Positions 1 through 64,000 of a stretch of 64,000 bases of DNA are shown piece after piece. The notes below the pieces were generated by a model. That model did no database searches. It saw only the letters and a program-made list of their open reading frames with translations, and was not told the DNA's origin. Each line of letters opens with the position of its first letter. Positions within the stretch are counted from its first letter, which is position 1. Source of the DNA: Corynebacterium glyciniphilum AJ 3170 (GTDB lineage Bacteria; Actinomycetota; Actinomycetes; Mycobacteriales; Mycobacteriaceae); the NCBI RefSeq assembly GCF_000626675.1, contig NZ_CP006842.1, forward strand, positions 3,410,001 to 3,474,000. The letters run 5' to 3'. The translations under genes were made by a program, and so were the position numbers.

Positions 1-71
1 ACCTGGCTGTTGATTCTATCAGTCGCTCCCCACGGAAAAAGTCGCAAGGAATCAAACAGACAGCACCAATC

Positions 72-1979
72 TCACCCCACGTGCACCCGCGGCCGGCGTC
101 CCTCCTCGGGTTCGGCCCGGCGGAGAACTTCACGCGTGACCGCCGCATTGTGACCCCTGCCCACCGCCAGGTACCGCAGTATTTCGCGGACCGGGGAACC
201 CGTCCCCCATTCGAAGTAGATGTCCGGAATGGCATCGAAGTGGTCACGGGCATCCAGCGCGACGGCAGCGACGGCATTCGGGACGGTGGTGGCGGAGACG
301 TGCAGTACCGGAACCCCGTCCACGGCGTGGCCGGTCACCTGGAGCACTGAGGAGAAGTCACTCGGGTCACCCACCGTCACCTCGAGGAACACGAGGGGAC
401 GGTTCCCACTGAGATGGTTGGACGCCCGGAGGCCGCGTGCGCGTGCTGCGACGTCCGGCGCCTCCCGCGCGCACGACGCCACCAGGTGCAGTTCGCCTGA
501 CCCTGCCACCGCCGCCTGCACGATATGCTCGGCCGCCGTGTCGTACCGGATTTCGGAGTCGCGCAGCTCGAATGACCGTCTCGTCCGCGATACGGCGGAC
601 ACCACGATGATCCCCAGGATGAACCACGCCGCCACCCGCAGCCCCTCGGGACGTTCGATCACGTTCGCCACCAGCGTATATCCCAAGACGGCAGTGACCA
701 GGGCGAAAGGGACCCCGGAACGGCGGTTCCCCCGCCGCAGCGTGTGCAGCGTCACCGCCAGTGCGCCGGAGCCGAGAAGCACCAGGACGCCCGTGGCGTA
801 GGCACCGGACTGGGCGTCCACATCCGCGCGGAAGACCAGAACCAGCACCACCGCGACGGCGGCCAGCACAACCACCATCGGTCGTGAGCGTCGTGCCCAT
901 GTCGGCGCCATGCCGTACGCCGGCAGGAACCGCGGAATCAACGCCAGCAGGCCGGCCATTGCCGATGCTCCTGCGAACCAGAGCACGGCAATGGTGGACG
1001 CGTCATAGATATTTCCCACCACCCGGCCGAACTCCTCGTGGGCGAGCCACGCCAGCGCTCTGCCGTTCGCCTCACCACCGGCAGCCAGCTGGTCGCCGGG
1101 CACCAGCATGGTCACGCACAGCGACGAACCGATGAGGAAACAACTCATGACCAGGGCGCTGACGAGCACGAGGCGTCGGCCTGACCTGATCCGGGAAGCA
1201 CGCGCCTCCTCTCCGACGGTGCCGGACGCCGGCCGGATCAGCGGCATCACCGACACCCCTGTCTCGAACCCGGACATGCCGAGCGCCAGCTTCGGAAACA
1301 CGAGAACTGCGACAGCCAGCATCATCCAGATGCTGGAGTGCTGCGTGGTGACCGCCGCAGTCCAGTCGGCGACATGGCCGGATTCGGTGAGGATGCGCCA
1401 CAGCCCCCGGGCCACCACCGCGGTGGTCAGACCCAGGTACACCACCACGAGCAGGACCGACACGCGGACAGCGTCGGTGAAGCCCTTCAGGAAGACCGCT
1501 GCCAGCAGTGCCACCAGTCCCAGCGTGACCGGCATCAGCCAGGGGCTGCTGGAGGAACTGAGCAAGTGGGTTGCTGCATCCGACGCCGACAGCGTCACGG
1601 TGATCATGAAGTCGCAGGCAGCGAAGCCGAGGAGAACGAGGATGAGCAACTTGCCGCGCCATCCCCGGACCATGCCGGCCAGCATCCCGATCGAGCCGAG
1701 CCCGTCCGGGGATTCGGCGGCGATCCGCCGGTACACCGGGACCGCGCCGAGGAGAGTGACAAGCACCAGTATCAGCGTCGCGACGGGGGCCAACGCGCCA
1801 GCCGCCGCAACGGCGATGCCGGGCTGGTATCCGAGGGTGGAGAAGTAGTCGACACCAGACAGGCACATGACCTGCCACCAGGGGCGTCTGGAATCAGTGT
1901 CGGTGGTTCGGAGGGGACGTGGTACCTGTGCCGTGAAGGCGTCCCGACGGACCGGATGAAGGCCCTGCGCTTTACGCAT
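72..1979 (-). CDS. APC-superfamily permease, amino acid/cation transporter type
   Basis: The 635-residue protein has about 12 hydrophobic helices in its first 480 residues and a soluble C-terminal tail of about 150. The N-terminal motif SGVDYFSTLGYQPGIA, followed by a segment ending in LLGAVPVYRR and by SPDGLGSIGML, is typical of the actinobacterial APC permeases distantly related to KUP potassium transporters. Substrate cannot be read from the sequence. It should sit in the cytoplasmic membrane, with the tail in the cytosol. The ATG at 1979 is the first in frame; I see only a weak ribosome site. It lies about 70 bp downstream of lsr2 on the same strand. The 71 bases before its stop codon hold nothing recognisable. 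Family call is good, substrate unknown. Confidence 0.8.
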   Translation of the reverse strand: MRKAQGLHPVRRDAFTAQVPRPLRTTDTDSRRPWWQVMCLSGVDYFSTLGYQPGIAVAAAGALAPVATLILVLVTLLGAVPVYRRIAAESPDGLGSIGMLAGMVRGWRGKLLILVLLGFAACDFMITVTLSASDAATHLLSSSSSPWLMPVTLGLVALLAAVFLKGFTDAVRVSVLLVVVYLGLTTAVVARGLWRILTESGHVADWTAAVTTQHSSIWMMLAVAVLVFPKLALGMSGFETGVSVMPLIRPASGTVGEEARASRIRSGRRLVLVSALVMSCFLIGSSLCVTMLVPGDQLAAGGEANGRALAWLAHEEFGRVVGNIYDASTIAVLWFAGASAMAGLLALIPRFLPAYGMAPTWARRSRPMVVVLAAVAVVLVLVFRADVDAQSGAYATGVLVLLGSGALAVTLHTLRRGNRRSGVPFALVTAVLGYTLVANVIERPEGLRVAAWFILGIIVVSAVSRTRRSFELRDSEIRYDTAAEHIVQAAVAGSGELHLVASCAREAPDVAARARGLRASNHLSGNRPLVFLEVTVGDPSDFSSVLQVTGHAVDGVPVLHVSATTVPNAVAAVALDARDHFDAIPDIYFEWGTGSPVREILRYLAVGRGHNAAVTREVLRRAEPEEGRRPRVHVG

Positions 1980-2049
1980 AGCCAGAAAGTACGCCTACCC
2001 GGCCCTTCCGACAAGAGGTGACGGCACTATGTGTGGATTACGGGTCCGG

Positions 2050-2418
2050 CTACCGGTCCTCGGGGTGCGCTGCCTCGTAGTCACTGATCACGTCAGCGGC
2101 GATCTTGCCGCGTGCGGAGACCTCACGACCGTTGTCATTCGCCCACTGTCGGATGCGACGGTTGCGCGCGGCGTCGGAGGCCGACGAAGACGACGTGGAG
2201 GAGGACCGTCCCGTTCCGGCCGAGGCGTTCTTCGGCAGCTTCCGGGCGGCACCCAGATACGGTTCGAGTTCCTCGTCCAGGATCGCCGCGTTCAGCTCGG
2301 ACAGGTCCAGGACGTAGTCGGCGCCACGGTAGCCGAACTTCACGGTCCGGACCTCGTCAGGAGCAAGTTCTTCCTGGTCAATGTCGTCAACGTAGGTGAT
2401 CACTGTTCGTCGTCCCAT
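2050..2418 (-). CDS. lsr2: Lsr2-family nucleoid-associated protein (xenogeneic silencer)
   Basis: Lsr2 proteins bind AT-rich DNA through a C-terminal AT-hook-like loop and bridge it through an N-terminal oligomerisation domain. The N-terminus MGRRTVITYVDDID and the following beta-strand block match the dimerisation domain. A Ser-rich linker (about residues 70-85) leads to the C-terminal block RNRRIRQWANDNGREVSARG, where the usual RGR-type loop is present as ARGK. I chose ATG 2418 because family members begin at this point. ATG 2430 would add four residues (MVTR) and has a GGTGAG ribosome site, so it is a real alternative. Lsr2 silencing is relevant to the AT-richer accessory genes elsewhere in the window. 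It is divergent from the SRPBCC gene. Confidence 0.85.
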   Translation of the reverse strand: MGRRTVITYVDDIDQEELAPDEVRTVKFGYRGADYVLDLSELNAAILDEELEPYLGAARKLPKNASAGTGRSSSTSSSSASDAARNRRIRQWANDNGREVSARGKIAADVISDYEAAHPEDR

Positions 2419-2513
2419 TCGTGTCACCATACCATTGCTCACCCACAGCACTGTCCCTCGCCGGCGCGGGCACCCGACGGGTGTCCCAGGTGCCGTACAG
2501 AGAGACGGACTTT

Positions 2514-2541
2514 AACTAACTAAGTTAGGTATCATTGGTGA
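2514..2541 (+). promoter_or_regulatory. Palindromic operator with leaderless promoter for the SRPBCC gene
   Basis: The perfect inverted repeat CTAAC-TAA-GTTAG spans 2516-2528. A -10-like TATCAT follows at 2530-2535, which would place the transcription start at or next to the ATG at 2542, so the mRNA is probably leaderless. The palindrome overlaps the expected spacer between -35 and -10, where a repressor would block RNA polymerase. Related sequences occur at 4171-4185, 5484-5504 and 12992-13008. Confidence 0.5.
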
Positions 2542-2967
2542 ATGCCTACCGTATCGAGAACATTCATCGTCTCCGCCGCACGGACCAGCGTCGTCGACTA
2601 CCTCAAGGATTTCGGGAACGCCGAGGAATGGGAGCCCGGCACCCGGGCGTGCCACCGCCTCGACGACGGCCCGATTGATGTCGGCAGCCGGTGGCACAAT
2701 ACGTCGAAACTTCTAGGTATCAGCACTGAGCTGGTGTACGAGCTCACTCAGCTCGATCTCGACCGCCTCCAGTTTGTCGGTCATAATGACACCGCCACCA
2801 GCACCGACACTCTGACGTTCCGAGATTCTCCGGACGGTACCGAGATCACCTACACCGCCGACATCGTGTTCCACGGTGCAGCGAAACTGGCGGATCTTCC
2901 CGCCCGCCTACTGTTCGAGAAGGTGGGCAGCGAGATCGTGACGAACCTGACCAACATCCTGAGGTGA
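2542..2967 (+). CDS. SRPBCC-family (START-like) protein
   Basis: The 141-residue protein has the layout of a small SRPBCC/polyketide cyclase-like domain: an N-terminal strand (SRTFIVSAARTSVVDYLKDF), an early W in NAEEWEP, a run of beta-strands, and a long C-terminal helix ending in ERVG-type residues. Such domains bind hydrophobic ligands. The exact ligand cannot be read. The gene is divergent from lsr2 and its 3' end is 17 bp from the convergent ferrochelatase gene. A palindromic operator and probable leaderless promoter lie directly upstream. Its place in a group with ferrochelatase, TspO and lipid enzymes hints at a lipid or porphyrin ligand, which is inference. Confidence 0.8.
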   Translation: MPTVSRTFIVSAARTSVVDYLKDFGNAEEWEPGTRACHRLDDGPIDVGSRWHNTSKLLGISTELVYELTQLDLDRLQFVGHNDTATSTDTLTFRDSPDGTEITYTADIVFHGAAKLADLPARLLFEKVGSEIVTNLTNILR

Positions 2968-2984
2968 CGGCACGGTCCGGCTAC

Positions 2985-4088
2985 TCAGCCGCCACAGCAT
3001 CCCGGCGCACACAAAGCACCATCGACGGCGGAACCGAAGTTGGGTACGCATCCTAGCCCCTCGGAGCTCGCACCCCGGACGAGATCGACCACCATCGCCG
3101 CAAAGTCAGCCGTTGACCCCGGAGTCGCTGCCCTGACGAGGTCGATGCCCAGATCTTCGGCCGTCTCCCTCGCCTCGGTATCAAGATCCCAGAGCACCTC
3201 GACATGGTCGGAGAGGAAACCGACGGGGCACAGCACGACCGGCCGGGTGTTCCCCTGCTCGACCCGGGCCCGGAGATGATCGCAGATGTCCGGCTCCAGC
3301 CAGGGCACGGACGGCGGGCCGGAACGGGACTGCCAGACCACCTCGGCCTCGACCGGGGATGCCCCGACCTCGGCCGCAAAGGAACTTCGGTCCCGGATCA
3401 ACCGCGCGCTGTCACCCACCTGTCGGGAGTAAAGGTGCCCGCCGAGGCCGGGCGGCCCCGCTTCCGCGTCGGCACGCAGCGGGATGGAGTGCGCCGTGAA
3501 GACGAGGTCAGCCTGGTCCGCCTCGTTGAGCATGGCCCTGGCTGTATCCACCGCACGCGCGAATGCGTCAATGAACAGCGGGTGGTCGTGGAACTGGGAG
3601 AGACGGCGCAGTCGCGGAGGGGTCAGCCCTGCGTCCACGACAGCGCGACGCGCGCGGGCGATGTCCTCGTGGTACTGGCGGCAGCCCGAGTATCCACCCC
3701 AGGCGGACGTGGCGAAGACAGCGGCGGAGCGGATTCCGTCGCGGGCCATCGTCTGCACCGTGTCCTCGACGAACGGGTGCCAGTTCCGGTTGCCGAAGTA
3801 GACCGGGATCTCGGATCCCCGCGACTGCAGCTCCGCCCGGATACCGGCGATCATGTCCCGGTTCAGATCATTGAGAGGACTTCTCCCCCCGAGCGCGAAA
3901 TAGTGCTCTCCGACATCTTTGAGACGCTCACGCGGTATTCCGCGGCCACGAGTGACGTTCTCCAGGAACGGAATGACATCGGCTTCCTGCTCGGGACCGC
4001 CGAACGACAGGAGCAGCAGCGCATCGGGTTCATCAGGTCCGTTGTTGTCGTGTTGTCCGGAAATCTGCATCACGTCACTATACGACAT
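2985..4088 (-). CDS. hemH: Ferrochelatase (coproporphyrin-type, actinobacterial)
   Basis: Ferrochelatases insert ferrous iron into a porphyrin; actinobacterial members act on coproporphyrin III. The N-terminal [10 protein letters not shown], the FTAHSIP block with the catalytic His, and [17 protein letters not shown] with the conserved Glu are all present in this 367-residue protein. The C-terminus carries several Cys residues (GLGCVPN and [10 protein letters not shown]), fitting the [2Fe-2S] cluster ligands known in actinobacterial ferrochelatases; the cluster is inference. It is divergent from the IS630-type HTH gene, with a palindrome between them. Whether this is the only ferrochelatase in the genome cannot be seen. 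Association with a TspO-like gene supports a tetrapyrrole role for the neighbourhood. Confidence 0.93.
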
Positions 4089-4170
4089 TGATCCAGAACA
4101 TTGCTCGCCAAGCTAGACAACAAAGAGGACCCCTCGCGAAAATCCACCATAATGAGAACTTTCAATCATC

Positions 4171-4185
4171 GCTAGCTAAGCTAGC
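4171..4185. promoter_or_regulatory. Perfect inverted repeat GCTAGC-TAA-GCTAGC between hemH and the HTH gene
   Basis: Two GCTAGC hexamers flank TAA, ending four bases before the ATG at 4189. The surrounding sequence continues as TAGCTA on the right. It sits where a leaderless promoter for the HTH gene would lie, and about 85 bp upstream of hemH, so it could control either gene. The half-site resembles those in front of the SRPBCC, tspO/marR and FAD-oxidoreductase genes. Confidence 0.5.
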
Positions 4186-4188
4186 TAC

Positions 4189-4647
4189 ATGGCAGGTCTC
4201 TCCCATTCCCCTCACAACCCAGGCCGCGGACGGCCGAAGACCCTTCTCGTTCTCTCTGACGAGGAACAGACGACGCTCACCGCTTGGGCGAACGACGCCG
4301 GATCCCACAGCCCACTCGCCCTCCGGGCGCGGATCATCCTCGCCTGCGCCGCGGGCGCGACGAATACGCACGTGGCAGCCGAACTGAGCGTCTCACGACC
4401 GACGGTCGGCAAGTGGCGCAGCAGATTCATCGACCGTCGGCTCGACGGCCTGGCCGACGAGCCCCGCTCCGGGCGTCCGCCCTCAATGACCGCCGAAGAG
4501 ATCCAGGAGATCATGGCGTCGCGACCACCGGCAGGACGACGAGGCCCGACAACCTGGACGCGACGTGAGCTGGCACGGCACACAGGCCTGTCGCCGTCGA
4601 CGGTCGGGCGCCTCTGGAAGTCACTGGACGTGCCGGAGGCTCCCTGA
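4189..4647 (+). CDS. IS630-type transposase DNA-binding region without DDE domain
   Basis: The 152-residue product matches the N-terminal half of IS630-family transposases. Its features are LVLSDEE, LALRARIILACA, a first helix-turn-helix (NTHVAAELSVSRPTVGKWRSRF), the hallmark RLDGLADEPRSGRPP, and a second helix-turn-helix (ELARHTGLSPSTVGRLWKSL). It stops just before the catalytic DDE domain would start. The reading frame is intact and ends with a normal TGA, overlapping the convergent tspO gene by 27 bp. It could be the decayed end of an insertion sequence or a domesticated bipartite DNA-binding protein. I see no IS ends around it. A strong palindrome lies immediately upstream. Confidence 0.75.
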   Translation: MAGLSHSPHNPGRGRPKTLLVLSDEEQTTLTAWANDAGSHSPLALRARIILACAAGATNTHVAAELSVSRPTVGKWRSRFIDRRLDGLADEPRSGRPPSMTAEEIQEIMASRPPAGRRGPTTWTRRELARHTGLSPSTVGRLWKSLDVPEAP

Positions 4648-5442
4648 CAGCACCGCAGCCGTCAGCACCACCGCGGCAGCGAGAAACGCCGCCGTTGACG
4701 TGATGCCCGATTCCCAGTCGCCCTCGAGTCGGGCAACGCCGATCCACGCCAGCCCCCAGGCCAGTCCGATCGCCGGCATGAGGCGCCCTCCGCTACGCCA
4801 GGCCGTCGCTACACCGACGGCAGCGGCCCCCGTCAGCACCACGGCAGCCGCCGCATCGTCCCACGGACCGGACGGCGGTCCGAGCCCCTCGACGCCACTC
4901 GCCGCGAGAACAGCAGCGACGTTGGCGACCGTGGCCACCGTGACCCAGCCGAGATACAGGCCGAATGTGCCGTCGGCGAGGACCGCGCCCACCCTGGTTT
5001 CTGGCGGAGTCTCGACTGTGAGTACCAGGACCCGCACGAGCACACCCAACAACACCACGATCACCACAAGACTCAGCGTCAACTGATCGAGCTGGACCGA
5101 CCAGATCCACGCCGCGTTCAACAGCATTGCCGCCACCGCCCAGGGGCGCAGTCTGCGCTGGCGTGACGACCGACGCTGGGACGGCAACACCTGCCAGACC
5201 GAATACGCCAACAGACCGACATAGATCACCGACCAGATTCGGAATGCCGGAGTTGCCGGGGCCAGCGGGGTGGCGTCCTGCCCGAGCCAACCACCGGCCG
5301 CCTCGGCAACCGGTGTGCCGCCGACAACGCCGGCACCGAGGAAGGCGACCGCAGTCGCCAGGAACCCGCTGGCGAGGACGAACAGTGGCACCGTGAGGGG
5401 CACGGGGGCCGCCGCGTCCTTGCTCATGCTGGTCCGCCCCAT
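4621..5442 (-). CDS. TspO/MBR-like tryptophan-rich membrane protein
   Basis: The protein is 273 residues with about seven hydrophobic segments. The block TPAFRIWSVIYVGLLAYSVWQ, followed by PWAVAAMLLNAAWIWSVQ, corresponds to the TspO/MBR pattern (PxxxFxxxWxxxY, LNxxWxxxF). TspO proteins bind porphyrins and other hydrophobic ligands and are linked to stress and tetrapyrrole turnover. It is longer than canonical TspO (about 160 residues), as in the extended actinobacterial group. ATG 5442 is supported by a GGAG site seven bases upstream. It is divergent from marR with a shared control region, and lies next to ferrochelatase, which fits a tetrapyrrole connection. Confidence 0.75.
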   Translation of the reverse strand: MGRTSMSKDAAAPVPLTVPLFVLASGFLATAVAFLGAGVVGGTPVAEAAGGWLGQDATPLAPATPAFRIWSVIYVGLLAYSVWQVLPSQRRSSRQRRLRPWAVAAMLLNAAWIWSVQLDQLTLSLVVIVVLLGVLVRVLVLTVETPPETRVGAVLADGTFGLYLGWVTVATVANVAAVLAASGVEGLGPPSGPWDDAAAAVVLTGAAAVGVATAWRSGGRLMPAIGLAWGLAWIGVARLEGDWESGITSTAAFLAAAVVLTAAVLSGSLRHVQ

Positions 5443-5483
5443 GTTCCACTCCTCGTCACTCGCCAGCCAGGATCCTCTCCAGG

Positions 5484-5526
5484 ATAGCTACCCTAGTTAG
5501 TTACTGCCACCAGTTATGATGACCCC
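5484..5526. promoter_or_regulatory. Shared tspO/marR control region with TAGCTA/TAGTTA half-sites
   Basis: The half-sites TAGCTA-CCC-TAGTTA lie at about 5485-5499, followed by another GTTAC. A -10-like TATGAT at 5515-5520 places the start of marR transcription on or near its ATG at 5527, so marR is probably leaderless. The half-sites lie at its -35 region and also within the likely tspO promoter, which fits autoregulation by the adjacent MarR protein. The binding protein is inferred. Confidence 0.5.
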
Positions 5527-6009
5527 ATGTCAACGGACTACTGGTACGACGGTTCCGACCCCGCCGTGGCGCTTCTGCACGCCATACGGCGGTTTCGGGC
5601 TGCTGATCAGGAGATGCGCCGACACATCGGCTCAGACATGGGGCTGAATTCCACCGACACCGAAGCCGTGCGCCACATCATCGCCGGCGAACGCCGGGGC
5701 GATCCCCTGACCGCCAAGAGGCTCTCGGAGACACTGCACATTTCCACCGCGGCAACAGCGAAGCTGCTCAACCGGCTGACCGAGTCGGGCCACGTCCGGC
5801 GTGCCCCGCACCCTGACGACCGTCGCTCGGTGATCATCGTGGCCACCGACCTCTCCCATGAAGAGGTGGAGGACTGGCTGTCCCCGATGCACGAGAAGAT
5901 GCTGCAGGCCGCCCACAACGTTCCCGCCGGAGACCGTCGGTCTGTCATCGAGTTCCTTGACGCCCTGGTCGAGGCGTTCGCCCCGGACGACGCCGCACAG
6001 GACGACTGA
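5527..6009 (+). CDS. MarR-family transcriptional regulator
   Basis: This 160-residue winged-helix protein has the MarR layout: an N-terminal dimerisation helix, recognition-helix region LSETLHISTAATAKLLNRL, and the wing motif with HPDDRRSVIIV. The gene is 18 bp upstream of the NAD(P)-binding epimerase gene, probably in one transcript, and divergent from tspO. Members near lipid, carotenoid or porphyrin genes in corynebacteria usually act as repressors responding to a hydrophobic ligand. That role is inferred from neighbourhood only. The related palindromes in nearby promoters are candidate binding sites. Confidence 0.88.
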   Translation: MSTDYWYDGSDPAVALLHAIRRFRAADQEMRRHIGSDMGLNSTDTEAVRHIIAGERRGDPLTAKRLSETLHISTAATAKLLNRLTESGHVRRAPHPDDRRSVIIVATDLSHEEVEDWLSPMHEKMLQAAHNVPAGDRRSVIEFLDALVEAFAPDDAAQDD

Positions 6010-6027
6010 CGTGCCTACGCTGGTGCC

Positions 6028-7518
6028 ATGGACATCCTCGTCACCGGCGCTTCGGGCTATATCGGCGGACGCCTCATCCCTGAGCTCCTCGCTGCGGGCC
6101 ACCGCGTCCGCGCTGCCTCCCGACACCCCGACGGGCTGACCCGCTTCGACTGGTACGACGAGGTCGATACCGTGCGTGCCGACCTGTCCGACCCTTCGTC
6201 CCTGGCCGAGGCGGTCGCCGGTGTCGAGATCATCTACTACCTCGTGCACTCCATGGGTGACGGCACGGGAACCGGTTTCGAGGACGCCGAGAGCGACGCT
6301 GCGATGAATCTTGCCGACGCTGCGGCGGCCGCCGGCGCCTCGCGGATCATCTACCTCTCGGGCATGCATCCACCGGACCGTGATCTGGCGGACCTGTCCC
6401 AGCACATGCGGTCACGCGAACGCGTGGCCCGCATCCTGCTGGACAGTCCCGTCCCTGCCGTGGTGCTGCGTGCAGCAACGGTAATCGGGTCAGGGTCGGC
6501 GTCCTTCGAGATCATCCGCCATCTCACCGAACGGCTGCCGGTGATGGTCGCACCGCGGTGGATCAACAACCGCATCGAACCGATCAGCGTGCGGGACGTC
6601 CTGCACTACCTCGTCCACGCCGCCGACGCCGACAGTCTCGAGGGAGTGAACGACCAGTTCGACATCGGGTGCGGGCAGACCTACCGGTTTTCGGACCTGC
6701 TGCGGATCTACGGCCGGATCCGCGGGTTACGCCGTCTGATCGCCGCCGTGCCCGTTCCGCTGCCGATGGACCAGCTGTCCGGTGGATGGATCGGTCTGGT
6801 CACACCCGTTCCACGCTCACTGGCGGTACCGCTGGCGCAGTCCATGGCGGAAGACGCCGTGACCACCGACGGGCACCGGATTCGGGACGTCCTCCCCGAC
6901 CCGCCCGGCGGCCTCGCCGACTACCCCACGGCGGTGCGTCGGGCTCTGCAGCGCGAAGCCACCGGTGAGGTCCCGACGTCCTGGGACCGCTCCTGGCAGT
7001 CCGCCGACGTCGGTGGGGAGCTGCCCACCGACCCGGACTGGTCGGGAGAGACGGTGTACACCGACAGCCGCGAAGCACGGACGACGGCGACGGTGGAGCA
7101 GGTGTGGCAGGTCGTGGAGTCCATCGGGGGCCGTAACGGCTGGTACTCCACGCCTCTGCTGTGGAACGTGCGCGGAATCATGGACCGGCTGGTCGGCGGC
7201 CCGGGCCTGGGCGGGCGTCGGGACCCCCGTCACCTCGCCGCCGGCGACCGCGTGGACTGGTGGCGGGTGGAACGCATCGACCGTCCCACCCTGCTGGTGC
7301 TGCGTGCAGAGATGAAGGTCAGCGGGCAGGCGTGGCTGATCCTCCGGGTCGACAGGTACGAGGCAGACGAGGGGACAACCACCGTCTACCGGCAGGACGC
7401 CGTGTTTCTGCCACGGGGCCTGCGCGGACGGGCCTACTGGTGGGTCGTCGCCCCATTCCATGCGGCGGTATTCCCGCTGATGAAGCGCAACATCATCGCC
7501 GCGGCGGCAGCGGAATGA
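6028..7518 (+). CDS. NAD(P)-binding epimerase-like protein with C-terminal DUF2867-type domain
   Basis: The N-terminal Rossmann fold is plain: MDILVTGASGYIGGRL, with the atypical SDR pattern YYLVHSMGD near residue 70 and SRIIYLSG near residue 108. Residues about 1-300 form the NAD(P)H-binding part. Residues about 340-496 correspond to the DUF2867 (SRPBCC-like) domain found fused to it in actinobacteria, including GWYSTPLLWNVRGIMDRLVGG and WRVERIDRPTLLVLRAEMK. The substrate is unknown; a lipid or other hydrophobic ligand would fit. It follows marR by 18 bp and its last 26 bp overlap the end of the convergent DUF1295 gene. Confidence 0.85.
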   Translation: MDILVTGASGYIGGRLIPELLAAGHRVRAASRHPDGLTRFDWYDEVDTVRADLSDPSSLAEAVAGVEIIYYLVHSMGDGTGTGFEDAESDAAMNLADAAAAAGASRIIYLSGMHPPDRDLADLSQHMRSRERVARILLDSPVPAVVLRAATVIGSGSASFEIIRHLTERLPVMVAPRWINNRIEPISVRDVLHYLVHAADADSLEGVNDQFDIGCGQTYRFSDLLRIYGRIRGLRRLIAAVPVPLPMDQLSGGWIGLVTPVPRSLAVPLAQSMAEDAVTTDGHRIRDVLPDPPGGLADYPTAVRRALQREATGEVPTSWDRSWQSADVGGELPTDPDWSGETVYTDSREARTTATVEQVWQVVESIGGRNGWYSTPLLWNVRGIMDRLVGGPGLGGRRDPRHLAAGDRVDWWRVERIDRPTLLVLRAEMKVSGQAWLILRVDRYEADEGTTTVYRQDAVFLPRGLRGRAYWWVVAPFHAAVFPLMKRNIIAAAAAE

Positions 7519-8284
7519 ACATCGACGTCCGGCGCGTGTAGTCCTCCCAACCGTCCCGGCCCGCCATGCGCTTCTCCAGCAACCGTGCACCAGTCCCCCA
7601 CACCAGGGTGACGGTCATCGCCACCGGAGAGATCAGCGACAGCACCGCGGCCAGCACACCCACGCCGGACGCGGCAGCGGCCATCCAGATGCCCCACCAC
7701 ACCAGCGACTCTCCGAAGTAGTTGGGGTGTCGGCTCCAGGACCACAACCCGCGGTCCATCACCCGGCCGGAGACACCCTCCGCGCGGAAGTCGTCCAGCT
7801 GGCGGTCGGCGACTGACTCGATCACCAGTCCCGCCACGGCCACGGCGGTTCCGAGGATGACCACCAGCGGTGTCACTCCGCCTGCACCACCTGCCGCCGC
7901 GACCTGGACGGGAACGGACACCAGCCAGGCCACCGACCCCTGCGGCAGCAGCACCGAGGTCAGTAGGCTCGCCGTCGGTTTCTGCATCAGGTCGTCGTAG
8001 CGCGGATCTTCCTTATCGCTTCCGAACCGGGTCACCAGATGACGGGACAGCCGCCCCGCCCAGACCACGATGACGGCCAGCATCACCCACACCACAGGGC
8101 CCGTGCCCCCGATAACAAGCCCGGTGAGCGCAGCGGTCACCGAGTTCAGCAGGATCAACGGACCCCACAGCACGTCCATCACCGCGACCTTGCCGTGCCG
8201 ACGGATCACCATGGCGACCACCGTCATCACCAGGACGGTCATCACCGCACAGGCGGCGGCGACGATCAACCAGTCGACAACCAT
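7493..8284 (-). CDS. DUF1295 (steroid 5-alpha-reductase-like) membrane protein
   Basis: The 263-residue protein begins MVVDWLIVAAACAVM and has about six to seven membrane helices. Near the C-terminus RGLWSWSRHPNYFGESLVWWGIW is the conserved block of the DUF1295/isoprenylcysteine methyltransferase/5-alpha-reductase fold, which binds a nicotinamide or methyl donor and a lipid. I set the start at ATG 8284, one base from the stop of the upstream methyltransferase gene, so translation is coupled. It is the last gene of the operon starting at 12930. The orthologous position in M. tuberculosis is Rv0446c beside sigK. Probable role: a reduction step in modified fatty acid synthesis (inference). Confidence 0.85.
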   Translation of the reverse strand: MVVDWLIVAAACAVMTVLVMTVVAMVIRRHGKVAVMDVLWGPLILLNSVTAALTGLVIGGTGPVVWVMLAVIVVWAGRLSRHLVTRFGSDKEDPRYDDLMQKPTASLLTSVLLPQGSVAWLVSVPVQVAAAGGAGGVTPLVVILGTAVAVAGLVIESVADRQLDDFRAEGVSGRVMDRGLWSWSRHPNYFGESLVWWGIWMAAAASGVGVLAAVLSLISPVAMTVTLVWGTGARLLEKRMAGRDGWEDYTRRTSMFIPLPPRR

Positions 8285-8285
8285 G

Positions 8286-9626
8286 TCACACCCCCGCGTG
8301 CGGTACGGCCGGTGCCGTCGGCGCCGTCGTGTCCGGTGGACGGACCGACAGGATCTGGTCGACGCCCATCCGTCCCTGCCGGAAAGCCATGCCGCCGCCG
8401 ACGAGATACAGGTGCCACACACGGAAGACCTCCTCACCGACCAGGGCGATGATCCGGTCACGGTGGGCGTGGAAACGGTCGATCCAGTGGTCCACCGTGC
8501 GCGCATAGTCGTTCCTCATGCCCCGGACCGCGCGGACCTCCAGGCCGCCGTCCTCCAGCATCGACACGGTCTCGCCGAGCGGACGCATGTGCATGTCCGG
8601 AGCAATGAACGCCTCAATGAACGGCCCTCCACCGGGATGGCGTCCCCGGCGCGACATCTGCTGGATGAGCACGCGCCCGCCGGGTCGGACACGGTCGTGG
8701 AGCATCCGGATGAACGACGGGTAGTTGCGCTGCCCCACGTGCTCGCCCATTTCAATCGAGGAGACGGCATCGAACTCGCCGGTGATGTCCCGGTAGTCCT
8801 GCAGCCGCACCGTGACCCGGTCCTCCAGGCCGCGGTTGCGGACGAGATGTTCCACCCAGTCACGCTGTTCGCGTGAGATCGTCACCGCTGTGACCTGCAC
8901 ACGGTAGTTCTCGGCGGCGTGGATGGCGGTGGATCCCCAACCACAGCCGACGTCCAGCAGGTGCTGGCCCTCGGTGAGTTCGAGCGCCCGACACACCAGG
9001 TCCAGTTTGGCCCGCTGGGCGTCCTCCAGTGTGATGTCGGGTCCGGCACCGAAGCAGGCGCAGGAGTACGACATCGTCTCGTCGAGGATCTGGGCGTAGA
9101 ACTCATTGGAGAGGTCGTAGTGGTGGGCGATCACCGACCGGTCACGGTCACGGGTGTGCACCCGTCCCCGCAGGTGCGCCTGCGTGGACGGCGGGGCGGG
9201 GCGTCGACCCACCACGCCCAGGTCCTTCACGCCGCGCAGGACACTGACCAGCGAGGACGGCGTCAGCCGGACCCGTACCTCCGGGCGTCGGGCCAGTGCG
9301 GTGAGCCGGGTGAAGCCCTCGGTGAGTGCATCACCGGCACCGCTGCCGGGTCCACCGACCTGCGCGGGTTCAGCATCGATCTCACCGGTGACGTACGCCT
9401 GGGCCAGCCCCAGTTCACCCGGCGACCACAGCAGCCGGGTCAGTGCCTGCGGGTTTCTCACCACCAGCGTCGGGCAGTCGGACCCGTCCGGCCCGGCGGT
9501 GCTACCGTCCCAGGCCCGGATCTGTACAGGCAGGTCACCGGCGGTGACGCCGGTGGCCTGGGTGACCAGGGCAACGAGTCGCTCGGCGACGGTCGTCTGT
9601 CCGGCGGATGTGACTGTGCTGGTCAT
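8286..9626 (-). CDS. Cyclopropane-fatty-acyl-phospholipid synthase family methyltransferase (canonical Cfa type)
   Basis: These enzymes add an SAM-derived methylene or methyl group to a double bond of a phospholipid acyl chain. In this 446-residue protein the marks are YDLSNEFYAQILDETMSYSCA, the SAM motif LLDVGCGWGSTAIHAA, and the substrate-region VSSIEMGEHVG. The ATG at 9626 overlaps the stop of the upstream methyltransferase gene (ATGA). It has the Cys-containing VGCGWG motif of classical Cfa proteins, unlike its partner, which has IGTGWG. So the two copies probably do different steps or act on different substrates. Confidence 0.92.
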   Translation of the reverse strand: MTSTVTSAGQTTVAERLVALVTQATGVTAGDLPVQIRAWDGSTAGPDGSDCPTLVVRNPQALTRLLWSPGELGLAQAYVTGEIDAEPAQVGGPGSGAGDALTEGFTRLTALARRPEVRVRLTPSSLVSVLRGVKDLGVVGRRPAPPSTQAHLRGRVHTRDRDRSVIAHHYDLSNEFYAQILDETMSYSCACFGAGPDITLEDAQRAKLDLVCRALELTEGQHLLDVGCGWGSTAIHAAENYRVQVTAVTISREQRDWVEHLVRNRGLEDRVTVRLQDYRDITGEFDAVSSIEMGEHVGQRNYPSFIRMLHDRVRPGGRVLIQQMSRRGRHPGGGPFIEAFIAPDMHMRPLGETVSMLEDGGLEVRAVRGMRNDYARTVDHWIDRFHAHRDRIIALVGEEVFRVWHLYLVGGGMAFRQGRMGVDQILSVRPPDTTAPTAPAVPHAGV

Positions 9627-10849
9627 GACTGGTTCTCCTGGTGATGGTGCGGCCGCTGGTACTCCACCTGGCCGACAGTGATGTAACCGGCGGCGAAGCC
9701 GGCCTGGCAGTAGGCCAGGTAGAAATGCCACAGACGACGGAATGTGTCATCGAAGCCGAGACGGCCGATCCCGTCGCTCTCCCGACGGAATGCCTCGTCC
9801 CACTGTCGCAGGGTCTCGGCGTAGTCGGCGCCGAAGAACCGACGCGCACCCGGGTGCAGTCCGGCGCGTACGGCGGCAGCATCCAAGGCGTCGACGGACG
9901 GGATGCACCCGCCGGGAAAGATATAGCTGGTGATCCACGTCGCATTGTCCTTCGAGGCCATCATGCGGTGGTGGTCCATGGTGATCGCCTGGATCACCGC
10001 GGTGCCACCAGGCAGCAGCCGGTCCCGGAGGGTGTCCATGTAGGCGTCCCAGTACTCGTGGCCGACAGCCTCAATCATCTCCACCGAGACCACCGCGTCA
10101 TACTGCCCCGCCACCTCGCGGTAGTCACGGATCTCGATGTCCACGAGGTCGGCTACCCCGGCGCGGACCGCACGTTCCCGTGCCAGATCAGCCTGTTCGG
10201 ACGACAGTGTCACCGAGTGGACGTGAGCTCCACGCCGGGCGGCGCGGATCGCCAGTTCACCCCAGCCGGTGCCGATCTCCAGCAGACGGGTGCCGGATCC
10301 GACCCCGGCGCGGTCGAGCACCCGGTCCATCTTGGCGTTCTGCGCCTCCCGGAGGCTCATACTGGGCGACTCGAACAAGGCCGAGGAGTAGCTCATCCCG
10401 GGGTCGAGGAAGGTGGCGAAGAAGTCGTTGGACAGGTCGTAGTGGTGGCTGATGTTCGCCCGCGCCCCGTCGACGGTGTTACGGTGCGCCCGTGGGCGTC
10501 GTCGCAGGTATACCGCACGGAAACGCTGCATCCACCCGGGGACCAGCGCGGTGAACTTCCGGCACAGGGCGGTGAGTGTGCCGGCGAGGTCGTCCGCCTC
10601 CCAGTCCCCGGCGGTGTACGACTCCCCGAAGCCGATGAGGCCACGGGCTCCGAGCCTGGCGTAGAAGGCATCGGGACGCAGGATCCTCAGGTCGGCGTCC
10701 GCCGCGCCCGGACCACTGCCGTGGGCGACGGTGATGCCCGCCGTTCTGGCTGCCCGGACCAGGAGTCTCCTGGTGACGTAGGCCGCTACCGGCGCCTGCG
10801 GAGCCTCGGGGACGAGCCCCGGTGCGGTGACGTTCACTGACGGTCTCAC
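9623..10849 (-). CDS. Cyclopropane/methyl-fatty-acid synthase family methyltransferase (UfaA1-like)
   Basis: This is the second Cfa-type enzyme of the operon, 408 residues from a GTG at 10849 whose GTGA overlaps the upstream stop. Motifs include SHHYDLSNDFFATFLDPGMSYS, the SAM loop LLEIGTGWGELAIRAA, VSVEMIEAVG, and a segment ending SYIFPGGCIPS. The IGTGWGELA signature and position directly after the FAD-oxidoreductase/DUF1365 gene match mycobacterial UfaA1 (Rv0447c), which methylates oleoyl lipids and has been linked to tuberculostearic acid. I infer a similar methylation of membrane acyl chains. A longer in-frame reading to 10984 exists but overlaps the upstream coding sequence and lacks a ribosome site. 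Confidence 0.92.
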   Translation of the reverse strand: MRPSVNVTAPGLVPEAPQAPVAAYVTRRLLVRAARTAGITVAHGSGPGAADADLRILRPDAFYARLGARGLIGFGESYTAGDWEADDLAGTLTALCRKFTALVPGWMQRFRAVYLRRRPRAHRNTVDGARANISHHYDLSNDFFATFLDPGMSYSSALFESPSMSLREAQNAKMDRVLDRAGVGSGTRLLEIGTGWGELAIRAARRGAHVHSVTLSSEQADLARERAVRAGVADLVDIEIRDYREVAGQYDAVVSVEMIEAVGHEYWDAYMDTLRDRLLPGGTAVIQAITMDHHRMMASKDNATWITSYIFPGGCIPSVDALDAAAVRAGLHPGARRFFGADYAETLRQWDEAFRRESDGIGRLGFDDTFRRLWHFYLAYCQAGFAAGYITVGQVEYQRPHHHQENQS

Positions 10850-12930
10850 GAGTGGACCTCCGTTCGTGTGGTGTGTGGCCGGGGCTGTACCGGCAGTCCC
10901 CGTGCCCACAGCCAGATGCCGTGGACGCGGATCAGGACGGCGGTGACCAGTGCCGCCGGAGCGGCGCGTACCGTGTCGAGCCACCGGGGAGCACCGTCAT
11001 GTGCCGGGGCGCCGCGGACGGACGCGGCGAACGAGTAGTCGCCGACGTGCAATGTGATGCCCACCTGTACCCGTCCGGCGTCCGGGCGCGGCACCCGGAT
11101 CGCGTAGTCACCGTCGGTGCCGTGGAAGGGCGAGACATAGAGTTCCTTGACCGCCCTCGTCGTGCCCGTCTCGTCCGGCTGGACGACGTAGGCGTGACTG
11201 TCCCCGTAGGTGTTGTGCACTTCCAGCACAGTGGCCAGCGGTTCGCCCTCCGGCGAATCACACCAGAAGACCGACAACGGGTTGAAGCCGGTGCCCCACG
11301 CCCGGGGCATCGCGGCCATCCGGACGCGACCCACCGGGGCGGTGATACCGCGCTGTCGGAGCAGATCGACCACGCCGTCGCGGATATCCGGACCGCCGCC
11401 GAGGTGGTCCCGGCCCAGGAACACCCCGCGCCACCACGCCGCCGCGCCGTGATCGGGCAGGTGGTCGAGGTCCACCAGCCACATCCAGGACCGGTGGGTG
11501 AAACGGTGGTCGACCGGCGTCGTACGGGCATGTCTCACCGTGGTGCGCAGGACCCGGTTCACCGGCTCCGCCAGACGGGTCGGTTTCTCCGTCCGTGCCG
11601 TGCCGACCAGTCGGCGCGCCGCAGCCAACCCCGACCGGGCACCGTCCTCGTGGAAACCCCATCCCTGCCAGGCACCGGCGAAGACGATCCGATCCGAATC
11701 CAGCTCCGCCGACCGTCGCGAGGCCGCCACGGACGTCGGTGTGTAGATCGGGTGTGCGTAGTCCCTGCTGGTGATCACCGTCTCCGGATCCACCAGGTCA
11801 GCGGCGTTCAGCGTGACAAGGTAGCGTGTCCCGTCGACCTCCGGCAGACGCATCAGCCGGGTCATGTCGTAGGTGACGACCACCGCACCGTTACCGCGTT
11901 CCAGGTGGTTCCACGACCCGCGGGCCCCCGGTGTCCGCGGCAGCAGGCGGGTGTCGGTGTGCAACTGCACCTGATTCCGCGAGTACGGCATCGCCGAGAG
12001 GATCTCCCGTTGTGCAGGAGTCGGCGTCGCCAACATCGCCAGTGCCTGGTCGGGATGGGTGGCGACGACCACGGCATCGAAGATCCGCGACGTCCCGTCG
12101 GCGGTGGTGACGCTGACCCCGCCATCATGCTCGCTGACCCGCGCGACCGGCGCAGCCGTGCGGACCTCGCCACCGCGCTCGGTGACGACGTCGGTGATAC
12201 GTCGCACGTACTCCTGCGAGCCGCCGATGACGGTGCGCCACTGCGGGGACCCGAAGACCCGCAGCATGCCGTGATGCTCCAGGAACGTGAACAGGTAGCG
12301 CGCCGGGTAGCTGCCTGCTGTCGCCGGGTCACAGGACCACACGGTGGCCACCAGCGGTGTCATGAAATGCTGGACGAAGTACTCCGAGAACCGTCCCCGG
12401 CGCAGGAACTCCTCCAGGGTCTCGTCCTCTGGGGCTTCCCCCTCGGTGACATCCCCCTGCGCAGACAGCAGCCGACGCGCCCGGCGGTGGAAACGCAGGA
12501 TCTCCCCGAGCATCCTGAGATACGCCGGACGCCGCAGGTTCCGGCGATCGCCGAACAGGCCGACAATGCCGCGGGCACCGGCGTACTCCAGCCCCTCGCC
12601 GTCATGAGCGCCGTCGGCGCGGACCGACAGGGACATCTCCGCCGGGCGCGTACGGATACCCAGGTCAGTGAAGATGCGCAGGAGCACCGGGTAGGTGCGG
12701 TCGTTGTGCACGATGAACCCCGTGTCGACGTTCACCTCGCCACCGGCGGTGGTGACAGTGGTGGTGTCGGCGTGTCCCCCGGACCGCTCATCGGCGTCGT
12801 ACAGGGTGACCTGCGCCCGCTGGGAGAGTTCGTAGGCAGCGGTCAATCCGCTGACACCGGCGCCGATGACGGCGACGCGGGCGGTGCCTGTGGTGCCTGT
12901 GGTGCCTGTGGTGCCTGTGGTGCCGACCAT
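10846..12930 (-). CDS. Fused FAD-dependent oxidoreductase and DUF1365 protein
   Basis: The 694-residue protein joins two domains that are separate genes in many bacteria (Rv0449c and Rv0448c in M. tuberculosis). Residues about 18-450 form an amine-oxidase-type flavoprotein: the dinucleotide loop VAVIGAGVSGLTAAYELSQ, GGHADT, VDTGFIVHNDRTYP, and a C-terminal FAD contact FAGAWQGWGFHEDGARSG. Residues about 470-690 are DUF1365, with HRFTHRSWMWLVDLDHLP and GTGFNPLSVFWC. ATG 12930 is chosen for its GGGAG site seven bases upstream. The first codons lie on a 9-bp tandem repeat and encode a Gly-Thr-Thr repeat tail. It heads the operon. Likely role: desaturation or oxidation of acyl chains alongside the two methyltransferases. 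Confidence 0.9.
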   Translation of the reverse strand: MVGTTGTTGTTGTTGTARVAVIGAGVSGLTAAYELSQRAQVTLYDADERSGGHADTTTVTTAGGEVNVDTGFIVHNDRTYPVLLRIFTDLGIRTRPAEMSLSVRADGAHDGEGLEYAGARGIVGLFGDRRNLRRPAYLRMLGEILRFHRRARRLLSAQGDVTEGEAPEDETLEEFLRRGRFSEYFVQHFMTPLVATVWSCDPATAGSYPARYLFTFLEHHGMLRVFGSPQWRTVIGGSQEYVRRITDVVTERGGEVRTAAPVARVSEHDGGVSVTTADGTSRIFDAVVVATHPDQALAMLATPTPAQREILSAMPYSRNQVQLHTDTRLLPRTPGARGSWNHLERGNGAVVVTYDMTRLMRLPEVDGTRYLVTLNAADLVDPETVITSRDYAHPIYTPTSVAASRRSAELDSDRIVFAGAWQGWGFHEDGARSGLAAARRLVGTARTEKPTRLAEPVNRVLRTTVRHARTTPVDHRFTHRSWMWLVDLDHLPDHGAAAWWRGVFLGRDHLGGGPDIRDGVVDLLRQRGITAPVGRVRMAAMPRAWGTGFNPLSVFWCDSPEGEPLATVLEVHNTYGDSHAYVVQPDETGTTRAVKELYVSPFHGTDGDYAIRVPRPDAGRVQVGITLHVGDYSFAASVRGAPAHDGAPRWLDTVRAAPAALVTAVLIRVHGIWLWARGLPVQPRPHTTRTEVHS
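12883..12924 (-). repeat. 9-bp tandem repeat (GGTGCCTGT), about 4.7 copies, at the start of the FAD fusion gene
   Basis: Four exact copies at 12883-12918 and a partial fifth to 12924 lie immediately after the start codon. On the coding strand they encode repeated Gly-Thr-Thr before the FAD-binding motif. The unit is a multiple of three, so slippage would change tail length without a frameshift. Confidence 0.9.
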
Positions 12931-12991
12931 GTGATCACTCCCTGTCGGACACCAGTACACCGGTGCCGCGGATTCGCACGTTGAAAAATAT

Positions 12992-13008
12992 ATCAACCAG
13001 GTTAGCTA
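12992..13008. promoter_or_regulatory. Control region of the FAD-fusion operon with AACC-A-GGTT repeat and TAGCTA half-site
   Basis: Around 12994-13008 there is CAACCAGGTTAGCTA, containing a short inverted repeat and a TAGCTA half-site, in an AT-rich island (12981-13012) unlike the flanks. It lies about 60-80 bp upstream of the operon start at 12930 and about 50 bp upstream of glfT1. I take it as the operon promoter region; the half-site is shared with the marR/tspO region. Confidence 0.4.
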
Positions 13009-13057
13009 TTTTTGCTCGGCGCTGCCGACAGCTGGACGCGCAGCCACGCGTGGCACA

Positions 13058-13990
13058 ATGACATCCATGCAGACACCCGTGCAGTCAGCAGCTCACCTCC
13101 ACCGCGACGGTTCCACCGCCGCGGTCATCGTCACCCACCAGCGGGTCGCGCTCCTCCGCAACTCCCTGGCCATCGTCTGCGCTCAGACACACCCCGTGGA
13201 CAAGATCATCGTCGTCGACAACGGCTGTCAGGACGAGGTCCGCGTCCTTCTGGAGGAACTCGCCGGTGACCGGGCTGTCTACGTCCCGTCACAGACCAAC
13301 CTCGGCGGTGCCGGTGGCTTCGCCCTCGGCTTCCTCACCGCCCTCTCGCTGGGCATCGATGCCGTGTGGTGCGCCGACGACGACGGACGCCCCGCCGACG
13401 AGCACGTCCTGGAGAACCTCTACAGCGTCGCCGAATCCCACGGCCTCGCCGAAGTGTCCCCCGCTGTCTGCAACATCGACGAGCCCGAGCGTCTGGCCTT
13501 CCCCCTGCGACAGGGGGTGGTGTGGCACCGCTACCTGCACGAACTGCAGGGTGATTTCCTGCCCGGCATCGCCAGCCTCTTCAACGGCACTCTCCTCAGT
13601 GCCGAGGCGATGAAAGTCATCGGTGTCCCCGACTACCGTCTCTTCATCCGCGGCGACGAAGTCGAGTACCACCGTCGTCTCGTGCGCTCCGGGCTCCCCT
13701 TCGGCACCTGCCTGACCACGTCGTACCTGCATCCCGACGGCGCCGACGAGTTCAAGCCGATCCTCGGTGGACGGATGCACACCCAGTACCCCGACAACGC
13801 GACGAAGCGCTACTTCACCTACCGAAACCGCGGCTTCCTGATGAATCAGCCGGGGATGCGCCGCCTGCTGCCCCAGGAGTACGCACGTTTCGGCTGGTTC
13901 TTCCTGGTGCAGAAGCGTGACCTGAAGGGCTTCCGCGAGTGGCTGTCCCTGCAGGCGAAGGGACGCGCGGAGAAGTTCTACCGGCCGTAG
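13058..13990 (+). CDS. glfT1: Galactofuranosyltransferase GlfT1-like (GT2 family)
   Basis: GlfT1 adds the first galactofuranose residues to the rhamnosyl-GlcNAc-decaprenol linker of arabinogalactan, on the cytoplasmic face of the membrane. The protein (310 residues, close to the family length) has the GT2 start AAVIVTHQR, KIIVVDNG, TNLGGAGGFALG, the metal-binding CADDDGRP (DDD at 107-109), and FIRGDEVEYHRRL. These match the galactofuranosyltransferase group. ATG 13058 or 13067 could be used; no clear ribosome site is visible, so it may be leaderless. Its location in the same 10 kb as gtrA and dprE1/dprE2 supports the cell-wall role. Confidence 0.85.
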   Translation: MTSMQTPVQSAAHLHRDGSTAAVIVTHQRVALLRNSLAIVCAQTHPVDKIIVVDNGCQDEVRVLLEELAGDRAVYVPSQTNLGGAGGFALGFLTALSLGIDAVWCADDDGRPADEHVLENLYSVAESHGLAEVSPAVCNIDEPERLAFPLRQGVVWHRYLHELQGDFLPGIASLFNGTLLSAEAMKVIGVPDYRLFIRGDEVEYHRRLVRSGLPFGTCLTTSYLHPDGADEFKPILGGRMHTQYPDNATKRYFTYRNRGFLMNQPGMRRLLPQEYARFGWFFLVQKRDLKGFREWLSLQAKGRAEKFYRP

Positions 13991-14000
13991 AAGCTGCGGC

Positions 14001-14074
14001 AGAGGGGCGGAATCCGAGTCTGTCGGCCTCGGGTTGATGAACTCACGGCGCCCAGACTCGCAATCCGCCCCTGT
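14001..14074. terminator. Long imperfect inverted repeat between convergent glfT1 and gtrA
   Basis: Arms of 22 bases at 14001-14022 and 14053-14074 pair with three mismatches around a 30-base loop; the core GGGGCGGA/TCCGCCCC is exact. It lies between the ends of two convergent genes, where a bidirectional terminator is expected. There is no T-tract. The arm length also resembles a small inverted-repeat element. Confidence 0.5.
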
Positions 14075-14089
14075 GGATTCGACGTCGAC

Positions 14090-14542
14090 TCAGCTGCGGA
14101 AGATGACCCATCGCTGGATGATGAAGTTCAGCACCGTCGCCGTGCCCTGCGCAATGACGAAGCTGATCGCGCGGACCCAGAACTGATCCAGATCCATGTC
14201 CTCGAGCCACGGGATACTCAGCTTGTACAGGCTGACCTGGACCGCGTAGGTGGCGAGGTAGGCCGCCATCGTGACCAGGAAGCGTTTCACCGACGGAGTG
14301 GCCTGGAACGTCCACCGGCGGTTGATCAGGTACGCGGTGAGGGTACCGAAGATGAAACCGACCGTCTTCGACGCACCGTCGCCCAGCCCCGCAAGGAACA
14401 ACAGGTAGGTGCTGCCGAAGTCGACGACAGCGCCGACCACGCCGGTCATGATGAACCGGAACAACTGGGTCTTCAGCGTCAACCGCTCGATCGTCCCGCC
14501 CTCGTGTGTGGCACCGGGCACGTCCGTCGCACTCCCCGTCAC
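14090..14542 (-). CDS. GtrA-family membrane protein (first of pair)
   Basis: GtrA proteins are small four-helix membrane proteins thought to move or present polyprenyl-phosphate sugars; M. tuberculosis Rv3789 acts near DprE1 in arabinan assembly. This 150-residue protein has the family pattern LFRFIMTGVVGAVVDFGSTYLL, the paired-Arg motif YLINRRWTF, and ends NFIIQRWVIF. GTG 14542 overlaps the stop of the upstream gtrA paralogue, so the two are translated together. The neighbourhood points to decaprenyl-phospho-arabinose handling, which is inference. Confidence 0.88.
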   Translation of the reverse strand: MTGSATDVPGATHEGGTIERLTLKTQLFRFIMTGVVGAVVDFGSTYLLFLAGLGDGASKTVGFIFGTLTAYLINRRWTFQATPSVKRFLVTMAAYLATYAVQVSLYKLSIPWLEDMDLDQFWVRAISFVIAQGTATVLNFIIQRWVIFRS

Positions 14543-15186
14543 TTGTCATCTCCCTCAGGCAGCGGTGTCAGGTGGACAGGCACGTGGTGGTCACGCGCGG
14601 CGCGGAAGGTCCACATCTTGTTGAACAGGAAGTTCACCGGGATCGCAACGCAGACGCCGATGAGATTTCCCCAGTAGATGGGGTCCCGGAGCCCACTGGA
14701 CCCGTCCCAGATCTCCCGCGACAACGCGATCGGAGACTCGGGGTTGATCATCGCGGTCTGCACAGCCAGCGTCACGAGCAGTCCCCCGATGCCGACCATC
14801 ATGAAGGGCACGAGCTCCCGGAACCAGGACGACTTCCCTGACGTCTTGAACGTCCATCGCCGGTTGAGATTGAAGTTCCACAGGTTCGCCACGACGAACG
14901 CCAGCACAGCGAACACGTGGTACCAGCGGATGTGGAACTGCGTGCCGAGCAGGTTGGCGAAGGCCTCGTGCCCGTCGAAGTCCCAGAGCGACTGGGTGGT
15001 CTTGTTCGCCACGACGACGACAGCGTTGTTGACGACGACACCTGACGCGCCGACGATCCCGAACTTCAGGAACTGCCGGATCAGCCTCCAGTACCGCTCC
15101 GACGAGGGCTGCCGCTGCGGGCCGGACGACCCGTCCGGTCTGTCATGTGCGGCGGAGCCCGGTTGTTCGGCGATGGCGTCGGTCAC
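14539..15186 (-). CDS. GtrA-family membrane protein (second of pair)
   Basis: The 215-residue protein begins at GTG 15186, chosen for the AGAGAGGA site seven bases upstream; any longer reading lacks such a site. After a hydrophilic N-terminus of about 45 residues come four membrane helices with the GtrA marks FLKFGIVGASGVVVNN, NLWNFNLNRRWTFKT, and VNFLFNKMWTF. It differs from the neighbouring paralogue by the N-terminal extension and by a long loop between helices two and three. The two genes overlap by four bases, suggesting a two-subunit complex. Likely role is in polyprenyl-linked sugar transport for arabinogalactan. Confidence 0.88.
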   Translation of the reverse strand: MTDAIAEQPGSAAHDRPDGSSGPQRQPSSERYWRLIRQFLKFGIVGASGVVVNNAVVVVANKTTQSLWDFDGHEAFANLLGTQFHIRWYHVFAVLAFVVANLWNFNLNRRWTFKTSGKSSWFRELVPFMMVGIGGLLVTLAVQTAMINPESPIALSREIWDGSSGLRDPIYWGNLIGVCVAIPVNFLFNKMWTFRAARDHHVPVHLTPLPEGDDK

Positions 15187-15357
15187 GACGGGCGTCCTCT
15201 CTGCACTGGTGTCGTTCTTGGTCTCGATCCTGGGCCTCGGGAGGGCGAAATCCCGGAGACTTATCGGACATACGCTACTGGCACATCCGCCATTTACGAA
15301 ACACCGGCGACACACCGTGGTGTCGGGCGGGCCTCGCGGCAACGTCGTGCCGACTTC

Positions 15358-16557
15358 TCAGCCGCCGGCCTCCCTCTCGTGCCGCTGCAGAAGGTAGCGG
15401 TACATCTCGAGGCGCTCGAGCAGGCTGCTGCGCGGCACCAGGGGTGTCACCACGGAGCCGACGGTCCCGTTCGCCTCCCACGCTCCGGCACCGCAGGACG
15501 CCAGGCTCCGCCCCGTCGCCGACGACAGTCCACGGATCTCCGAGGCATTCAAGGGGTCGGTGGACAGGCGCCCTCCTCCCGGAGCAATGTCGGCATCGGC
15601 AAGGGTGAAACCGAGCGCGGACATCAGCATCTCCGAGATCTCGTCCGCGGTGACCCGGTCCGACAGGGTCGACAGTGCCACGATCCGGGACCACGCGGCG
15701 GCACGTCCGAGTGGACTCGTCTCGGCGGGAATACCGTCCAGGACGGCACGCGCACTGTCCGGCACCTGCGCGGGACGTCCGAGATCGAGGGCCTGCAACA
15801 GGGGGGTGAACTCATAGAGGTCACCGTCGAGCAACAGTTCCCGGAGTTCCGGGGCGAGCCCGGCGAGAATCTGCTCGACGGTTTCCTCACCGGTCAGAGC
15901 GACATTCACGGCGGCAAGGTCGACATCCCGCGGGATGTCGACACCCGCGGCACCCCCCGCGCTGTCTCCGGTCGCTCCGGCGAACACCAGGGCATTCGGC
16001 GCTGGCGTCCTGCCCTGACCGCCCGGCTCCTGCCGGAATTCGGGAATGAACTCGCCGGCGAGACAGACGGCGTCCGGGGTGTGTTCGTCCCTGGTCATCG
16101 CGCCGGCGGTGGTCAGGGTGATGGCGATGTCGTCGACGAGCAGCGAGGCCGTGCCGTCACGGCCCAGTGCCTCGTCCAGCGTGGTGCCGATCGGCCCGGC
16201 GGTGCGGCTGTAGACGCGGAGACGGTCGCGACGGCGCGCCTGCAGTGACCAGGTCGGACCGGCCGAGGAGCCGTCGAGCATCCGCGTAGCGCCCGGCCAG
16301 TCGAACGCGATGAGCACCGCGCGGACGGTCTCGGCGACCGACAGACGGTCATTGAGCCCCAGGGCACGCGTGTAGAACCCGGTGGACTGTCGGTGGTACT
16401 CGGCAAGGACCAGGAGCGTGGCCGGCGGGGCGGCGTCCGCACCCGCCGTGGTGCCCGTCCCCTCGTCCAGCAGCGGGAGCCGGAGTACCGCGGCAAGACC
16501 GTCACCGGTCGCCGGGCCGCGGGTGCGGTCCGTCCGGGAAGCATGCCGTGCGTTCAT
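15358..16557 (-). CDS. Uncharacterised 399-residue protein
   Basis: I do not recognise this protein firmly. It is soluble, without signal peptide or membrane segment, and reads as two domains. The first (about 30-190) has LNDRLSVAETVRAVLIAFDW and LVDDIAITLTTAG, a pattern faintly like the pRiA4b ORF-3-like fold. The second (about 220-399) is helical. ATG 16557 is chosen because upstream in-frame sequence has the look of non-coding DNA. The 170 bases between it and gtrA2 (15187-15357) show no feature I can name. It stands alone on its strand, with about 60 bp to the next gene upstream. Confidence 0.7.
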   Translation of the reverse strand: MNARHASRTDRTRGPATGDGLAAVLRLPLLDEGTGTTAGADAAPPATLLVLAEYHRQSTGFYTRALGLNDRLSVAETVRAVLIAFDWPGATRMLDGSSAGPTWSLQARRRDRLRVYSRTAGPIGTTLDEALGRDGTASLLVDDIAITLTTAGAMTRDEHTPDAVCLAGEFIPEFRQEPGGQGRTPAPNALVFAGATGDSAGGAAGVDIPRDVDLAAVNVALTGEETVEQILAGLAPELRELLLDGDLYEFTPLLQALDLGRPAQVPDSARAVLDGIPAETSPLGRAAAWSRIVALSTLSDRVTADEISEMLMSALGFTLADADIAPGGGRLSTDPLNASEIRGLSSATGRSLASCGAGAWEANGTVGSVVTPLVPRSSLLERLEMYRYLLQRHEREAGG

Positions 16558-16619
16558 GCCACCAAGGGTAGCGAGGTTGCCGGGTTGTTGCCGTGGCCTC
16601 GCGCTGCCCGACCCGCTTC

Positions 16620-17237
16620 TCAGGCGAGGACGAGGGGCAGGGCCCGCAACTCGCCGCCCAGCCGCTGCACACGGAGTTTCTCGACGGCATTCCAGCTCTG
16701 CGCGAGACGACGGACCCCACGGGCGGTGGACATGCACCGGGTCACCGCCTCAGCGGCATCTCCGTCCAACCCCTGCGGCGGCAGCCCGCCCTGTTCCTCG
16801 AACTCAATCTCACCCCAGGGTGGCTGCTGTTTGCCAGGGTTCGCCTCGGCGAAGTCTTCCCGGTTGCGTTCGACAGCTGCCCGGGCGTTCTCCACCGTTG
16901 CCTCGAGATCCACGACCTGTACCCCGTCTGGCAGGCCCGCCGACAGGCCCGCGGCCTCCCCCGACACGATGACCGGGCGCCCGAGAATGAGCGACAGGAC
17001 CGTCTCACGGTCATCGCGCCCGTCGATCCAGTCGGCACCCGCAGCGAAACCGTGCACGCCGTCAGAGTCGACGAGCCAGGCACCGCTGAAGTCACCGAGC
17101 AGGACCCGGGCATCGACCTCGACCTGCCACACCGCGGTGACGTCGCCGACGGTGGAGGCGACCATCACCGGCGGATCCTGGGCGCGCGTCACCCCCGCCT
17201 GCTGCGACTGAGTTCCCACGCCTGACGGGTCGGTCAT
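16620..17237 (-). CDS. Uncharacterised 205-residue protein
   Basis: No family is recognised. The protein has no signal or membrane segment and is rich in small and acidic residues, with WQVEVDARVLLGDFSGAWLVD and ILGRPVIVSGEAAGL as its most ordered blocks. The ATG at 17237 overlaps the stop of the upstream gene (ATGA), so the two products are made together and may work together. An alternative longer reading has no ribosome site. Confidence 0.7.
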   Translation of the reverse strand: MTDPSGVGTQSQQAGVTRAQDPPVMVASTVGDVTAVWQVEVDARVLLGDFSGAWLVDSDGVHGFAAGADWIDGRDDRETVLSLILGRPVIVSGEAAGLSAGLPDGVQVVDLEATVENARAAVERNREDFAEANPGKQQPPWGEIEFEEQGGLPPQGLDGDAAEAVTRCMSTARGVRRLAQSWNAVEKLRVQRLGGELRALPLVLA

Positions 17238-17710
17238 GCGCGCACCCGCTCGTTCACGACGTAGAGGACGCCGATCTGTGCTGCACCGTAGACCGTCGAC
17301 GGCACGGTGCGGAACACCCCTCCAACCAGGGGAATCCGCCCACCGACACGGCTCACGACCGCCGCGCCGGCGGCGTCCACGCACCCGTTGAGCCAGGCAG
17401 CGGCACCGACCGCCGCCGCGCCACCAGCCGCCAACGCGACCGTTCCGGGCACCGGACCTGTCTCCAGTGCCTCACGTGCCTGCGCCAGACCCGTAGCGAC
17501 CTCCTGTCGTTCCTTGTCCGACAGGGCCTCCCACTCGTCGGCAAGGACGAGGCCGACCCCGGTGGCGAGTACCGCCGCCTGGCCGGCACGGCGCGGCCAC
17601 TTCCGCTTCACCACATCGCGCACCAGGTAGTACCCCAGTGTGGTGGCGGCAATGATCCGGAACTCCTTCTGCGTGAGTGCCCTGTTTCCTGCCCTGGTTT
17701 TCATGGCCAT
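17234..17710 (-). CDS. Uncharacterised small membrane-associated protein
   Basis: The 158-residue protein starts at ATG 17710, fixed by a strong AAGGAGG site seven bases upstream. A basic N-terminus (MAMKTRAGNRALTQKEF) is followed by a hydrophobic stretch near residues 50-60, a charged helix, a segment of Ala/Gly (GTVALAAGGAAAVGAAAWLNG) and a hydrophobic C-terminus (GAAQIGVLYVVNERV). It may sit at the membrane. It is coupled to the 16620-17237 gene. No function can be assigned. Confidence 0.75.
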   Translation of the reverse strand: MAMKTRAGNRALTQKEFRIIAATTLGYYLVRDVVKRKWPRRAGQAAVLATGVGLVLADEWEALSDKERQEVATGLAQAREALETGPVPGTVALAAGGAAAVGAAAWLNGCVDAAGAAVVSRVGGRIPLVGGVFRTVPSTVYGAAQIGVLYVVNERVRA

Positions 17711-17813
17711 CGTGGTCCTCCTTGCCATCTCTGCGTGCACCCCCGGTACGGGAGCCGCGTACGCCACCGAGTGTAGAGCAGCACCCGGACATCACCGCTG
17801 TACGCTGGATGTC

Positions 17814-18134
17814 ATGTTCGGAAGAGACCGCGCCAAGAACCAGATGCGGCGCAACATCGCCAAGGCCACCGCAGGCCAACCCGCCGGGACGCAGGGGTCG
17901 CGTGCAGAGACCAGCGTGGTGGGCGGCACCGCAGCCGACAAGAGCTACGAGGCTGCATCGCACGCCGAAGCACCATTGAATGAGTTCATGGTGCGACTGC
18001 TCGCACAGGAACTCCCGGTGCTCGACTCCACGAGTCGGAGCATCGTCAACCAGGAGCTACGCGACTACGACGGGCCCACCATCACCTGCGTCGCTGAACT
18101 CCCCGAGACGATCCGTGAGGTCATGGACCTGTAG
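17814..18134 (+). CDS. Uncharacterised 106-residue soluble protein
   Basis: The product starts MFGRDRAKNQMRRNIAKATAG, with a Lys/Arg-rich first 20 residues and an acidic remainder (LNEFMVRLLAQELPVLDS and TCVAELPETIREVMDL). No family is recognised. ATG 17814 is preferred over longer readings because upstream codons overlap the divergent gene. It is convergent with the large gene at 18141-21218, six bases apart. Confidence 0.65.
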   Translation: MFGRDRAKNQMRRNIAKATAGQPAGTQGSRAETSVVGGTAADKSYEAASHAEAPLNEFMVRLLAQELPVLDSTSRSIVNQELRDYDGPTITCVAELPETIREVMDL

Positions 18135-18140
18135 GACGAA

Positions 18141-21100
18141 TCAGCCCCGCACGTCACCGAGCAGGGCGGCGTAACGGTCACGGACCACCGGATCTCCGCC
18201 ATAGCGCGCCGCCGCCTCAAGACGCCGTGTCACCGCAGCGATGAGCCAGTCGGCCTCGACCCGGCGTGCCTGTTGGGCGACCGACTCGAAGATCAGCAAC
18301 GCCTCATTGTCGCGACCCGTCACATGCAGCAGTAGCGCCTCCTCAGTCAACGCCTCGAGACGTGCCGACTCCACCGTGACGCCCGGTGTGACACTCACGC
18401 CCGCACGGGTGAACGTCCCTTCCGCCTCCTTCGCCACACCGGCAGCCCAGGCGGTCAACACCAGTGCCTCGTCCACCCGGTCCGTGTGCACCAGGCCCCG
18501 GTTGATGTTCAGTACATGGTCGACCAGGTCGCCAGCGGCCCGCAGTCCCAACTCTTCCGACGGCAGTTCGGCGTCCACCGACGTCGCGACCACATGGAAC
18601 CGCTGGTAGGCCTCCCTCAGTCGGTCAACCTGAGCCGGCCAGTCCCGGGCGAAGTTCTCCCCCACCAGTGCCGTCGCCAGGCGAGTCGCCTCCGCCTCGC
18701 GACGGAACGAGGCATGGGGGAAGCGCGCCCAGTCCAGCCCCTCGATATCGTCGAAACCCTCCAGGACGAATGCGGCCCGCGGAAAATCCCGGTCGTCAAG
18801 GAGTGCGGACATGCAGGTCACATGGTACTCCGCGGCGACCTCCCACTCCTCCCTGAACTGGGCACTGTCCGCCGCCTCGGCGAAGGCTCCGGCTGCAGCC
18901 CGGTGGTTGCCCAGCTTCGCCAAGGTCTCGCCACGTGCCGCCATGAGGTGGATACGCATGAGCGCGCCCTCCTCGTCCGACATCGTCGGTTCCTCCCCCG
19001 ATTCACCCGACACCAGGCGTAGGCAGCGCTCATACACGGCGAGCGCCTCATGGAATGCACCGTGTCCGGACAGGGAAACGCCCAGTGAGAGCAGTTCGTC
19101 CAGCAACTCCGGTGCAGCGTCGTCGCCGAGCATGGCCACCGGGCCGGGCGGTGGAACCGGCAGACTCAGGGCCACCCCGGCGACGTAGTGCGCAACCTGC
19201 GCCACCAGCGCATCCACCGCCGGATCGTCAGCGGCGAGCTCGGCGATGCCGATGAGCAGTGCCGAACCGACCTCCGGTATCGATCGCGGCACCAGCCGGG
19301 TGACCTGCCGGAAGGCACGCAGGGCCAGCCGCAGCGACTCCGTGTCGGGATACACCCCGCCCATCAGGACATCCTGTTCGATGACGCGTCGGACGAGTGG
19401 GCCGGAACCCTGCCAGAATCCGGCGACGGTCTCCACCCTGTTGGCGAGGATGGTGGCCGGGTCGGCGCCGGCGTCCTCTGCGTCATCCTGGGTGCGCTGA
19501 CGCTCCCGGAGCATCTCGTCGAGTTCGTCGAGCACCGGCGGGGCCGCCGCCTCGTCATCCTCGGCCGGGTCGTCCCCGATATCGTCACCGATATCGTCGT
19601 CGACATCATCGCTGTCGTCGTACCCGGCGCCCTGCACGTCGTACCTGCGCAACAGTTCCTCGACGAGTGCCTCATGCGGGCCGAGACCGACACGCCCGTC
19701 ACGGATCTCCATCAACCGGTCGACCGTGGCCTCCACTGCCTCCGACAGTCCGAGCATGGAATACATCATCAGTGCCGCAACAGTGTCGCCCGTGTCGAGG
19801 ATCGAGAGGTCCACTGGACCGGCCACCGGGATCTCCGGAGATGCCTCCCCACTGACCTCGCCGCGCCAGTCAGCGACCTCGCGCGGCAGGTGCAGCCAGG
19901 CGTCCTCCACCCAGGACGGCAGACGCGCCGGCATCATCGGCGTCACCGACAACGCATGCGACTCCGGTACCGGGACCCCCGGGGCCGACGGCGCACCCGA
20001 CGGAGCACGGTGCAGCGCCAACCCGATGCTCGACTCGACATCATTGCCGTTGCGCTGGTCCAGGGCGGCCGCCGCGGAGCGCGCCCGCTCGCCGGTCCAC
20101 CGGGCGAGACCGGCGACCGTCCCGCCGCCGGTCTGCTCCCCGGCCAACGCCAGCCAGTCCGCCACCGCCGGCAACCCGGCGAACAAGGGCCGCACTGCAC
20201 CGTGCCCGGCCTCCACCGCCGCAGCCAGGACCGTATGCAGCCCTTCCAGCAGGTGGACATCCGACGCGGGGACTCGCCGGTGGAGCGCCATGACCGGCAG
20301 CATCCGGTCCAGCAGCCCCAGTGCGAGCGACGCCCGGCCAGACACCGCAAGATACTCAGCGACCTGCAACAATGCGTCCGACAACTCCGGGGAGCCCACC
20401 GCCCTGTCCGCGACGAACGCCGCCCGAGCGGCCGTGACCTCAGGCGCGACGACCCCGGAGAGTGGAATCAACGACTCCGCGAGCATCACCGTCGGCTGCA
20501 CGTGGGCCTCCGGGGCGTTCTCCATCGCTTCGACAATCCCGACCACGGTCCCCAGGTCGCCACGCTGCAACGCCACCATGCCCCGGACATCCAGGTCGCG
20601 CTGAAAACGGTGCGCCTCTGCCCAGGTCATCTCCTCCGGCAAGGACGGTTCCGGGAGGTCGTCGAGCAGCTCCTGGGCCTCGTCCAACCGGCCCAATGCC
20701 AGCAGGACGCGCACGCGCGTCTCGGCGATATCGATCTCGGAACGTCCCAGTTCCCGCAACGCTCCGACAGCCTGTTCGCTCAGGTCCTCCAGATCTGCCA
20801 GGCTGATGTCCGGTCGCTGCGCAGCGCTCAGGACGATCTCCTGCCACAGCAGATCGAAGATATCCGGCAGATCAGCGGCGCCAGCATCATCCGCGTCGCC
20901 GGCGTCGCCCCCCGTGGGCCTGCCCATGTCGGGGTTCGCGGGGAAGCGTTCCGGATCCTCCCGGTGCATCTCCCACAACCCCGGCAACAACTCGACGGTG
21001 TCCGGCCGGTCCAACGCCTCCCCCTCCAGACAACGCAGCAGGTCGATCCGGTACGCCAACTCCTCGTCTTCACGGGAAGTTCCCAGACAATCCGAGAGTT

Positions 21101-21218
21101 CCTCACACCTGCGCAGGTAGGACTCCTCACCGATCTCGCCACGCGAGCGCATCCCCCGCAGGGTCTCCCATTCCTGTGCGACCCACGCCACATCCTGCGT
21201 ACCTCTGACCCGACCCAT
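18141..21218 (-). CDS. Large repeat-type (TPR-like) protein of unknown function, 1025 residues
   Basis: The protein begins MGRVRGTQDVAWVAQEWETL and is almost wholly helical, with repeated amphipathic pairs of the TPR/SEL1 kind, for example ALGRLDEAQELLDDLPEP, LGLLDRMLPVMALHR, HEALAVYERCLRLV, and TLAKLGNHRAAAGAFAEAAD. Such scaffolds bind other proteins. A strongly acidic linker (DDSDDVDDDIGDDIGDD, about residues 530-550) splits it into two halves. There is no signal peptide or membrane segment. It is divergent from dprE1 with only 49 bp between start codons, so a promoter region is shared. I cannot name a family or partner. Confidence 0.75.
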   Translation of the reverse strand: MGRVRGTQDVAWVAQEWETLRGMRSRGEIGEESYLRRCEELSDCLGTSREDEELAYRIDLLRCLEGEALDRPDTVELLPGLWEMHREDPERFPANPDMGRPTGGDAGDADDAGAADLPDIFDLLWQEIVLSAAQRPDISLADLEDLSEQAVGALRELGRSEIDIAETRVRVLLALGRLDEAQELLDDLPEPSLPEEMTWAEAHRFQRDLDVRGMVALQRGDLGTVVGIVEAMENAPEAHVQPTVMLAESLIPLSGVVAPEVTAARAAFVADRAVGSPELSDALLQVAEYLAVSGRASLALGLLDRMLPVMALHRRVPASDVHLLEGLHTVLAAAVEAGHGAVRPLFAGLPAVADWLALAGEQTGGGTVAGLARWTGERARSAAAALDQRNGNDVESSIGLALHRAPSGAPSAPGVPVPESHALSVTPMMPARLPSWVEDAWLHLPREVADWRGEVSGEASPEIPVAGPVDLSILDTGDTVAALMMYSMLGLSEAVEATVDRLMEIRDGRVGLGPHEALVEELLRRYDVQGAGYDDSDDVDDDIGDDIGDDPAEDDEAAAPPVLDELDEMLRERQRTQDDAEDAGADPATILANRVETVAGFWQGSGPLVRRVIEQDVLMGGVYPDTESLRLALRAFRQVTRLVPRSIPEVGSALLIGIAELAADDPAVDALVAQVAHYVAGVALSLPVPPPGPVAMLGDDAAPELLDELLSLGVSLSGHGAFHEALAVYERCLRLVSGESGEEPTMSDEEGALMRIHLMAARGETLAKLGNHRAAAGAFAEAADSAQFREEWEVAAEYHVTCMSALLDDRDFPRAAFVLEGFDDIEGLDWARFPHASFRREAEATRLATALVGENFARDWPAQVDRLREAYQRFHVVATSVDAELPSEELGLRAAGDLVDHVLNINRGLVHTDRVDEALVLTAWAAGVAKEAEGTFTRAGVSVTPGVTVESARLEALTEEALLLHVTGRDNEALLIFESVAQQARRVEADWLIAAVTRRLEAAARYGGDPVVRDRYAALLGDVRG

Positions 21219-21267
21219 GCCCCAACTATGACATGAATCCGCCCCACCCGGCGGTAGGGTGGTCCCC

Positions 21268-22683
21268 ATGGAACTGAAGACGCACACCCGGACGCTCACC
21301 GGGTGGGGACGAACCGCGCCCACCTCGGCCGAGGTCCTCGCCACCCCTGATGTCGACATCATCTCCGCAGCCGTCGCCCAGGTCGCCGACGACAACGCCG
21401 ACAAGCCCGACCACCTCAAGCGCGGCGTCATCGCCCGCGGGATGGGCCGGTCCTACGGCGACCCCGCCATGAACGGCGGCGGTCTGGTCATCGACATGCA
21501 GCAGCTCAACCGCATCCACTCCATCGACCCGGACACCGCGCTGGTCGACGTGGACGCCGGCGTCACCCTTGACCAGCTGATGAAGGCTGCACTGCCGTCC
21601 GGTCTCTGGGTCCCCGTCCTGCCCGGCACCCGGCAGGTCACCATCGGTGGTGCCATCGGCCCGGACATCCACGGCAAGAACCACCACTCCGCTGGCTCCT
21701 TCGGCGACCACGTGGTCTCCATGGAACTGCTCGTCGCCGACGGCCGCGTCCTGCACCTGGAGCCCGAAGGCTCCGCGGACGACCCCGACGGCACCCTGTT
21801 CTGGGCCACCGTGGGCGGCATGGGCCTGACCGGCATCATCCTGCGTGCCACCATCCGGATGACGAAGACGGAGACCGCCTACTTCCTGGCGGACACCGAC
21901 CGCACGGACACGCTCGACGAGACGATCGCCGCGCACTCCGACGGCTCCGAGGTCAACTACACCTACTCCTCGGCGTGGTTCGACTGCATCTCCCCCGCCC
22001 CGAAGCTGGGCCGGGCGACGATCTCGCGCGGCTCCCTGGCCACCCTGGACCAGCTCAAGGAGTACGCCCCCAAACTGGCGGCGGACCCCCTGAAGTTCAA
22101 CGCCCCCCAGCTGATGACGGTGCCGGACATCTTCCCGTCCTTCACCTTGAACAAGCTGACTCTCTCGGCGGTGGGCCTGGCGTACTACACCATGGGCGCA
22201 CCGGCGAAGAACCAGGTCAAGAACCTCACGCAGTTCTACCAGCCGCTCGACCTCATCGGGGAGTGGAACCGTGGCTACGGTTCCAAGGGGTTCCTGCAGT
22301 ACCAGTTCGTGGTGCCGACCGAAGCCGTTGAGGCCTTCAAGGACATCATCCGCGACATCCAGGCGTCCGGGCACTACTCTGCGCTCAACGTGTTCAAGCT
22401 CTTCGGCGAAGGCAACCGTGCACCGCTGAGCTACCCGATGCCCGGCTGGAACGTGTGCGTGGACTTCCCGATCCGCCCGGGTCTCGGTGAGTTCCTGGAC
22501 AAGCTGGACAAGCAGGTCATGCAGTTCGGCGGACGTCTCTACCTGGCCAAGGAGTCGCGGACCTCCGCCGAGAACTTCCACAAGATGTACCCCGGCCTGT
22601 CCGGGTGGCTGGAGACCCGGCGGTCCATCGACCCGACCGGTGTCTTCGCCTCCGACATGTCCCGCCGCCTCGAGCTCAACTAG
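21268..22683 (+). CDS. dprE1: Decaprenylphosphoryl-beta-D-ribose 2-oxidase
   Basis: DprE1 oxidises decaprenyl-phospho-ribose at C2, the first half of the epimerisation that makes decaprenyl-phospho-arabinose for arabinogalactan and lipoarabinomannan. The 471-residue flavoprotein has the FAD-binding block [36 protein letters not shown] and a C-terminal [12 protein letters not shown]. The covalent-inhibitor Cys (Cys387 in M. tuberculosis) is present in [10 protein letters not shown], at about residue 397. ATG 21268 has a GGTAGGG site. dprE2 follows after 25 bp. It shares its upstream region with the divergent 1025-residue gene. Confidence 0.96.
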
Positions 22684-22708
22684 AGCCTGTTTTTAGGAGA
22701 CACTTCCA

Positions 22709-23467
22709 ATGATCAACGCTGTGGGTAAACCCCAGTCCATCCTGCTGCTCGGCGGCGCCTCCGACATGGGGCTCGCCGTGGTCGAGGAGTTCCTGACCCG
22801 TGGCTCGGCCCGCGTGGTGCTGGCCGCCCGCCCGGGTGAGGACCTCTCGTCCGCCGTCGGCCGGATGGAATCCGCCGGTGCCTCCTCCGTGGAGACCGTC
22901 GGCTTCGACGCCACCGACTTCGACTCCCACCCGGGCGTCTTTGACGAGATCTGGGCCGGTGGCGACATCGACCTCGCTGTCGTCGCCTTCGGTGTGCTCG
23001 GCGACAACGAGGTGCAGTGGACCGACCAGAAGCAGGCTGTGCTGGCCGCCCAGGTCAACTACACTGGCGCCGTCTCTGTCGGCGTGCTGCTGTCCAACCG
23101 GATGAAGGCACAGGGCCACGGCCAGATTGTGGTGTTCTCCTCCGTCGCCGGTGAGATGGTGCGTCGCTCGAACTTCGTCTACGGCTCCACCAAGGCCGGC
23201 GTGGACGGCTTCTACCGGATGCTCGGTGAGGCCCTGCGCGGCACCGGGGTGAAGGTGCTGACCGTGCGCCCCGGCCAGGTCCGCACCAACATGACCGCCG
23301 CGCTGGACGACGCCCCACTGACCGTGGACAAGACCGACGCCGCCAAGGCCGTCGCCGCGGGGGTGGACGGTGGCAAGCCGGTCATCTGGATCCACCCGCT
23401 GTTCCGCCCGATCATGCTGATCCTGAAGAACCTGCCGCAGTTCATCGTGCGGCGGCTGCCGCTGTAG
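22709..23467 (+). CDS. dprE2: Decaprenylphosphoryl-2-keto-D-erythro-pentose reductase
   Basis: DprE2 is the NADH-dependent partner of DprE1 and reduces the 2-keto intermediate to decaprenyl-phospho-arabinose. The 252-residue SDR has the cofactor loop LLLGGASDMGLAV, the catalytic YGSTK, and RPGQVRTNM, as in the DprE2 group. An AGGAGA site lies nine bases upstream of the ATG. It is co-directional with dprE1. In corynebacteria aftA normally follows; here the next 4.5 kb is accessory sequence instead. Confidence 0.95.
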   Translation: MINAVGKPQSILLLGGASDMGLAVVEEFLTRGSARVVLAARPGEDLSSAVGRMESAGASSVETVGFDATDFDSHPGVFDEIWAGGDIDLAVVAFGVLGDNEVQWTDQKQAVLAAQVNYTGAVSVGVLLSNRMKAQGHGQIVVFSSVAGEMVRRSNFVYGSTKAGVDGFYRMLGEALRGTGVKVLTVRPGQVRTNMTAALDDAPLTVDKTDAAKAVAAGVDGGKPVIWIHPLFRPIMLILKNLPQFIVRRLPL

Positions 23468-23930
23468 GGGGTTACGGGAGGTGGCTGCTGGGGTCCGACT
23501 TTTCCCCATTGAGCGACCGCAATGGTGCCGTGGCAGAGGGTCCGGTCGTTTCCAGGAACCACAACGACCAGTAGGTCTGCCACCGGACCGGCCACTCTGC
23601 CGTGGCCAGCTCCCAGTTGTCGGGGCTACAGGCCTCGCGCTGGTGCAGGACGGCGGGAATGCTACCGAATGACCAGCCTCTACTGGATCAGCGGAACAGG
23701 GGGGACTCGGCCTCCCGACCAGGAGTTCCTCCGTCCGTTGAGCGCGTGAGCCGAACGGAGAGACTGGCGGACAGCGGTTCTTGTCGCCGCCGCAGGGACT
23801 TCAATCCTCCCTGCCCGGAACGATGCGACTCAGCTCTCCGGGGGTGTGTGGGCACTGTCACCTCGCCCAGCACTCAGGCGAGGTCCGCCCCGTAGCACCG
23901 CGCGGGCAGAAAAGGAAGAACGAATCATGG
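23468..23930. other. Gene-free stretch after dprE2
   Basis: Short open readings on both strands have no recognisable family, no ribosome sites and poor codon structure. No tRNA cloverleaf or strong terminator hairpin is visible. I read it as the edge of an accessory islet, containing decayed sequence. Confidence 0.4.
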
Positions 23931-23944
23931 CATAAACGTATCCC

Positions 23945-24175
23945 ATGTCGGACTGGCCGAATGTTTCCCCTGAAACCCCGCCCTGGGTTTCCGCTGACTG
24001 GAGGATCCTCGACATCCTCATCCGCCAGCCCGTCATCGACGCCGAAAGAATCGCCGGAGGTCGACACCGCGTTCCGTATGCGCCAAACATTCCCGACCAA
24101 CGTCAGACGACCGGCAGGATGACTAAGGGATTGGAGCGACACCGGAAGTACACAGAGGTACACCAAGTACACTGA
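23945..24175 (+). pseudogene. Possible decayed C-terminal end of a Fic-type or winged-helix protein
   Basis: The reading includes SADWRILDILIRQPVIDAERIAGG and then, after an apparent break, MTKGLERHRKYTE. Together these recall the C-terminal winged helix of Fic-domain proteins (leucine-rich start with QPVIDA, and a closing TKGLE-HRK-Y block). The middle helix-turn-helix is missing or out of frame. The match is by eye and weak. Confidence 0.25.
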
Positions 24176-24182
24176 AGTACAC
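24148..24182 (+). repeat. Four phased GTACAC direct repeats upstream of the ATPase remnant
   Basis: GTACAC occurs at 24148, 24158, 24167 and 24177, spaced 10, 9 and 10 bases, so all lie on the same face of the helix. The block ends two bases before a GAAGGAAG ribosome site and 12 bases before the ATG at 24195. This is the layout of an operator for a cooperatively binding regulator, or of short iterons. Confidence 0.75.
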
Positions 24183-24194
24183 AGAAGGAAGCTC

Positions 24195-24377
24195 ATGTCT
24201 GCGCGACCACAGAATCCCTTCCGCCCTTCGCCCGGTGCCAAGCCGCCACAACTGATCGGCAGAGCAGGATTGCTCAATGAGTTCGTCTACGGGCTGCGCA
24301 TCAGCTCCGGAGCGCCGGGCCTGCTGACCATCTTCACTGGTGCCAGGCGAATCGGGAATACCACATGGGATCTTTGA
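24195..24377 (+). pseudogene. Truncated AAA/P-loop ATPase (N-terminal 60 residues)
   Basis: The start MSARPQNPFRPSPGAKPPQLIGR and LLTIFTGARRIGNT match the N-terminus of actinobacterial Orc1/Cdc6-like ATP-binding proteins of about 400 residues, which read NPF-P--G--PP-L-GR and then TGARG-GKT. Here the Walker A is changed (GARRIGNT) and the frame stops eight codons later, so the ATPase is dead and lacks at least 85 percent of its length. Its ribosome site and repeat operator are intact. The next gene starts 92 bp downstream. Confidence 0.65.
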
Positions 24378-24395
24378 CACGCTTACCGTGTCAAA
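24373..24395. terminator. Perfect 9-bp hairpin with 5-base loop after the ATPase remnant
   Basis: The arms TTTGACACG and CGTGTCAAA flank CTTAC, followed by one more A. It overlaps the last codons of the remnant. It may terminate the upstream transcript or serve as an operator for the 24469 gene. The TTTGAC/GTCAAA ends make either possible. Confidence 0.45.
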
Positions 24396-24468
24396 ATGGT
24401 CAGGACGGAGTGCGGCTTGACTGGCCTTATCACCGCCGCCAAACGGAGGCTAGCTGGAAGGGACGGAC

Positions 24469-26916
24469 ATGATCGGTGCTGGAGCGAGTGGGGGCTCGGC
24501 AAGGTTCGCGCGAGTGCTTGGTGATATCGATGTCGAGGACTTCGGAGACCCAGCGCAAGAGCTGTCTCTATTCTCTGGCTGCGAGTCCGTCGCGGACGTG
24601 CGATCAGTTCTTCGCGAGCAGGTGGAGCTTGAGACTTCCGTGATGCTTGATCTTGTTGCGGAGACTGACGCGTTCGATGTGATTGAGCTGATGCGGATGC
24701 GTGAGTTCCCCCCGGTTCCCGATCCACGAGTGACGACGCCAGGCGGGTCTGCGTTGGCCGTGGAGTTGGTGGCTGCCATGCTGCTTTCTCGCTCTAGTCG
24801 GAAGCCGAGCGATGTCCCCCGTGAGGAGACTCGTCCGCACGAGCAAATCGCAGAGCTGCACGCGCGCGCCAAGCGGCTTGCGCGACTGGCGACATACCGG
24901 CAGCAGTATGAGGCCTATCTCAGCGAGCATGTGCTGGCGCGTCTTGCGTCGGAGTACCAGGGTGCCGTGCTGAACATTCGAAACCTTCAGTACGACCACA
25001 TCAGGGATGAGCAGGAGCGTCGTCTCTTCCAGCATCCCGTGGTCGAGGGACTCATGAATCAGCACCTGGGCTACGGGTACGACGACGTGGTCGGTGTCCG
25101 TAATGCGCTGAAAGCTATTTCTGCAGATCGGATGACGAGTCTCCGTGATGAAACCGGCGACATCATGCTCGAATACCAGGGGGTCTCTCCGGAAGAGATG
25201 CCGGAACAAGTGATCGCCCGTTTCCGGGAAGCAATGATCGACCTCATGTTCCTGCCTGGGGAGCGTGCGACGATCCGCGCCAACGAACTTGCCGAAGCTG
25301 GCCAGCTAGACGAGGCGAGAGTTCTCACCGTCCTGAACTCGTACTCCCAAGTCTTCGATGATTCGATCGCTGCGGGGACGAGAGTCTTCGATCTCCTTAC
25401 GGCCACCAATTCGTTCCTCATCACTCCGCTCGTTGCGGACGGCGTAGGTGGCTTTGTGTCGACAGTCAATGATCCTGGGCTCGACTCGCTCCGCCGTGTA
25501 CTTGAGCGAGCACTCGCGCCACACTCGTCCGACATGCGGCGCTACGACCAGCGGGCTCGGCAGTCGGTAAGCGAGGGCCTTGCAATCGCAAGTTTCGAAC
25601 GTGTTCTCGGGTGCGCGGCGCTTCATTCGGGTTTCCATTACTACGCGGCGAAGAAGGGACGGAGCGAGGCTGACGTCGATGCCGGATGCGGCGACGTAAA
25701 CTTTGTGGCGGACCGCGTCGAGGGAGACGGTCTCTTCTTGGTCGACGATGTCGCGATCATTGTCGAGGTGAAGGCGAAGTCCGTCGCTAGTCAGTCTCGA
25801 CGTGGCGATGTTCGCAGACTCGAATCGGATCTGAAGGCGACGATCGGCGACGCGAACAAACAAGCCGCACGGCTGCAACGGCTGATTGAAGTGAACAGAG
25901 GCGTCTGGCTCGCACCGGACTCATGGCTCGATCTGTCCCAGGTCCGCGAGGTGCGTTCGGTCATCATCTTGCTAGACGATGTCGGTCCGCTCGGTGTCGC
26001 CATTGGAGACCTTCAGGCTGCTGGACTGCTCGCTGAGCGGCGGCCTCCGTGGGTTGCGTCGTTGCATGACTTGATGGTCATCGCCGAGATTTGCGATCGG
26101 CCCAGTGAGTTTCTTCTGTATCTGCGACGACGGACTGACAGTGGAGTCGCCACGTTCTACCGCGGGGCCGATGAACTCGATCTCTTCATGTTGTTCCTCG
26201 ACGGAGACCTATACGTCGACGATGACCCGGACGAAGTGCGGCGTGAACATGTGTCCGTCCCTCCAGTGAAGGCCCGGGGCAGAAGGCGGCGCGACGAGAG
26301 TGCAGTCGGGACTATGGTTGCCGATCACTGCCAACCGCTAAGCGAGTGGTACTTGCGCGATCAGATTCCCGAGTTTGAACCGCGCCCCGCGAAACCAACT
26401 TTCAATATTGCTCAGAAGATCGTCCCGATCGTCGATTCGATCGCTGCCCGAGGTCAGCCTGGCTGGTTACGATGCACGACTGATCTGCTCGGCCTTGCCG
26501 GTGAGACGCAGACACGACTAGTGAAGGGCATCCGCGAGTGTTGTCGGAGAACCTCCGTGGACGGCAACTACCACGACATGCTCATATCTTTCGCGGGCAT
26601 GTGGGGGCATCCCACCGTTTTCATTGGAGTAGCTCCGGAGACCGGGAACACCCTCGCTTACCGCGATCAACTGTCTCAGTATGTGCGAGTCAAGGGGTAC
26701 CAGCTGCAATCGGATCGAGCGTATGGTCTTCTCTTCAGCGCAAAAGGGGCTCTCCTCGAGTTCATCTACCTGACGAATCCTCCGCGTTCCGATCCGGGTC
26801 TCGACCGATTGGTGGTAGAGATGGGCCTGCAGCCCGTTGGGCGCGCCGGCAGGCCCATCCCGCCGTCCGCGCGCCGACCAACCAAGAGGCTGCGTGGGAA
26901 GAGGAAGCGCCGCTAG
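24469..26916 (+). CDS. 815-residue protein with PD-(D/E)XK nuclease-like core, possible defence protein
   Basis: The first 360 residues are helical, with charged segments such as AELHARAKRLARLATYRQQYEAY. The block at 415-470 has the form of a PD-(D/E)XK nuclease: acidic E418/D420 before GLFLVDDVAIIVEVKAKS, where E433 and K435 form the E-x-K, followed by a helix with KQAARLQRLIE. The C-terminal third (about 640-790) is a separate domain, and the tail RPTKRLRGKRKRR is strongly basic. There is no membrane segment or helicase motif. Base composition is visibly lower in GC than dprE1/dprE2, with rarer codons, pointing to transfer. A GGAAGGG site precedes the ATG. Function unknown; nucleic-acid cleavage is inference. 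Confidence 0.7.
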   Translation: MIGAGASGGSARFARVLGDIDVEDFGDPAQELSLFSGCESVADVRSVLREQVELETSVMLDLVAETDAFDVIELMRMREFPPVPDPRVTTPGGSALAVELVAAMLLSRSSRKPSDVPREETRPHEQIAELHARAKRLARLATYRQQYEAYLSEHVLARLASEYQGAVLNIRNLQYDHIRDEQERRLFQHPVVEGLMNQHLGYGYDDVVGVRNALKAISADRMTSLRDETGDIMLEYQGVSPEEMPEQVIARFREAMIDLMFLPGERATIRANELAEAGQLDEARVLTVLNSYSQVFDDSIAAGTRVFDLLTATNSFLITPLVADGVGGFVSTVNDPGLDSLRRVLERALAPHSSDMRRYDQRARQSVSEGLAIASFERVLGCAALHSGFHYYAAKKGRSEADVDAGCGDVNFVADRVEGDGLFLVDDVAIIVEVKAKSVASQSRRGDVRRLESDLKATIGDANKQAARLQRLIEVNRGVWLAPDSWLDLSQVREVRSVIILLDDVGPLGVAIGDLQAAGLLAERRPPWVASLHDLMVIAEICDRPSEFLLYLRRRTDSGVATFYRGADELDLFMLFLDGDLYVDDDPDEVRREHVSVPPVKARGRRRRDESAVGTMVADHCQPLSEWYLRDQIPEFEPRPAKPTFNIAQKIVPIVDSIAARGQPGWLRCTTDLLGLAGETQTRLVKGIRECCRRTSVDGNYHDMLISFAGMWGHPTVFIGVAPETGNTLAYRDQLSQYVRVKGYQLQSDRAYGLLFSAKGALLEFIYLTNPPRSDPGLDRLVVEMGLQPVGRAGRPIPPSARRPTKRLRGKRKRR

Positions 26917-27031
26917 GTCGTGTTACGAAAGTCGTTATTCTAGGCGTCGGTGTGTCTGACCACCACAAAGAAGGTTCCCCCGTTCACGATTGTTGGTGTC
27001 GAATCATCAACGTGAACAAGGAAACCTTGGC

Positions 27032-27718
27032 GTGCACACCCGACCCGCCAGCGCCAGACACGACCTCACCGACGACCAGTGGAACCTCCTGAAACCACTA
27101 CTACCAGCACAGCAACACCTCGGCCGGCCCCGGTCCTGGTGTCCACGAAGCCTGGTCAACGGCATCTTGTTCCAGGTACGCACCGGTATTCCCTGGCGTG
27201 ATCTCGCCGAACGCTACGGCCCCTGGTGGCGGGTCTACGATCTGTTCACCTGCTACCAACGCACCGGTGTGTGGTCGAAGATCCACACCCAACTGCTGTC
27301 GCAAGTACACCAGAACAGTCGACTATCGTGGGAGTTCAGCGTGGACTCCACCACCAGTCGAGGGCACGTCCATGCCACCGGGACCCCCGTCATGATAGTC
27401 ACCACCGTGACCGTGATGAACCCGCTGACCACGGCTTTGGCCGAGGTGTCTGGTCAACAAAAATCCACCTCGCCGTCGACGCCGGGGTGTGCCCGGTCTC
27501 GTGCGTGCTGACCCCGGAACAGGCCGGCGACGAGCCCCACAGATGCCCGAGGTGCTTGACCGTGTCCGGGTACCGACACCGGGACCTGGCAGACCCTGCA
27601 CCACACCGTTACGGGTGTTGGCCGACAAGGCGTACTCGTCGCGCAGAAACCGCAGCTACCTGCGAGGTAGAGGAATCCCCACGACGATCTCACAGCCTGG
27701 TGATCAGGTAGGACATGT
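27032..27718 (+). pseudogene. IS5-type transposase, frameshifted and truncated
   Basis: The N-terminal part (RHDLTDDQWNLLKPLLP, FQVRTGIPWRDLAERYGPW, CYQRTGVW, FSVDST) is an IS5-group DDE transposase. The frame then shifts twice: near 27375-27395 into the frame reading STKIHLAVDAG, and near 27535-27545 into the frame reading RVLADKAYSSRRNRSYLRGRGIPTTISQP. Homology ends after GDQVGH, so the C-terminal third and the right IS end are gone. GTG 27032 is the likely original start. The left IS end may be near 26918, which I could not confirm. It is dead and marks the downstream edge of the accessory islet. Confidence 0.8.
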
Positions 27719-27962
27719 CACGATCAAGCCCGAGCGGCCGGAGGGTTCTGTGGGCAGGAGCTTGCCCCTATAACGGCGGGGCCGTCGTCAGCGTCGCTGG
27801 CGGCGGGCTCCCCCGATCTCGTGCGAAAGTACCCGCCGCGCGGAGCAGCAGGACCAACTACGCCCCGTTGTATGAAATGGGGAGGGATGATCCCCGACTG
27901 CTCCCGATGGCCGCGGTCATCCCGCAGTACCCTGGTCGCATGTCGACGCCACGGACAACCCC
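27719..27962. other. Gene-free spacer after the IS remnant
   Basis: No coding sequence with a ribosome site or recognisable family is visible. A short hairpin GGGGA-N7-TCCCC lies near 27883-27899. Confidence 0.35.
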
Positions 27963-28328
27963 ATGACCTCGTCAACCAGTAAGATGACCGGCGACTTCTC
28001 CGCCAAACCCACCACCCAGGCGTTCTTCGACGGCATCGCCGCCTTCACCGGAGGTCTCGGGCCGGTGAACCGGGAGGCCAAGGCGCAGGTGAGCTTCTCG
28101 GTGAACCGGAAGTTCCTCTGGCTCTGGGCCTATGAGAAGACGTCGGACGGCACCCTCTACATCAACGTAACCCTGGACCACCGGGTCGACGACCCCCACT
28201 TCCATGAGGTATCCCAGGTCAGCACGAACCAGTGGAACCACCACGTCGTGGTGAAGACGGAGGCCGCCGCCCGCAGCGACTGGCTCGCCGACCTCATCCG
28301 CGCCGGATACGACTTCGCAGGTCAGTGA
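27963..28328 (+). CDS. DUF5655-domain protein
   Basis: The 121-residue protein is mostly one DUF5655 domain: KAQVSFSVNRKFLWLWAYE, then TLYINVTLDHRVDDPHFHEVSQVS, and a final helix WLADLIRAGYDFA. The biochemical role of this family is not known to me. It starts at ATG 27963 or 27984; neither has a clear ribosome site. Base composition is back to that of the core genome, so it lies outside the islet. It is convergent with the Old Yellow Enzyme gene. Confidence 0.8.
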   Translation: MTSSTSKMTGDFSAKPTTQAFFDGIAAFTGGLGPVNREAKAQVSFSVNRKFLWLWAYEKTSDGTLYINVTLDHRVDDPHFHEVSQVSTNQWNHHVVVKTEAAARSDWLADLIRAGYDFAGQ

Positions 28329-28352
28329 CCTGACCTGAACCGGGCCCCGGAC

Positions 28353-29489
28353 CTACTCCGCGAAGGGGTAGTCCGTGTACCCGTGGGCCCCGCCGACGTA
28401 GAACGTCGACGAGTCCGGCGTATTCAGTTCCAGACCGTCCTGCCAGCGACGGACCAGGTCGGGATTGGCGATGAGCTGGCGGCCGACCACGGCGGCGTCC
28501 GCCAGGTCGTCCTCCACGATGTGGCGTGCCTCGTCCAGCTCGGTGACGTGGCCGAAACCACTGTTGAGCAGGAACGCCCCGGTGAAGCGCTCCCGCAGGG
28601 CCGCGACCAGGTCGCCGTCGATATCGGCGTGCAACACCGACAGGTACGCCATGTCGAGATCGTTGATGCCGTCGATCAGGGCACCGTAGGTGGCCAGGAC
28701 GTCCTCCCGGTCGTCCTCCGGAACACCCTGTACACCGTGCTCCGGCGAGATGCGCAACGCGGTGCGTCCCGAGCCAATCTCCTCCGCGACCGCCCGCACG
28801 ACCTCGACGGTCAGTCGCGCCCGGTTCTCCGGGGAACCACCGTAGACATCGTCGCGGTGATTGGAGGACGCCGCGGTGAACTCGTGCAGCAGGTAACCGT
28901 TCGCACCGTGGATCTCCACGGCGTCGACGCCGGCGTCAATTGCCCGGCGCGCTCCGTCCACGAACTCCCGGATGATCCGTGGGATCTCGTCGGTCTCCAG
29001 TGCCCTCGGCACCACACCGTCGAGTTTCCCGGAGAAACCACGGACCGGACCGCCGGTGCCGATCGCGCTCGGCGCCTCCGGCTCGCCGCCGCGCAGCAGA
29101 TCGGGGTGGGACGTGCGGCCGCCGTGCATGATCTGCATGACCAGCGTGCCGCCCTCGGCGTGAACCGCATCGGCGACCTGCCCCCAGCCAGCCTGTTGCT
29201 CGTCGTTGGCGATACCGGCCTGCCCCGGGAACGAACGGTTACTGAACGCAGGGAAGGTACCTTCCGTCAGCACCAAGCCAGCTGAGGCGCGCTGCCGGTA
29301 GTACTCGATGTGCAGGTCGTTAGGGACGCCGTCCTCCTCCGCCCGCTGACGGGTCAGCGCGGCCATGGTCACCCGGTTGTTCAGGTGGAGCGTGCCGGCG
29401 TCCAGCGGATCGAAGAGGGAGGTGGTTGTTGTCGTGGTTGTCGTAGTCACGTACGGGACAACCGTGACCGGCCGGATGCTATTCCCCAT
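28353..29489 (-). CDS. Old Yellow Enzyme family alkene reductase (FMN)
   Basis: OYE enzymes use FMN and NAD(P)H to reduce activated alkenes and nitro compounds. The marks are LNNRVTMAALTRQRA, TEGTFPAFSNRSFPGQAGI, LVMQIMHGGRTSHP, the substrate-binding pair in VEIHGANGYLLHEFTA (H and N), SNHRDDVYGGSPENRARL, and ISPEHGVQG. Length 378 is normal. The N-terminus has nine consecutive Thr before SLFDPL, probably a dispensable tail; the start could be ATG 29489 or GTG 29450, since neither has a good ribosome site. It stands alone. Confidence 0.92.
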   Translation of the reverse strand: MGNSIRPVTVVPYVTTTTTTTTTSLFDPLDAGTLHLNNRVTMAALTRQRAEEDGVPNDLHIEYYRQRASAGLVLTEGTFPAFSNRSFPGQAGIANDEQQAGWGQVADAVHAEGGTLVMQIMHGGRTSHPDLLRGGEPEAPSAIGTGGPVRGFSGKLDGVVPRALETDEIPRIIREFVDGARRAIDAGVDAVEIHGANGYLLHEFTAASSNHRDDVYGGSPENRARLTVEVVRAVAEEIGSGRTALRISPEHGVQGVPEDDREDVLATYGALIDGINDLDMAYLSVLHADIDGDLVAALRERFTGAFLLNSGFGHVTELDEARHIVEDDLADAAVVGRQLIANPDLVRRWQDGLELNTPDSSTFYVGGAHGYTDYPFAE

Positions 29490-29659
29490 CCCCGCCCAGC
29501 GTCACGGGATCAGCACGGTTCTCCCGGTCTCAGTGTGGCTATGGCAGAGGTACTGGTTACATGGCAGGGGTACCGGTCGGTAACCAGGTCGAAACCGCCC
29601 GTTACCCGTGCCATGCCGCTGTCAGGTCTGCCACGTCCTCGGCCGGTACCTCCACACCC

Positions 29660-29686
29660 TTGCGAGATACCCCATGGGGGTATAAA
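29660..29686 (+). promoter_or_regulatory. Copper-responsive (CsoR-type) operator and promoter for copZ-copA
   Basis: The palindrome ATACCCC-ATG-GGGGTAT lies at 29667-29683, matching the CsoR operator type. A -35-like TTGCGA (29660-29665) and a -10-like TATAAA (29681-29686) flank or overlap it. So a repressor here would block the promoter until copper(I) binds it. No csoR gene is in the window. Confidence 0.75.
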
Positions 29687-29725
29687 GTCGGCGACGTACG
29701 CGACCGTAAGGCAAAGGAGAACACC

Positions 29726-29935
29726 ATGGCCACCATCACCAAGAACTACACTGTCGACGGCATGACCTGCGGACACTGCAAGGCCTCCGTCGAAGAAGAG
29801 ATCGGCGAAATCGTCGGCGTCACTTCCGTCGAGGCGGAACTCGCCACCGGCCGGGTCACCGTCACCGGTGAAGACGTGCAGGACGACGCCGTCGCCGACG
29901 CCGTCACCGAAGCCGGTTACAGCGTGAGGGCGTAA
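29726..29935 (+). CDS. copZ: Heavy-metal-associated domain protein, CopZ-like copper chaperone
   Basis: The 69-residue protein is a single ferredoxin-like HMA domain. The copper-binding motif MTCGHC is in place, followed by a helix and GYSVRA at the end. CopZ proteins carry Cu(I) to the copper ATPase. ATG 29726 has an AAGGAGA site. It is three bases from copA and under the CsoR-type operator. Zinc or another soft metal cannot be excluded from sequence, but the operator and the partner ATPase support copper. Confidence 0.92.
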   Translation: MATITKNYTVDGMTCGHCKASVEEEIGEIVGVTSVEAELATGRVTVTGEDVQDDAVADAVTEAGYSVRA

Positions 29936-29938
29936 GCC

Positions 29939-32245
29939 ATGACCACCACGCCTGTCGGACCGGCTGACCCCGTCGATGTGATCCACCTCGACCTCGGGGT
30001 CACCGGCATGACCTGTACCTCCTGTTCAGGACGAGTGGAACGCAAGCTCAACAAGCTCGACGGCGTGGAGGCCACCGTCAACTTCGCCACCGAGTCCGCC
30101 GCCGTCACATACGACCCCGGCAAGGCCGACACCGACATCCTCATCGACACGGTCCGCGGCGCCGGATACGACGCCTTCACCATGGCCGATGACGCCGATG
30201 ACGCAGATGACGACGCGCAGCACCACAGTGCCGGAACCGACACCCCGGACAACGGCCAGTCCCGCGTCGACGCCGCCCGTGACAGCGAGGCCGCCGACCT
30301 GAAGAAGCGCACGATCATCTCCGCGCTGATCACTGTCCCTGTGGTCCTGGTGAGCATGATCCCGGCGCTGCAGTTCGACAACTGGCAGTGGGCCGTCCTC
30401 ACCGCCGTTACCCCGGTCTATTTCTGGGGTGGCGCACCGTTCCACCGTGCCACGCTGGCGAACCTGCGTCACGGTTCCTTCACCATGGACACCCTGGTCA
30501 GCATGGGGACGACCGCCGCCTACGTGTGGTCCCTCTGGGCGCTGTTCCTCGGTAACGCCGGCATGCCCGGGATGACCATGGAGATGCACCTGCTGCCGTC
30601 GCACTCCACGATGGACGAGATCTACCTCGAGACCGCCGCGGTGGTGATCACCTTCCTGCTGCTGGGACGCTGGTTCGAGACCCGGGCGAAGGGACGCTCC
30701 TCCGAGGCGCTGCGCACACTGCTGAATATGGGGGCGAAGGACGCCACGGTACTGCGCGACGGCGCTGAAATCCGCGTTCCTATCAAGGAACTGCAGGTCG
30801 ACGAGATGATCGTGGTGCGGCCGGGCGAGAAGATCGCGGCCGACGGCGTTGTCGCTGACGGCAACTCCGCCGTAGACGAGTCGATGCTCACCGGAGAATC
30901 GGTGCCCGTCGAGGTCACCGATGGTTCCACCGTCACCGGCGCGACCATCAACACCTCGGGACGCCTGCTCGTCCGCGTGACCCGCACCGGTGAGGACAGC
31001 ACCCTGTCCCAGATGGCGAAGCTGGTCACGGATGCGCAGGCGAAAAAAGCCCCGGTACAGCGACTGGTGGACCGGATCTCGCAGGTCTTCGTTCCCGTCG
31101 TCATCCTCATCGCCGTGGCGACCCTGATCGTCCACATCGCCACCGGCGGCGGCGTGGCGCCAGCATTCACCGCGGCTGTCGCCGTCCTGATCATCGCCTG
31201 CCCGTGTGCTCTCGGCCTGGCGACGCCGACGGCACTCCTGGTCGGGACGGGACGGGGTGCACAGCTCGGTCTTCTGATCAAGGGTCCTGAGGTGCTGGAA
31301 TCCACCCGGCGCGTCGACACCATCGCCATGGACAAGACGGGCACGGTCACCTCCGGTGTGATGGCGGTCAGCGGTGTGACTGAGGCTGCCGCCGTCTCCA
31401 CCGATGTACTCTCCGCCGCCGCGGCCGTGGAAGCCGGGTCCGAGCACCCGATCGCCCGGGCGATCGTGCGCGAGGCCGAGCAGCGCGGCGAGGTCCCACA
31501 GGCCACCGATTTCGCCACCACCGCAGGACGGGGCGTCACCGGAACGGTCGACGGAGCCACCGTGACGGTGGGACGGCCCGCTGCAAACCTGCCCGATGAC
31601 CTCCAGCAGGCCTTCGATGAGGCGCAGGACGCCGGTGGTACGCCGGTCGTCGTCGAGATCGACGGGACGCCCGCCGGGGTGGTCACCGTACGGGACACGG
31701 TGAAGCCGACGTCCGCCGACGCCGTGGCCAGCCTGAAGACACTCGGTCTGACACCGATGCTGCTCACCGGCGACAACGAGGGTGCGGCCCGTACCGTCGC
31801 CAGCGAGGTGGGGATCGCTCCGGAGAACGTCATCGCCGGGGTCATGCCGGACGAGAAGGTCGACCACGTCGAGAAACTCCAGGCTGAGGGCCGGAACGTG
31901 GCCATGGTCGGTGACGGCGTCAACGACGCCGCAGCCCTCGCCGCCGCGGAACTCGGCCTGGCGATGGGGGCTGGAACAGACGTGGCGATCGAGGCATCCG
32001 ACATCACCCTGATGAACGACGACCTGCGCTCCGCCGCCGACGCCATCCGCCTGTCGCGGCGAACCCTCGGCACGATCCGCGGCAACCTGTTCTGGGCTTT
32101 CGCCTACAACGTCGCGTTGATCCCAGTGGCTGCAATCGGACTGCTCAACCCGATGCTCGCCGGTGTGGCGATGGCATTCTCCTCGGTGTTCGTGGTCTCC
32201 AACTCACTACGGTTGCGCCGGTTCCGCTCGAGCCACGCCGGCTGA
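29939..32245 (+). CDS. copA: Copper-exporting P1B-type ATPase
   Basis: CopA pumps Cu(I) out of the cytoplasm. The 768-residue protein has one N-terminal HMA domain ([15 protein letters not shown]), an Asp/His-rich linker (about 80-100), and eight membrane helices. The ion-path CPC is in IIACPCALG near residue 421, the phosphorylation site DKTGT near residue 464, then [17 protein letters not shown] and [10 protein letters not shown]. These match the P1B-1 copper group. It ends nine bases from the convergent lipase gene. Copper-induced expression together with copZ is likely. Confidence 0.95.
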
Positions 32246-32254
32246 GCCGACAAC

Positions 32255-33625
32255 TCACTCCAGCGGATTGCCCTCCGGAATCTGCCCGCAGGATGTCGTC
32301 GGCTCGTCGCCGGCGAAGCGGGCGTTGACCCAGGGCACCATCTGCGCCGCCCATGCAGCGCCACCCACGGTATGCCCACCCGTCGGAATCTCCCGGTAGT
32401 CCACATCCGTCCCGTCCGCGCAGTACTGCCGGGCGAGGGCACGGGTGTCACCGAGCAGCATCACCCCGTCACCGTCGCCGAGCTCCGGATGCGGTGGCGT
32501 GTTCTCCGCCTCACCGCCTCCGGCCTGTACCAACAGCTGAGGGTAGGGCGGGGTAGCACGCAAGCCCATGTTCGTGTCGTCCAGAAGGTGACGTACCTCC
32601 GGGATGGAGTCCGGATCCGGGTACTCCGGGCGAATGATCTCGTCCCACCGCAGATGGTCGTAGGAATCGGAGGCGTCACCGATGGCGACACGGTCCATGT
32701 CGGCGAAGACCTGCCGACCGATGTCGGTGAGATAGGGGTCCAGGTCCACCCCGTACGCACGCGCCAGCCCCACCATCGCCATGCCGACAACGCCGGACCA
32801 GCCGCTGCCCTCCCCCGCGTAGACGAGGTTGTGCTCGGGCCGCACCATAGTGCCGCCCTGGGCAACCCCGACAATGCTGTCGGCGACGTCCGGGGCGTAC
32901 TCCTCCGCGAGGATCGACGCCCAGCCTGCACCGATGGACCCGCCCGAGTAGCCGACAAGGGCGGTGGGGGCGTCGGACGGGACATCGGCTCCGGGGGTGC
33001 GGTGAGACGCACGGAGACCGTCGAGGATAATCTGCCCGTACTCCGGACCGGCAGCGAAGATCTCCCCCTCACCCTGGATATCGGGCATGACCACGGTATG
33101 ACCGGCGGCGAGCAGCGGTGCGATGAAGGCGAGTTCCGCCAGGACTACGGCGCCACCTTCGGTGACGTTCCCCGACAGGACGCGGGACGGGCCGTCCTCG
33201 GGGCGCATGGAATCGTAGAAGCTCGCGTACATCACCGTGTTTCCGGACGGCTCGACGGAGGACGGAGGGTGAATGACGCTGGTCACGGCCACCGAGGGCT
33301 CCCCGAGGGTGTCCGTGGTGCGGTACTGCACCTGGGTGGCCTGCACCGGGGCGTCGAACTCCTCGATCGCTGCCGGGATGGTGCGCTGTTTCAGTGGTGC
33401 GCCGGGAGCGAGACGCCGCAGATCATCGTCCCCGCCGCCGTCCGGAAGTGCGAAGAAGGACGCATCGTCCTGCACCGTGGGGATCTCTGCCGGGGCGGTG
33501 ACGGGCGCGGTCTGTGTCGTCTCTCCCGGCGGGTCGTCGGCCGTCCTCGCACAGGCGGGTGCCGCACCGCCGCCGAGTGCCAGGACGAGGAGAGTCGCCC
33601 ATACTTTTCGCTTCGTGTCCCGCAT
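32255..33625 (-). CDS. Secreted lipase (LIP family, alpha/beta hydrolase)
   Basis: The 456-residue protein has a signal peptide (basic start, then ATLLVLALGGGAAPACA), so it is exported; a lipid-anchored form is possible but the lipobox is poor. The serine nucleophile is in GYSGGSIGAG (about residue 220), with a later Asp near GDGDGVMLLGDT and His in TGGHTVGG as likely triad members. Members act on triacylglycerols or other esters. ATG 33625 is the first in frame. The 194-bp spacer to tetR (33626-33819) shows no clear site. A second gene of this family is at 44932-46302. Confidence 0.87.
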   Translation of the reverse strand: MRDTKRKVWATLLVLALGGGAAPACARTADDPPGETTQTAPVTAPAEIPTVQDDASFFALPDGGGDDDLRRLAPGAPLKQRTIPAAIEEFDAPVQATQVQYRTTDTLGEPSVAVTSVIHPPSSVEPSGNTVMYASFYDSMRPEDGPSRVLSGNVTEGGAVVLAELAFIAPLLAAGHTVVMPDIQGEGEIFAAGPEYGQIILDGLRASHRTPGADVPSDAPTALVGYSGGSIGAGWASILAEEYAPDVADSIVGVAQGGTMVRPEHNLVYAGEGSGWSGVVGMAMVGLARAYGVDLDPYLTDIGRQVFADMDRVAIGDASDSYDHLRWDEIIRPEYPDPDSIPEVRHLLDDTNMGLRATPPYPQLLVQAGGGEAENTPPHPELGDGDGVMLLGDTRALARQYCADGTDVDYREIPTGGHTVGGAAWAAQMVPWVNARFAGDEPTTSCGQIPEGNPLE

Positions 33626-33819
33626 TCCGCCTCCGGGTCGTCAGTCAGTTGACGACACCGTAGCGTCAGCCCGACACGACAGTGGGGACGTCTTACTTTC
33701 GCGCGTGGCATCACCTCGAACGAAAGTCCGTGACCTGGTCGTTTAGATGAAGAAAGCCCGATCACCATTATGGGGACCGGGATTATCGGCGATGAAAACT
33801 ATGTGTTTTCAGAAGAATG

Positions 33820-34458
33820 TCAGCGGTTCTCGATGCCGCCGATCACCTGCGACACGATCTGAAGGGCGAGCGTCCGGATCTCCGCCTCGTCCTGCCCGCC
33901 GCGGGGCCGGAACCACATCGCCGTGCTGTTCAAACTGCTCAGCAGGACCCGGGTCATCAGACGACGGTCCCCCTCACGGATACTGGAGTCAGTGATACCG
34001 TCCTCGAGCACCTGGCGGTACATCGCCTCGTAGTCCTCGCGGAGCCCGTTGATCGTCGCAAGCACCTCACGTTGACGCTCTTTCAGGGCAGCGAAACGCT
34101 GACCGGGAACGCCCTGGTGAATGGCATTGTGGTACCCGAGGTTCTGCATGAGGTTAACCAGGTGCGCCTCACTCATGGCGGTGAGCCGCTCTGCTCCGGT
34201 GCCGGTACCTGTGGAGAACGGTTCCACCACACGCCGGACGTTCTTCATCCCCTCCTCATACACGGCGAGGTAGATGTCGAATTTCGAGCGGTAGTAGTAG
34301 TAGACGCGCCCTTTCGTCGCGCCGATCTCCTCGGCGATGTCATCGATGGTGGCGCGGTCGAACCCTCTGAGCTGGAAGACCTCGGCTGCGGCGTCGAGGA
34401 TCTGATGACGTGCCTGATCATGGGCTGTCATATCGACGCCGAAGGAGTCCACTGTCAT
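33820..34458 (-). CDS. TetR-family transcriptional regulator
   Basis: The helix-turn-helix is at about residues 18-62: ILDAAAEVFQLRGFDRATIDDIAEEIGATKGRVYYYY, ending in RSKFDIYLA. The remaining 150 residues form the ligand-binding and dimerisation part. The start at 34458 has a GGAG site. It is the last gene of the catabolic operon, 18 bp after the thiolase gene, so it is probably co-transcribed and a repressor of the operon. The palindrome at 40301-40316 is its likely target. The inducer may be a CoA ester made by the operon. Confidence 0.9.
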   Translation of the reverse strand: MTVDSFGVDMTAHDQARHQILDAAAEVFQLRGFDRATIDDIAEEIGATKGRVYYYYRSKFDIYLAVYEEGMKNVRRVVEPFSTGTGTGAERLTAMSEAHLVNLMQNLGYHNAIHQGVPGQRFAALKERQREVLATINGLREDYEAMYRQVLEDGITDSSIREGDRRLMTRVLLSSLNSTAMWFRPRGGQDEAEIRTLALQIVSQVIGGIENR

Positions 34459-34476
34459 GCGCTCCAGTCTATACAG

Positions 34477-35616
34477 TCACAGTTCGAACAGCCCGGCTGC
34501 TCCCATTCCGCCGCCGATGCACATCGTGACGACCACGTACCGGGCCCCACGCCGTCGTCCTTCGCGTAGCACGTGGCCGACCATGCGGGCACCACTCATG
34601 CCGTAGGGGTGGCCGATGGCGATGGCGCCACCGTTGACGTTGTACTTCTCCGGGTCGATACCCAACTGGTCACGGCAGTACACGGCCTGCGAGGCAAAAG
34701 CCTCGTTGAGCTCCCACAGGTCGATGTCATCGACGCTGAGACCGTGCTGCTGCAGCAACTTCGGCACCGCGAAAATCGGCCCGATCCCCATCTCGTCCGG
34801 CTCACACCCGGCCACGGCGATACCGCGGTAGGTGCCCAGGGGCTCCAGTCCACGGCGTGTGGCCTCGTCCTTCTCCATGAGGACGACGGCCGCCGCGCCG
34901 TCCGAGAGCTGGGAGGCGTTGCCGGCGGAGATGGTGGCATCATGCCCGGGGCGGTCCGGCAGCACGGCCTTGAGCTTGGCCAGTCCCTCGGCCGTAGTGG
35001 ACGGCCGATTTCCTTCGTCAAGGGAGAGCCCTCCCAGCGGGACGATCTCGTCGTCGAACAGGCCTGCCTCCTGTGCAGCGGCCGTCCGTCGCTGGGATTC
35101 CAGGGCGTACTCGTCTTGCACCTGCCGCGAGACGGAGAAACGCTCCGCCACGTTCTCCGCGGTCTCCAGCATCGGGATGTAGACGTCGTGCCCGTTCTCC
35201 TTCAGCCACGGATCGACGGCGCGGTAGGTGTTGCGGTGGTCGTTCTGGACGAGACTGATCGACTCGACGCCCCCGCCGACGGCGATCTGCAGGCCGTCGA
35301 CCATGATCTCCTTCGCCGCCGTCGCCACGGCCATCAGGCCGGACGCGCACTGCCGGTCAACGGTCATTCCCGGTACTGAGACGGGTAACCCGGCGCGCAG
35401 GGCTGACTGACGTGCGACATTGTAGCCCGTGGACCCCTCCTGCATGGCGCAGCCGAGGATGACCTCCTCCACGTCTGACGGGTCGAGACCAGCCCTCTCT
35501 ACGGCGGCGGCGATCGCATGTCCGGCGAGCTCCTGACCCTGGGTGTCACTGAAGGCACCCTTGTAGGCACGGCCGATAGGGGTGCGTGCGGTGGAAACCA
35601 CCACTGCTTCTCTCAT
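34477..35616 (-). CDS. Acetyl-CoA C-acyltransferase (thiolase)
   Basis: Thiolases cleave 3-ketoacyl-CoA to acetyl-CoA plus a shortened acyl-CoA. The 379-residue protein carries the nucleophilic Cys in [14 protein letters not shown] (about residue 90), [19 protein letters not shown] (His) and [13 protein letters not shown] (second Cys). It is in the six-gene operon, so it probably performs the final beta-oxidation step for the imported acid. Confidence 0.93.
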
Positions 35617-35636
35617 GCTGCTCAGTTCTCCTTGGT

Positions 35637-36443
35637 TCAGTTCTGTGTGTTGATCGGGTCGTACATGGCGACGGACATCGTGGACGTCAGCCCGCCGTCG
35701 AGGGGGATGGTCGTGCCGGTGATGAAGGAGCTCGCCGGAGACAACAAGAACGTCACGAGGCCGATGATGTCCTCAGGTCGCCCCAACCGCCCGAGAGGGT
35801 TCGCTCTGTTCATCTCCTCACCACGTTCGTCGATGACCCACTTCATCATCTTCGTCGGAAACGGCCCGGGAGCGATGGCATTCACCAGAATCGACGGGGC
35901 CAGCGTGGATGCCATGTGCTTGGTCAGGTGGTGCACCGCCGCCTTGGAGGCGGAGTAGGAGTAGTTCTCGTAGTTCGGGACAGCCAGGCCATCGATGGAA
36001 CCAATGTTGATGATGCGGGACGGATCAGCACCCGCGCCGGCCTCAAGCAACGGACGCACGAGCTGAGCGAGCACAAACGGGGTCTTGACGTTCACCCCGA
36101 GCACCTTGTCCCAGGCGGAGGGCGGAAATTCGTCGAAGGCGGCGCCCCAGGTCGCACCGGCATTGTTGACCAGGCCGTCGAGGTGGTTGGTGTGGCTTCT
36201 GACCTGCTCGGCGAGTTCCCGGCATCCTTCTTCGGTCGAGATGTCCGCGGCGATCGCGTGGACGTTCCCGTACTCCGAGAGCGCCTGCTGAGCGTCCTCC
36301 GCAGCATCGGTTTTACGGGTGGACACCAGGACGGTGGCGCCGGCGCGGAGAAGCCCTTCGGCGATCATCAGGCCGATGCCCCGTGCACCACCGGTGACCA
36401 GGACGGTGCGTCCTGAGATGTCGAAGTAGTTCGTGGTGGTCAT
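35637..36443 (-). CDS. Short-chain dehydrogenase/reductase
   Basis: The 268-residue SDR has [31 protein letters not shown], and [11 protein letters not shown] as its catalytic Tyr-Lys. The ending [29 protein letters not shown] is typical of FabG-like enzymes. It overlaps the CoA ligase gene by four bases (ATGA). Likely function: oxidation of a hydroxyacyl intermediate or ring hydroxyl group in the operon's pathway (inference). Confidence 0.9.
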
Positions 36444-37951
36444 GATGCCTTTCTGGAATCGTCGGTGTTTCCGAGGGTAGCTAGCCTGGCCGCGCGAAGT
36501 GCGGGTCTCCGCACTTTGCCGGCATCGTCGCGGAGAGGTTCGCTGACAGTCTCGTAGGTCTTCGGCAGCTTGTTGCGTGACAGACGATCGCCGAGGAACT
36601 GCGTTATGTCGTCGTCTGCGACCCCTTTGCCGGTGGTGTTGATGATGGCGTGCAGCCGGTTGCCCGTGTCCGGGTCCGGGAGGCCGATGATGACCGCGGT
36701 AAGTACTCGGGGATGCTCCATCAGTGCCGCCTCGACCTCGGCAGGGTAGATATTCACGCCACCAACGGTGACCATGTCGGAGCTGCGGTCGTGGAGGTAG
36801 AGGTAGCCGTCGGTGTCGAAGTGGCCCATGTCGCCCAGTGACGACCAGCCACCGTGTGTCCTCGGTTCCGCACCGATGTAGTGGTACGTCGGCGGCATGC
36901 CCTCCGGCGGGCGCATAAATACCTCACCTGCAACATCGGGTTCGGTGATCTCGTTGCCGTCATCATCCAACAGGATGATCTCTCCCCAGGTGACGGCACC
37001 GATCGACCCTGGGTGCTCCAGCCATTCATCGCCGCGGATGGTGCAGCCGGCCTCTGCTTCTGTACCGGCGTACAGCTCCCAGAGACGCTCGGCCCCCACC
37101 CACTCGATCCATTCCCGCTTCAGCCAGGCTGGGCAGGGTTCTGCGCAATGCCAGAAAGACCGCACAGACGCCAATGAGTACGACGCCCGGATATTCTCGG
37201 GCAGGGCCATGATCCGGCGCATCATCGTGGGAACGAGGTAGATCCAGGTGGCGCCGAAACGGTCAGTCTCCGCCAGGGTGCCCTCGGCGTCGAACTTGTT
37301 CAGCAGGGACACGGAACCGCCACGGAAGATACTGCACAGCGCTGTGTTCAGTGGCGCGTTGTGGAACAGGGGCGCGGTGATCAGCGACCTTTCCCGTGGC
37401 CCGATACCCCAGAAGGTCGGGTCGACGTCCGAGGTGACAGCCTCCCGGCCCGACAGGATGATCTTCGGCCGCCCCGTGGAACCGCCCGAGACGGGGGCCT
37501 TCCAGGCGATGGCGGTCTGCGGGTCCAGGCTGTCCTCAGACTGTCGCTCAGCCAGCTCCGGTAAGGTCACGGTGCCGGGGAGGTCGGGGCCGCTGCCGTC
37601 CTCGGCGACGATGACGGCAGCAGGGTTACCGAGGTCCAGGATTGCTGTCAGTTCGTGCAGCGTCATCCGTGGCGAGAGCACCTGCGGGCTGGCGCCTGCC
37701 TTATAACAGGCGAAGATCGCCAGGATCAGGTCGATGGAATTGGGGATCAACAGCGAGACGATGCGGCCGCGCTCCGAACCTTTCTCTCTCAGGCCACGGG
37801 CGATCCCGTTGCTCCGTCGATCCAGCTCCAGCCAGGTCAGCGTCTCCCCACCGGCTTCCGCAACCACTGTGTCCGGCATCTCCGCCGCATAGAAGCCGGG
37901 GATCCCCGACAACGGGAAACCGAGTTCGGGCTCTGCGTACTGTTCGGTCAC
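36440..37951 (-). CDS. Acyl-CoA synthetase (AMP-binding)
   Basis: This 503-residue ANL-family enzyme activates a carboxylic acid to its CoA ester. The P-loop is SGGSTGRPKI, the adenine-binding WELYAGTEAEAG, and the ATP/hinge region YLYLHDRSSDMVTVGGVNIYP. The C-terminal catalytic Lys would lie in SRNKLPKTYE. The SGGSTGRPK form of the P-loop is one I associate with ligases for cyclic or steroid-type acids (BaiB-like), so a polycyclic or aromatic-derived acid is possible. It overlaps the MFS gene upstream and the SDR gene downstream by four bases each. Confidence 0.9.
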   Translation of the reverse strand: MTEQYAEPELGFPLSGIPGFYAAEMPDTVVAEAGGETLTWLELDRRSNGIARGLREKGSERGRIVSLLIPNSIDLILAIFACYKAGASPQVLSPRMTLHELTAILDLGNPAAVIVAEDGSGPDLPGTVTLPELAERQSEDSLDPQTAIAWKAPVSGGSTGRPKIILSGREAVTSDVDPTFWGIGPRERSLITAPLFHNAPLNTALCSIFRGGSVSLLNKFDAEGTLAETDRFGATWIYLVPTMMRRIMALPENIRASYSLASVRSFWHCAEPCPAWLKREWIEWVGAERLWELYAGTEAEAGCTIRGDEWLEHPGSIGAVTWGEIILLDDDGNEITEPDVAGEVFMRPPEGMPPTYHYIGAEPRTHGGWSSLGDMGHFDTDGYLYLHDRSSDMVTVGGVNIYPAEVEAALMEHPRVLTAVIIGLPDPDTGNRLHAIINTTGKGVADDDITQFLGDRLSRNKLPKTYETVSEPLRDDAGKVRRPALRAARLATLGNTDDSRKAS

Positions 37952-39387
37952 TGCTTCTCCTTGAGGTCTACGTTGGGTTCGCGCGCATCGCCGACATAGC
38001 GGTCATTGATATCCGATTGTCGGAATGTGGTCTGTGTGGCCGCTGCCAGCGCTGCTTCCTTGGCCATCGCCCGGTCCTCACTCTTCAGGGCCCTGCCCAA
38101 TCCGATGGCCAGGAGCCCACCGATGATGGAGACGGCGATGATGATCCAGAAACCGGTGGTGGGTGTGCCGGACGCGGTCTCCGCCAGGCCGAAGACATAG
38201 GGGCCGACGAATCCTCCCGTCAGTCCGACCGTGTTGATGAACGCCAGGCCAGCGGCGGCCATCAGTCCGGTCATCCGGGGCATCGCCACCGACCAGAACA
38301 ACGGCAGGGTCCCGATGAACAGGAAGCCCAGGACTCCGATGAGGACGATGCGGATCACCGGGGAGGACGTCATGAGGAACAGCGCAGCGGCGACGGCACA
38401 GCCGATGGCGAGGTAGCCGATAATCGCAGATTCGTTGGTGTAGCGTTTCGCGATCCTGGGGATGAGAAGGACACCGATGGTTCCACCGATGCCGGTGACG
38501 CCACTAAGCAGACCGACCGTGAACGTGCTGTTGACGTTCATCTCCTCGACAATGGAGGGGACGTTGAAGGTGACGCCGTTGTTCGTGACCTGGTTGAGGA
38601 AGTAGATCAGGCCAACGAGGAGGATGAAGGGACGTCCGAAGGCGACCTTGATGTTGCCTTTGAGAGAATGGCGTTCATGGGCCTCATCCCCGCCGGTGGC
38701 GGCGTCGGTGAGGGCGTCGGCCTCCTCCTGGCTCAACCACGCGGCGGTCTGCGGCTTGTCCGGCAGCATGACCAGGATGACGAACCCGACGAGGATGGTC
38801 AGTGCTCCCTCAACCAGGAACATCCACTGCCAACCGTGGAGACCCAGAGTGTCCTGCATCCCCATCAATGCCCCACCCATGGGGCCGCCGAAGAAGATGC
38901 CGAGCGTCGCAGCGAGATAGGTGTACCCGATAGCGGTCGCCCGGTCTTTCTGGGCGAACCACTGCGTGATCATGAACATCATGGCCGGGAACAGCCCCGC
39001 CTCAGCGGCGCCGAGCAGAATCCGGAGCAGGTAGAAGGTGATGTCGTTGTTCACGAACATCATCAAGGCGGTGACAGTGCCCCAGCTCACCGCGATACGG
39101 AAGATCCACCGGCGGGGCCCGACCCGGAACATGATGAGGTTGCTGGGGACCTCGAGGAAGGCGTAGGTGATGAAGAACAGCCCGGCGCCGAGGCCGAAGG
39201 CCGCCACACTGATGCCGACATCGGCCTGCAACTGGGTTTTCGCCATGGCGATATTGGTGCGGTCCACATAGGACATGAAGTAGGCGAGGCACAGGATCGG
39301 CAGGAGCCGGAGCATGGCTTTGCGCGTGGCGATGGTGTGGATGGATCCCAGGGCGGCGGGAGCGTTCTTGATCGACACAGGACTCAC
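37948..39387 (-). CDS. MFS transporter, anion:cation symporter type
   Basis: The 479-residue protein has 12 membrane helices. FMSYVDRTNIAMAK after the first helix is the mark of the ACS family, whose members import organic acids such as phthalate, hexuronates and hydroxyphenylacetate with protons. The hydrophilic loop and C-terminal tail (about 40 residues) are charged. Its location between a dehydrogenase and the CoA ligase indicates import of the operon's substrate. Start ATG overlaps the upstream stop by four bases. Confidence 0.9.
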   Translation of the reverse strand: MSPVSIKNAPAALGSIHTIATRKAMLRLLPILCLAYFMSYVDRTNIAMAKTQLQADVGISVAAFGLGAGLFFITYAFLEVPSNLIMFRVGPRRWIFRIAVSWGTVTALMMFVNNDITFYLLRILLGAAEAGLFPAMMFMITQWFAQKDRATAIGYTYLAATLGIFFGGPMGGALMGMQDTLGLHGWQWMFLVEGALTILVGFVILVMLPDKPQTAAWLSQEEADALTDAATGGDEAHERHSLKGNIKVAFGRPFILLVGLIYFLNQVTNNGVTFNVPSIVEEMNVNSTFTVGLLSGVTGIGGTIGVLLIPRIAKRYTNESAIIGYLAIGCAVAAALFLMTSSPVIRIVLIGVLGFLFIGTLPLFWSVAMPRMTGLMAAAGLAFINTVGLTGGFVGPYVFGLAETASGTPTTGFWIIIAVSIIGGLLAIGLGRALKSEDRAMAKEAALAAATQTTFRQSDINDRYVGDAREPNVDLKEKQ

Positions 39388-40274
39388 CTCTCCGCGCCGA
39401 CGACGACGGACGATTCGGTCACGATCCGCACGTAGAGTGCAGTCTGGTCGAAGGCCGATCCGAGTGTGTGGGGATTACCGAGATCCGAGATCTCGTCCCA
39501 TCGGGCAGCAATGCCCTCGGCGGTACATTCCTCGGGAGGCAAGGCCACGGGCTCGGCCTCGAGCATGCGGGAGACGGCGAAGACACCGGCACCTGCACCG
39601 AGGATGACGCCGGTCGGTGCGTCCGGCGAGACGAGGAAGACGGCGCCGGGGGCGACGGTCTCGGGGCCGAGCTTGGCCGCGGCGTCTTCGTCGATCAGCC
39701 CGTCAGTCATCTGCGTGGCAGCCGTCGGCGCCAGAGCGTTGACTTTGATTCCCTTGCGCGCACCCTCGATGGCGAGCACGTTGGCCAGTCCGACCAGGGC
39801 GGACTTCGCCGCGCCGTAGTTGGCTTGGCCGAAGTTTCCGTAGATACCGGAGGCCGAGGTGGTCATGAGGATTCGCCCGTAACCCTGCTCGACCATGTGG
39901 GGCCACGCTGCCTTGGTGCAGTTGACCGACCCCATGAGGTGGACGTCCACGACCGTGCGAAAGTCGGCGAGTTCCATCTTCGCGAAGCTCTTGTCGCGGA
40001 GGATGCCGGCGTTGTTGATGAGGATGTCGATGCGGCCCCACCGTTGTACCGCGGCCTCGATCATCGCCGCGGAGGCATCGACATCGGAGACATCGGCGTC
40101 GCTGGCGATGGCTTCTCCGCCCGCCGAGATGATCTCATCGACCACCGCACCGGCGTTTCCGAGGTCGTTGACCACGACTTTGACACCGCGTTCCGCCAGC
40201 GCGAGGGCGTGGGCCCTGCCCAGTCCCCCACCTGCGCCGGTGATGACGGCAACCTGTCCTGCAAACTCTTCCAT
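39384..40274 (-). CDS. SDR-family hydroxyacyl-CoA dehydrogenase-like protein
   Basis: The 296-residue protein has GQVAVITGAGGGLGRAHALALAERGVKVVVNDLG, NNAGILRDKSFAKM, and YGAAKSALVGLANVLAIEG. This pattern (VVNDLG and RDKSF) is that of the dehydrogenase half of multifunctional enzyme type 2, which oxidises (3R)-hydroxyacyl-CoA. It is the first gene of the six-gene operon. The operator palindrome at 40301-40316 is 26 bp upstream of the start. Confidence 0.9.
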   Translation of the reverse strand: MEEFAGQVAVITGAGGGLGRAHALALAERGVKVVVNDLGNAGAVVDEIISAGGEAIASDADVSDVDASAAMIEAAVQRWGRIDILINNAGILRDKSFAKMELADFRTVVDVHLMGSVNCTKAAWPHMVEQGYGRILMTTSASGIYGNFGQANYGAAKSALVGLANVLAIEGARKGIKVNALAPTAATQMTDGLIDEDAAAKLGPETVAPGAVFLVSPDAPTGVILGAGAGVFAVSRMLEAEPVALPPEECTAEGIAARWDEISDLGNPHTLGSAFDQTALYVRIVTESSVVVGAER

Positions 40275-40300
40275 GTCACGCCTCTCTCGTTTCCACCTGC

Positions 40301-40316
40301 AATACTAACGAGTATT
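40301..40316. promoter_or_regulatory. TetR-type operator AATACT-AACG-AGTATT
   Basis: A 16-bp perfect inverted repeat with four-base centre lies 26 bp upstream of the start codon of the first operon gene. The ACT-N4-AGT core is common in TetR operators. The operon's last gene encodes a TetR regulator, the natural candidate to bind here. Confidence 0.7.
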
Positions 40317-40584
40317 ATGTGACGCTAGTCTCACCAGTGTCAAGATTTTGTTGTGTGACACGTTCTCGCCGGTGTCTTCGTGTCTGCCCCCCGGCAGATC
40401 CCCCCCGCACCGTCTTCCCTGGGAGGCACGATCAGCACCTGGTACCGGGCAGCCGAACATGTCCGCGGGAGTCTTGGACACCAGCTGCCCATCCCCATCG
40501 CACGCAACTGCCGGTGAATCAACGCCGTTCGCCCGTGCCCCCTCTCATCCCGGTAGAGGCGCAGCCGGGGTCGAAAAGTCCGGA
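40317..40584. other. Gene-free spacer between catabolic operon and lipoprotein gene
   Basis: No open reading with a ribosome site or recognisable family lies here. The right part of the operon promoter may extend to about 40340. I see no hairpin. Confidence 0.35.
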
Positions 40585-41367
40585 CTACCCAGAAAGTGTC
40601 CTGACCTGCGCAGCAGCCAACGTATCCAGTTCTTCCTGCATCCCTGGTACAGACGAGGACACAAGGAACGTCGTATCTCCCACGGTACCCACGACGATAT
40701 CCGCCGTCGCATCGTCGGCGGGACCTCCAGCGACCATCTGGCCTTCCTCCACTGAGGTCGACAACTGCGCTGCCGCGAGGGTGTCAGCCCCTTCGATCTC
40801 GAGGTCACGCGACTCGGCGGTGTACCGCATCGTGGTGGCATAGTCCCCCTCGCCGCCGGTGCGAGTGAACTCGGAGCAGTTGTCCATGTCCACCGGCGCC
40901 CCAAGGGCACCAGAGGTATCCACGAACACCATGATTTCGCGCTCAGAATCACCGTCGGCGGACGTATCGTCGGCAAAGCTGGCTATCGCCGCTGAGGGCG
41001 CATCACCACCTAACAAGGGGAAAACATCACCGACGCTTGTCGACAGCGCTGCACACTCTTCCGGGGTGACCGAGCCCTGGATCGAGGGGAACTCCGGAAC
41101 GGAGAACAGGTCGGCGGTCTCAGCGAACTCCGCTGTCAGATCGGTCCTGACAAAACCTTCGGGTGTGTCCTGATCGCCGACAAGTAGCGAAGAGTGGTCT
41201 CCGTGCTGTTCTGCAGACTCGACGCCGGATGATGCAGCCCCGCTCGCCGAGGCGGGGATGCTCGACACTGTCGTGGCTGAATCATCTCCAGTGCAGGCGG
41301 TCAGGCCCAGCACCGCGGTCATCGTTACGGCAGCACAAGCACCCGTGCGGGGAAAGAAGTTGGTCAT
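40585..41367 (-). CDS. Secreted lipoprotein of unknown function
   Basis: A 260-residue precursor with a lipobox (AVLGLTAC) after a short signal peptide; the Cys would be near residue 25. A Ser/Ala-rich spacer follows, then a beta-rich domain with paired Cys (EECAALS and MDNCSEF) likely bridged. It resembles the DUF5642/PknH-sensor-like lipoproteins of mycobacteria in length and Cys pattern, which is a weak match. ATG 41367 has an AAGGAG site. It is anchored on the outer face of the cytoplasmic membrane. Confidence 0.75.
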   Translation of the reverse strand: MTNFFPRTGACAAVTMTAVLGLTACTGDDSATTVSSIPASASGAASSGVESAEQHGDHSSLLVGDQDTPEGFVRTDLTAEFAETADLFSVPEFPSIQGSVTPEECAALSTSVGDVFPLLGGDAPSAAIASFADDTSADGDSEREIMVFVDTSGALGAPVDMDNCSEFTRTGGEGDYATTMRYTAESRDLEIEGADTLAAAQLSTSVEEGQMVAGGPADDATADIVVGTVGDTTFLVSSSVPGMQEELDTLAAAQVRTLSG

Positions 41368-41398
41368 AGTGCTCCTTTGATCCAGTAGAAATGCACAG

Positions 41399-42397
41399 TC
41401 AGAGGGTCTCGCGCAGAGTGTTGAACAAGGAGTTCAGATAGTCCTCCTTAAACTGGTACCCCTGCCCGGAATTGACGAGGAATCCATTACCCACGCGATC
41501 GTCCCACCACATATTCAGCTTAAATCGAGAATAGTTAAACCCCATATAGTTTTCGCCAGTGCTGAAGCAGTCTTTAATTATGGTGTCGAAATTCGGAGAA
41601 CTCGTCTCTTTCCGGCCAAATGCAAAATCATCAAAATTCCACACTGGCCTATAGCCACTAAGTAGCCACATGAATATATCGAGTAATATCTTTGAGTTCT
41701 CATCAGAACCGATGGCATATGGCTTCTCTTGAGAGACTTTCTGAGCGGCGGCAGCCCGCACTAATTCCTCGGCATCTCGGACAGGGGCGGTGTCAACCAT
41801 GCGGATCAGATCTTCAGAAAGTGCACCTTTCTTTGCGCCCTCAACGGGAGTAAGTTGCGGGGTGCCGTAGTCCCTACCTGAGGGGCTTTCTGTATCTTGT
41901 TGGACATTGCCAATAAATTGATCGAACGTGTCGGAAATCTTGGTTATCTGCCCGTTGATCTCATCGTCGACATAAAGAACCGAGCCTGGAGGATATCCTT
42001 CGAGATAATAGTTGATGACAAAATAACCGTGCATTCCGCTGTTTGAGGTCGCGAAAAGAAGAACTGAATCAGGAATTTGATATTCGTCAGCGAGGAACGG
42101 AACAACACTGTCAATATTGTTATCGGATCCGTTAGTTGTTGCCCCGTTTCCCCACATCTGATCGATATGAAATACCTCATCATCTCTACTGGAAGAATGT
42201 GAGTCAAGAATTACTCGAGTATTTATCCCGAGAATCCCTCCCCCGGTGGTCATGATTACCTCGCGGTAGCGTGGTGGCAGGACTTTCCCGAGGGTGGACT
42301 CAATATTCGCGAGTCTTGCCTCGTCGCATGGTTTTCCTGGGTGTGCAAATTCTAGGCTGCGATCTTCTTTTCCTTCGTGCATGAATGCCCTTTTCAT
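41399..42397 (-). CDS. SMI1/KNR4 (SUKH)-domain protein, orphan immunity-type
   Basis: SUKH proteins often neutralise polymorphic toxins. In this 332-residue protein the domain spans about residues 25-160: ARLANIESTLGKVLPPRYREVI, GGGILG, FLADEYQIPDSVLLFATSNSGMHGYFV and VLYVDDEINGQITKISDTFDQFI. The rest (about 190-332) is a second helical region with several Trp. ATG 42397 is supported by GGAGGA eight bases upstream. Base composition is far lower in GC than all neighbours, so it was acquired recently. No toxin gene is next to it, and the 226-base spacer to the GH3 gene (42398-42623) shows nothing clear. Confidence 0.8.
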   Translation of the reverse strand: MKRAFMHEGKEDRSLEFAHPGKPCDEARLANIESTLGKVLPPRYREVIMTTGGGILGINTRVILDSHSSSRDDEVFHIDQMWGNGATTNGSDNNIDSVVPFLADEYQIPDSVLLFATSNSGMHGYFVINYYLEGYPPGSVLYVDDEINGQITKISDTFDQFIGNVQQDTESPSGRDYGTPQLTPVEGAKKGALSEDLIRMVDTAPVRDAEELVRAAAAQKVSQEKPYAIGSDENSKILLDIFMWLLSGYRPVWNFDDFAFGRKETSSPNFDTIIKDCFSTGENYMGFNYSRFKLNMWWDDRVGNGFLVNSGQGYQFKEDYLNSLFNTLRETL

Positions 42398-42623
42398 CTT
42401 GCTCCTCCGCCCCAGATGGCGTACCCGCAAGTATGGGGGCGGTATTGTACAAGTCCTCCTGTAGTAGCCGCGTTCTTCCAGCGTCTCATAGTGAGACCAC
42501 GCCAGCCCAACGTCCTTCCGACACTGCCCGTTCAGCAACCGGGCTATCGGACGTGTTCTGGCGATTGACCTATACGACGACGGCTGAGCCGAGAGCATCT
42601 TTGGGCGCTATTCACCGCCTTAC

Positions 42624-44903
42624 CTAGGAATTCGCCTTTTCCAGCAGCTCCTCCAGCTGCTCACGAGTCACTGCACCACCGCTGAAGGTGATGATCCGGT
42701 CGAGCGGGATACTCGCCATCATCTTCACCATGTCGACGCCCAGACCGTCACCGCCGTCCCCCGTCATCCCGCCGAGAACGTCCCCGAGCGCGTCCACCAC
42801 CGCCGGCACCGCCAGCGCCTCTCCGAGTGTCGACTCGAGAGTCAGCGGAACGTGCACCTCCTCACCCTCCAGATCGACCTCCACCGACCCGCGCAGATCT
42901 CTGCTGGATGACCCAAGGTGGACCACGTAGCGCCCCGGTTCCAGGACAAAACGGCCCACCCGCACATCCCAGTACTCCAGGTCACGCCGGTCCAGGTGGA
43001 TCTCGATCTCCTCACGCTCACCCGGCTCCAGGGTGACCGAACCGAACCCGGCCAGCACCCTAGGCGCCCTGACCTGGTCAGAATCAGGCACGGACACATA
43101 GGCCTGCACTACCTCGCGGCCGGCGCGACGTCCGGTGTTGCTCACCCCGACGGTGACCGTGATGCCGTCGCCGTCGTCATCCGGCTGACCGAAGACCTCG
43201 TCATATTCGAAGGTCGTGTAGGACAGGCCGTGCCCGAACGGGTAGGCGACACGCAGGTTGCGTGCGTCGTACCAGCGGTAACCGACGAACAACCCTTCGC
43301 TGTAACGGACGTGCCCGTGCTCACCAGGGAAGTCAAGGTAGGCCGGGGTGTCGGCCAACCTGGCAGGCAGGGTCTCGGTGAGTTTGCCGGACGGATTCAC
43401 CTCTCCGGTCAGTACATCGGCGATTCCTGCGCCACCGCCCTGCCCGAGCAGGTTGGCGTCCAGGATCGCCGGAGCAAGGTCAGAAACCTCCCCGAGGTCC
43501 AGCGCGCCACCGTGGGACAGCACCACAACCACCCGTTCCTGCACCGCACGCACAGCACGCAACAGTCCAAGCTGTTCCGGCGGCAACGACAGGTCGGTCC
43601 GGTCGAAGCCCTCGGATTCCTGGTCCGGTGACAGGCCCAGGAAGACCACGGCGATGTCTGCATTCGCGGCGTCCTCCACCGCTTCGGCAAGCAGTCCGCT
43701 GTCACGCCCTGACCCGTCGGTGGTGAAACCCGCGGCATAAGTCACGGGTGCAGCCAGACGTTCCTTGAGGAGTTCCAGTGGCGAATCGATACGGGTGGGG
43801 TTCACATGGGAGCTTCCCCCGCCCTGGTAACGCGGCGTTTCGGCGAAGGGACCGATCACGGCGACGGAACCGGTCACCCCAGAGGCGGCAATCGGCAGAA
43901 TGTGCCGTCCGTCCGCACCGTCGTTCTTCAGCAGGACGACGGACCTCGCCGCAGCTTCACGTGCGAGTGCATGGTGTTTCTCCACGGTCTCATCGTCGAA
44001 AGAGGTCTCGCGGCGTGCCGCGGTCGCCCGGCGGGCCAATGCCGTCACACGCTCCGCCGCGACGGTCACCGCGTCCTCATCGAGCTGCCCGTTGCTGACC
44101 GCCGTCACGACCTCAGCGTCCGCCGTCCCGCCGTCCGACGGCATCTGCAGGTCAAGGCCTGCCGCGACGGACCGTAACCGCCCACCGACTGCACCCCAGT
44201 CGCTGACGACCACACCGTCGAAGCTCCATTCCCCGCGCAGGATGTCGGTGAGCAGTTCGCGGCTGTGCCGGACGGGCACCCCGTTGACAGCGTTGTAAGA
44301 GCACATCACTGTCCAAGGGCGGGCGTCCTCGACGATCTTCCGGAAGGCCCGCAGGTAGATCTCCCGCAGTGGCCGGGGATCAACGTCAGAACTCGCCCGC
44401 ATTCTGTCGTGCTCCTGATTGTTGAGCGCGAAGTGCTTCAGACTTGCCCCGACGCCTCCGTCCTGCAGGCCGGTGACCCAGGCGGTGCCAAGCGCCCCCG
44501 CCAGGTGCGGATCCTCGGAATAGTACTCGAAATTGCGCCCACCCAGTGGTGACCGTTTGATGTTCACTCCCGGCCCGAGGAGAACCTGGACGTCCTCAGC
44601 CTGCGCTTCCTCGGCGAGTGCGGCGCCAACGCGCTCCACGAGTCCGGGATCCCAGCTCTGGCTGAGACCGGCGGCCGGCGGGAAGCAGGTGGCCGGGACG
44701 CTGCTGGACAGCCCCAGGTGGTCGACGCCACCGGTCTGTTTGCGCAGCCCGTGCGGCCCGTCAGTCAATGTGATGGACGGGACGTCACCGATGTCCTTGG
44801 TCTGCCAGAAATTTCTGCCTGATCCGAGCCCGGCGCGGTCTGCCAGCGACAGGGCCGCGATTCCGGTGGTGTCGTCTGTGGTGGATGGGGTGTGGTGGGT
44901 CAT
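42624..44903 (-). CDS. Glycoside hydrolase family 3 beta-glucosidase
   Basis: The 759-residue protein has the GH3 layout: N-terminal TIM-type domain with TLTDGPHGLR, LGPGVNIKRSPLGGRNFEYYSEDP and KHFALNNQEHDR, nucleophile Asp235 in VVVSDWGAV, an alpha/beta sandwich domain (HYALAREAAARSVVLLKND-like) and a C-terminal fibronectin-type-III-like domain (VSVPDSDQVRAPRVLAGF). It lacks a signal peptide, so it acts inside the cell on imported beta-glucosides. The C-terminal tail of about 60 residues (SLTLESTLGEALAVPAV onward) is an extension I do not recognise. It is 28 bp from the upstream lipase gene. Confidence 0.94.
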   Translation of the reverse strand: MTHHTPSTTDDTTGIAALSLADRAGLGSGRNFWQTKDIGDVPSITLTDGPHGLRKQTGGVDHLGLSSSVPATCFPPAAGLSQSWDPGLVERVGAALAEEAQAEDVQVLLGPGVNIKRSPLGGRNFEYYSEDPHLAGALGTAWVTGLQDGGVGASLKHFALNNQEHDRMRASSDVDPRPLREIYLRAFRKIVEDARPWTVMCSYNAVNGVPVRHSRELLTDILRGEWSFDGVVVSDWGAVGGRLRSVAAGLDLQMPSDGGTADAEVVTAVSNGQLDEDAVTVAAERVTALARRATAARRETSFDDETVEKHHALAREAAARSVVLLKNDGADGRHILPIAASGVTGSVAVIGPFAETPRYQGGGSSHVNPTRIDSPLELLKERLAAPVTYAAGFTTDGSGRDSGLLAEAVEDAANADIAVVFLGLSPDQESEGFDRTDLSLPPEQLGLLRAVRAVQERVVVVLSHGGALDLGEVSDLAPAILDANLLGQGGGAGIADVLTGEVNPSGKLTETLPARLADTPAYLDFPGEHGHVRYSEGLFVGYRWYDARNLRVAYPFGHGLSYTTFEYDEVFGQPDDDGDGITVTVGVSNTGRRAGREVVQAYVSVPDSDQVRAPRVLAGFGSVTLEPGEREEIEIHLDRRDLEYWDVRVGRFVLEPGRYVVHLGSSSRDLRGSVEVDLEGEEVHVPLTLESTLGEALAVPAVVDALGDVLGGMTGDGGDGLGVDMVKMMASIPLDRIITFSGGAVTREQLEELLEKANS

Positions 44904-44931
44904 GGTGTCCTTTGTACTGGTGTACGGGGAT

Positions 44932-46302
44932 TCACGCCGGGAAGTCGCAGGTGCCGGTCACCGGGCGCCCGTGGAACCGGTCGAGCAGGAACGGAATACC
45001 GAAGGTGCTTCCGGAGACCGCCTGGAGGAAGTGGTTCTGATCGCTGATCTCGGGGAGGATGTCGTCGCGGTAGACGACGGGCGCCCCGTCCGAGCACCAC
45101 GTGGCGGCGAGCTCGCGTGCCTGACCGTAGGCGACTGTCTTGTCGTAGCGTCCCGAGACGATCATCGTCGGTGCGGCGGGCGTGCCGGTGCCGATGCGTT
45201 GCTCGTTCATGGCCCGCACACCCTCGGGGATCTCCCCGAGGAGGTCGTCGAGCCGACGACCGTCCGCCGTCCACTGTTCGGTGGTCTGGTACCCGTAGGT
45301 GTCCCCGATCTCGTCGGTGCACATGCCGGCCAGGTCATCGAGGACATCACGGCCATGCTCGGAGAGGTGGGTGTCGAGTTCGGCGGCCAAGGTGGGGTAC
45401 CGGGCGTTGAGACCGTTGATGGTGAAGCCGATCGCGCCGACCAGGTTCGATCCGTCGATGGTGCGCTGTACCGACTCCAGGTCAGCGGGCGGGGCCGAGG
45501 CGTAGGCGCCGACAACGTCCAGTTCCGGGGCGTAGTCGGCGACTGCTTCGACCGCGGCGGTCGACGCGCCACCACCCTGGGAATGCCCGTAGAAACCAAC
45601 GGACCCGAACTCATCTCCGTGTTCCTCGACGAGAGTGCGGGCCGCGCGGGCCGCGTCGATCATCGCGTGGGCCTGTTCCGCCCGGTTCATGTAGGTGTGC
45701 ATCCCCGGTGTACCCATTCCCACGTAGTCGGTCACCACCACCCGGACTCCGTGGCCGGCGAACACCCAGTCATACGCACCTTCCAGAGCCACCGTGCGCC
45801 CGGAATCCACCGGATCCGGCTGGTTGTCCAGAGGCCAGTTCCGCGAGGGGGCGCACTGATCCCCTTGGCCGACCGTGCCCCGCCCCACGACCACCGTGGG
45901 ACGGTTCCCCTGCCCTGTCCATGGCACCGTCGGCTCCACCATGTAGCCGCTGACAGCAACGGGATCACCGCCCATGGCGGTGGTGGAGTACATCATCTTC
46001 TGCACCCGGTCAGGCACGGCGAACTGGTGTCCGTCCGGACCCGACGGAGCCGGCGCATAGGGCGCGGTGACTGTGCGGAGCACCGTTCCGGGTGCACCCG
46101 GGGTCAGGCCAGCAGCGTCATAGAAAGGGTCGACGTCGTCAGCCTCGACCCGGGATGCCTGACCTCCCCACGGCAGGGTCTGCCCCTGCACCGGAGACAC
46201 CGCCAGTGCCGCCGCAACCGCTGCGCTGGCCAGTACCGCCAGTCCCCGCACGCCCGACACCCCTGCCCTACCCACCACAGTGCCTAGGATCCCCATAGCC
46301 AT
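44932..46302 (-). CDS. Secreted lipase (LIP family)
   Basis: The 456-residue precursor starts MAMGILGTVVGRAGVSGVRG, with a signal peptide (LAVLASAAVAAALAVSPVQG). The nucleophile Ser is in FYGHSQGGGAS (about residue 235), with GRYDKTVAYG (Asp) and SDQNHFLQA (His) as further triad candidates. Four Cys (QCAPS, MCTDE, WCSDG, TCDFPA) likely form disulphides after export. It is related in length and fold to the lipase at 32255-33625, with a GHSQGG rather than GYSGGS elbow. ATG 46302 has a GGAGG site at short spacing. Confidence 0.88.
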   Translation of the reverse strand: MAMGILGTVVGRAGVSGVRGLAVLASAAVAAALAVSPVQGQTLPWGGQASRVEADDVDPFYDAAGLTPGAPGTVLRTVTAPYAPAPSGPDGHQFAVPDRVQKMMYSTTAMGGDPVAVSGYMVEPTVPWTGQGNRPTVVVGRGTVGQGDQCAPSRNWPLDNQPDPVDSGRTVALEGAYDWVFAGHGVRVVVTDYVGMGTPGMHTYMNRAEQAHAMIDAARAARTLVEEHGDEFGSVGFYGHSQGGGASTAAVEAVADYAPELDVVGAYASAPPADLESVQRTIDGSNLVGAIGFTINGLNARYPTLAAELDTHLSEHGRDVLDDLAGMCTDEIGDTYGYQTTEQWTADGRRLDDLLGEIPEGVRAMNEQRIGTGTPAAPTMIVSGRYDKTVAYGQARELAATWCSDGAPVVYRDDILPEISDQNHFLQAVSGSTFGIPFLLDRFHGRPVTGTCDFPA

Positions 46303-46314
46303 CTCTCCTCCGAC

Positions 46315-46345
46315 GGTATATTGTTCCGCCTACGTTTATTGTCAA
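46315..46345 (-). promoter_or_regulatory. Likely promoter of the secreted lipase gene
   Basis: On the minus strand TTGACA (46340-46345) is followed by a TATA-type -10 (AATATA or TATACC within 46315-46322) at 17-19 bp. The start of transcription would fall close to the start codon at 46302. Direct repeats of CCTACG (about 46329-46334 and 46347-46352) frame the -35, a possible regulator site that also faces the gntK gene. Confidence 0.5.
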
Positions 46346-46489
46346 ACCTACGCCGGAATCGTGCTGCGCTGAGCGTACGAGAAGAAACCACACGAAAACA
46401 CAGAGACGGCCACATTCGGAACCTTCCCCGTGGAGGGCTGCAGGAGTACAGTCTCCGCAAGACCACCCGTCCAACCAGAAACGAGTGCC

Positions 46490-47041
46490 ATGTCCGATAC
46501 AACCCGGCCCCGCCCCGTCCACCTCGTCATCATGGGTGTGAGCGGCAGCGGAAAAACCACGATCGCCGAACAGCTCGAACAGCGAACCGGCGTCCCTTAC
46601 GCCGAGGCCGACGTATTCCACCCCGAGGCGAACAAGAAGAAAATGGGCTCCGGCCAGCCGCTCAACGACGACGACCGTTGGCCCTGGCTGCAGGAACTGC
46701 GGAACTGGATGACCGCCCAGGCAGAGAAGGGCCACTCCACCATCGTGACCTGTTCAGCCCTGAAGAAGTCCTACCGCGATGTACTGCGTGAGGCCGTCGG
46801 CGACGAGTTCTTCGTTCTGCTGGACGCCCCGGAGGACGTTCTCGCCGCCCGTATGGAGGTGCGCAAAGGCCACTTCATGCCGGCGTCACTGCTGCGTTCC
46901 CAACTCGACACCCTCGAAGGCCTCGATGCCGATGAGAAGGGCATCACGGTCGACGCCACCGAGACCCCCGAGTCGCTCGCCGCGGAAATCCTGTCCATCG
47001 ACGCACTGACCGTGCTCGCCCACGAGGGACGGCCGCAATGA
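46490..47041 (+). CDS. gntK: Gluconokinase
   Basis: GntK phosphorylates D-gluconate to 6-phosphogluconate, feeding the pentose phosphate path. The 183-residue protein has the P-loop MGVSGSGKTTIAEQL, ADVFHPEANKKKMGSGQPLNDDDRWPWL (typical of gluconokinase), SALKKSYRD, and RKGHFMPASLLRSQLDTLE. I start at ATG 46490; upstream in-frame residues do not fit the family. Its stop overlaps the gntP start (ATGA), so kinase and transporter are made together. GntR-type control, as in C. glutamicum, is plausible. Confidence 0.95.
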   Translation: MSDTTRPRPVHLVIMGVSGSGKTTIAEQLEQRTGVPYAEADVFHPEANKKKMGSGQPLNDDDRWPWLQELRNWMTAQAEKGHSTIVTCSALKKSYRDVLREAVGDEFFVLLDAPEDVLAARMEVRKGHFMPASLLRSQLDTLEGLDADEKGITVDATETPESLAAEILSIDALTVLAHEGRPQ

Positions 47042-48432
47042 TGTCGACGCTGACCCTCCTCGCCGCCGACGCGGAATCAGCCGGCACCGCCGATGACACC
47101 CAGCTGGTGGTCGCCGCTGTCATCGGCATCGCCCTGATCATCGGGCTGATCGTCTGGGCGAAGCTCAACCCGTTCCTGTCCCTGATGATCGGTTCAGCCG
47201 TCCTGGCGCTGGTCGCCGGTACGCCTCTGGTGGAGGCGTTCGGCAGTTTCACCGAAGGATTCGGCGGGACCGTCGGGGACGTCGGTGTCCTCATCGCCCT
47301 CGGAGCAGTGATCGGGCAGTTCCTCGTGAAATCCGGGGCCGCCGACAGTATCGTCGACGCCTTCCTCGACCGCACCGCCCCGGGGTTACGACCCTGGGTC
47401 ATCGCCGGGCTGGCGATGCTGCTGGGTATCCCGCTGTTCTTCGAGGTCGGCATCGTCCTGCTGATCCCTGTCGTCATGCTGGCCGCCCGTCGGTCCCAGC
47501 TCCCGGTCATGCTGCTGGGTATTCCGGCTCTCGCGGGACTCTCCGCCCTGCACGCCCTGGTGCCCCCGCACCCCGGCCCCCTGATCGCCGTGGATGCCCT
47601 GGGCGCGAACCTCGGCCTCACACTGGCACTGGGTCTGCTGGTGTCCGTCCCCGTCGTGGCGATCGCCGGCCCGCTATCGGCGAAGGTCATGGCACGGTGG
47701 GTACCGATCGAGGCCCCCACCGCCATCTCCGGGCAGGACATCACCGAGAACACCGGTTCCGACCGGCCCTCGGTCGGCCGGGGTCTTGCCGTGGTGCTGC
47801 TCCCGGTCGTGATGATGCTGTCACGCACCGTCGTGGAATCGCTGCAGGTGTCCGAGGACTCGGTGGTGTACAAGACCTTCGAGTTCCTGGGCGAACCGAT
47901 CGTCGCCTTACTCGCGACAGTTCTTCTGGCGATGTTCTTTCTCGGTTTCGGCGTGGGACGTACCCGACAGGAGGTCTCCGACCAGATCGGAGGTGCCTTC
48001 GGACCGATCGCCGGGGTCATCCTCATCGTCGGCGCGGGCGGCGGTTTCAAGCAGACGCTGGTCAACACCGGCGTGGCCGACGTCGTCGGCGAATGGGTGC
48101 AGAGCGCGCCGGTCTCGCCGCTGATCGCCGGATGGTTGGTGGCGGTGTTCATCCGCCTGGCCACCGGCTCAGCGACCGTGGCAACCGTCACCGCCGCGGG
48201 TATCATGGCACCGGTCGCCGCCGGCATGGGGTCGACCGAAGTCGCCCTGATGGTGCTGGCGATCGGCGCCGGATCGGTGTTCTTCTCCCACGTCAATGAC
48301 GCCGGCTTCTGGTTGGTCAAGGAGTACTTCGGCATGACGGTACCGCAGACGCTGAAAACGTGGTCGTTGATGGAGACAGTGCTCTCCGTCGTCGCCCTCG
48401 GCGTAGTTCTGCTGGTCCACCTGGTCATCTGA
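47038..48432 (+). CDS. gntP: Gluconate permease
   Basis: This 464-residue GntP-family protein has about 12-14 membrane helices with the family marks GALSALHALVPPHPGPLIA-like and a long central segment. The PPHPGPL block is close to invariant in gluconate permeases, and the C-terminal SHVNDAGFWLVKEYFG also fits. It imports gluconate by proton symport. The start ATG overlaps the gntK stop. A strong hairpin follows the stop codon. Confidence 0.94.
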   Translation: MMSTLTLLAADAESAGTADDTQLVVAAVIGIALIIGLIVWAKLNPFLSLMIGSAVLALVAGTPLVEAFGSFTEGFGGTVGDVGVLIALGAVIGQFLVKSGAADSIVDAFLDRTAPGLRPWVIAGLAMLLGIPLFFEVGIVLLIPVVMLAARRSQLPVMLLGIPALAGLSALHALVPPHPGPLIAVDALGANLGLTLALGLLVSVPVVAIAGPLSAKVMARWVPIEAPTAISGQDITENTGSDRPSVGRGLAVVLLPVVMMLSRTVVESLQVSEDSVVYKTFEFLGEPIVALLATVLLAMFFLGFGVGRTRQEVSDQIGGAFGPIAGVILIVGAGGGFKQTLVNTGVADVVGEWVQSAPVSPLIAGWLVAVFIRLATGSATVATVTAAGIMAPVAAGMGSTEVALMVLAIGAGSVFFSHVNDAGFWLVKEYFGMTVPQTLKTWSLMETVLSVVALGVVLLVHLVI

Positions 48433-48450
48433 CCCGGCCCCCCACACATA

Positions 48451-48472
48451 GGGCCACCCCTCCGGGTGGCCC
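48451..48472 (+). terminator. Terminator hairpin after gntP
   Basis: Perfect 9-bp stem GGGCCACCC/GGGTGGCCC with a CTCC loop lies 19 bases after the stop. It lacks a clear T-tract, as is common in high-GC actinobacteria. Confidence 0.75.
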
Positions 48473-48548
48473 GCATACCTGCTGGTCACGCTACTGGTAG
48501 GGTCGTGGCACTTTCCCGATAAGCGATATGCAGATGGGAGCACGAGCC

Positions 48549-49442
48549 ATGACCGATCAACTGACCTTCAACAACCCCGTCACCCGCTTCCCGAGGATCG
48601 AGCCGCCCGAGCAACACCAGCCCGAACCGGGACTGGACGCCGAACTGGTCCCCGAGGCTGACATCGGGGCCACCAGTTACCGCGGAACCGGACGCCTGGA
48701 AGGGCGGAGAGCGCTGGTCACCGGTGCAGACTCCGGCATCGGCGCGGCCACTGCGCTCGCCTTCGCCCGTGAAGGTGCCGACGTCGCGCTGGCCTACCTT
48801 CCCGACGAAGAACGGGACGCCCGCCGCGTCGCTGACCTCATCGAGGCGGAAGGGCGACGCGCCGTCCTGCTGCCCGGCGACCTCGCCGATGAACGGTACT
48901 GCACGGACCTCGTGGAACAGGCCGTCAAGGAACTCGGCGGACTCGACGCCCTGGTCAACAACGCAGGGCGTCAGATCTCGGTACCTCGTTTCGACGACAT
49001 CACCGACGAGCAGTGGAAGCAGACCTACGAGGTGAACCTCCACGCCATGGTGCGGGTGACGAGAGCCACCCTGCCCCACCTCAGCGCCGGTGCGACGATC
49101 GTGAATTCGACCTCCATCCAGGCCTACGACCCGTCGGACCACCTGATGGACTACGCATCGACCAAGGCGGCGATCAACAACTTCACGAAGGGACTGGCGA
49201 CCCAACTGGCTCCGCAGGGCATCCGCGTCAACGCCGTGGCACCCGGGCCGGTCTGGACACCTCTGCAGGTATCCGACGGTCAACCCAAGGAGGCGCTGCC
49301 TGAGTTCGGCCACAATACGCCGTTGGGCCGAGCAGGCCAGCCCGTCGAACTTGCCCCCGCATACGTCTTCCTGACCTCGCCGGAATCCAGTTTCGTTGTC
49401 GGATCGACGATCCACGTCAACGGCGGCCAGATGACCCCGTAA
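48549..49442 (+). CDS. Short-chain dehydrogenase, general stress type (YhxC/YghA-like)
   Basis: The 297-residue protein has an N-terminal extension of about 50 residues before the Rossmann fold, a feature of the YhxC/YghA group. Cofactor loop RRALVTGADSGIGAATALAFA; then NNAGRQISVPRFDDI, YASTKAAINNFTKGLA (catalytic Tyr-Lys), and APGPVWTPLQV. Members are NADP-linked oxidoreductases often induced by stress; substrate unknown. ATG 48549 is preferred for its GGGAG site. The next gene begins 32 bp downstream, with its own ribosome site. Confidence 0.88.
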   Translation: MTDQLTFNNPVTRFPRIEPPEQHQPEPGLDAELVPEADIGATSYRGTGRLEGRRALVTGADSGIGAATALAFAREGADVALAYLPDEERDARRVADLIEAEGRRAVLLPGDLADERYCTDLVEQAVKELGGLDALVNNAGRQISVPRFDDITDEQWKQTYEVNLHAMVRVTRATLPHLSAGATIVNSTSIQAYDPSDHLMDYASTKAAINNFTKGLATQLAPQGIRVNAVAPGPVWTPLQVSDGQPKEALPEFGHNTPLGRAGQPVELAPAYVFLTSPESSFVVGSTIHVNGGQMTP

Positions 49443-49474
49443 ACACCGTCAGCACCGCAGAAAGGAACAGTACG

Positions 49475-50539
49475 ATGAAACTCGATACCATCCGGGATAT
49501 CAGCGACGCCGAGGGGCCTTTCATCACCGTTTACCTGGAGGGCCACACCCCGTCCGAGGACGCCGAGAACCAGATCCGACTGCGCTGGAACGCCCAGCGT
49601 GAGCACCTCACCGAGGCGGGTGCCGACGAGCAGCTGCTGTCGCCGGTGGACGATGCCCTGTCCGTACGCAATATCACCGAGATCCAGGTCGACGGACGCG
49701 TCATCGTCGCCCACGCCGGCGGCGTCCTGCTCAATGAGCCGTGGGACGCACGCCCGGGGGCCGGGGACGCCTCCGCCTTTGGCGACATACCTGAACTCTC
49801 CGCCTACGTCAGAGAACGTGCCGGAGCTGTCCGTATCCTTCTGGCCGTGGTAGACCAGACCGGCGCCGTGGTGCGTCGACTCGTCGCCACCCGGGACAAG
49901 AACCTCGACGAGTCCGGCGAGGAGGTCGTCGAGAACCGCAGTGATGAACCGGTCCGGAAGCCGCGCGAAGGCGCGCTGTCACACAACCACATCCAACGTC
50001 GGGCAGACGAAGCGGTCAAGCAGAACGCCCGCGGCATCGCCGAGCACCTGGATGCCACCGCCCGTACCTGGTCACCCGATGTCCTCGTCCTCGCCGGCGA
50101 AACCCAGGGGCGCACCGCGGTGAAGGAGGAGCTGTCCCCGGCGCTGGCCGAGATCGTCCAGGAAACGGACGAGGGCGGACTCGCCGACACCAGCGGAGAC
50201 AATGCCGGAGAAGCCCTCGACCAGGCGGTCGGTGCCATCGCCAGCGACATCGCCGCTGGTGCAGCACTCGCCCAGGCTGAGCGTTTCGAAGAAGCCCGCG
50301 CACGTGGCCGGAGTGCGGAGGGTGTGCACGCCGTGATGCAGGCTGCCGGCATGGGCGCGGTGGAGACACTGCTGCTCAACTACGACGTTCCCACCCGCGG
50401 CGAAAGCGAAGCCGTCGTCAGCAGCGCCCAGGTTGACGCCGACGTCGCCCTGATCGATGCCCCGCTGCCCGGCAGTATCGCGGCCGTCCTGCGCTTCGAG
50501 GCGCCCGATGAACTCGGTTCTGCGGAGCTGAACGGATGA
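49475..50539 (+). CDS. Rv2629-like baeRF-family (eRF1/Vms1-like) protein
   Basis: The 354-residue protein matches the actinobacterial baeRF (bacterial archaeo-eukaryotic release factor) group represented by Rv2629. Marks are the start GPFITVYLEGHTPSEDAENQ, VRILLAVVDQTGAVVRRL, HNHIQRRADEAVKQNARGIAEHL, DVLVLAGETQGRTAVKEEL and the C-terminal AMGAVETLLLNYDVP. The family is linked to ribosome rescue or stress adaptation; peptidyl-tRNA cleavage by this protein is only inferred. An AAAGGAAC site precedes the ATG. Confidence 0.85.
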   Translation: MKLDTIRDISDAEGPFITVYLEGHTPSEDAENQIRLRWNAQREHLTEAGADEQLLSPVDDALSVRNITEIQVDGRVIVAHAGGVLLNEPWDARPGAGDASAFGDIPELSAYVRERAGAVRILLAVVDQTGAVVRRLVATRDKNLDESGEEVVENRSDEPVRKPREGALSHNHIQRRADEAVKQNARGIAEHLDATARTWSPDVLVLAGETQGRTAVKEELSPALAEIVQETDEGGLADTSGDNAGEALDQAVGAIASDIAAGAALAQAERFEEARARGRSAEGVHAVMQAAGMGAVETLLLNYDVPTRGESEAVVSSAQVDADVALIDAPLPGSIAAVLRFEAPDELGSAELNG

Positions 50540-50669
50540 TCCGCACTGACGACGGGGGCCGGTCCTGAACACCCGGATACGGAACGACGACCACGGGTTC
50601 CTTGGCCGCCTCTGGGATACGGTCAGGAGCCCGGAGGGGTCGACCGCGGGACTGCAGATCACCAAATGC

Positions 50670-51704
50670 GTGATCGCCGCCACGGCGGCGTGGTGGGTCT
50701 CCGTGACGTTCCTCAACACAAGCTTCCCCTTCCTCGCTCCCTGGGTCGCCCTCCTGACCATCGATGCCACGGCATACCGCACCCTGTCGCGCGGTGTGCA
50801 GTCGACCATCGCTTCTCTCCTAGGCATCGGGGTCGCTTTCCTCGTCGGCACGTTCCTGGGAGTCTCCCTGTGGACGTACGCACTGGCCCTGTTCGTGGGT
50901 CTGGTGCTGGCACGGGTGCGGTGGATCCGCGATGAAGGCGTCACCGTTGCCACGATGTCCATCTTCATCCTGAGCGACGGCTTCTCCGAGCAACAGCAAC
51001 AGTTCGGCGACCGTATCCTCGAGATCGGGGTGGGCATCCTGGTCGGAGTCGTGGTGAACCTGCTGGTCCTGCCTCCGTTGCGTGACAGGCAGGCATCACG
51101 GTACGTCGACAGTGTGAATCGCAGAATGGGGTCGGTCCTGGAAAACATGGGCGAGGAGTTCGCGTCGTCCTGGGACACGGACCGTGCGGATGCCTGGATC
51201 GATGAAACCGACTCGATCACCGGGGAACTCAATTCAGCCTGGTCGATAGTGCGATTCGCCCGGGAGAGTCGTCGGGCTAACCCGCGGTCGTATCTGTCAC
51301 GGCTGCGACGGGCGCGGGCCCAGGATCGACAGACACCGGATCCGGAGGAGGCCAGCTGGGAGGACATCCTGCGACGGGCCGACGAAGGCGCGTCCCATCT
51401 GCGCAACCTCGCCCGGACGCTGCGTGAAGCCTCCTACGCGGACGGAGAGTGGGACACCCGCTTCCGCGAAGAGTGGGCGTCGATCTCCCGCGACGCCGGT
51501 CGGGCGGTGGCGGACCCCGATGCCGAAGTGGAGTCCTTGTCATCCCGCCTGAAGCAACTCACCGAGGAGCTCTCGGATGATGAGAATCTGCCGACGAGGC
51601 ACTGGCCCGTCTACGGGACGATGATCACCGGCCTCCAGCACATCGTCGAGATCGTCGATGACGTGGCGTCGAGCCGTGAAGCCAGAGAGGCTGCGAGCAG
51701 CTGA
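50670..51704 (+). CDS. FUSC/ArAE-type membrane protein
   Basis: The N-terminal half has about six membrane helices (WWVSVTFLNTSFPFLAPWVALL, VAFLVGTFLGVSLWTYALALFVGLVL, IGVGILVGVVVNLLVLPPLRDR), and the C-terminal half is a long soluble helical region. This is the layout of FUSC/aromatic-acid-exporter-type proteins. GTG 50670 is the first usual start. Upstream codons in the same frame from 50565 encode a sensible N-terminus (GRLWDTVRSPEGSTAGLQ) that fits the family, yet no ATG, GTG or TTG is available there; a CTG at 50565 is the only likely start. So the true protein may be 379 residues. Confidence 0.8.
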   Translation: MIAATAAWWVSVTFLNTSFPFLAPWVALLTIDATAYRTLSRGVQSTIASLLGIGVAFLVGTFLGVSLWTYALALFVGLVLARVRWIRDEGVTVATMSIFILSDGFSEQQQQFGDRILEIGVGILVGVVVNLLVLPPLRDRQASRYVDSVNRRMGSVLENMGEEFASSWDTDRADAWIDETDSITGELNSAWSIVRFARESRRANPRSYLSRLRRARAQDRQTPDPEEASWEDILRRADEGASHLRNLARTLREASYADGEWDTRFREEWASISRDAGRAVADPDAEVESLSSRLKQLTEELSDDENLPTRHWPVYGTMITGLQHIVEIVDDVASSREAREAASS

Positions 51705-51746
51705 CGTCGGCGTGGCGGTGTCACCGGCCGTGGTGACGCCGGAACC

Positions 51747-51899
51747 TCAGTCGGCATCGTGCCGGGGGCCGGACGACTCCGTGCTTTCCTCACGGGTGCC
51801 GGCCTGGAGTTGGCGGGCCCGTTCGACCCCACTGCCGATCTCCACGCCGACGAGCAGCGAGACGTTCATGAGGTAGATCCACAGTTCCGGGGGCTTTCC
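51747..51899 (-). pseudogene. Possible C-terminal remnant of a YihY/BrkB-type membrane protein
   Basis: The minus-strand frame reads LWIYLMNVSLLVGVEIGSG then VERARQLQAG and a short polar tail to TGA at 51747. This matches the usual last helix and tail of YihY family proteins. Upstream of it there is no start codon or membrane helix, so only the end is left. An intact short gene from ATG 51869 is possible but would be only 40 residues. Confidence 0.35.
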
Positions 51900-51977
51900 G
51901 CGCCTACGAGGGTCAGTTATGCTGCTATCACTACGTGCGCCACTGCGTCGAGTGCCCTCAACTTTCCAGGAGCTCTT

Positions 51978-52652
51978 GTGTCGTTTCCTTCACCGTCGTC
52001 CACTCGGAAACGGGGATGTCGGCTGACCGCCGCCGTCCTTGCCTGTTCACTGACCGTCGGCGTCACGACGACCACCCCGGCCCTGGCAGACTCGTCGAGC
52101 TCCCTCGGTTCCAGTGGCAGCGTCTCGGGTTCGGGTGCGGTGTCCGGTTCCGTCTCCGTTGTCGACGATCTCGTCGCAGCAGCCAAACAGCAGGTCTACA
52201 ACATCACGGACTCCGAATTCGTCCGCACTCCCCTGGCGCACTCGATTCTCCGGCACATCGACACAGCGCCCGTGGTCATTCTCGGCGCACAACTGCAGGA
52301 GGACTGCTCGACACCTCAGGTGCTCACCGACCGGCTGCACGCCGCCGCCACGCTCCTCGCCGAGCACCCGGAGAACCCCGTGATCGTCACCGGCGGACAG
52401 ACCCGCGAGGACTGCCCGTCCGAAGCTGCCGTCATGAAGGACGCTCTGACAGACATGGTTGTCGACAACGAGATCATTCTTGAGGAAGAGGCCGGCAACA
52501 CCCTGCAGAATGTGAAGTACACCGCCGAGACGATCACGGAGAGGGGAGGAACCGCGATCGTCGTCACGTCCGACCCACACTATCTACGGGCGTTGAAGAA
52601 CTACCGTGACGCCGGTCTCCGGGCTTTCGGCTACGTCGGCGGTCGGGGCTGA
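51978..52652 (+). CDS. Secreted DUF218 (YdcF/SanA-like) protein
   Basis: GTG 51978 is fixed by an AGGAG site seven bases upstream. The 224-residue precursor has a signal peptide (KRGCRLTAAVLACSLTVGVTTTTPALA), a Ser/Gly-rich linker, then a DUF218 domain: VVILGAQLQEDCSTPQVL, PVIVTGGQTREDCPSEAAVM, EEEAGNTLQNVKYTAE and VVTSDPHYLRAL. The two paired Cys are near conserved acidic residues and may form a disulphide. DUF218 proteins are linked to cell-envelope processes; the reaction is unknown. It is exported. Confidence 0.85.
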   Translation: MSFPSPSSTRKRGCRLTAAVLACSLTVGVTTTTPALADSSSSLGSSGSVSGSGAVSGSVSVVDDLVAAAKQQVYNITDSEFVRTPLAHSILRHIDTAPVVILGAQLQEDCSTPQVLTDRLHAAATLLAEHPENPVIVTGGQTREDCPSEAAVMKDALTDMVVDNEIILEEEAGNTLQNVKYTAETITERGGTAIVVTSDPHYLRALKNYRDAGLRAFGYVGGRG

Positions 52653-52661
52653 CACGCCAGG

Positions 52662-53033
52662 TCAGTCCACCATCTCCACGACGACCCGGTCCGCGGAGAC
52701 CAGACACCGGAACTGCTCGCCGTCCGTGCGCGCTCCATGCGTCACCTCAACCCCGTCCAGGTGTTCCGCGAACACCTGGCCGTCAATGATCCACCGGTCG
52801 CCGTCCTGGTCGACCCTGGCCCCCCACAGATCCAGTTCGGCGTCCTTGCCGTACCCGGTCTCCCAGCGGACCTCGTCACCGCAGTGGGTACGGGCCTCAG
52901 ACTCACGCAGTCCCCCGGCGCGCTCCAGGTACGACTGTCCGTACCACCACACCACCGCTGCCCCGACAGCGATCAGTGCCACGAGCAGCGCGATGACGAC
53001 GGTCAGAACCCGCCGGTCAGGCGTTCTGTTCAT
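52662..53033 (-). CDS. Small membrane-anchored protein of unknown function
   Basis: The 123-residue protein from ATG 53033 has one N-terminal membrane helix (VLTVVIALLVALIAVGAAVVWWYG) and an outer domain of about 90 residues with two Cys (THCGDE, FRCLVS), probably bridged. No family is recognised. Its first 17 bases overlap the end of the MFS exporter gene, so it is probably co-transcribed with it. A possible ribosome site is weak. Confidence 0.65.
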   Translation of the reverse strand: MNRTPDRRVLTVVIALLVALIAVGAAVVWWYGQSYLERAGGLRESEARTHCGDEVRWETGYGKDAELDLWGARVDQDGDRWIIDGQVFAEHLDGVEVTHGARTDGEQFRCLVSADRVVVEMVD

Positions 53034-54510
53034 CTCGCTGATCTTCATCGGCCGTGGCGGCCATGTCCCGCGCATCGATACGCAGCACCAGGGTCAGCAC
53101 GAACACGAGCACGGCGATGCCGGCACCGAGGAAGAAGGCCACGTGAACACCGTCCACCAACGCCCCTGTGGGCGTCCCGGCCGTGGAGTTCGCTGAACCG
53201 ATACCCATGACGGCAATGAACAACGCGGTTCCGGCCGCACCGGCGAGCTGCTGCAGAGTGTTGAGGATCGCCGAACCGTGCGAGGAGATCTCATTCGGGA
53301 CCGCAGCGAGCGCATTCGACATCAACGGCGTCATCAGCAGCGACAGGCCGATGTTCAGCACCACCGCGATTGCGGCGAGGTACCAGAAGGTCTTGTTCTC
53401 GTCGAGCATGAGCAGCAGGCCCATCGCGACCACCAGCAGCGCGCCGCCGGGAATGATCAGCGGACGCGTTCCGTGGGCGTCGTACAACCGTCCGACGATC
53501 GGGCCCATCGCCCCCATGATGATGCCGCCGGGGAGGGTGACCAGACCCGTCTGCAACTCGGAGAGGCCCAGTACGTTCTGACCGAAGATCGGCATGATGA
53601 TGATGAAACCGAACAGTGAGCCGAACGACAGCAGCATCAGCCCCAGGGACCAGGAGAACTCGCGGATCTTCAGCGGAGTGGTGTTCATCAGCGGCGCGCG
53701 GTGGTCACCAGCGGCCTGGGCACGCATCAGCGTGCCCTGACGCCGGAAGAAGATGACCAGGACGACAGCGCCGATGACCAGGCACACGACCGCCGTCGTC
53801 GGGAATCCCTCGGCAGCTTTGGAGAGACCGGAGAGACCGTAGATCGCCGCGGCGAAACCCACCGCAGACAGCAGCACGGACACCGGATCGAACGGCGGAC
53901 GGCTCGGTTCCTCGAAGTTCCGGATCTGCCAGATACCCATGACAAGCGCCAGCAGGGCCAGGGGCACCATCACCAGGAAGATCCACCGCCAGCTCGCGAG
54001 CTCGAGGACCAGACCCGCGAATGTCGGCCCGAGCGCCGGCCCGACCGCGATCACGATCGTGACCAGTCCGAAGACGGAACCACGGCGTTCCACCGGAATG
54101 AGGATCATGATCGTGGTCATCAACAGCGGCATGATCAGCGCCGTCCCCGCGGCCTGCAGGACGCGGCCAGCAAGCAGCGCCGCGAAGACCGGTGCCACGG
54201 CGGCCAGCACGGTTCCCGCCAGGAACAGCGACAGGGCCACGATGTAGATCGTCCGGAGCGTCAACCGCTGCATCAGATAGCCGGTCGTGGGAATGACCAC
54301 CGCCATGGTCAGCATGAAGACCGTCGTCAGCCACTGGGCGACGTCCTCCCCCACCTCAAATTCGCGCATCAGGCTGGGTAGTGCGTTCGACAGAGCGGTC
54401 TCGTTAAGAATCGCGACGAATGCCGCAGCAACGAGAATGCCGATCAACAGACCGACATTGACGCCTGTGGTGTCCGGGCGCGAGCCGGACGTGGTTCTGG
54501 TGTCTGCCAT
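53017..54510 (-). CDS. DHA2-type MFS multidrug exporter
   Basis: The 497-residue protein has 14 membrane helices. LNETALSNALPSLMREFEVGEDVAQWLTT is the EmrB/QacA-type helix 1-2 motif and VGPALGPTFAGLVLELASWRWIF is the antiporter motif C region. These proteins expel drugs or toxic metabolites with protons. ATG 54510 has a GGGAGG site. The 3' end overlaps the small membrane-protein gene. The upstream region (54511-54634) has no clear operator; the palindrome at 54635-54656 is better read as a terminator of the gene upstream. Confidence 0.9.
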   Translation of the reverse strand: MADTRTTSGSRPDTTGVNVGLLIGILVAAAFVAILNETALSNALPSLMREFEVGEDVAQWLTTVFMLTMAVVIPTTGYLMQRLTLRTIYIVALSLFLAGTVLAAVAPVFAALLAGRVLQAAGTALIMPLLMTTIMILIPVERRGSVFGLVTIVIAVGPALGPTFAGLVLELASWRWIFLVMVPLALLALVMGIWQIRNFEEPSRPPFDPVSVLLSAVGFAAAIYGLSGLSKAAEGFPTTAVVCLVIGAVVLVIFFRRQGTLMRAQAAGDHRAPLMNTTPLKIREFSWSLGLMLLSFGSLFGFIIIMPIFGQNVLGLSELQTGLVTLPGGIIMGAMGPIVGRLYDAHGTRPLIIPGGALLVVAMGLLLMLDENKTFWYLAAIAVVLNIGLSLLMTPLMSNALAAVPNEISSHGSAILNTLQQLAGAAGTALFIAVMGIGSANSTAGTPTGALVDGVHVAFFLGAGIAVLVFVLTLVLRIDARDMAATADEDQRDEQNA

Positions 54511-54634
54511 GGAGGTCCTCCCAAAGGTGCAAGGCGACGTTCGCGCACGGGCCAGCCGTGGAGACATCGTCACCGGTGGGCTACGACGGCGAGTGACACG
54601 TCGCAGCGATTGGCTCGGGATGAAGGCAACCAAA

Positions 54635-54656
54635 AAGACCTCCGTACGGAGGTCTT
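54635..54656 (-). terminator. Hairpin with T-tract after pspA
   Basis: The 22-bp perfect palindrome has arms AAGACCTCCGT and ACGGAGGTCTT. On the minus strand it is followed by TTTT, giving the form of an intrinsic terminator about 115 bases after the pspA stop codon. As a palindrome it could also bind a regulator of the adjacent MFS gene. Confidence 0.65.
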
Positions 54657-54772
54657 GTCACAAGTATCCGGAGTGCCCGGGGCCGCCTCTCGGCGGAACA
54701 CCACGCTCCCGTGCTCAAGCTTTGCAATCCTAGAGGTTGCGGGGGGACGACGCAACCCTCCAGTACAGACTG

Positions 54773-55639
54773 CTACTGACCGGACGGCGCCCCGGGCTTG
54801 CCCGCCTCGGACGTGTCGTCAGATGACGGCTCGGGTGACGCCTCCGCGTCCTCTACGCCATCCTCTCCAGTGCCGTCTTCTCCGGCGGTAATTTCACCCG
54901 TGACGCCGGCAGCACTGCCACCGGCAAGCTCCGCGCGGATCTGGTCCAGCCGGGAAGAGGCCGCCATGTCCTGCCCACTGGTCTCGATCTCGGCCATCCT
55001 GCCGCGCACACTGTTCTCGGTGAGCTCCTGGGCACCGAGCGCTGTGGCGTAGCGGGCCTCGATCTTGTCGCGGACACTGTCGAGGGTCGGAACGCTGTCA
55101 TCCGCCTGGATACCCTGCATTGACTCCAGCGCCTGGTTGGAGCTCTCCTGCATCTTCGCCTGGTCCACCTGAGCCCGCAGCTGATCGATCTGGCCCATCT
55201 GCTCCTTGAGCCGGGCCTCCGACTGTCGCTGCTGCTGTTGGGCCTGCTCGGCAGCCTGAGTCGCCTGGGCATGCATCGTCTTGGTGTCCTCAATCTCCTG
55301 CTCGACAGTGACAAGCTGCGTCGCGAAGATCTCGGCGGTGTTGGTGTACTCGGATGCCGCAGCGGAATCCCCCTCGGAGCTCGCCTTGTCGGCCTGCTGC
55401 AGTGCCGTGCGGGCATTGTTCTGCAGCTTCTCCTGGTCTTTGACCAACCGGTTGAGCGTCATCTCCAGTTTATTGCGGTTGCCGATGATGCGGGCGGCAG
55501 ACTCCGTGACCTCACGGTGCTGTTTCTTGGCTGCTTCCGTCGCCTGCTGAATCTGAACTTTCGGGTCCGCGTTCTCCTCGATCGTGGTGTCGAGGGACTG
55601 CATGAGGTACTTCCAGCCCTTCGAGAAGGGGTTCGCCAT
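54773..55639 (-). CDS. pspA: PspA/IM30-family membrane-stress protein
   Basis: PspA proteins bind the inner membrane and protect its integrity. The 288-residue protein starts MANPFSKGWKYLMQSLDTTIEENADPKVQIQQA, which matches PspA helix 0 and 1, then a long coiled coil (about 30-220, Gln-rich QAEQAQQQQRQSEARLKEQ near 150) and a Ser/Glu-rich tail ending in GKPGAPSGQ. TAGGAG precedes ATG 55639. It is divergent from the alcohol dehydrogenase gene. No PspB/PspC gene is nearby. Confidence 0.9.
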   Translation of the reverse strand: MANPFSKGWKYLMQSLDTTIEENADPKVQIQQATEAAKKQHREVTESAARIIGNRNKLEMTLNRLVKDQEKLQNNARTALQQADKASSEGDSAAASEYTNTAEIFATQLVTVEQEIEDTKTMHAQATQAAEQAQQQQRQSEARLKEQMGQIDQLRAQVDQAKMQESSNQALESMQGIQADDSVPTLDSVRDKIEARYATALGAQELTENSVRGRMAEIETSGQDMAASSRLDQIRAELAGGSAAGVTGEITAGEDGTGEDGVEDAEASPEPSSDDTSEAGKPGAPSGQ

Positions 55640-55758
55640 GGCGGTACTCCTAACGGTGTCTTGTCCGGGTCTCGTCCGGTCGGGTCCGTTCCCCAGCATA
55701 AAGGGTTTTCGCCTCGCGCGTCCCGCCTCTGCGGTGCGGACGGTTACCATCGGAGAGC

Positions 55759-56832
55759 ATGACTACCACTGCTGCCTGTATCGAAGCCACCTCGGCCGGA
55801 GCTGATCTGACGAAAGGTACCGTTACCCGGCGCGATCTCCGCGCTGACGACTGCCTGATCGAGATCCGCTGGTCCGGCATCTGCCACTCCGACATCCACA
55901 CCGTCAACGGCGACTGGCCGCACGACAACTTTCCGATGGCGCCCGGCCACGAGATCATCGGTACCGTTCGGGACACCGGTGCGGACGTGACACGGTACTC
56001 CGTCGGAGACATCGTCGGTATCGGATGCATGGTCGACTCCTGCGGCGAGTGCGCCTCCTGCACCGCTGGGGAGGAAAACTACTGTCTCAACGGCATGACC
56101 GGCACATACAACAGTGTCGACCGGCACGACGGGTCAATCACGCAAGGCGGATACTCGACCCACATCGTCTGCCGGGAGGACTTCCTGATCCGGATGCCGG
56201 AGGTCGCCGGCGGCCTGGACAGCGAGAGGATGGCCGCGATGACACCGTTGCTGTGCGCCGGGATCACCACGTACTCGCCCCTCAAACACTGGGGTGTCGG
56301 CCCGGGCTCACGCGTCGCCGTGGTGGGTATGGGCGGCCTGGGCCATGTCGCGGTGAAGATCGCCACCGCGCTCGGCGCGGAGGTGACGGTCTTCTCCCAC
56401 GGGCTGTCGAAAGAGGACGACGGACTACGGTTCGGCGCTTCGTCCTACGTGGCAACCGGCGGGGATGCCGCCGACACTTTCCACAAGGCCCACGCCGATG
56501 AGTTCGATCTGATTCTCAACACTGTCTCGGCTGCACTGCCCATCCACCGGTACATCAGCATGCTGGCACCGGACGGCACGCTGGTGATGCTCGGCCTTCC
56601 CCCGGAGGGCATGAACATCCGCGCCAACCAGCTCACCGGGCGCCGACGCAGCGTCGCCGGATCAAATATCGGTGGCATCGCCCAGACGCAGGAGATGATC
56701 GACTTCTGCGCCGAGCACGGCATCACCGCAGAGATCGAACTCATCGCCGCCGACGGCGTCAACGACGCCTATCGGCGGGTCTTGGGCTCAGAGGTGCGCT
56801 ACCGCGCCGTCATCGACGCGAACACCATCTGA
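55759..56832 (+). CDS. Zinc-dependent NAD(P) alcohol dehydrogenase (CAD/AdhC type)
   Basis: The 357-residue protein has catalytic zinc ligands in SGICHSDIHTVNGDW (Cys and His) and PGHEIIG, the four structural Cys in CGECASCTAGEENYC, and the nucleotide loop VAVVGMGGLGHVAVKIA. This is the cinnamyl-alcohol-dehydrogenase-like group that reduces aldehydes with NADPH. Substrate range is likely wide. ATG 55759 is the first. It is convergent with thioredoxin, separated by a hairpin. Confidence 0.93.
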   Translation: MTTTAACIEATSAGADLTKGTVTRRDLRADDCLIEIRWSGICHSDIHTVNGDWPHDNFPMAPGHEIIGTVRDTGADVTRYSVGDIVGIGCMVDSCGECASCTAGEENYCLNGMTGTYNSVDRHDGSITQGGYSTHIVCREDFLIRMPEVAGGLDSERMAAMTPLLCAGITTYSPLKHWGVGPGSRVAVVGMGGLGHVAVKIATALGAEVTVFSHGLSKEDDGLRFGASSYVATGGDAADTFHKAHADEFDLILNTVSAALPIHRYISMLAPDGTLVMLGLPPEGMNIRANQLTGRRRSVAGSNIGGIAQTQEMIDFCAEHGITAEIELIAADGVNDAYRRVLGSEVRYRAVIDANTI

Positions 56833-56846
56833 CCGTCCGCCCCTGA

Positions 56847-56863
56847 CAGGCCTCACCGGCCTG
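56847..56863. terminator. Hairpin between convergent adh and thioredoxin genes
   Basis: Arms CAGGCC and GGCCTG flank TCACC between the two stop codons. No T-tract; the placement suggests a bidirectional terminator. Confidence 0.5.
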
Positions 56864-56871
56864 CCGGTCCC

Positions 56872-57234
56872 CTAGCCGTTCTGCTCGGCGACCTTCTTGC
56901 GTACATCGTCCATGTCCAGGCCTTCGACCTCGGTGATGAGGTCGGTGAGTGCCTTCGGCGGCAACGCGCCGGCCTCACGGTAGACGAGGATGCCGTCGCG
57001 GAACGCCATCAGAGTGGGGATGGACTGGATCTGCAACGCTGCGGCGATATCCTGGTTGGCTTCGGTGTCGATCTTGCCGAAGGTGTAGTCCGGGTACTTC
57101 TCGGACACATTCTCGTAGACGGGGCTGAACCGCTTGCACGGCCCACACCATTCCGCCCAGAAATCGAGCAGGACGATGCCGTCGCCCTGGATGGTGTCCT
57201 GGAAGTTTTCACTGGTGATCGTCGTGGTGGCCAT
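56872..57234 (-). CDS. Thioredoxin
   Basis: The 120-residue protein has the active site WAEWCGPCKRF at residues 27-36 and cis-Pro in IQSIPTLMAF. Its core is slightly longer than TrxA, with a C-terminal helix rich in Asp/Lys (DLITEVEGLDMDDVRKKVAEQ). It is a disulphide reductase in the cytosol. ATG 57234 has an AGGAAGG site. It is not next to a thioredoxin reductase gene here, so it is probably a secondary thioredoxin. Confidence 0.93.
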   Translation of the reverse strand: MATTTITSENFQDTIQGDGIVLLDFWAEWCGPCKRFSPVYENVSEKYPDYTFGKIDTEANQDIAAALQIQSIPTLMAFRDGILVYREAGALPPKALTDLITEVEGLDMDDVRKKVAEQNG

Positions 57235-57426
57235 GGCCGCACCTTCCTGACTGTTGGTTCGCTTGTTGGTTTGCTCTCGTTCCGCACCCCGTACAACGTC
57301 GCCGGGGACGGGCGGTATTCCACCGTTACCGTTACCGCCCTCCACGGTACCGGTGTTCGCGGATGTGCGTCACCGCTGCTGCGGTTCGCCTGTGGTGGGA
57401 AATCTGCTGGGATAGTGTCTGGATGC

Positions 57427-57936
57427 ATGACTACTCATGCGTCCGGACATGGCTCCGCCACCGGCACCTACAGATTGTGGAAGAAGCTCAGCGGCAGCGC
57501 ACCGGGCCGCGGACTGTTCTCCCTGGGCTTCAGTCTGAAAGCTCCCTACTTCCGGACGGTTTTCCCCCGCATCCGCGTCGCCGAACCGGGACGCGCGGTA
57601 GTACGCATCGGCGACTGGTGGGGCGTACGCAACCACATCGGCACCTTCCACGTCATCGCCGCACTCAACGGTGCCGAAGCGGCCATGGGCATGCTCTGCG
57701 AGTCCACTGTTCCCACCTCCCACCGTTGGTTGCCCCGCGGCATGCGTGCCGACTATCCCACGAAGTCCACCGGCGGGCTGACCGTGACCGCGACGGCGGA
57801 GTTCCCCGACTTCTCCACCATCACCCGCGAGACCGGTGGCCAACTGGTGACGCTCGACATCGCGTTGATCGACGACGCCGGCAATGAACCGGTCCATGCG
57901 GAGATCGACGTGTGGATCTCCGCGAAGAAGAGCTGA
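57427..57936 (+). CDS. DUF4442 hotdog-fold protein
   Basis: The 169-residue protein matches DUF4442, which shares the hotdog fold of thioesterases. Marks are LFSLGFSLKAPYFRTVFPRI, RVGDWWGVRNHIGTFHVIAALNGAE-like (seen here as WWGVRNHIGTFHVIAAL) and GLTVTATAEFPDF. Substrate is unknown; acyl-CoA handling is possible. It starts at ATG 57427. Its stop codon abuts the stop of the convergent crcB gene. Confidence 0.8.
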   Translation: MTTHASGHGSATGTYRLWKKLSGSAPGRGLFSLGFSLKAPYFRTVFPRIRVAEPGRAVVRIGDWWGVRNHIGTFHVIAALNGAEAAMGMLCESTVPTSHRWLPRGMRADYPTKSTGGLTVTATAEFPDFSTITRETGGQLVTLDIALIDDAGNEPVHAEIDVWISAKKS

Positions 57937-58311
57937 TCACCAGACGACGAGCCAGTGGCCGAGCGCGAAGGCGGCCACTGCCAGGAGCGCCATCCCTACC
58001 ACCGAGATGAGCGCAGGGAACGCACGGTCGCGGCGGAACAGCAGCACCGCGTCCGCCGACGCACTGGAGAAGGTGGTGAACCCGCCGCAGAGCCCGGTAC
58101 CGACGAGGGCGAGCAGCCACCAGCTGTCCGTCAGTCCGTAGAGGGCGCCCAGGATCAATGATCCGAGGGTGTTAATCACCAACAGGCTGACGAGCAGGTC
58201 ACTGCGGGTACGTTGTTTGATCGCCGAGTCGATGCGCCAGCGGAGCCATGACCCGACACCGCCTCCGAGGGCGACCAGAAGGGCTGCAACCAATGAGATC
58301 TGGCCGGTCAT
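57937..58311 (-). CDS. crcB: Fluoride channel subunit CrcB (second of pair)
   Basis: CrcB/Fluc proteins are small four-helix channels that expel fluoride. This 124-residue protein has GGGVGSWLRWRIDS, TLGSLILGALYG (the Asn of INTLGS lines the pore) and GLCGGFTTFSS. It overlaps the partner gene by four bases. Paired crcB genes in actinobacteria usually form heterodimers. The signature GGFTTFSS differs from GGFTSYSA in the partner, in line with unequal subunits. Confidence 0.93.
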   Translation of the reverse strand: MTGQISLVAALLVALGGGVGSWLRWRIDSAIKQRTRSDLLVSLLVINTLGSLILGALYGLTDSWWLLALVGTGLCGGFTTFSSASADAVLLFRRDRAFPALISVVGMALLAVAAFALGHWLVVW

Positions 58312-58757
58312 ACATCCTCCCCCTCGACGTGTCCGTCACCGGGCACGAGGCGCTCGCCGCACCACATGCCGGCACGGGCGAGGCCCAGCCCCAGCACGAC
58401 CGTCCCCACGATGTAAACGACAGGACCGAGCACACCACCAGCATCCTGCACAGTGGCGGCGGCGATCGCAGAGTATGACGTGAACCCCCCGAGCAGCCCG
58501 GTACCGAGGGAGACGCGGAGCCTGTTCCGACGGCCCGGCGAGCCGTCCCGCCCGATGTCCCGGACGAACGGCAGGGCGCCGACGAGAAGCCCCATGGCGA
58601 AAGCCCCGACCTGGTTGACTACCAGGAGGGGCCAGAGGGATCCCGCGACGCCGGTGTCCACGGTGAAGGCCCATCGCAGGAATGCGCCGAGAGCTCCCCC
58701 GGCAAAGACGAGGGCGCCGAAACGGCGCTGTTCCCCTGCGGACACAACTGAAGTCAT
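58308..58757 (-). CDS. crcB: Fluoride channel subunit CrcB (first of pair)
   Basis: The 149-residue protein starts at ATG 58757. It has FAGGALGAFLRWAFT, VNQVGAFAMGLLVG (pore Asn) and GLLGGFTSYSAIA, all expected of CrcB. An inserted loop (DIGRDGSPGRRNRLR) makes it longer than the partner. There are only 40 bases between it and the yceI stop codon, so it has no room for a fluoride riboswitch and may be transcribed from yceI. Confidence 0.92.
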   Translation of the reverse strand: MTSVVSAGEQRRFGALVFAGGALGAFLRWAFTVDTGVAGSLWPLLVVNQVGAFAMGLLVGALPFVRDIGRDGSPGRRNRLRVSLGTGLLGGFTSYSAIAAATVQDAGGVLGPVVYIVGTVVLGLGLARAGMWCGERLVPGDGHVEGEDV

Positions 58758-58797
58758 GTCCGTGATGCTAGAACACCCGACAGGATTAGTCAGGTAG

Positions 58798-59343
58798 TCA
58801 GGCGTTCTTCGTTGCTGAGATATCGAAGTTGAGCTTGATCTTCTCGGACACCAGCACGCCGTCACTCTTCAGCGGTGCGTTCCAGGTCAACCCGAAGTCC
58901 GTGCGGTTGATCTCCGTGGACCCCTCAAAGCCGATCCGGCTGTTGCCCCAGGGATCGGTAACCTCCCCGTCGAACTCGAACTCGATGGTGACCGACCTGG
59001 TGACGTCCTTGATGCTCAGGTCTCCGGTGACGACCAGGGTGTCATCGCCGTCCGCACGGACCTCCGTCGACGCGAAGGTGATCGTGGGGTACGTCTCGAC
59101 GTCGAAGAAGTCCGCCGACTTCACGTGCCCGTCACGGTCGGCGTTCCGGGTGTCAATGGATCCTGCCTGGATCTCCACGGTGATCGAAGCGTTTTCCAGA
59201 CCGTCGCCGGTGGAGGCTGATCCGGTGAAGTCGGTGAAGGATCCACGAACCTTGGTGACCATGGCATGGCGTGCGGTGAATCCGATTTCGGAGTGCGCCG
59301 GGTCGATGGTGTAGGTGCCGCTGTAGTCGTTGATGCTGCTCAT
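58798..59343 (-). CDS. YceI-family lipid-binding protein
   Basis: YceI proteins are lipocalin-like beta-barrels that bind isoprenoid or other hydrophobic molecules. In this 181-residue protein the marks are YTIDPAHSEIGFTARHAMVTKVRGSF, SADFFDVETYPTITFAST, and GDLSIKDVTRSVTIEFEF. It has no signal peptide, so it is cytoplasmic, as in other actinobacteria. ATG 59343 has an AAGGAGAAC site. It is divergent from a marR gene, with a palindrome in between. Confidence 0.94.
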   Translation of the reverse strand: MSSINDYSGTYTIDPAHSEIGFTARHAMVTKVRGSFTDFTGSASTGDGLENASITVEIQAGSIDTRNADRDGHVKSADFFDVETYPTITFASTEVRADGDDTLVVTGDLSIKDVTRSVTIEFEFDGEVTDPWGNSRIGFEGSTEINRTDFGLTWNAPLKSDGVLVSEKIKLNFDISATKNA

Positions 59344-59392
59344 GATGATGTTCTCCTTGGTGGGGTGCGATACAGGGGCCAGAGTAGACCCG

Positions 59393-59414
59393 AGTAGTTG
59401 ATGTGTCAACTACT
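59393..59414. promoter_or_regulatory. MarR-type operator between yceI and marR
   Basis: The arms AGTAGTTGA and TCAACTACT flank TGTG, giving a 22-bp perfect inverted repeat. It is 50 bases upstream of yceI and 17-26 bases upstream of marR. The central TTGA-N4-TCAA is common in MarR operators. The adjacent regulator most likely controls both genes through this site. Confidence 0.8.
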
Positions 59415-59430
59415 TCATTGCTGTGGTTGA

Positions 59431-59904
59431 ATGGGAAACATGACGAACGGCAAGACGACCCCCTGGCTCACCGAGTCCGAACAGTGCCTCTGGCGATCCT
59501 GGCTGTCCGTGGCCCGGCGTATGGACTCCGCCCTGGCACGGGACCTCCAGCGCGATACGGGCCTGTCCATGCCCGACTACGAGGTCCTCGTGAACCTCTC
59601 CGAGGCCGACGGCCACAGGATGCGCATGGCCGTGCTTGCAGACCGGCTCACCTGGGACCGCTCCCGTCTGTCGCACCAGATCACCCGCATGATGAACCGG
59701 GGGCTCCTTGGCAAGGAGACCTGCAACTCCGACGGCCGTGGCGCGTTCGTGGTCCTCACCGACCACGGTCTCGAGACCATCCGGGATGCGGCCCCCTCCC
59801 ACGTGGCCTCGGTACGCAGCATGATGTTCGACGTCCTCAGTGACGATCAGGCTGCCGACCTTCACGGCATCCTCGCCACCCTCGCCCAGCAGTTCGAGGA
59901 GTAG
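59431..59904 (+). CDS. MarR-family transcriptional regulator
   Basis: The 157-residue protein has N-terminal WRSWLSVARRMDSALARDLQ, recognition region MAVLADRLTWDRSRLSHQITRM, and a wing with SDGRGAFVVLT. It belongs to the group in which MarR genes are found next to yceI. ATG 59431 or 59440 may be the start; the second has a GGGAAAC site. The gene ends directly against the dnaB stop codon on the opposite strand. A ligand such as a phenolic or quinone is possible. Confidence 0.88.
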   Translation: MGNMTNGKTTPWLTESEQCLWRSWLSVARRMDSALARDLQRDTGLSMPDYEVLVNLSEADGHRMRMAVLADRLTWDRSRLSHQITRMMNRGLLGKETCNSDGRGAFVVLTDHGLETIRDAAPSHVASVRSMMFDVLSDDQAADLHGILATLAQQFEE

Positions 59905-61428
59905 TCACACTCCCCTGCTGAGGTCCGAGAACTTCGAGTAGTGCAGCTGGTGTGCGACCTGGATCGTGCCGATGGGGCCACCGCGGTGCTTGGCCAGAAT
60001 CAGGTCGGCCTCGCCGGCTCGCTCATGATCCCTGTTCTGGGCGTCCGGGCGGTTGATGAGGAGGACGATGTCGGCGTCCTGCTCCAGCGAGCCGGACTCA
60101 CGCAGGTCCGACACACGCGGGAGCGCGTCGTCACCACGTGACTCCACGCCACGGTTCAGCTGCGAAATCGCGATCAAGGGCACGTCAACCTCCTTGGCAA
60201 GAAGCTTCAGCTGACGCGAGAACTCGGAAACCTCCTGCTGACGGGACTCGACCTTCTTACCCGAACTCATCAGCTGCAGGTAGTCGACGACGATCAAGCC
60301 GAGGTCGTGCTTCTGCTTGAGCCGCCGTGCCTTGGCCCGGATTTCCGTCATCGTGAGGTTGGGTGAATCGTCGATGTAGATCGGCGCATTCTCGATGGCG
60401 GTGACCCGCTGGGTCAGTTTGTCCCACTGCGAGTCCACCATCTTGCCGCCACGCATCACCGACAGCGGCACTTCAGCCTCTGCGGAGAACACACGCATCA
60501 TCACCTCAGATTTGCTCATCTCGAGGGAGAACAGCACCGAGGCACGATTCTGCTGAACCGACACCGAACGCATGAAGTCCATGGCCAGAGTGGACTTACC
60601 TACACCTGGACGGGCCGCGACGATGATCATCTGACCGCCGCGCAGACCGTTCGTCATCTCGTCGAGTTCGCTGAAGCCGGTGAGCACCCCCTCACCCTGG
60701 CCATCACCGTTCTCAAGTGCATCCAGTTCGTCCATGGTGGACTCCAGCAGATCCTGGAGCACCATGTAGTCCTCCGACGCAGACTCGTTGGTGATGTTGA
60801 ACATCTCCTGCTGCGCACGGTCCACGACACTCTCGAGCTCGTTCCCCTCCAGCCCGGAATAGCCGTACTGCACGATCCTGGTCCCCGCAGACACCAGACG
60901 GCGCAGGACGGCCTTCTCGGCGACGAGGTCCGCGTAGTAACCGGCATTGGCCGCGGTCGGGACTTTGGAGGACAGTTCGTGCAGATACGGTGCGCCACCC
61001 ACGCTGTCGAGGATGGCGTTGTTGTCCAGCCGCCCTGCGAGGATCACGGGATCGACCTCCATGCCCTCGCCGTAGAGCTCAAGCATGGTCTCATAGATCG
61101 TCCGGTGTGCCGGGCGGTAGAAATCGTCCGGACGAAGACGCTCGACGACATCAGCGATGGCGTCCTTACTCAGCATCATGCCACCGAGCACGCCCATCTC
61201 CGCCTCGGTGTTCTGCGGCATCTGTCGTGGCTCGGCGAATGCGCCACCTGCACCGGTGCCGGTGTCCCGTCGCTTGTAGCTTCCCCGCCCCCCGGAGCCA
61301 CCCTGGCCGGACGGCTGCGCTGACGCGAAAGCCTCACTGTCCCACTGGTCAGGCTCCGGCGGCAGGGGAGCGTCCCCCATGTCGTCGGCGAAGCTGTCGC
61401 GTGCCCGTTCCGGTGTGCTCATGTCCAT
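59905..61428 (-). CDS. dnaB: Replicative DNA helicase DnaB
   Basis: DnaB unwinds DNA at the replication fork. From ATG 61428 the protein has 507 residues, with an N-terminal extension rich in Gly/Ser (about 45 residues), the N-terminal domain NTEAEMGVLGGMMLSKDAI, and the RecA-like domain with Walker A IVAARPGVGKSTLAMDF (about 270-280), LGLIVVDYLQLM as Walker B, and the C-terminal VAHQLHYSKFSDL. No intein interrupts the ATPase, unlike in M. tuberculosis. The GGAGGGGG site lies 11 bases upstream of ATG 61428 and nearer than for other choices. Upstream lies a group of DnaA-box-like sequences. Confidence 0.96.
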   Translation of the reverse strand: MDMSTPERARDSFADDMGDAPLPPEPDQWDSEAFASAQPSGQGGSGGRGSYKRRDTGTGAGGAFAEPRQMPQNTEAEMGVLGGMMLSKDAIADVVERLRPDDFYRPAHRTIYETMLELYGEGMEVDPVILAGRLDNNAILDSVGGAPYLHELSSKVPTAANAGYYADLVAEKAVLRRLVSAGTRIVQYGYSGLEGNELESVVDRAQQEMFNITNESASEDYMVLQDLLESTMDELDALENGDGQGEGVLTGFSELDEMTNGLRGGQMIIVAARPGVGKSTLAMDFMRSVSVQQNRASVLFSLEMSKSEVMMRVFSAEAEVPLSVMRGGKMVDSQWDKLTQRVTAIENAPIYIDDSPNLTMTEIRAKARRLKQKHDLGLIVVDYLQLMSSGKKVESRQQEVSEFSRQLKLLAKEVDVPLIAISQLNRGVESRGDDALPRVSDLRESGSLEQDADIVLLINRPDAQNRDHERAGEADLILAKHRGGPIGTIQVAHQLHYSKFSDLSRGV

Positions 61429-61497
61429 GATTCTAGCCCCCTCCTCGCACTTCCTCGGCCTCCGGATAATCCTACGCGACGCACTACGGCGGGAAAG

Positions 61498-61794
61498 TTG
61501 TCCACAGGTGGTGTGCGTGAACTGTGGAGAAAATGTGCGCTCGTCCGCATCCGCGCAGTTCCGCTTGTGGATAACCTGTGGACAGAAACCGTACTGACCT
61601 GCCTTTATTCGCAAACACGCTGGTGAACGACCCAAAAGTGTGAAATATAAACACGGTGGCACCGTGGACAACATGTGTAACCGCAGGCCAAGCGAGAGCA
61701 TCGCAGCATTCTCCGAGGTCACGGCATAACTAAATATGCGCATAAATCCCGAATATCGACGGAGGCTATCCCGAGTTGTCCACAGTTATCCACA
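61498..61794. promoter_or_regulatory. Cluster of DnaA-box-like 9-mers upstream of dnaB
   Basis: Matching or near-matching DnaA boxes (TTWTNCACA type) are: TTGTCCACA 61498-61506; TGTGGAGAA 61523-61531; TGTGGATAA 61566-61574; TGTGGACAG 61577-61585; CGTGGACAA 61663-61671; TTGTCCACA 61776-61784; TTATCCACA 61786-61794. Two of them are perfect TTATCCACA on either strand. Between them are AT-rich stretches (about 61638-61652 and 61727-61757). This is far above chance for 300 bp. There is no dnaA or dnaN here, so it is probably control of dnaB by DnaA or a DnaA-titrating site rather than the main origin. Confidence 0.75.
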
Positions 61795-61848
61795 GGGCGG
61801 TGATGTCCTGTGCACAACAGTACCGGTGAGCGCGTGCCCGGATACGCC

Positions 61849-61889
61849 ACAGGCCCGCCGACCGGTCGGAATGACCGGGGCGGGCCTGT
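61849..61889. terminator. Long hairpin downstream of rplI
   Basis: Outer arms ACAGGCCCGCC (61849-61859) and GGCGGGCCTGT (61879-61889) pair perfectly; inner arms CCGGTC and GACCGG add six more base pairs around a GGAAT loop. It lies about 165 bases beyond the rplI stop and 60 bases from the nearest DnaA box. No T-tract follows on either side. It probably ends the rpsF-ssb-rplI transcript. Confidence 0.6.
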
Positions 61890-62053
61890 CTGGCGATGCT
61901 GTTGTCTTACAGATGGTGGCGTTCTTCGCCGCCTGTGCGGATACCCGGACTGCGGACACACGCCGGTTGTCTAGGCCGGGACCCCGGGTGTCTAAGCCGG
62001 GGGTGTCCGAAGAACCGTAGCGGGTTCCTGCGACAGGGGAGACGAGGAGAGAA

Positions 62054-62509
62054 CTACTTCTCTGCGACGACCTTGAAGTTCAGCGACGCGACGACCTGCG
62101 GGTGCAGCTTCACGTCGACGTTGTAGGAACCGGTCGCCTTGACGTCACCCTGGTTCAGGACGATGGTGCGCTTGTCGAGCTCGCGACCGCCTGCAGCCTT
62201 CACGGCAGCGGCGACGTCCTCGGCGGTGACAGAGCCGAACAGCTTGCCCTGCTCCGAGGTACGCACGGTGACCGTGACGTTGTTCAGGCGGTCGATCTCG
62301 CCCTTGACCTCGCGGGCGTGGTCGAGGTCGCGAATGACCTTGTCCTGCTGGGCACGGCGGATGTTCTCCACCTGACGCTCAGCGCCACGGGTGGCGGTGA
62401 TGGCGTAGCCGCGCGGCAGCAGGAAGTTGCGTCCGTAGCCGGCCTTGACCTCGACGATGTCACCGGGGACACCGAGGTTGTCGACGGCGGCGGTGAGGAT
62501 CAGCTTCAT
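62054..62509 (-). CDS. rplI: Ribosomal protein bL9
   Basis: The 151-residue protein starts MKLILTAAVDNLGVPGDIVEVKAGYGRNFLLPRGYA, the signature of L9, and has the C-terminal domain VTAEDVAAAVKAAGGRELDKR. L9 stabilises the L1 stalk region of the large subunit. ATG 62509 is the family start, preceded by GAAAGG. It is the third gene of the rpsF-ssb-rplI group. The rpsR gene, often between ssb and rplI, is absent. Confidence 0.97.
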   Translation of the reverse strand: MKLILTAAVDNLGVPGDIVEVKAGYGRNFLLPRGYAITATRGAERQVENIRRAQQDKVIRDLDHAREVKGEIDRLNNVTVTVRTSEQGKLFGSVTAEDVAAAVKAAGGRELDKRTIVLNQGDVKATGSYNVDVKLHPQVVASLNFKVVAEK

Positions 62510-62573
62510 GATCCGTAGCCTTTCATGGTTTCGGTAGATCCCGAGGGATCCGGGGGTGAACTCACACGGCAGA

Positions 62574-63200
62574 TCAGAACGGCGGTTCGTCGCCGCCGTC
62601 GAAACCGGACTGCGGAGCGGAGTTCCACGGGTCATCGTCCGGCGCGGCGTTGCGCCCGCCGAACCCACCCTGGTTACCGGCGTTACCGCCGTAACCCTGG
62701 CTGGGCTGACCACCCTGGTTTCCCTGCTGACCGCCGAAACCACCCTGGCTTCGGTTTCCACCGAAGCCTCCCTGGTTGCCGGCCTGGCCGCCGCCCTGCG
62801 GGGCCTGCTGGCCACCGAAGTTCCCACCCTGGCGGGGGGTCTTGGTGACCTGGGTCGTGGCGTACTTCAGGGACGGACCGACCTCGTCGGCCTCGACCTC
62901 GAACACGGTGCGCTTCTCGCCCTCACGGGTCTCGAAGGAGCGCTGCCGCAGCCGACCAGTGACAATAACCCGGTCACCCTTGGTGAGCGAGTTCGCCACG
63001 TTCTCGGCCGCCTGCCGCCACACGTTGCATTGAAGGAACAGTGCTTCGCCGTCCACCCACTGATTCGACTGGGAATCAAACCGGCGCGGCGTGGAGGCCA
63101 CACGGAAGTTCGCGACGGCGGAACCGCTGGGGGTGTACCTCAGCTCGGGATCCGCGACGAGATTTCCGACGACGGTGATCGGGGTGTCTCCCTGTGCCAT
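62574..63200 (-). CDS. ssb: Single-stranded DNA-binding protein
   Basis: SSB protects single-stranded DNA in replication and repair. The OB fold spans about residues 1-115: [44 protein letters not shown] and [35 protein letters not shown] 90-residue linker of Gly/Gln/Asn repeats (GGNFGG, QGGFGG type) follows, and the C-terminal tip DDEPPF-like acidic end (GGDEPPF) recruits partner proteins. Length 208 residues. It follows rpsF after 65 bp. Confidence 0.97.
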
Positions 63201-63265
63201 GTCAGTTTCTCCTGTCAGTCGATGTCAGTGTCGGTTCGACGTTGATGCAGATGCCGCGAAGACGC

Positions 63266-63565
63266 TTACTTGGCGTCCTTGCGCAGCACCTTCGTGCGCA
63301 TGATGATGTCGTTCAGGTTCAGAACGCGGTCGAGCTCCTGGACGGTGGCCGACTCACAGTTCAGGTCGACGACAGCGTAGATGCCCTCGTCCTGCTTGTT
63401 GATCGGGTACTCCAGGCGACGCTTGCCCCAGATGTCAACCTTGTCGACCGTACCGTTGTCCTTGCGGACCGTCTCCAGGAACTTGTCCAGGGACGGGGAA
63501 ACGGTGCGCTCATCCTGTGACGGGTCGATGATAATCATCATCTCGTATTGACGCACGGACCTCAT
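63266..63565 (-). CDS. rpsF: Ribosomal protein bS6
   Basis: The 99-residue protein starts [22 protein letters not shown] and has [26 protein letters not shown], the S6 pattern. S6 binds S18 and 16S rRNA in the small subunit. ATG 63565 is set by AGGAGGTG directly upstream. It is the first gene of the ssb-rplI group. A hairpin GTTGC-TGAC-GCAAC lies early in the leader (about 63629-63642). Confidence 0.96.
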
Positions 63566-63646
63566 CACCTCCTGTGGTCTAGTGTTTTTTCGGCCGTGAC
63601 CGGGAGTGGTTACGGCAGGAGGGTTCGTTGCGTCAGCAACCTGATC

Positions 63647-63675
63647 AGGATACACGCCACACGCCGTCTACCCAA
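63647..63675 (-). promoter_or_regulatory. Promoter of the rpsF-ssb-rplI group
   Basis: On the minus strand a -35 TTGGGT (63670-63675) and a -10 TATCCT (63647-63652) are spaced by exactly 17 bases. Transcription would start near 63640, leaving a leader of about 75 bases. Confidence 0.6.
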
Positions 63676-63676
63676 G

Positions 63677-63877
63677 TTATCCGGACGCAGGTCCCGCCGT
63701 CCCCCAGAACACGGCGACGATCACAGGGACCACCGTGATGAAGACGATCGCTGCACCGAACAAACTCCAGATCACCGCAGGGCGACGCTTCGCCATGAAA
63801 CTGGCGAAGGATCCGCCGAACAGCAGGAATCCGATGAAGACGCTGCCCATGGTGATCAGCAGCTCTGTACTGGACAT
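63677..63877 (-). CDS. Small two-helix membrane protein
   Basis: The 66-residue product has two hydrophobic segments (LLITMGSVFIGFLLFGGSFASF and VIWSLFGAAIVFITVVPVIVAVFW) joined by a short basic loop (AKRRP). No family is recognised. It lies between the putative penicillin-binding protein gene and rpsF on the same strand. Start at 63877; a better ribosome site is not visible. Confidence 0.6.
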   Translation of the reverse strand: MSSTELLITMGSVFIGFLLFGGSFASFMAKRRPAVIWSLFGAAIVFITVVPVIVAVFWGTAGPASG

Positions 63878-63889
63878 AATCGCCGCAGA

Positions 63890-64000
63890 TCAGAGGTTGT
63901 TGAGGAAGTCGTCGATCATCCGTCCGATGTCGGTGTCCTGTCCGGTGCCGTTACCGGTGTCGGCCCCGGTGTCCGGAACATCGTTCGCGGCACCGCCCGT
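63890..64000 (-). CDS. C-terminal end of a protein, probably a penicillin-binding protein (partial)
   Basis: The last 36 codons are in the window: a low-complexity Gly/Thr/Asp stretch (DTGADTGNGTGQDTD) and IGRMIDDFLNNL followed by TGA. The gene runs off the right edge. In related genomes the gene before rpsF is a bifunctional transglycosylase/transpeptidase (ponA1), whose C-terminus is also of low complexity; the assignment comes from position, not from domain content. Confidence 0.45.
   Translation of the reverse strand, partial: TGGAANDVPDTGADTGNGTGQDTDIGRMIDDFLNNL

Follow-up and report, generated by a model that had tools for sequence, protein, structure and literature searches.

A conserved DnaA-box cluster with a fixed-spacing companion motif between rplI and dnaB in Corynebacterium glyciniphilum and its relatives

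Why does Corynebacterium glyciniphilum carry a dense array of DnaA boxes in the interval between dnaB and rplI? In the window (the whole stretch of 64,000 nucleotides that was analysed), an earlier note had counted seven DnaA-box-like 9-mers at 61498-61794, and our scan, allowing at most one mismatch to TTRTCCACA, found seven in that interval; four of them are perfect, where the note had given two (Table 1). With TTRTNCACA and at most one mismatch, the bin 61501-61800 holds 8 sites, against 2 in the runner-up 300-bp bin of the window. Genome-wide, perfect TTRTCCACA occurs 41 times (25 + 16), compared with 22 sites for the pattern read backwards as a control, and at least four perfect boxes in 300 bp are found at only three places, namely the dnaB-rplI cluster and the two clusters flanking dnaA. 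Box density at this locus is not the genome average, and it is equalled only at oriC. Pfam identified dnaB, rplI, ssb and rpsF at the locus, and dnaA and dnaN at the start of the contig; for dnaB, the alignment makes ATG 61422 the preferred start, with 61428 possible.

Table 1. Features in and around the interval between dnaB and rplI (window positions).
Feature	Position	Strand	Basis or remark
dnaB, replicative helicase	59905..61422	-	Pfam DnaB + DnaB_C; ORF
Candidate -10 hexamer TAGAAT	61430..61435	-	by reading; 7 nt ahead of ATG 61422
DnaA box TTGTCCACA, perfect	61498..61506	+	sequence scan
DnaA box TTCTCCACA, 1 mismatch	61523..61531	-	sequence scan
DnaA box TTATCCACA, perfect; second of 11-bp tandem pair	61566..61574	-	scan; pair kept in relatives
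DnaA box CTGTCCACA, 1 mismatch; first of 11-bp tandem pair	61577..61585	-	scan and relatives
Companion motif TGACCTGC, exact	61595..61602	+	k-mer enrichment, alignment
Sigma-70-like match TTGTCC-16-TATATT	61644..61671	-	1 found vs shuffle mean 0.2
DnaA box TTGTCCACG, 1 mismatch	61663..61671	-	scan and alignment; kept in close-relative alignment
Companion-like motif TGGCCTGC, 1 mismatch	61683..61690	-	motif scan
Palindrome TATGCGCATA	61735..61744		largely kept among 12 close-relative sequences
DnaA box TTGTCCACA, perfect	61776..61784	+	sequence scan
DnaA box TTATCCACA, perfect	61786..61794	+	sequence scan
DnaA-like box TTGTGCACA, fits TTRTNCACA	61809..61817	-	scan; just beyond the seven-box interval
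GC-rich inverted repeat, between rplI and cluster	61850..61888		reading and alignment
rplI, ribosomal protein L9	62054..62509	-	Pfam

The cluster is not peculiar to C. glyciniphilum. We searched 60 of 61 Corynebacterium genomes (G045, with a truncated dnaB, was left out); in 56 of them the interval from rplI to dnaB holds three or more perfect TTRTNCACA boxes (mean 4.1), while shuffled intervals had a mean of 0.041 boxes and reached three in 0 of 6000 cases. In the nine genomes in which other genes separate dnaB from the cluster, the counted region was set beside rplI after the box positions were known, and the count excluding these nine is 48/51. The four genomes below three boxes have one (G031) or two each (G023, G002, G046). 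Three further Corynebacterium genomes came from the family search, two with four boxes (G181, G120) and one with a single box (G200), in which the cluster is lost. In the other genera of the family (56 loci from 55 of 57 genomes; G174 and G175 left out, G191 contributing two dnaB loci, L138 short), at least one perfect box is present at 39 loci, compared with 2.3% of shuffles. Corynebacterium loci recovered by protein similarity, which include C. glyciniphilum, C. kalidii and C. variabile, carry 4-10 perfect boxes upstream of dnaB in nine of nine cases, and more distant loci have 0 perfect boxes within 1 kb upstream in the 13 that are comparable out of 15 (L016 and L021 are not comparable). 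The DNA of the interval itself aligns over most of its length with only three other genomes of 151; among close relatives, the order and rough spacing of the boxes are kept and the linkers vary. The layout that recurs in the genus is an 11-bp tandem pair (61577/61566 in the source genome), followed after about 54 bp by another box and, a further 14-15 bp along, by one in inverted orientation.

A second motif lies amid the boxes. The string TGACCTGC is among the commonest 8-mers of the genus regions, present exactly in 33/66 of them when boxes are masked, compared with 1.5 expected from shuffles, in which no 8-mer rose above 15. The opposite half of this companion motif, at about 61620-61627 on the minus strand, is degenerate in the source genome and intact in relatives. 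The distance between motif and boxes is constant: allowing at most two mismatches each, a box stands at +42 from TGACCTGC in 29/60 genus regions (the median for a distance is 2), with further peaks at -47 (19), +53 (16), -44 (15) and -46 (14), and in the 56 loci of other genera the peaks are +42 (31), +31 (30) and -34 (24), with a median of 1. With at most one mismatch, +42 is still seen in 13/60 genus regions and 14/56 other loci, where the permutation maxima are 5 and 4. Outside the genus, boxes occur jointly at -34/+31 in 18/56 loci and at -34/+42 in 19/56, and in 15 of 15 shifted controls the count is 0. Joint spacing is rare in the genus (-46/+42 in 6/60, -45/+42 in 2/60) because the upstream distance shifts by a few bases; there the upstream box stands at -44 to -47 rather than at -34, that is 10-13 bp, or about one helical turn, farther away. 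Since the intervals are otherwise unalignable across genera, this constancy points to selection on the spacing, although kin sequences also share spacing by descent. In other families of the class, with TGACCTGC reversed, a box at -28 is found in 5/36 loci, from five families, and a box at +36 in 5/36, three of them from one genus, with a permutation maximum of 3, which is suggestive only of an element that might reach beyond the family to class level. The companion motif at fixed box spacing is new in the present analysis. Two other candidates did not hold up. The palindrome TGACCTGCAGGTCA, at 11 or more of 14 matches, occurs in 16/60 genus regions and in 6/56 and 3/36 of the others, compared with 3-4% of shuffles, and, lacking sharp spacing peaks, it was not supported as a true motif; the dyad TGACCTG-N12..20-CAGGTCA is found at the dnaB cluster in six genomes (G001, G003, G010, G011, G035, G050) and was rejected as a regulon marker, with at least one copy in 31/61 genomes and a few recurring in genome pairs.

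DnaA sites upstream of dnaB are a class already known in mycobacteria. According to the published study (PMC7738170), DnaA of M. tuberculosis captures the DNA ahead of dnaB (Rv0057) in a pull-down, homologous DnaA-bound regions were found by ChIP-seq in M. smegmatis, and the DnaA variant I282T combines weaker binding at the dnaB site with under-expression of dnaB; this site is one of the few strong ones outside oriC, five strong DnaA regions being described. The corynebacterial cluster very probably corresponds to that site. Both are clusters of DnaA-box-like sites upstream of dnaB in the same family; in our data, the boxes lie directly upstream of dnaB and the architecture is family-wide, with +42 common to both sets. 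The two differ in that Corynebacterium has many perfect boxes and the motif TGACCTGC, of which the accessible part of PMC7738170 makes no mention for the mycobacterial site, and in that DnaA binding is published for the mycobacterial site whereas the Corynebacterium element is known from sequence alone. The earlier note knew of no dnaB-linked cluster described in corynebacteria; this agrees with the open-licence literature, in which we found no description of one, but the claim needs to be read beside the published, DnaA-bound mycobacterial counterpart (PMC7738170).

By a narrow measure, we hold it probable that an ancestral Mycobacteriaceae element, made of DnaA and a partner, lies between rplI and dnaB and couples dnaB to DnaA. 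DnaA molecules would occupy the boxes, and a second, putative protein would bind TGACCTGC in constant helical register with the boxes, the two forming one nucleoprotein complex that would control dnaB transcription, such that helicase supply would track DnaA activity. Such a complex would at the same time keep DnaA in the vicinity of oriC; as the boxes of Corynebacterium are many and near-perfect, the site should also retain several DnaA molecules there. The partner protein, the regulatory effect, its direction and its timing, and with them the function of the element as a whole, are what we infer from the observed boxes, conservation and fixed spacing. A rigid, family-wide DnaA element with a partner motif, found at dnaB, and at dnaA too within Corynebacterium, offers a DNA bait and a target for deletion.

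The promoter through which such an element might act was sought at several positions. The hexamer TAGAAT ahead of dnaB (Table 1) could make the dnaB mRNA leaderless, and TANNNT hexamers are similarly placed in close relatives; a hexamer at this place was seen in 9/66 genus regions (a count that omits the source genome's own site, which the scan missed because of where it was anchored) and in 0/56 other-genus loci, and a conserved leaderless dnaB promoter was rejected, the feature being confined to a close clade and clade-specific at best. The first hexamer of the sigma-70-like match overlaps the DnaA box at 61663-61671, and the TANNNT placement of this match is not kept across the genus or the family. 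No conserved -10 after the upstream box, and no promoter position fixed relative to the element, was found in the genus and other-genus loci.

It is possible, though in our opinion not probable, that the cluster is a DnaA sink or an element acting on DnaA activity, like datA or DARS, which stands by dnaB fortuitously, dnaB transcription being incidental; the TGACCTGC partner would then act as IHF or Fis do in E. coli. The genomes in which genes have come between rplI and dnaB bear on this. Inserted genes place dnaB about 2 kb or more from the cluster in 9/60 Corynebacterium genomes; in these nine, the roughly 1.5 kb ahead of dnaB contain no perfect box, and the boxes adjoin rplI, at least three perfect ones in 8/9 and a single one in G031, so that the cluster outlasts the relocation of dnaB, as a sink would. 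In G044, an alpha-amylase gene (Pfam) opposes dnaB; in G011, a tatD and a thiF-family gene do so. In both genomes the cluster is flanked by convergent 3' ends, 2 kb from dnaB. Those of G011 belong to rplI and tatD, and its boxes are spaced (20/162/68) exactly as in G051, G005 and G004, where dnaB adjoins the cluster. As the inserted genes of G044 and G011 oppose dnaB, the cluster is not the immediate dnaB promoter there. The rigid multi-box geometry with its companion motif and the position 38 kb from oriC would also suit a sink. Against it, the cluster, with at least three boxes, stays at dnaB in ten other genomes that have extra genes between rplI and the cluster. Moreover, a GH15-type gene, present in seven of the nine separated genomes (assigned by Pfam in one and by eye in the rest), is oriented like dnaB and could share its transcript; in a DnaB tree these seven genomes are spread over at least two clades plus G007. 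The opposite-strand insertions are each found in a single genome and may be young. Dating of the G011 insertion failed for want of a second genome with the same junction, which is shared by no other of 242 genomes. Since the cluster survives on either side, the element is neither just a dnaB promoter nor tied to rplI; that it usually survives gene separation on one side or the other is new in the present analysis. Coupling of dnaB to DnaA and a role as sink or switch are compatible with each other, and both can be true; DnaA control of dnaB and a titration site like datA were two of the options that the note had given.

The loci datA and DARS1/2 of E. coli are non-coding clusters of DnaA boxes away from oriC, with sites for accessory proteins. 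The dnaB cluster is likewise non-coding, with boxes away from oriC, and its fixed-spacing companion motif might be a site for an accessory DNA-bending protein; it differs in that IHF and Fis are not part of the picture and in that it is always near dnaB or rplI. Actinobacteria are not known to have counterparts of Hda, SeqA, datA or DARS. An actinobacterial counterpart of datA/DARS, in which DnaA, bound to helically phased boxes, would work with a TGACCTGC-binding protein as a switch of DnaA activity, located at dnaB family-wide, perhaps class-wide with the motif reversed, and copied into the dnaA promoter of Corynebacterium, is an idea that we consider rather unlikely as a whole.

The presence of the motif at dnaA also raises the idea that the partner is MtrA or another regulator of the dnaA promoter, and that the element is part of a dnaA-dnaB co-regulon, which we regard as very unlikely. 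In its favour, the box array between rpmH and dnaA includes TGACCTGC-like sites at set distances from boxes (-55, -21, -32) in 6/12 Corynebacterium genomes with contigs starting at or near dnaA, the source genome being among the six and the permutation maximum being 3. However, no such spacing was found in the 29 family-search loci upstream of dnaA (top count 3, permutation maximum 3), which are mostly from other genera and four of which have less than 400 bp upstream, and the MtrA motif as published, GTCACAgcg (PMC2945938), does not match TGACCTGC by eye. Among the papers found for the TGACCTGC string together with dnaA, none, judged by title, deals with the control of dnaA in actinobacteria.

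A second replication origin, or a relic of oriC, is the reading to which we give almost no credit, in spite of a box density like that of oriC. The cluster also resembles oriC of the same genome in box type, and it has the TGACCTGC-like motif in common with the rpmH-dnaA arrays just described. The earlier note had seen the layout of an origin lacking dnaA and dnaN; the window contains neither gene, but dnaA lies nearby, the cluster sitting 38.0-38.3 kb left of its start on the chromosome (source contig of 3,509,786 bp, opening at dnaA, with the oriC clusters in rpmH-dnaA and dnaA-dnaN). Over about 186 kb around dnaA, cumulative GC skew is still dropping from the cluster toward dnaA and is lowest in a 2-kb bin whose end lies 4.2 kb to the right of where dnaA starts; it has no turn at the cluster, which thus neither adjoins dnaA/dnaN nor coincides with the skew minimum. 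The AT-rich segments that had been noted are weak: the interval has 59% GC compared with 65% for the window, and its most AT-rich 40 bp reach 60% AT, a value equalled or beaten in 13/101 window tiles and below the 65% of each oriC half, to which its architecture is also unlike. A skew minimum near dnaA and modest AT-richness disfavour a main origin at the cluster, and with it the second initiation site offered as an option by the note; a second main origin was rejected on the skew, with which rare initiation stays compatible. Gene order relative to oriC presumably differs between the mycobacterial dnaB site and the source genome.

The rplI side of the interval has features of its own. The inverted repeat at 61850..61888 looks like an rplI terminator, though it has no T-run here and the terminator scan did not report it; other k-mers enriched in the genus, ACAACAGC (42/66), CTGTTGTC (41) and CAACAGCA (34), all adjoin rplI and look like an arm of its terminator hairpin, and GTGGATAA (29 regions) is a leftover of the boxes after masking. 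Two CTAGACACCCGG-like repeats at about 61965-62005, between rplI and the cluster, are kept in close relatives.

Other box sites were noticed along the way. In the first 86 kb of the source genome, no comparable cluster of perfect boxes was found beyond oriC. On its other side, 9.7 kb left of dnaA (3498500-3501500, positions 1550-1600), TTGTCCACA and the palindromic TTGTGCACAA stand upstream of an ORF that resembles an ECF sigma factor by eye and that, by gene order, we take to be sigM-like. In G006, five perfect boxes cluster at 25500-27500, 26 kb into the contig and 3' to a rhomboid-like ORF; they may correspond to the Rv0010c-Rv0011c DnaA site of M. tuberculosis. The same genome has numerous TTATCCACA pairs, spaced 43-62 bp, along the chromosome (for example 528087/528130, 542702/542753, 1868346/1868399), and in several Corynebacterium genomes the box counts far exceed the reversed control.
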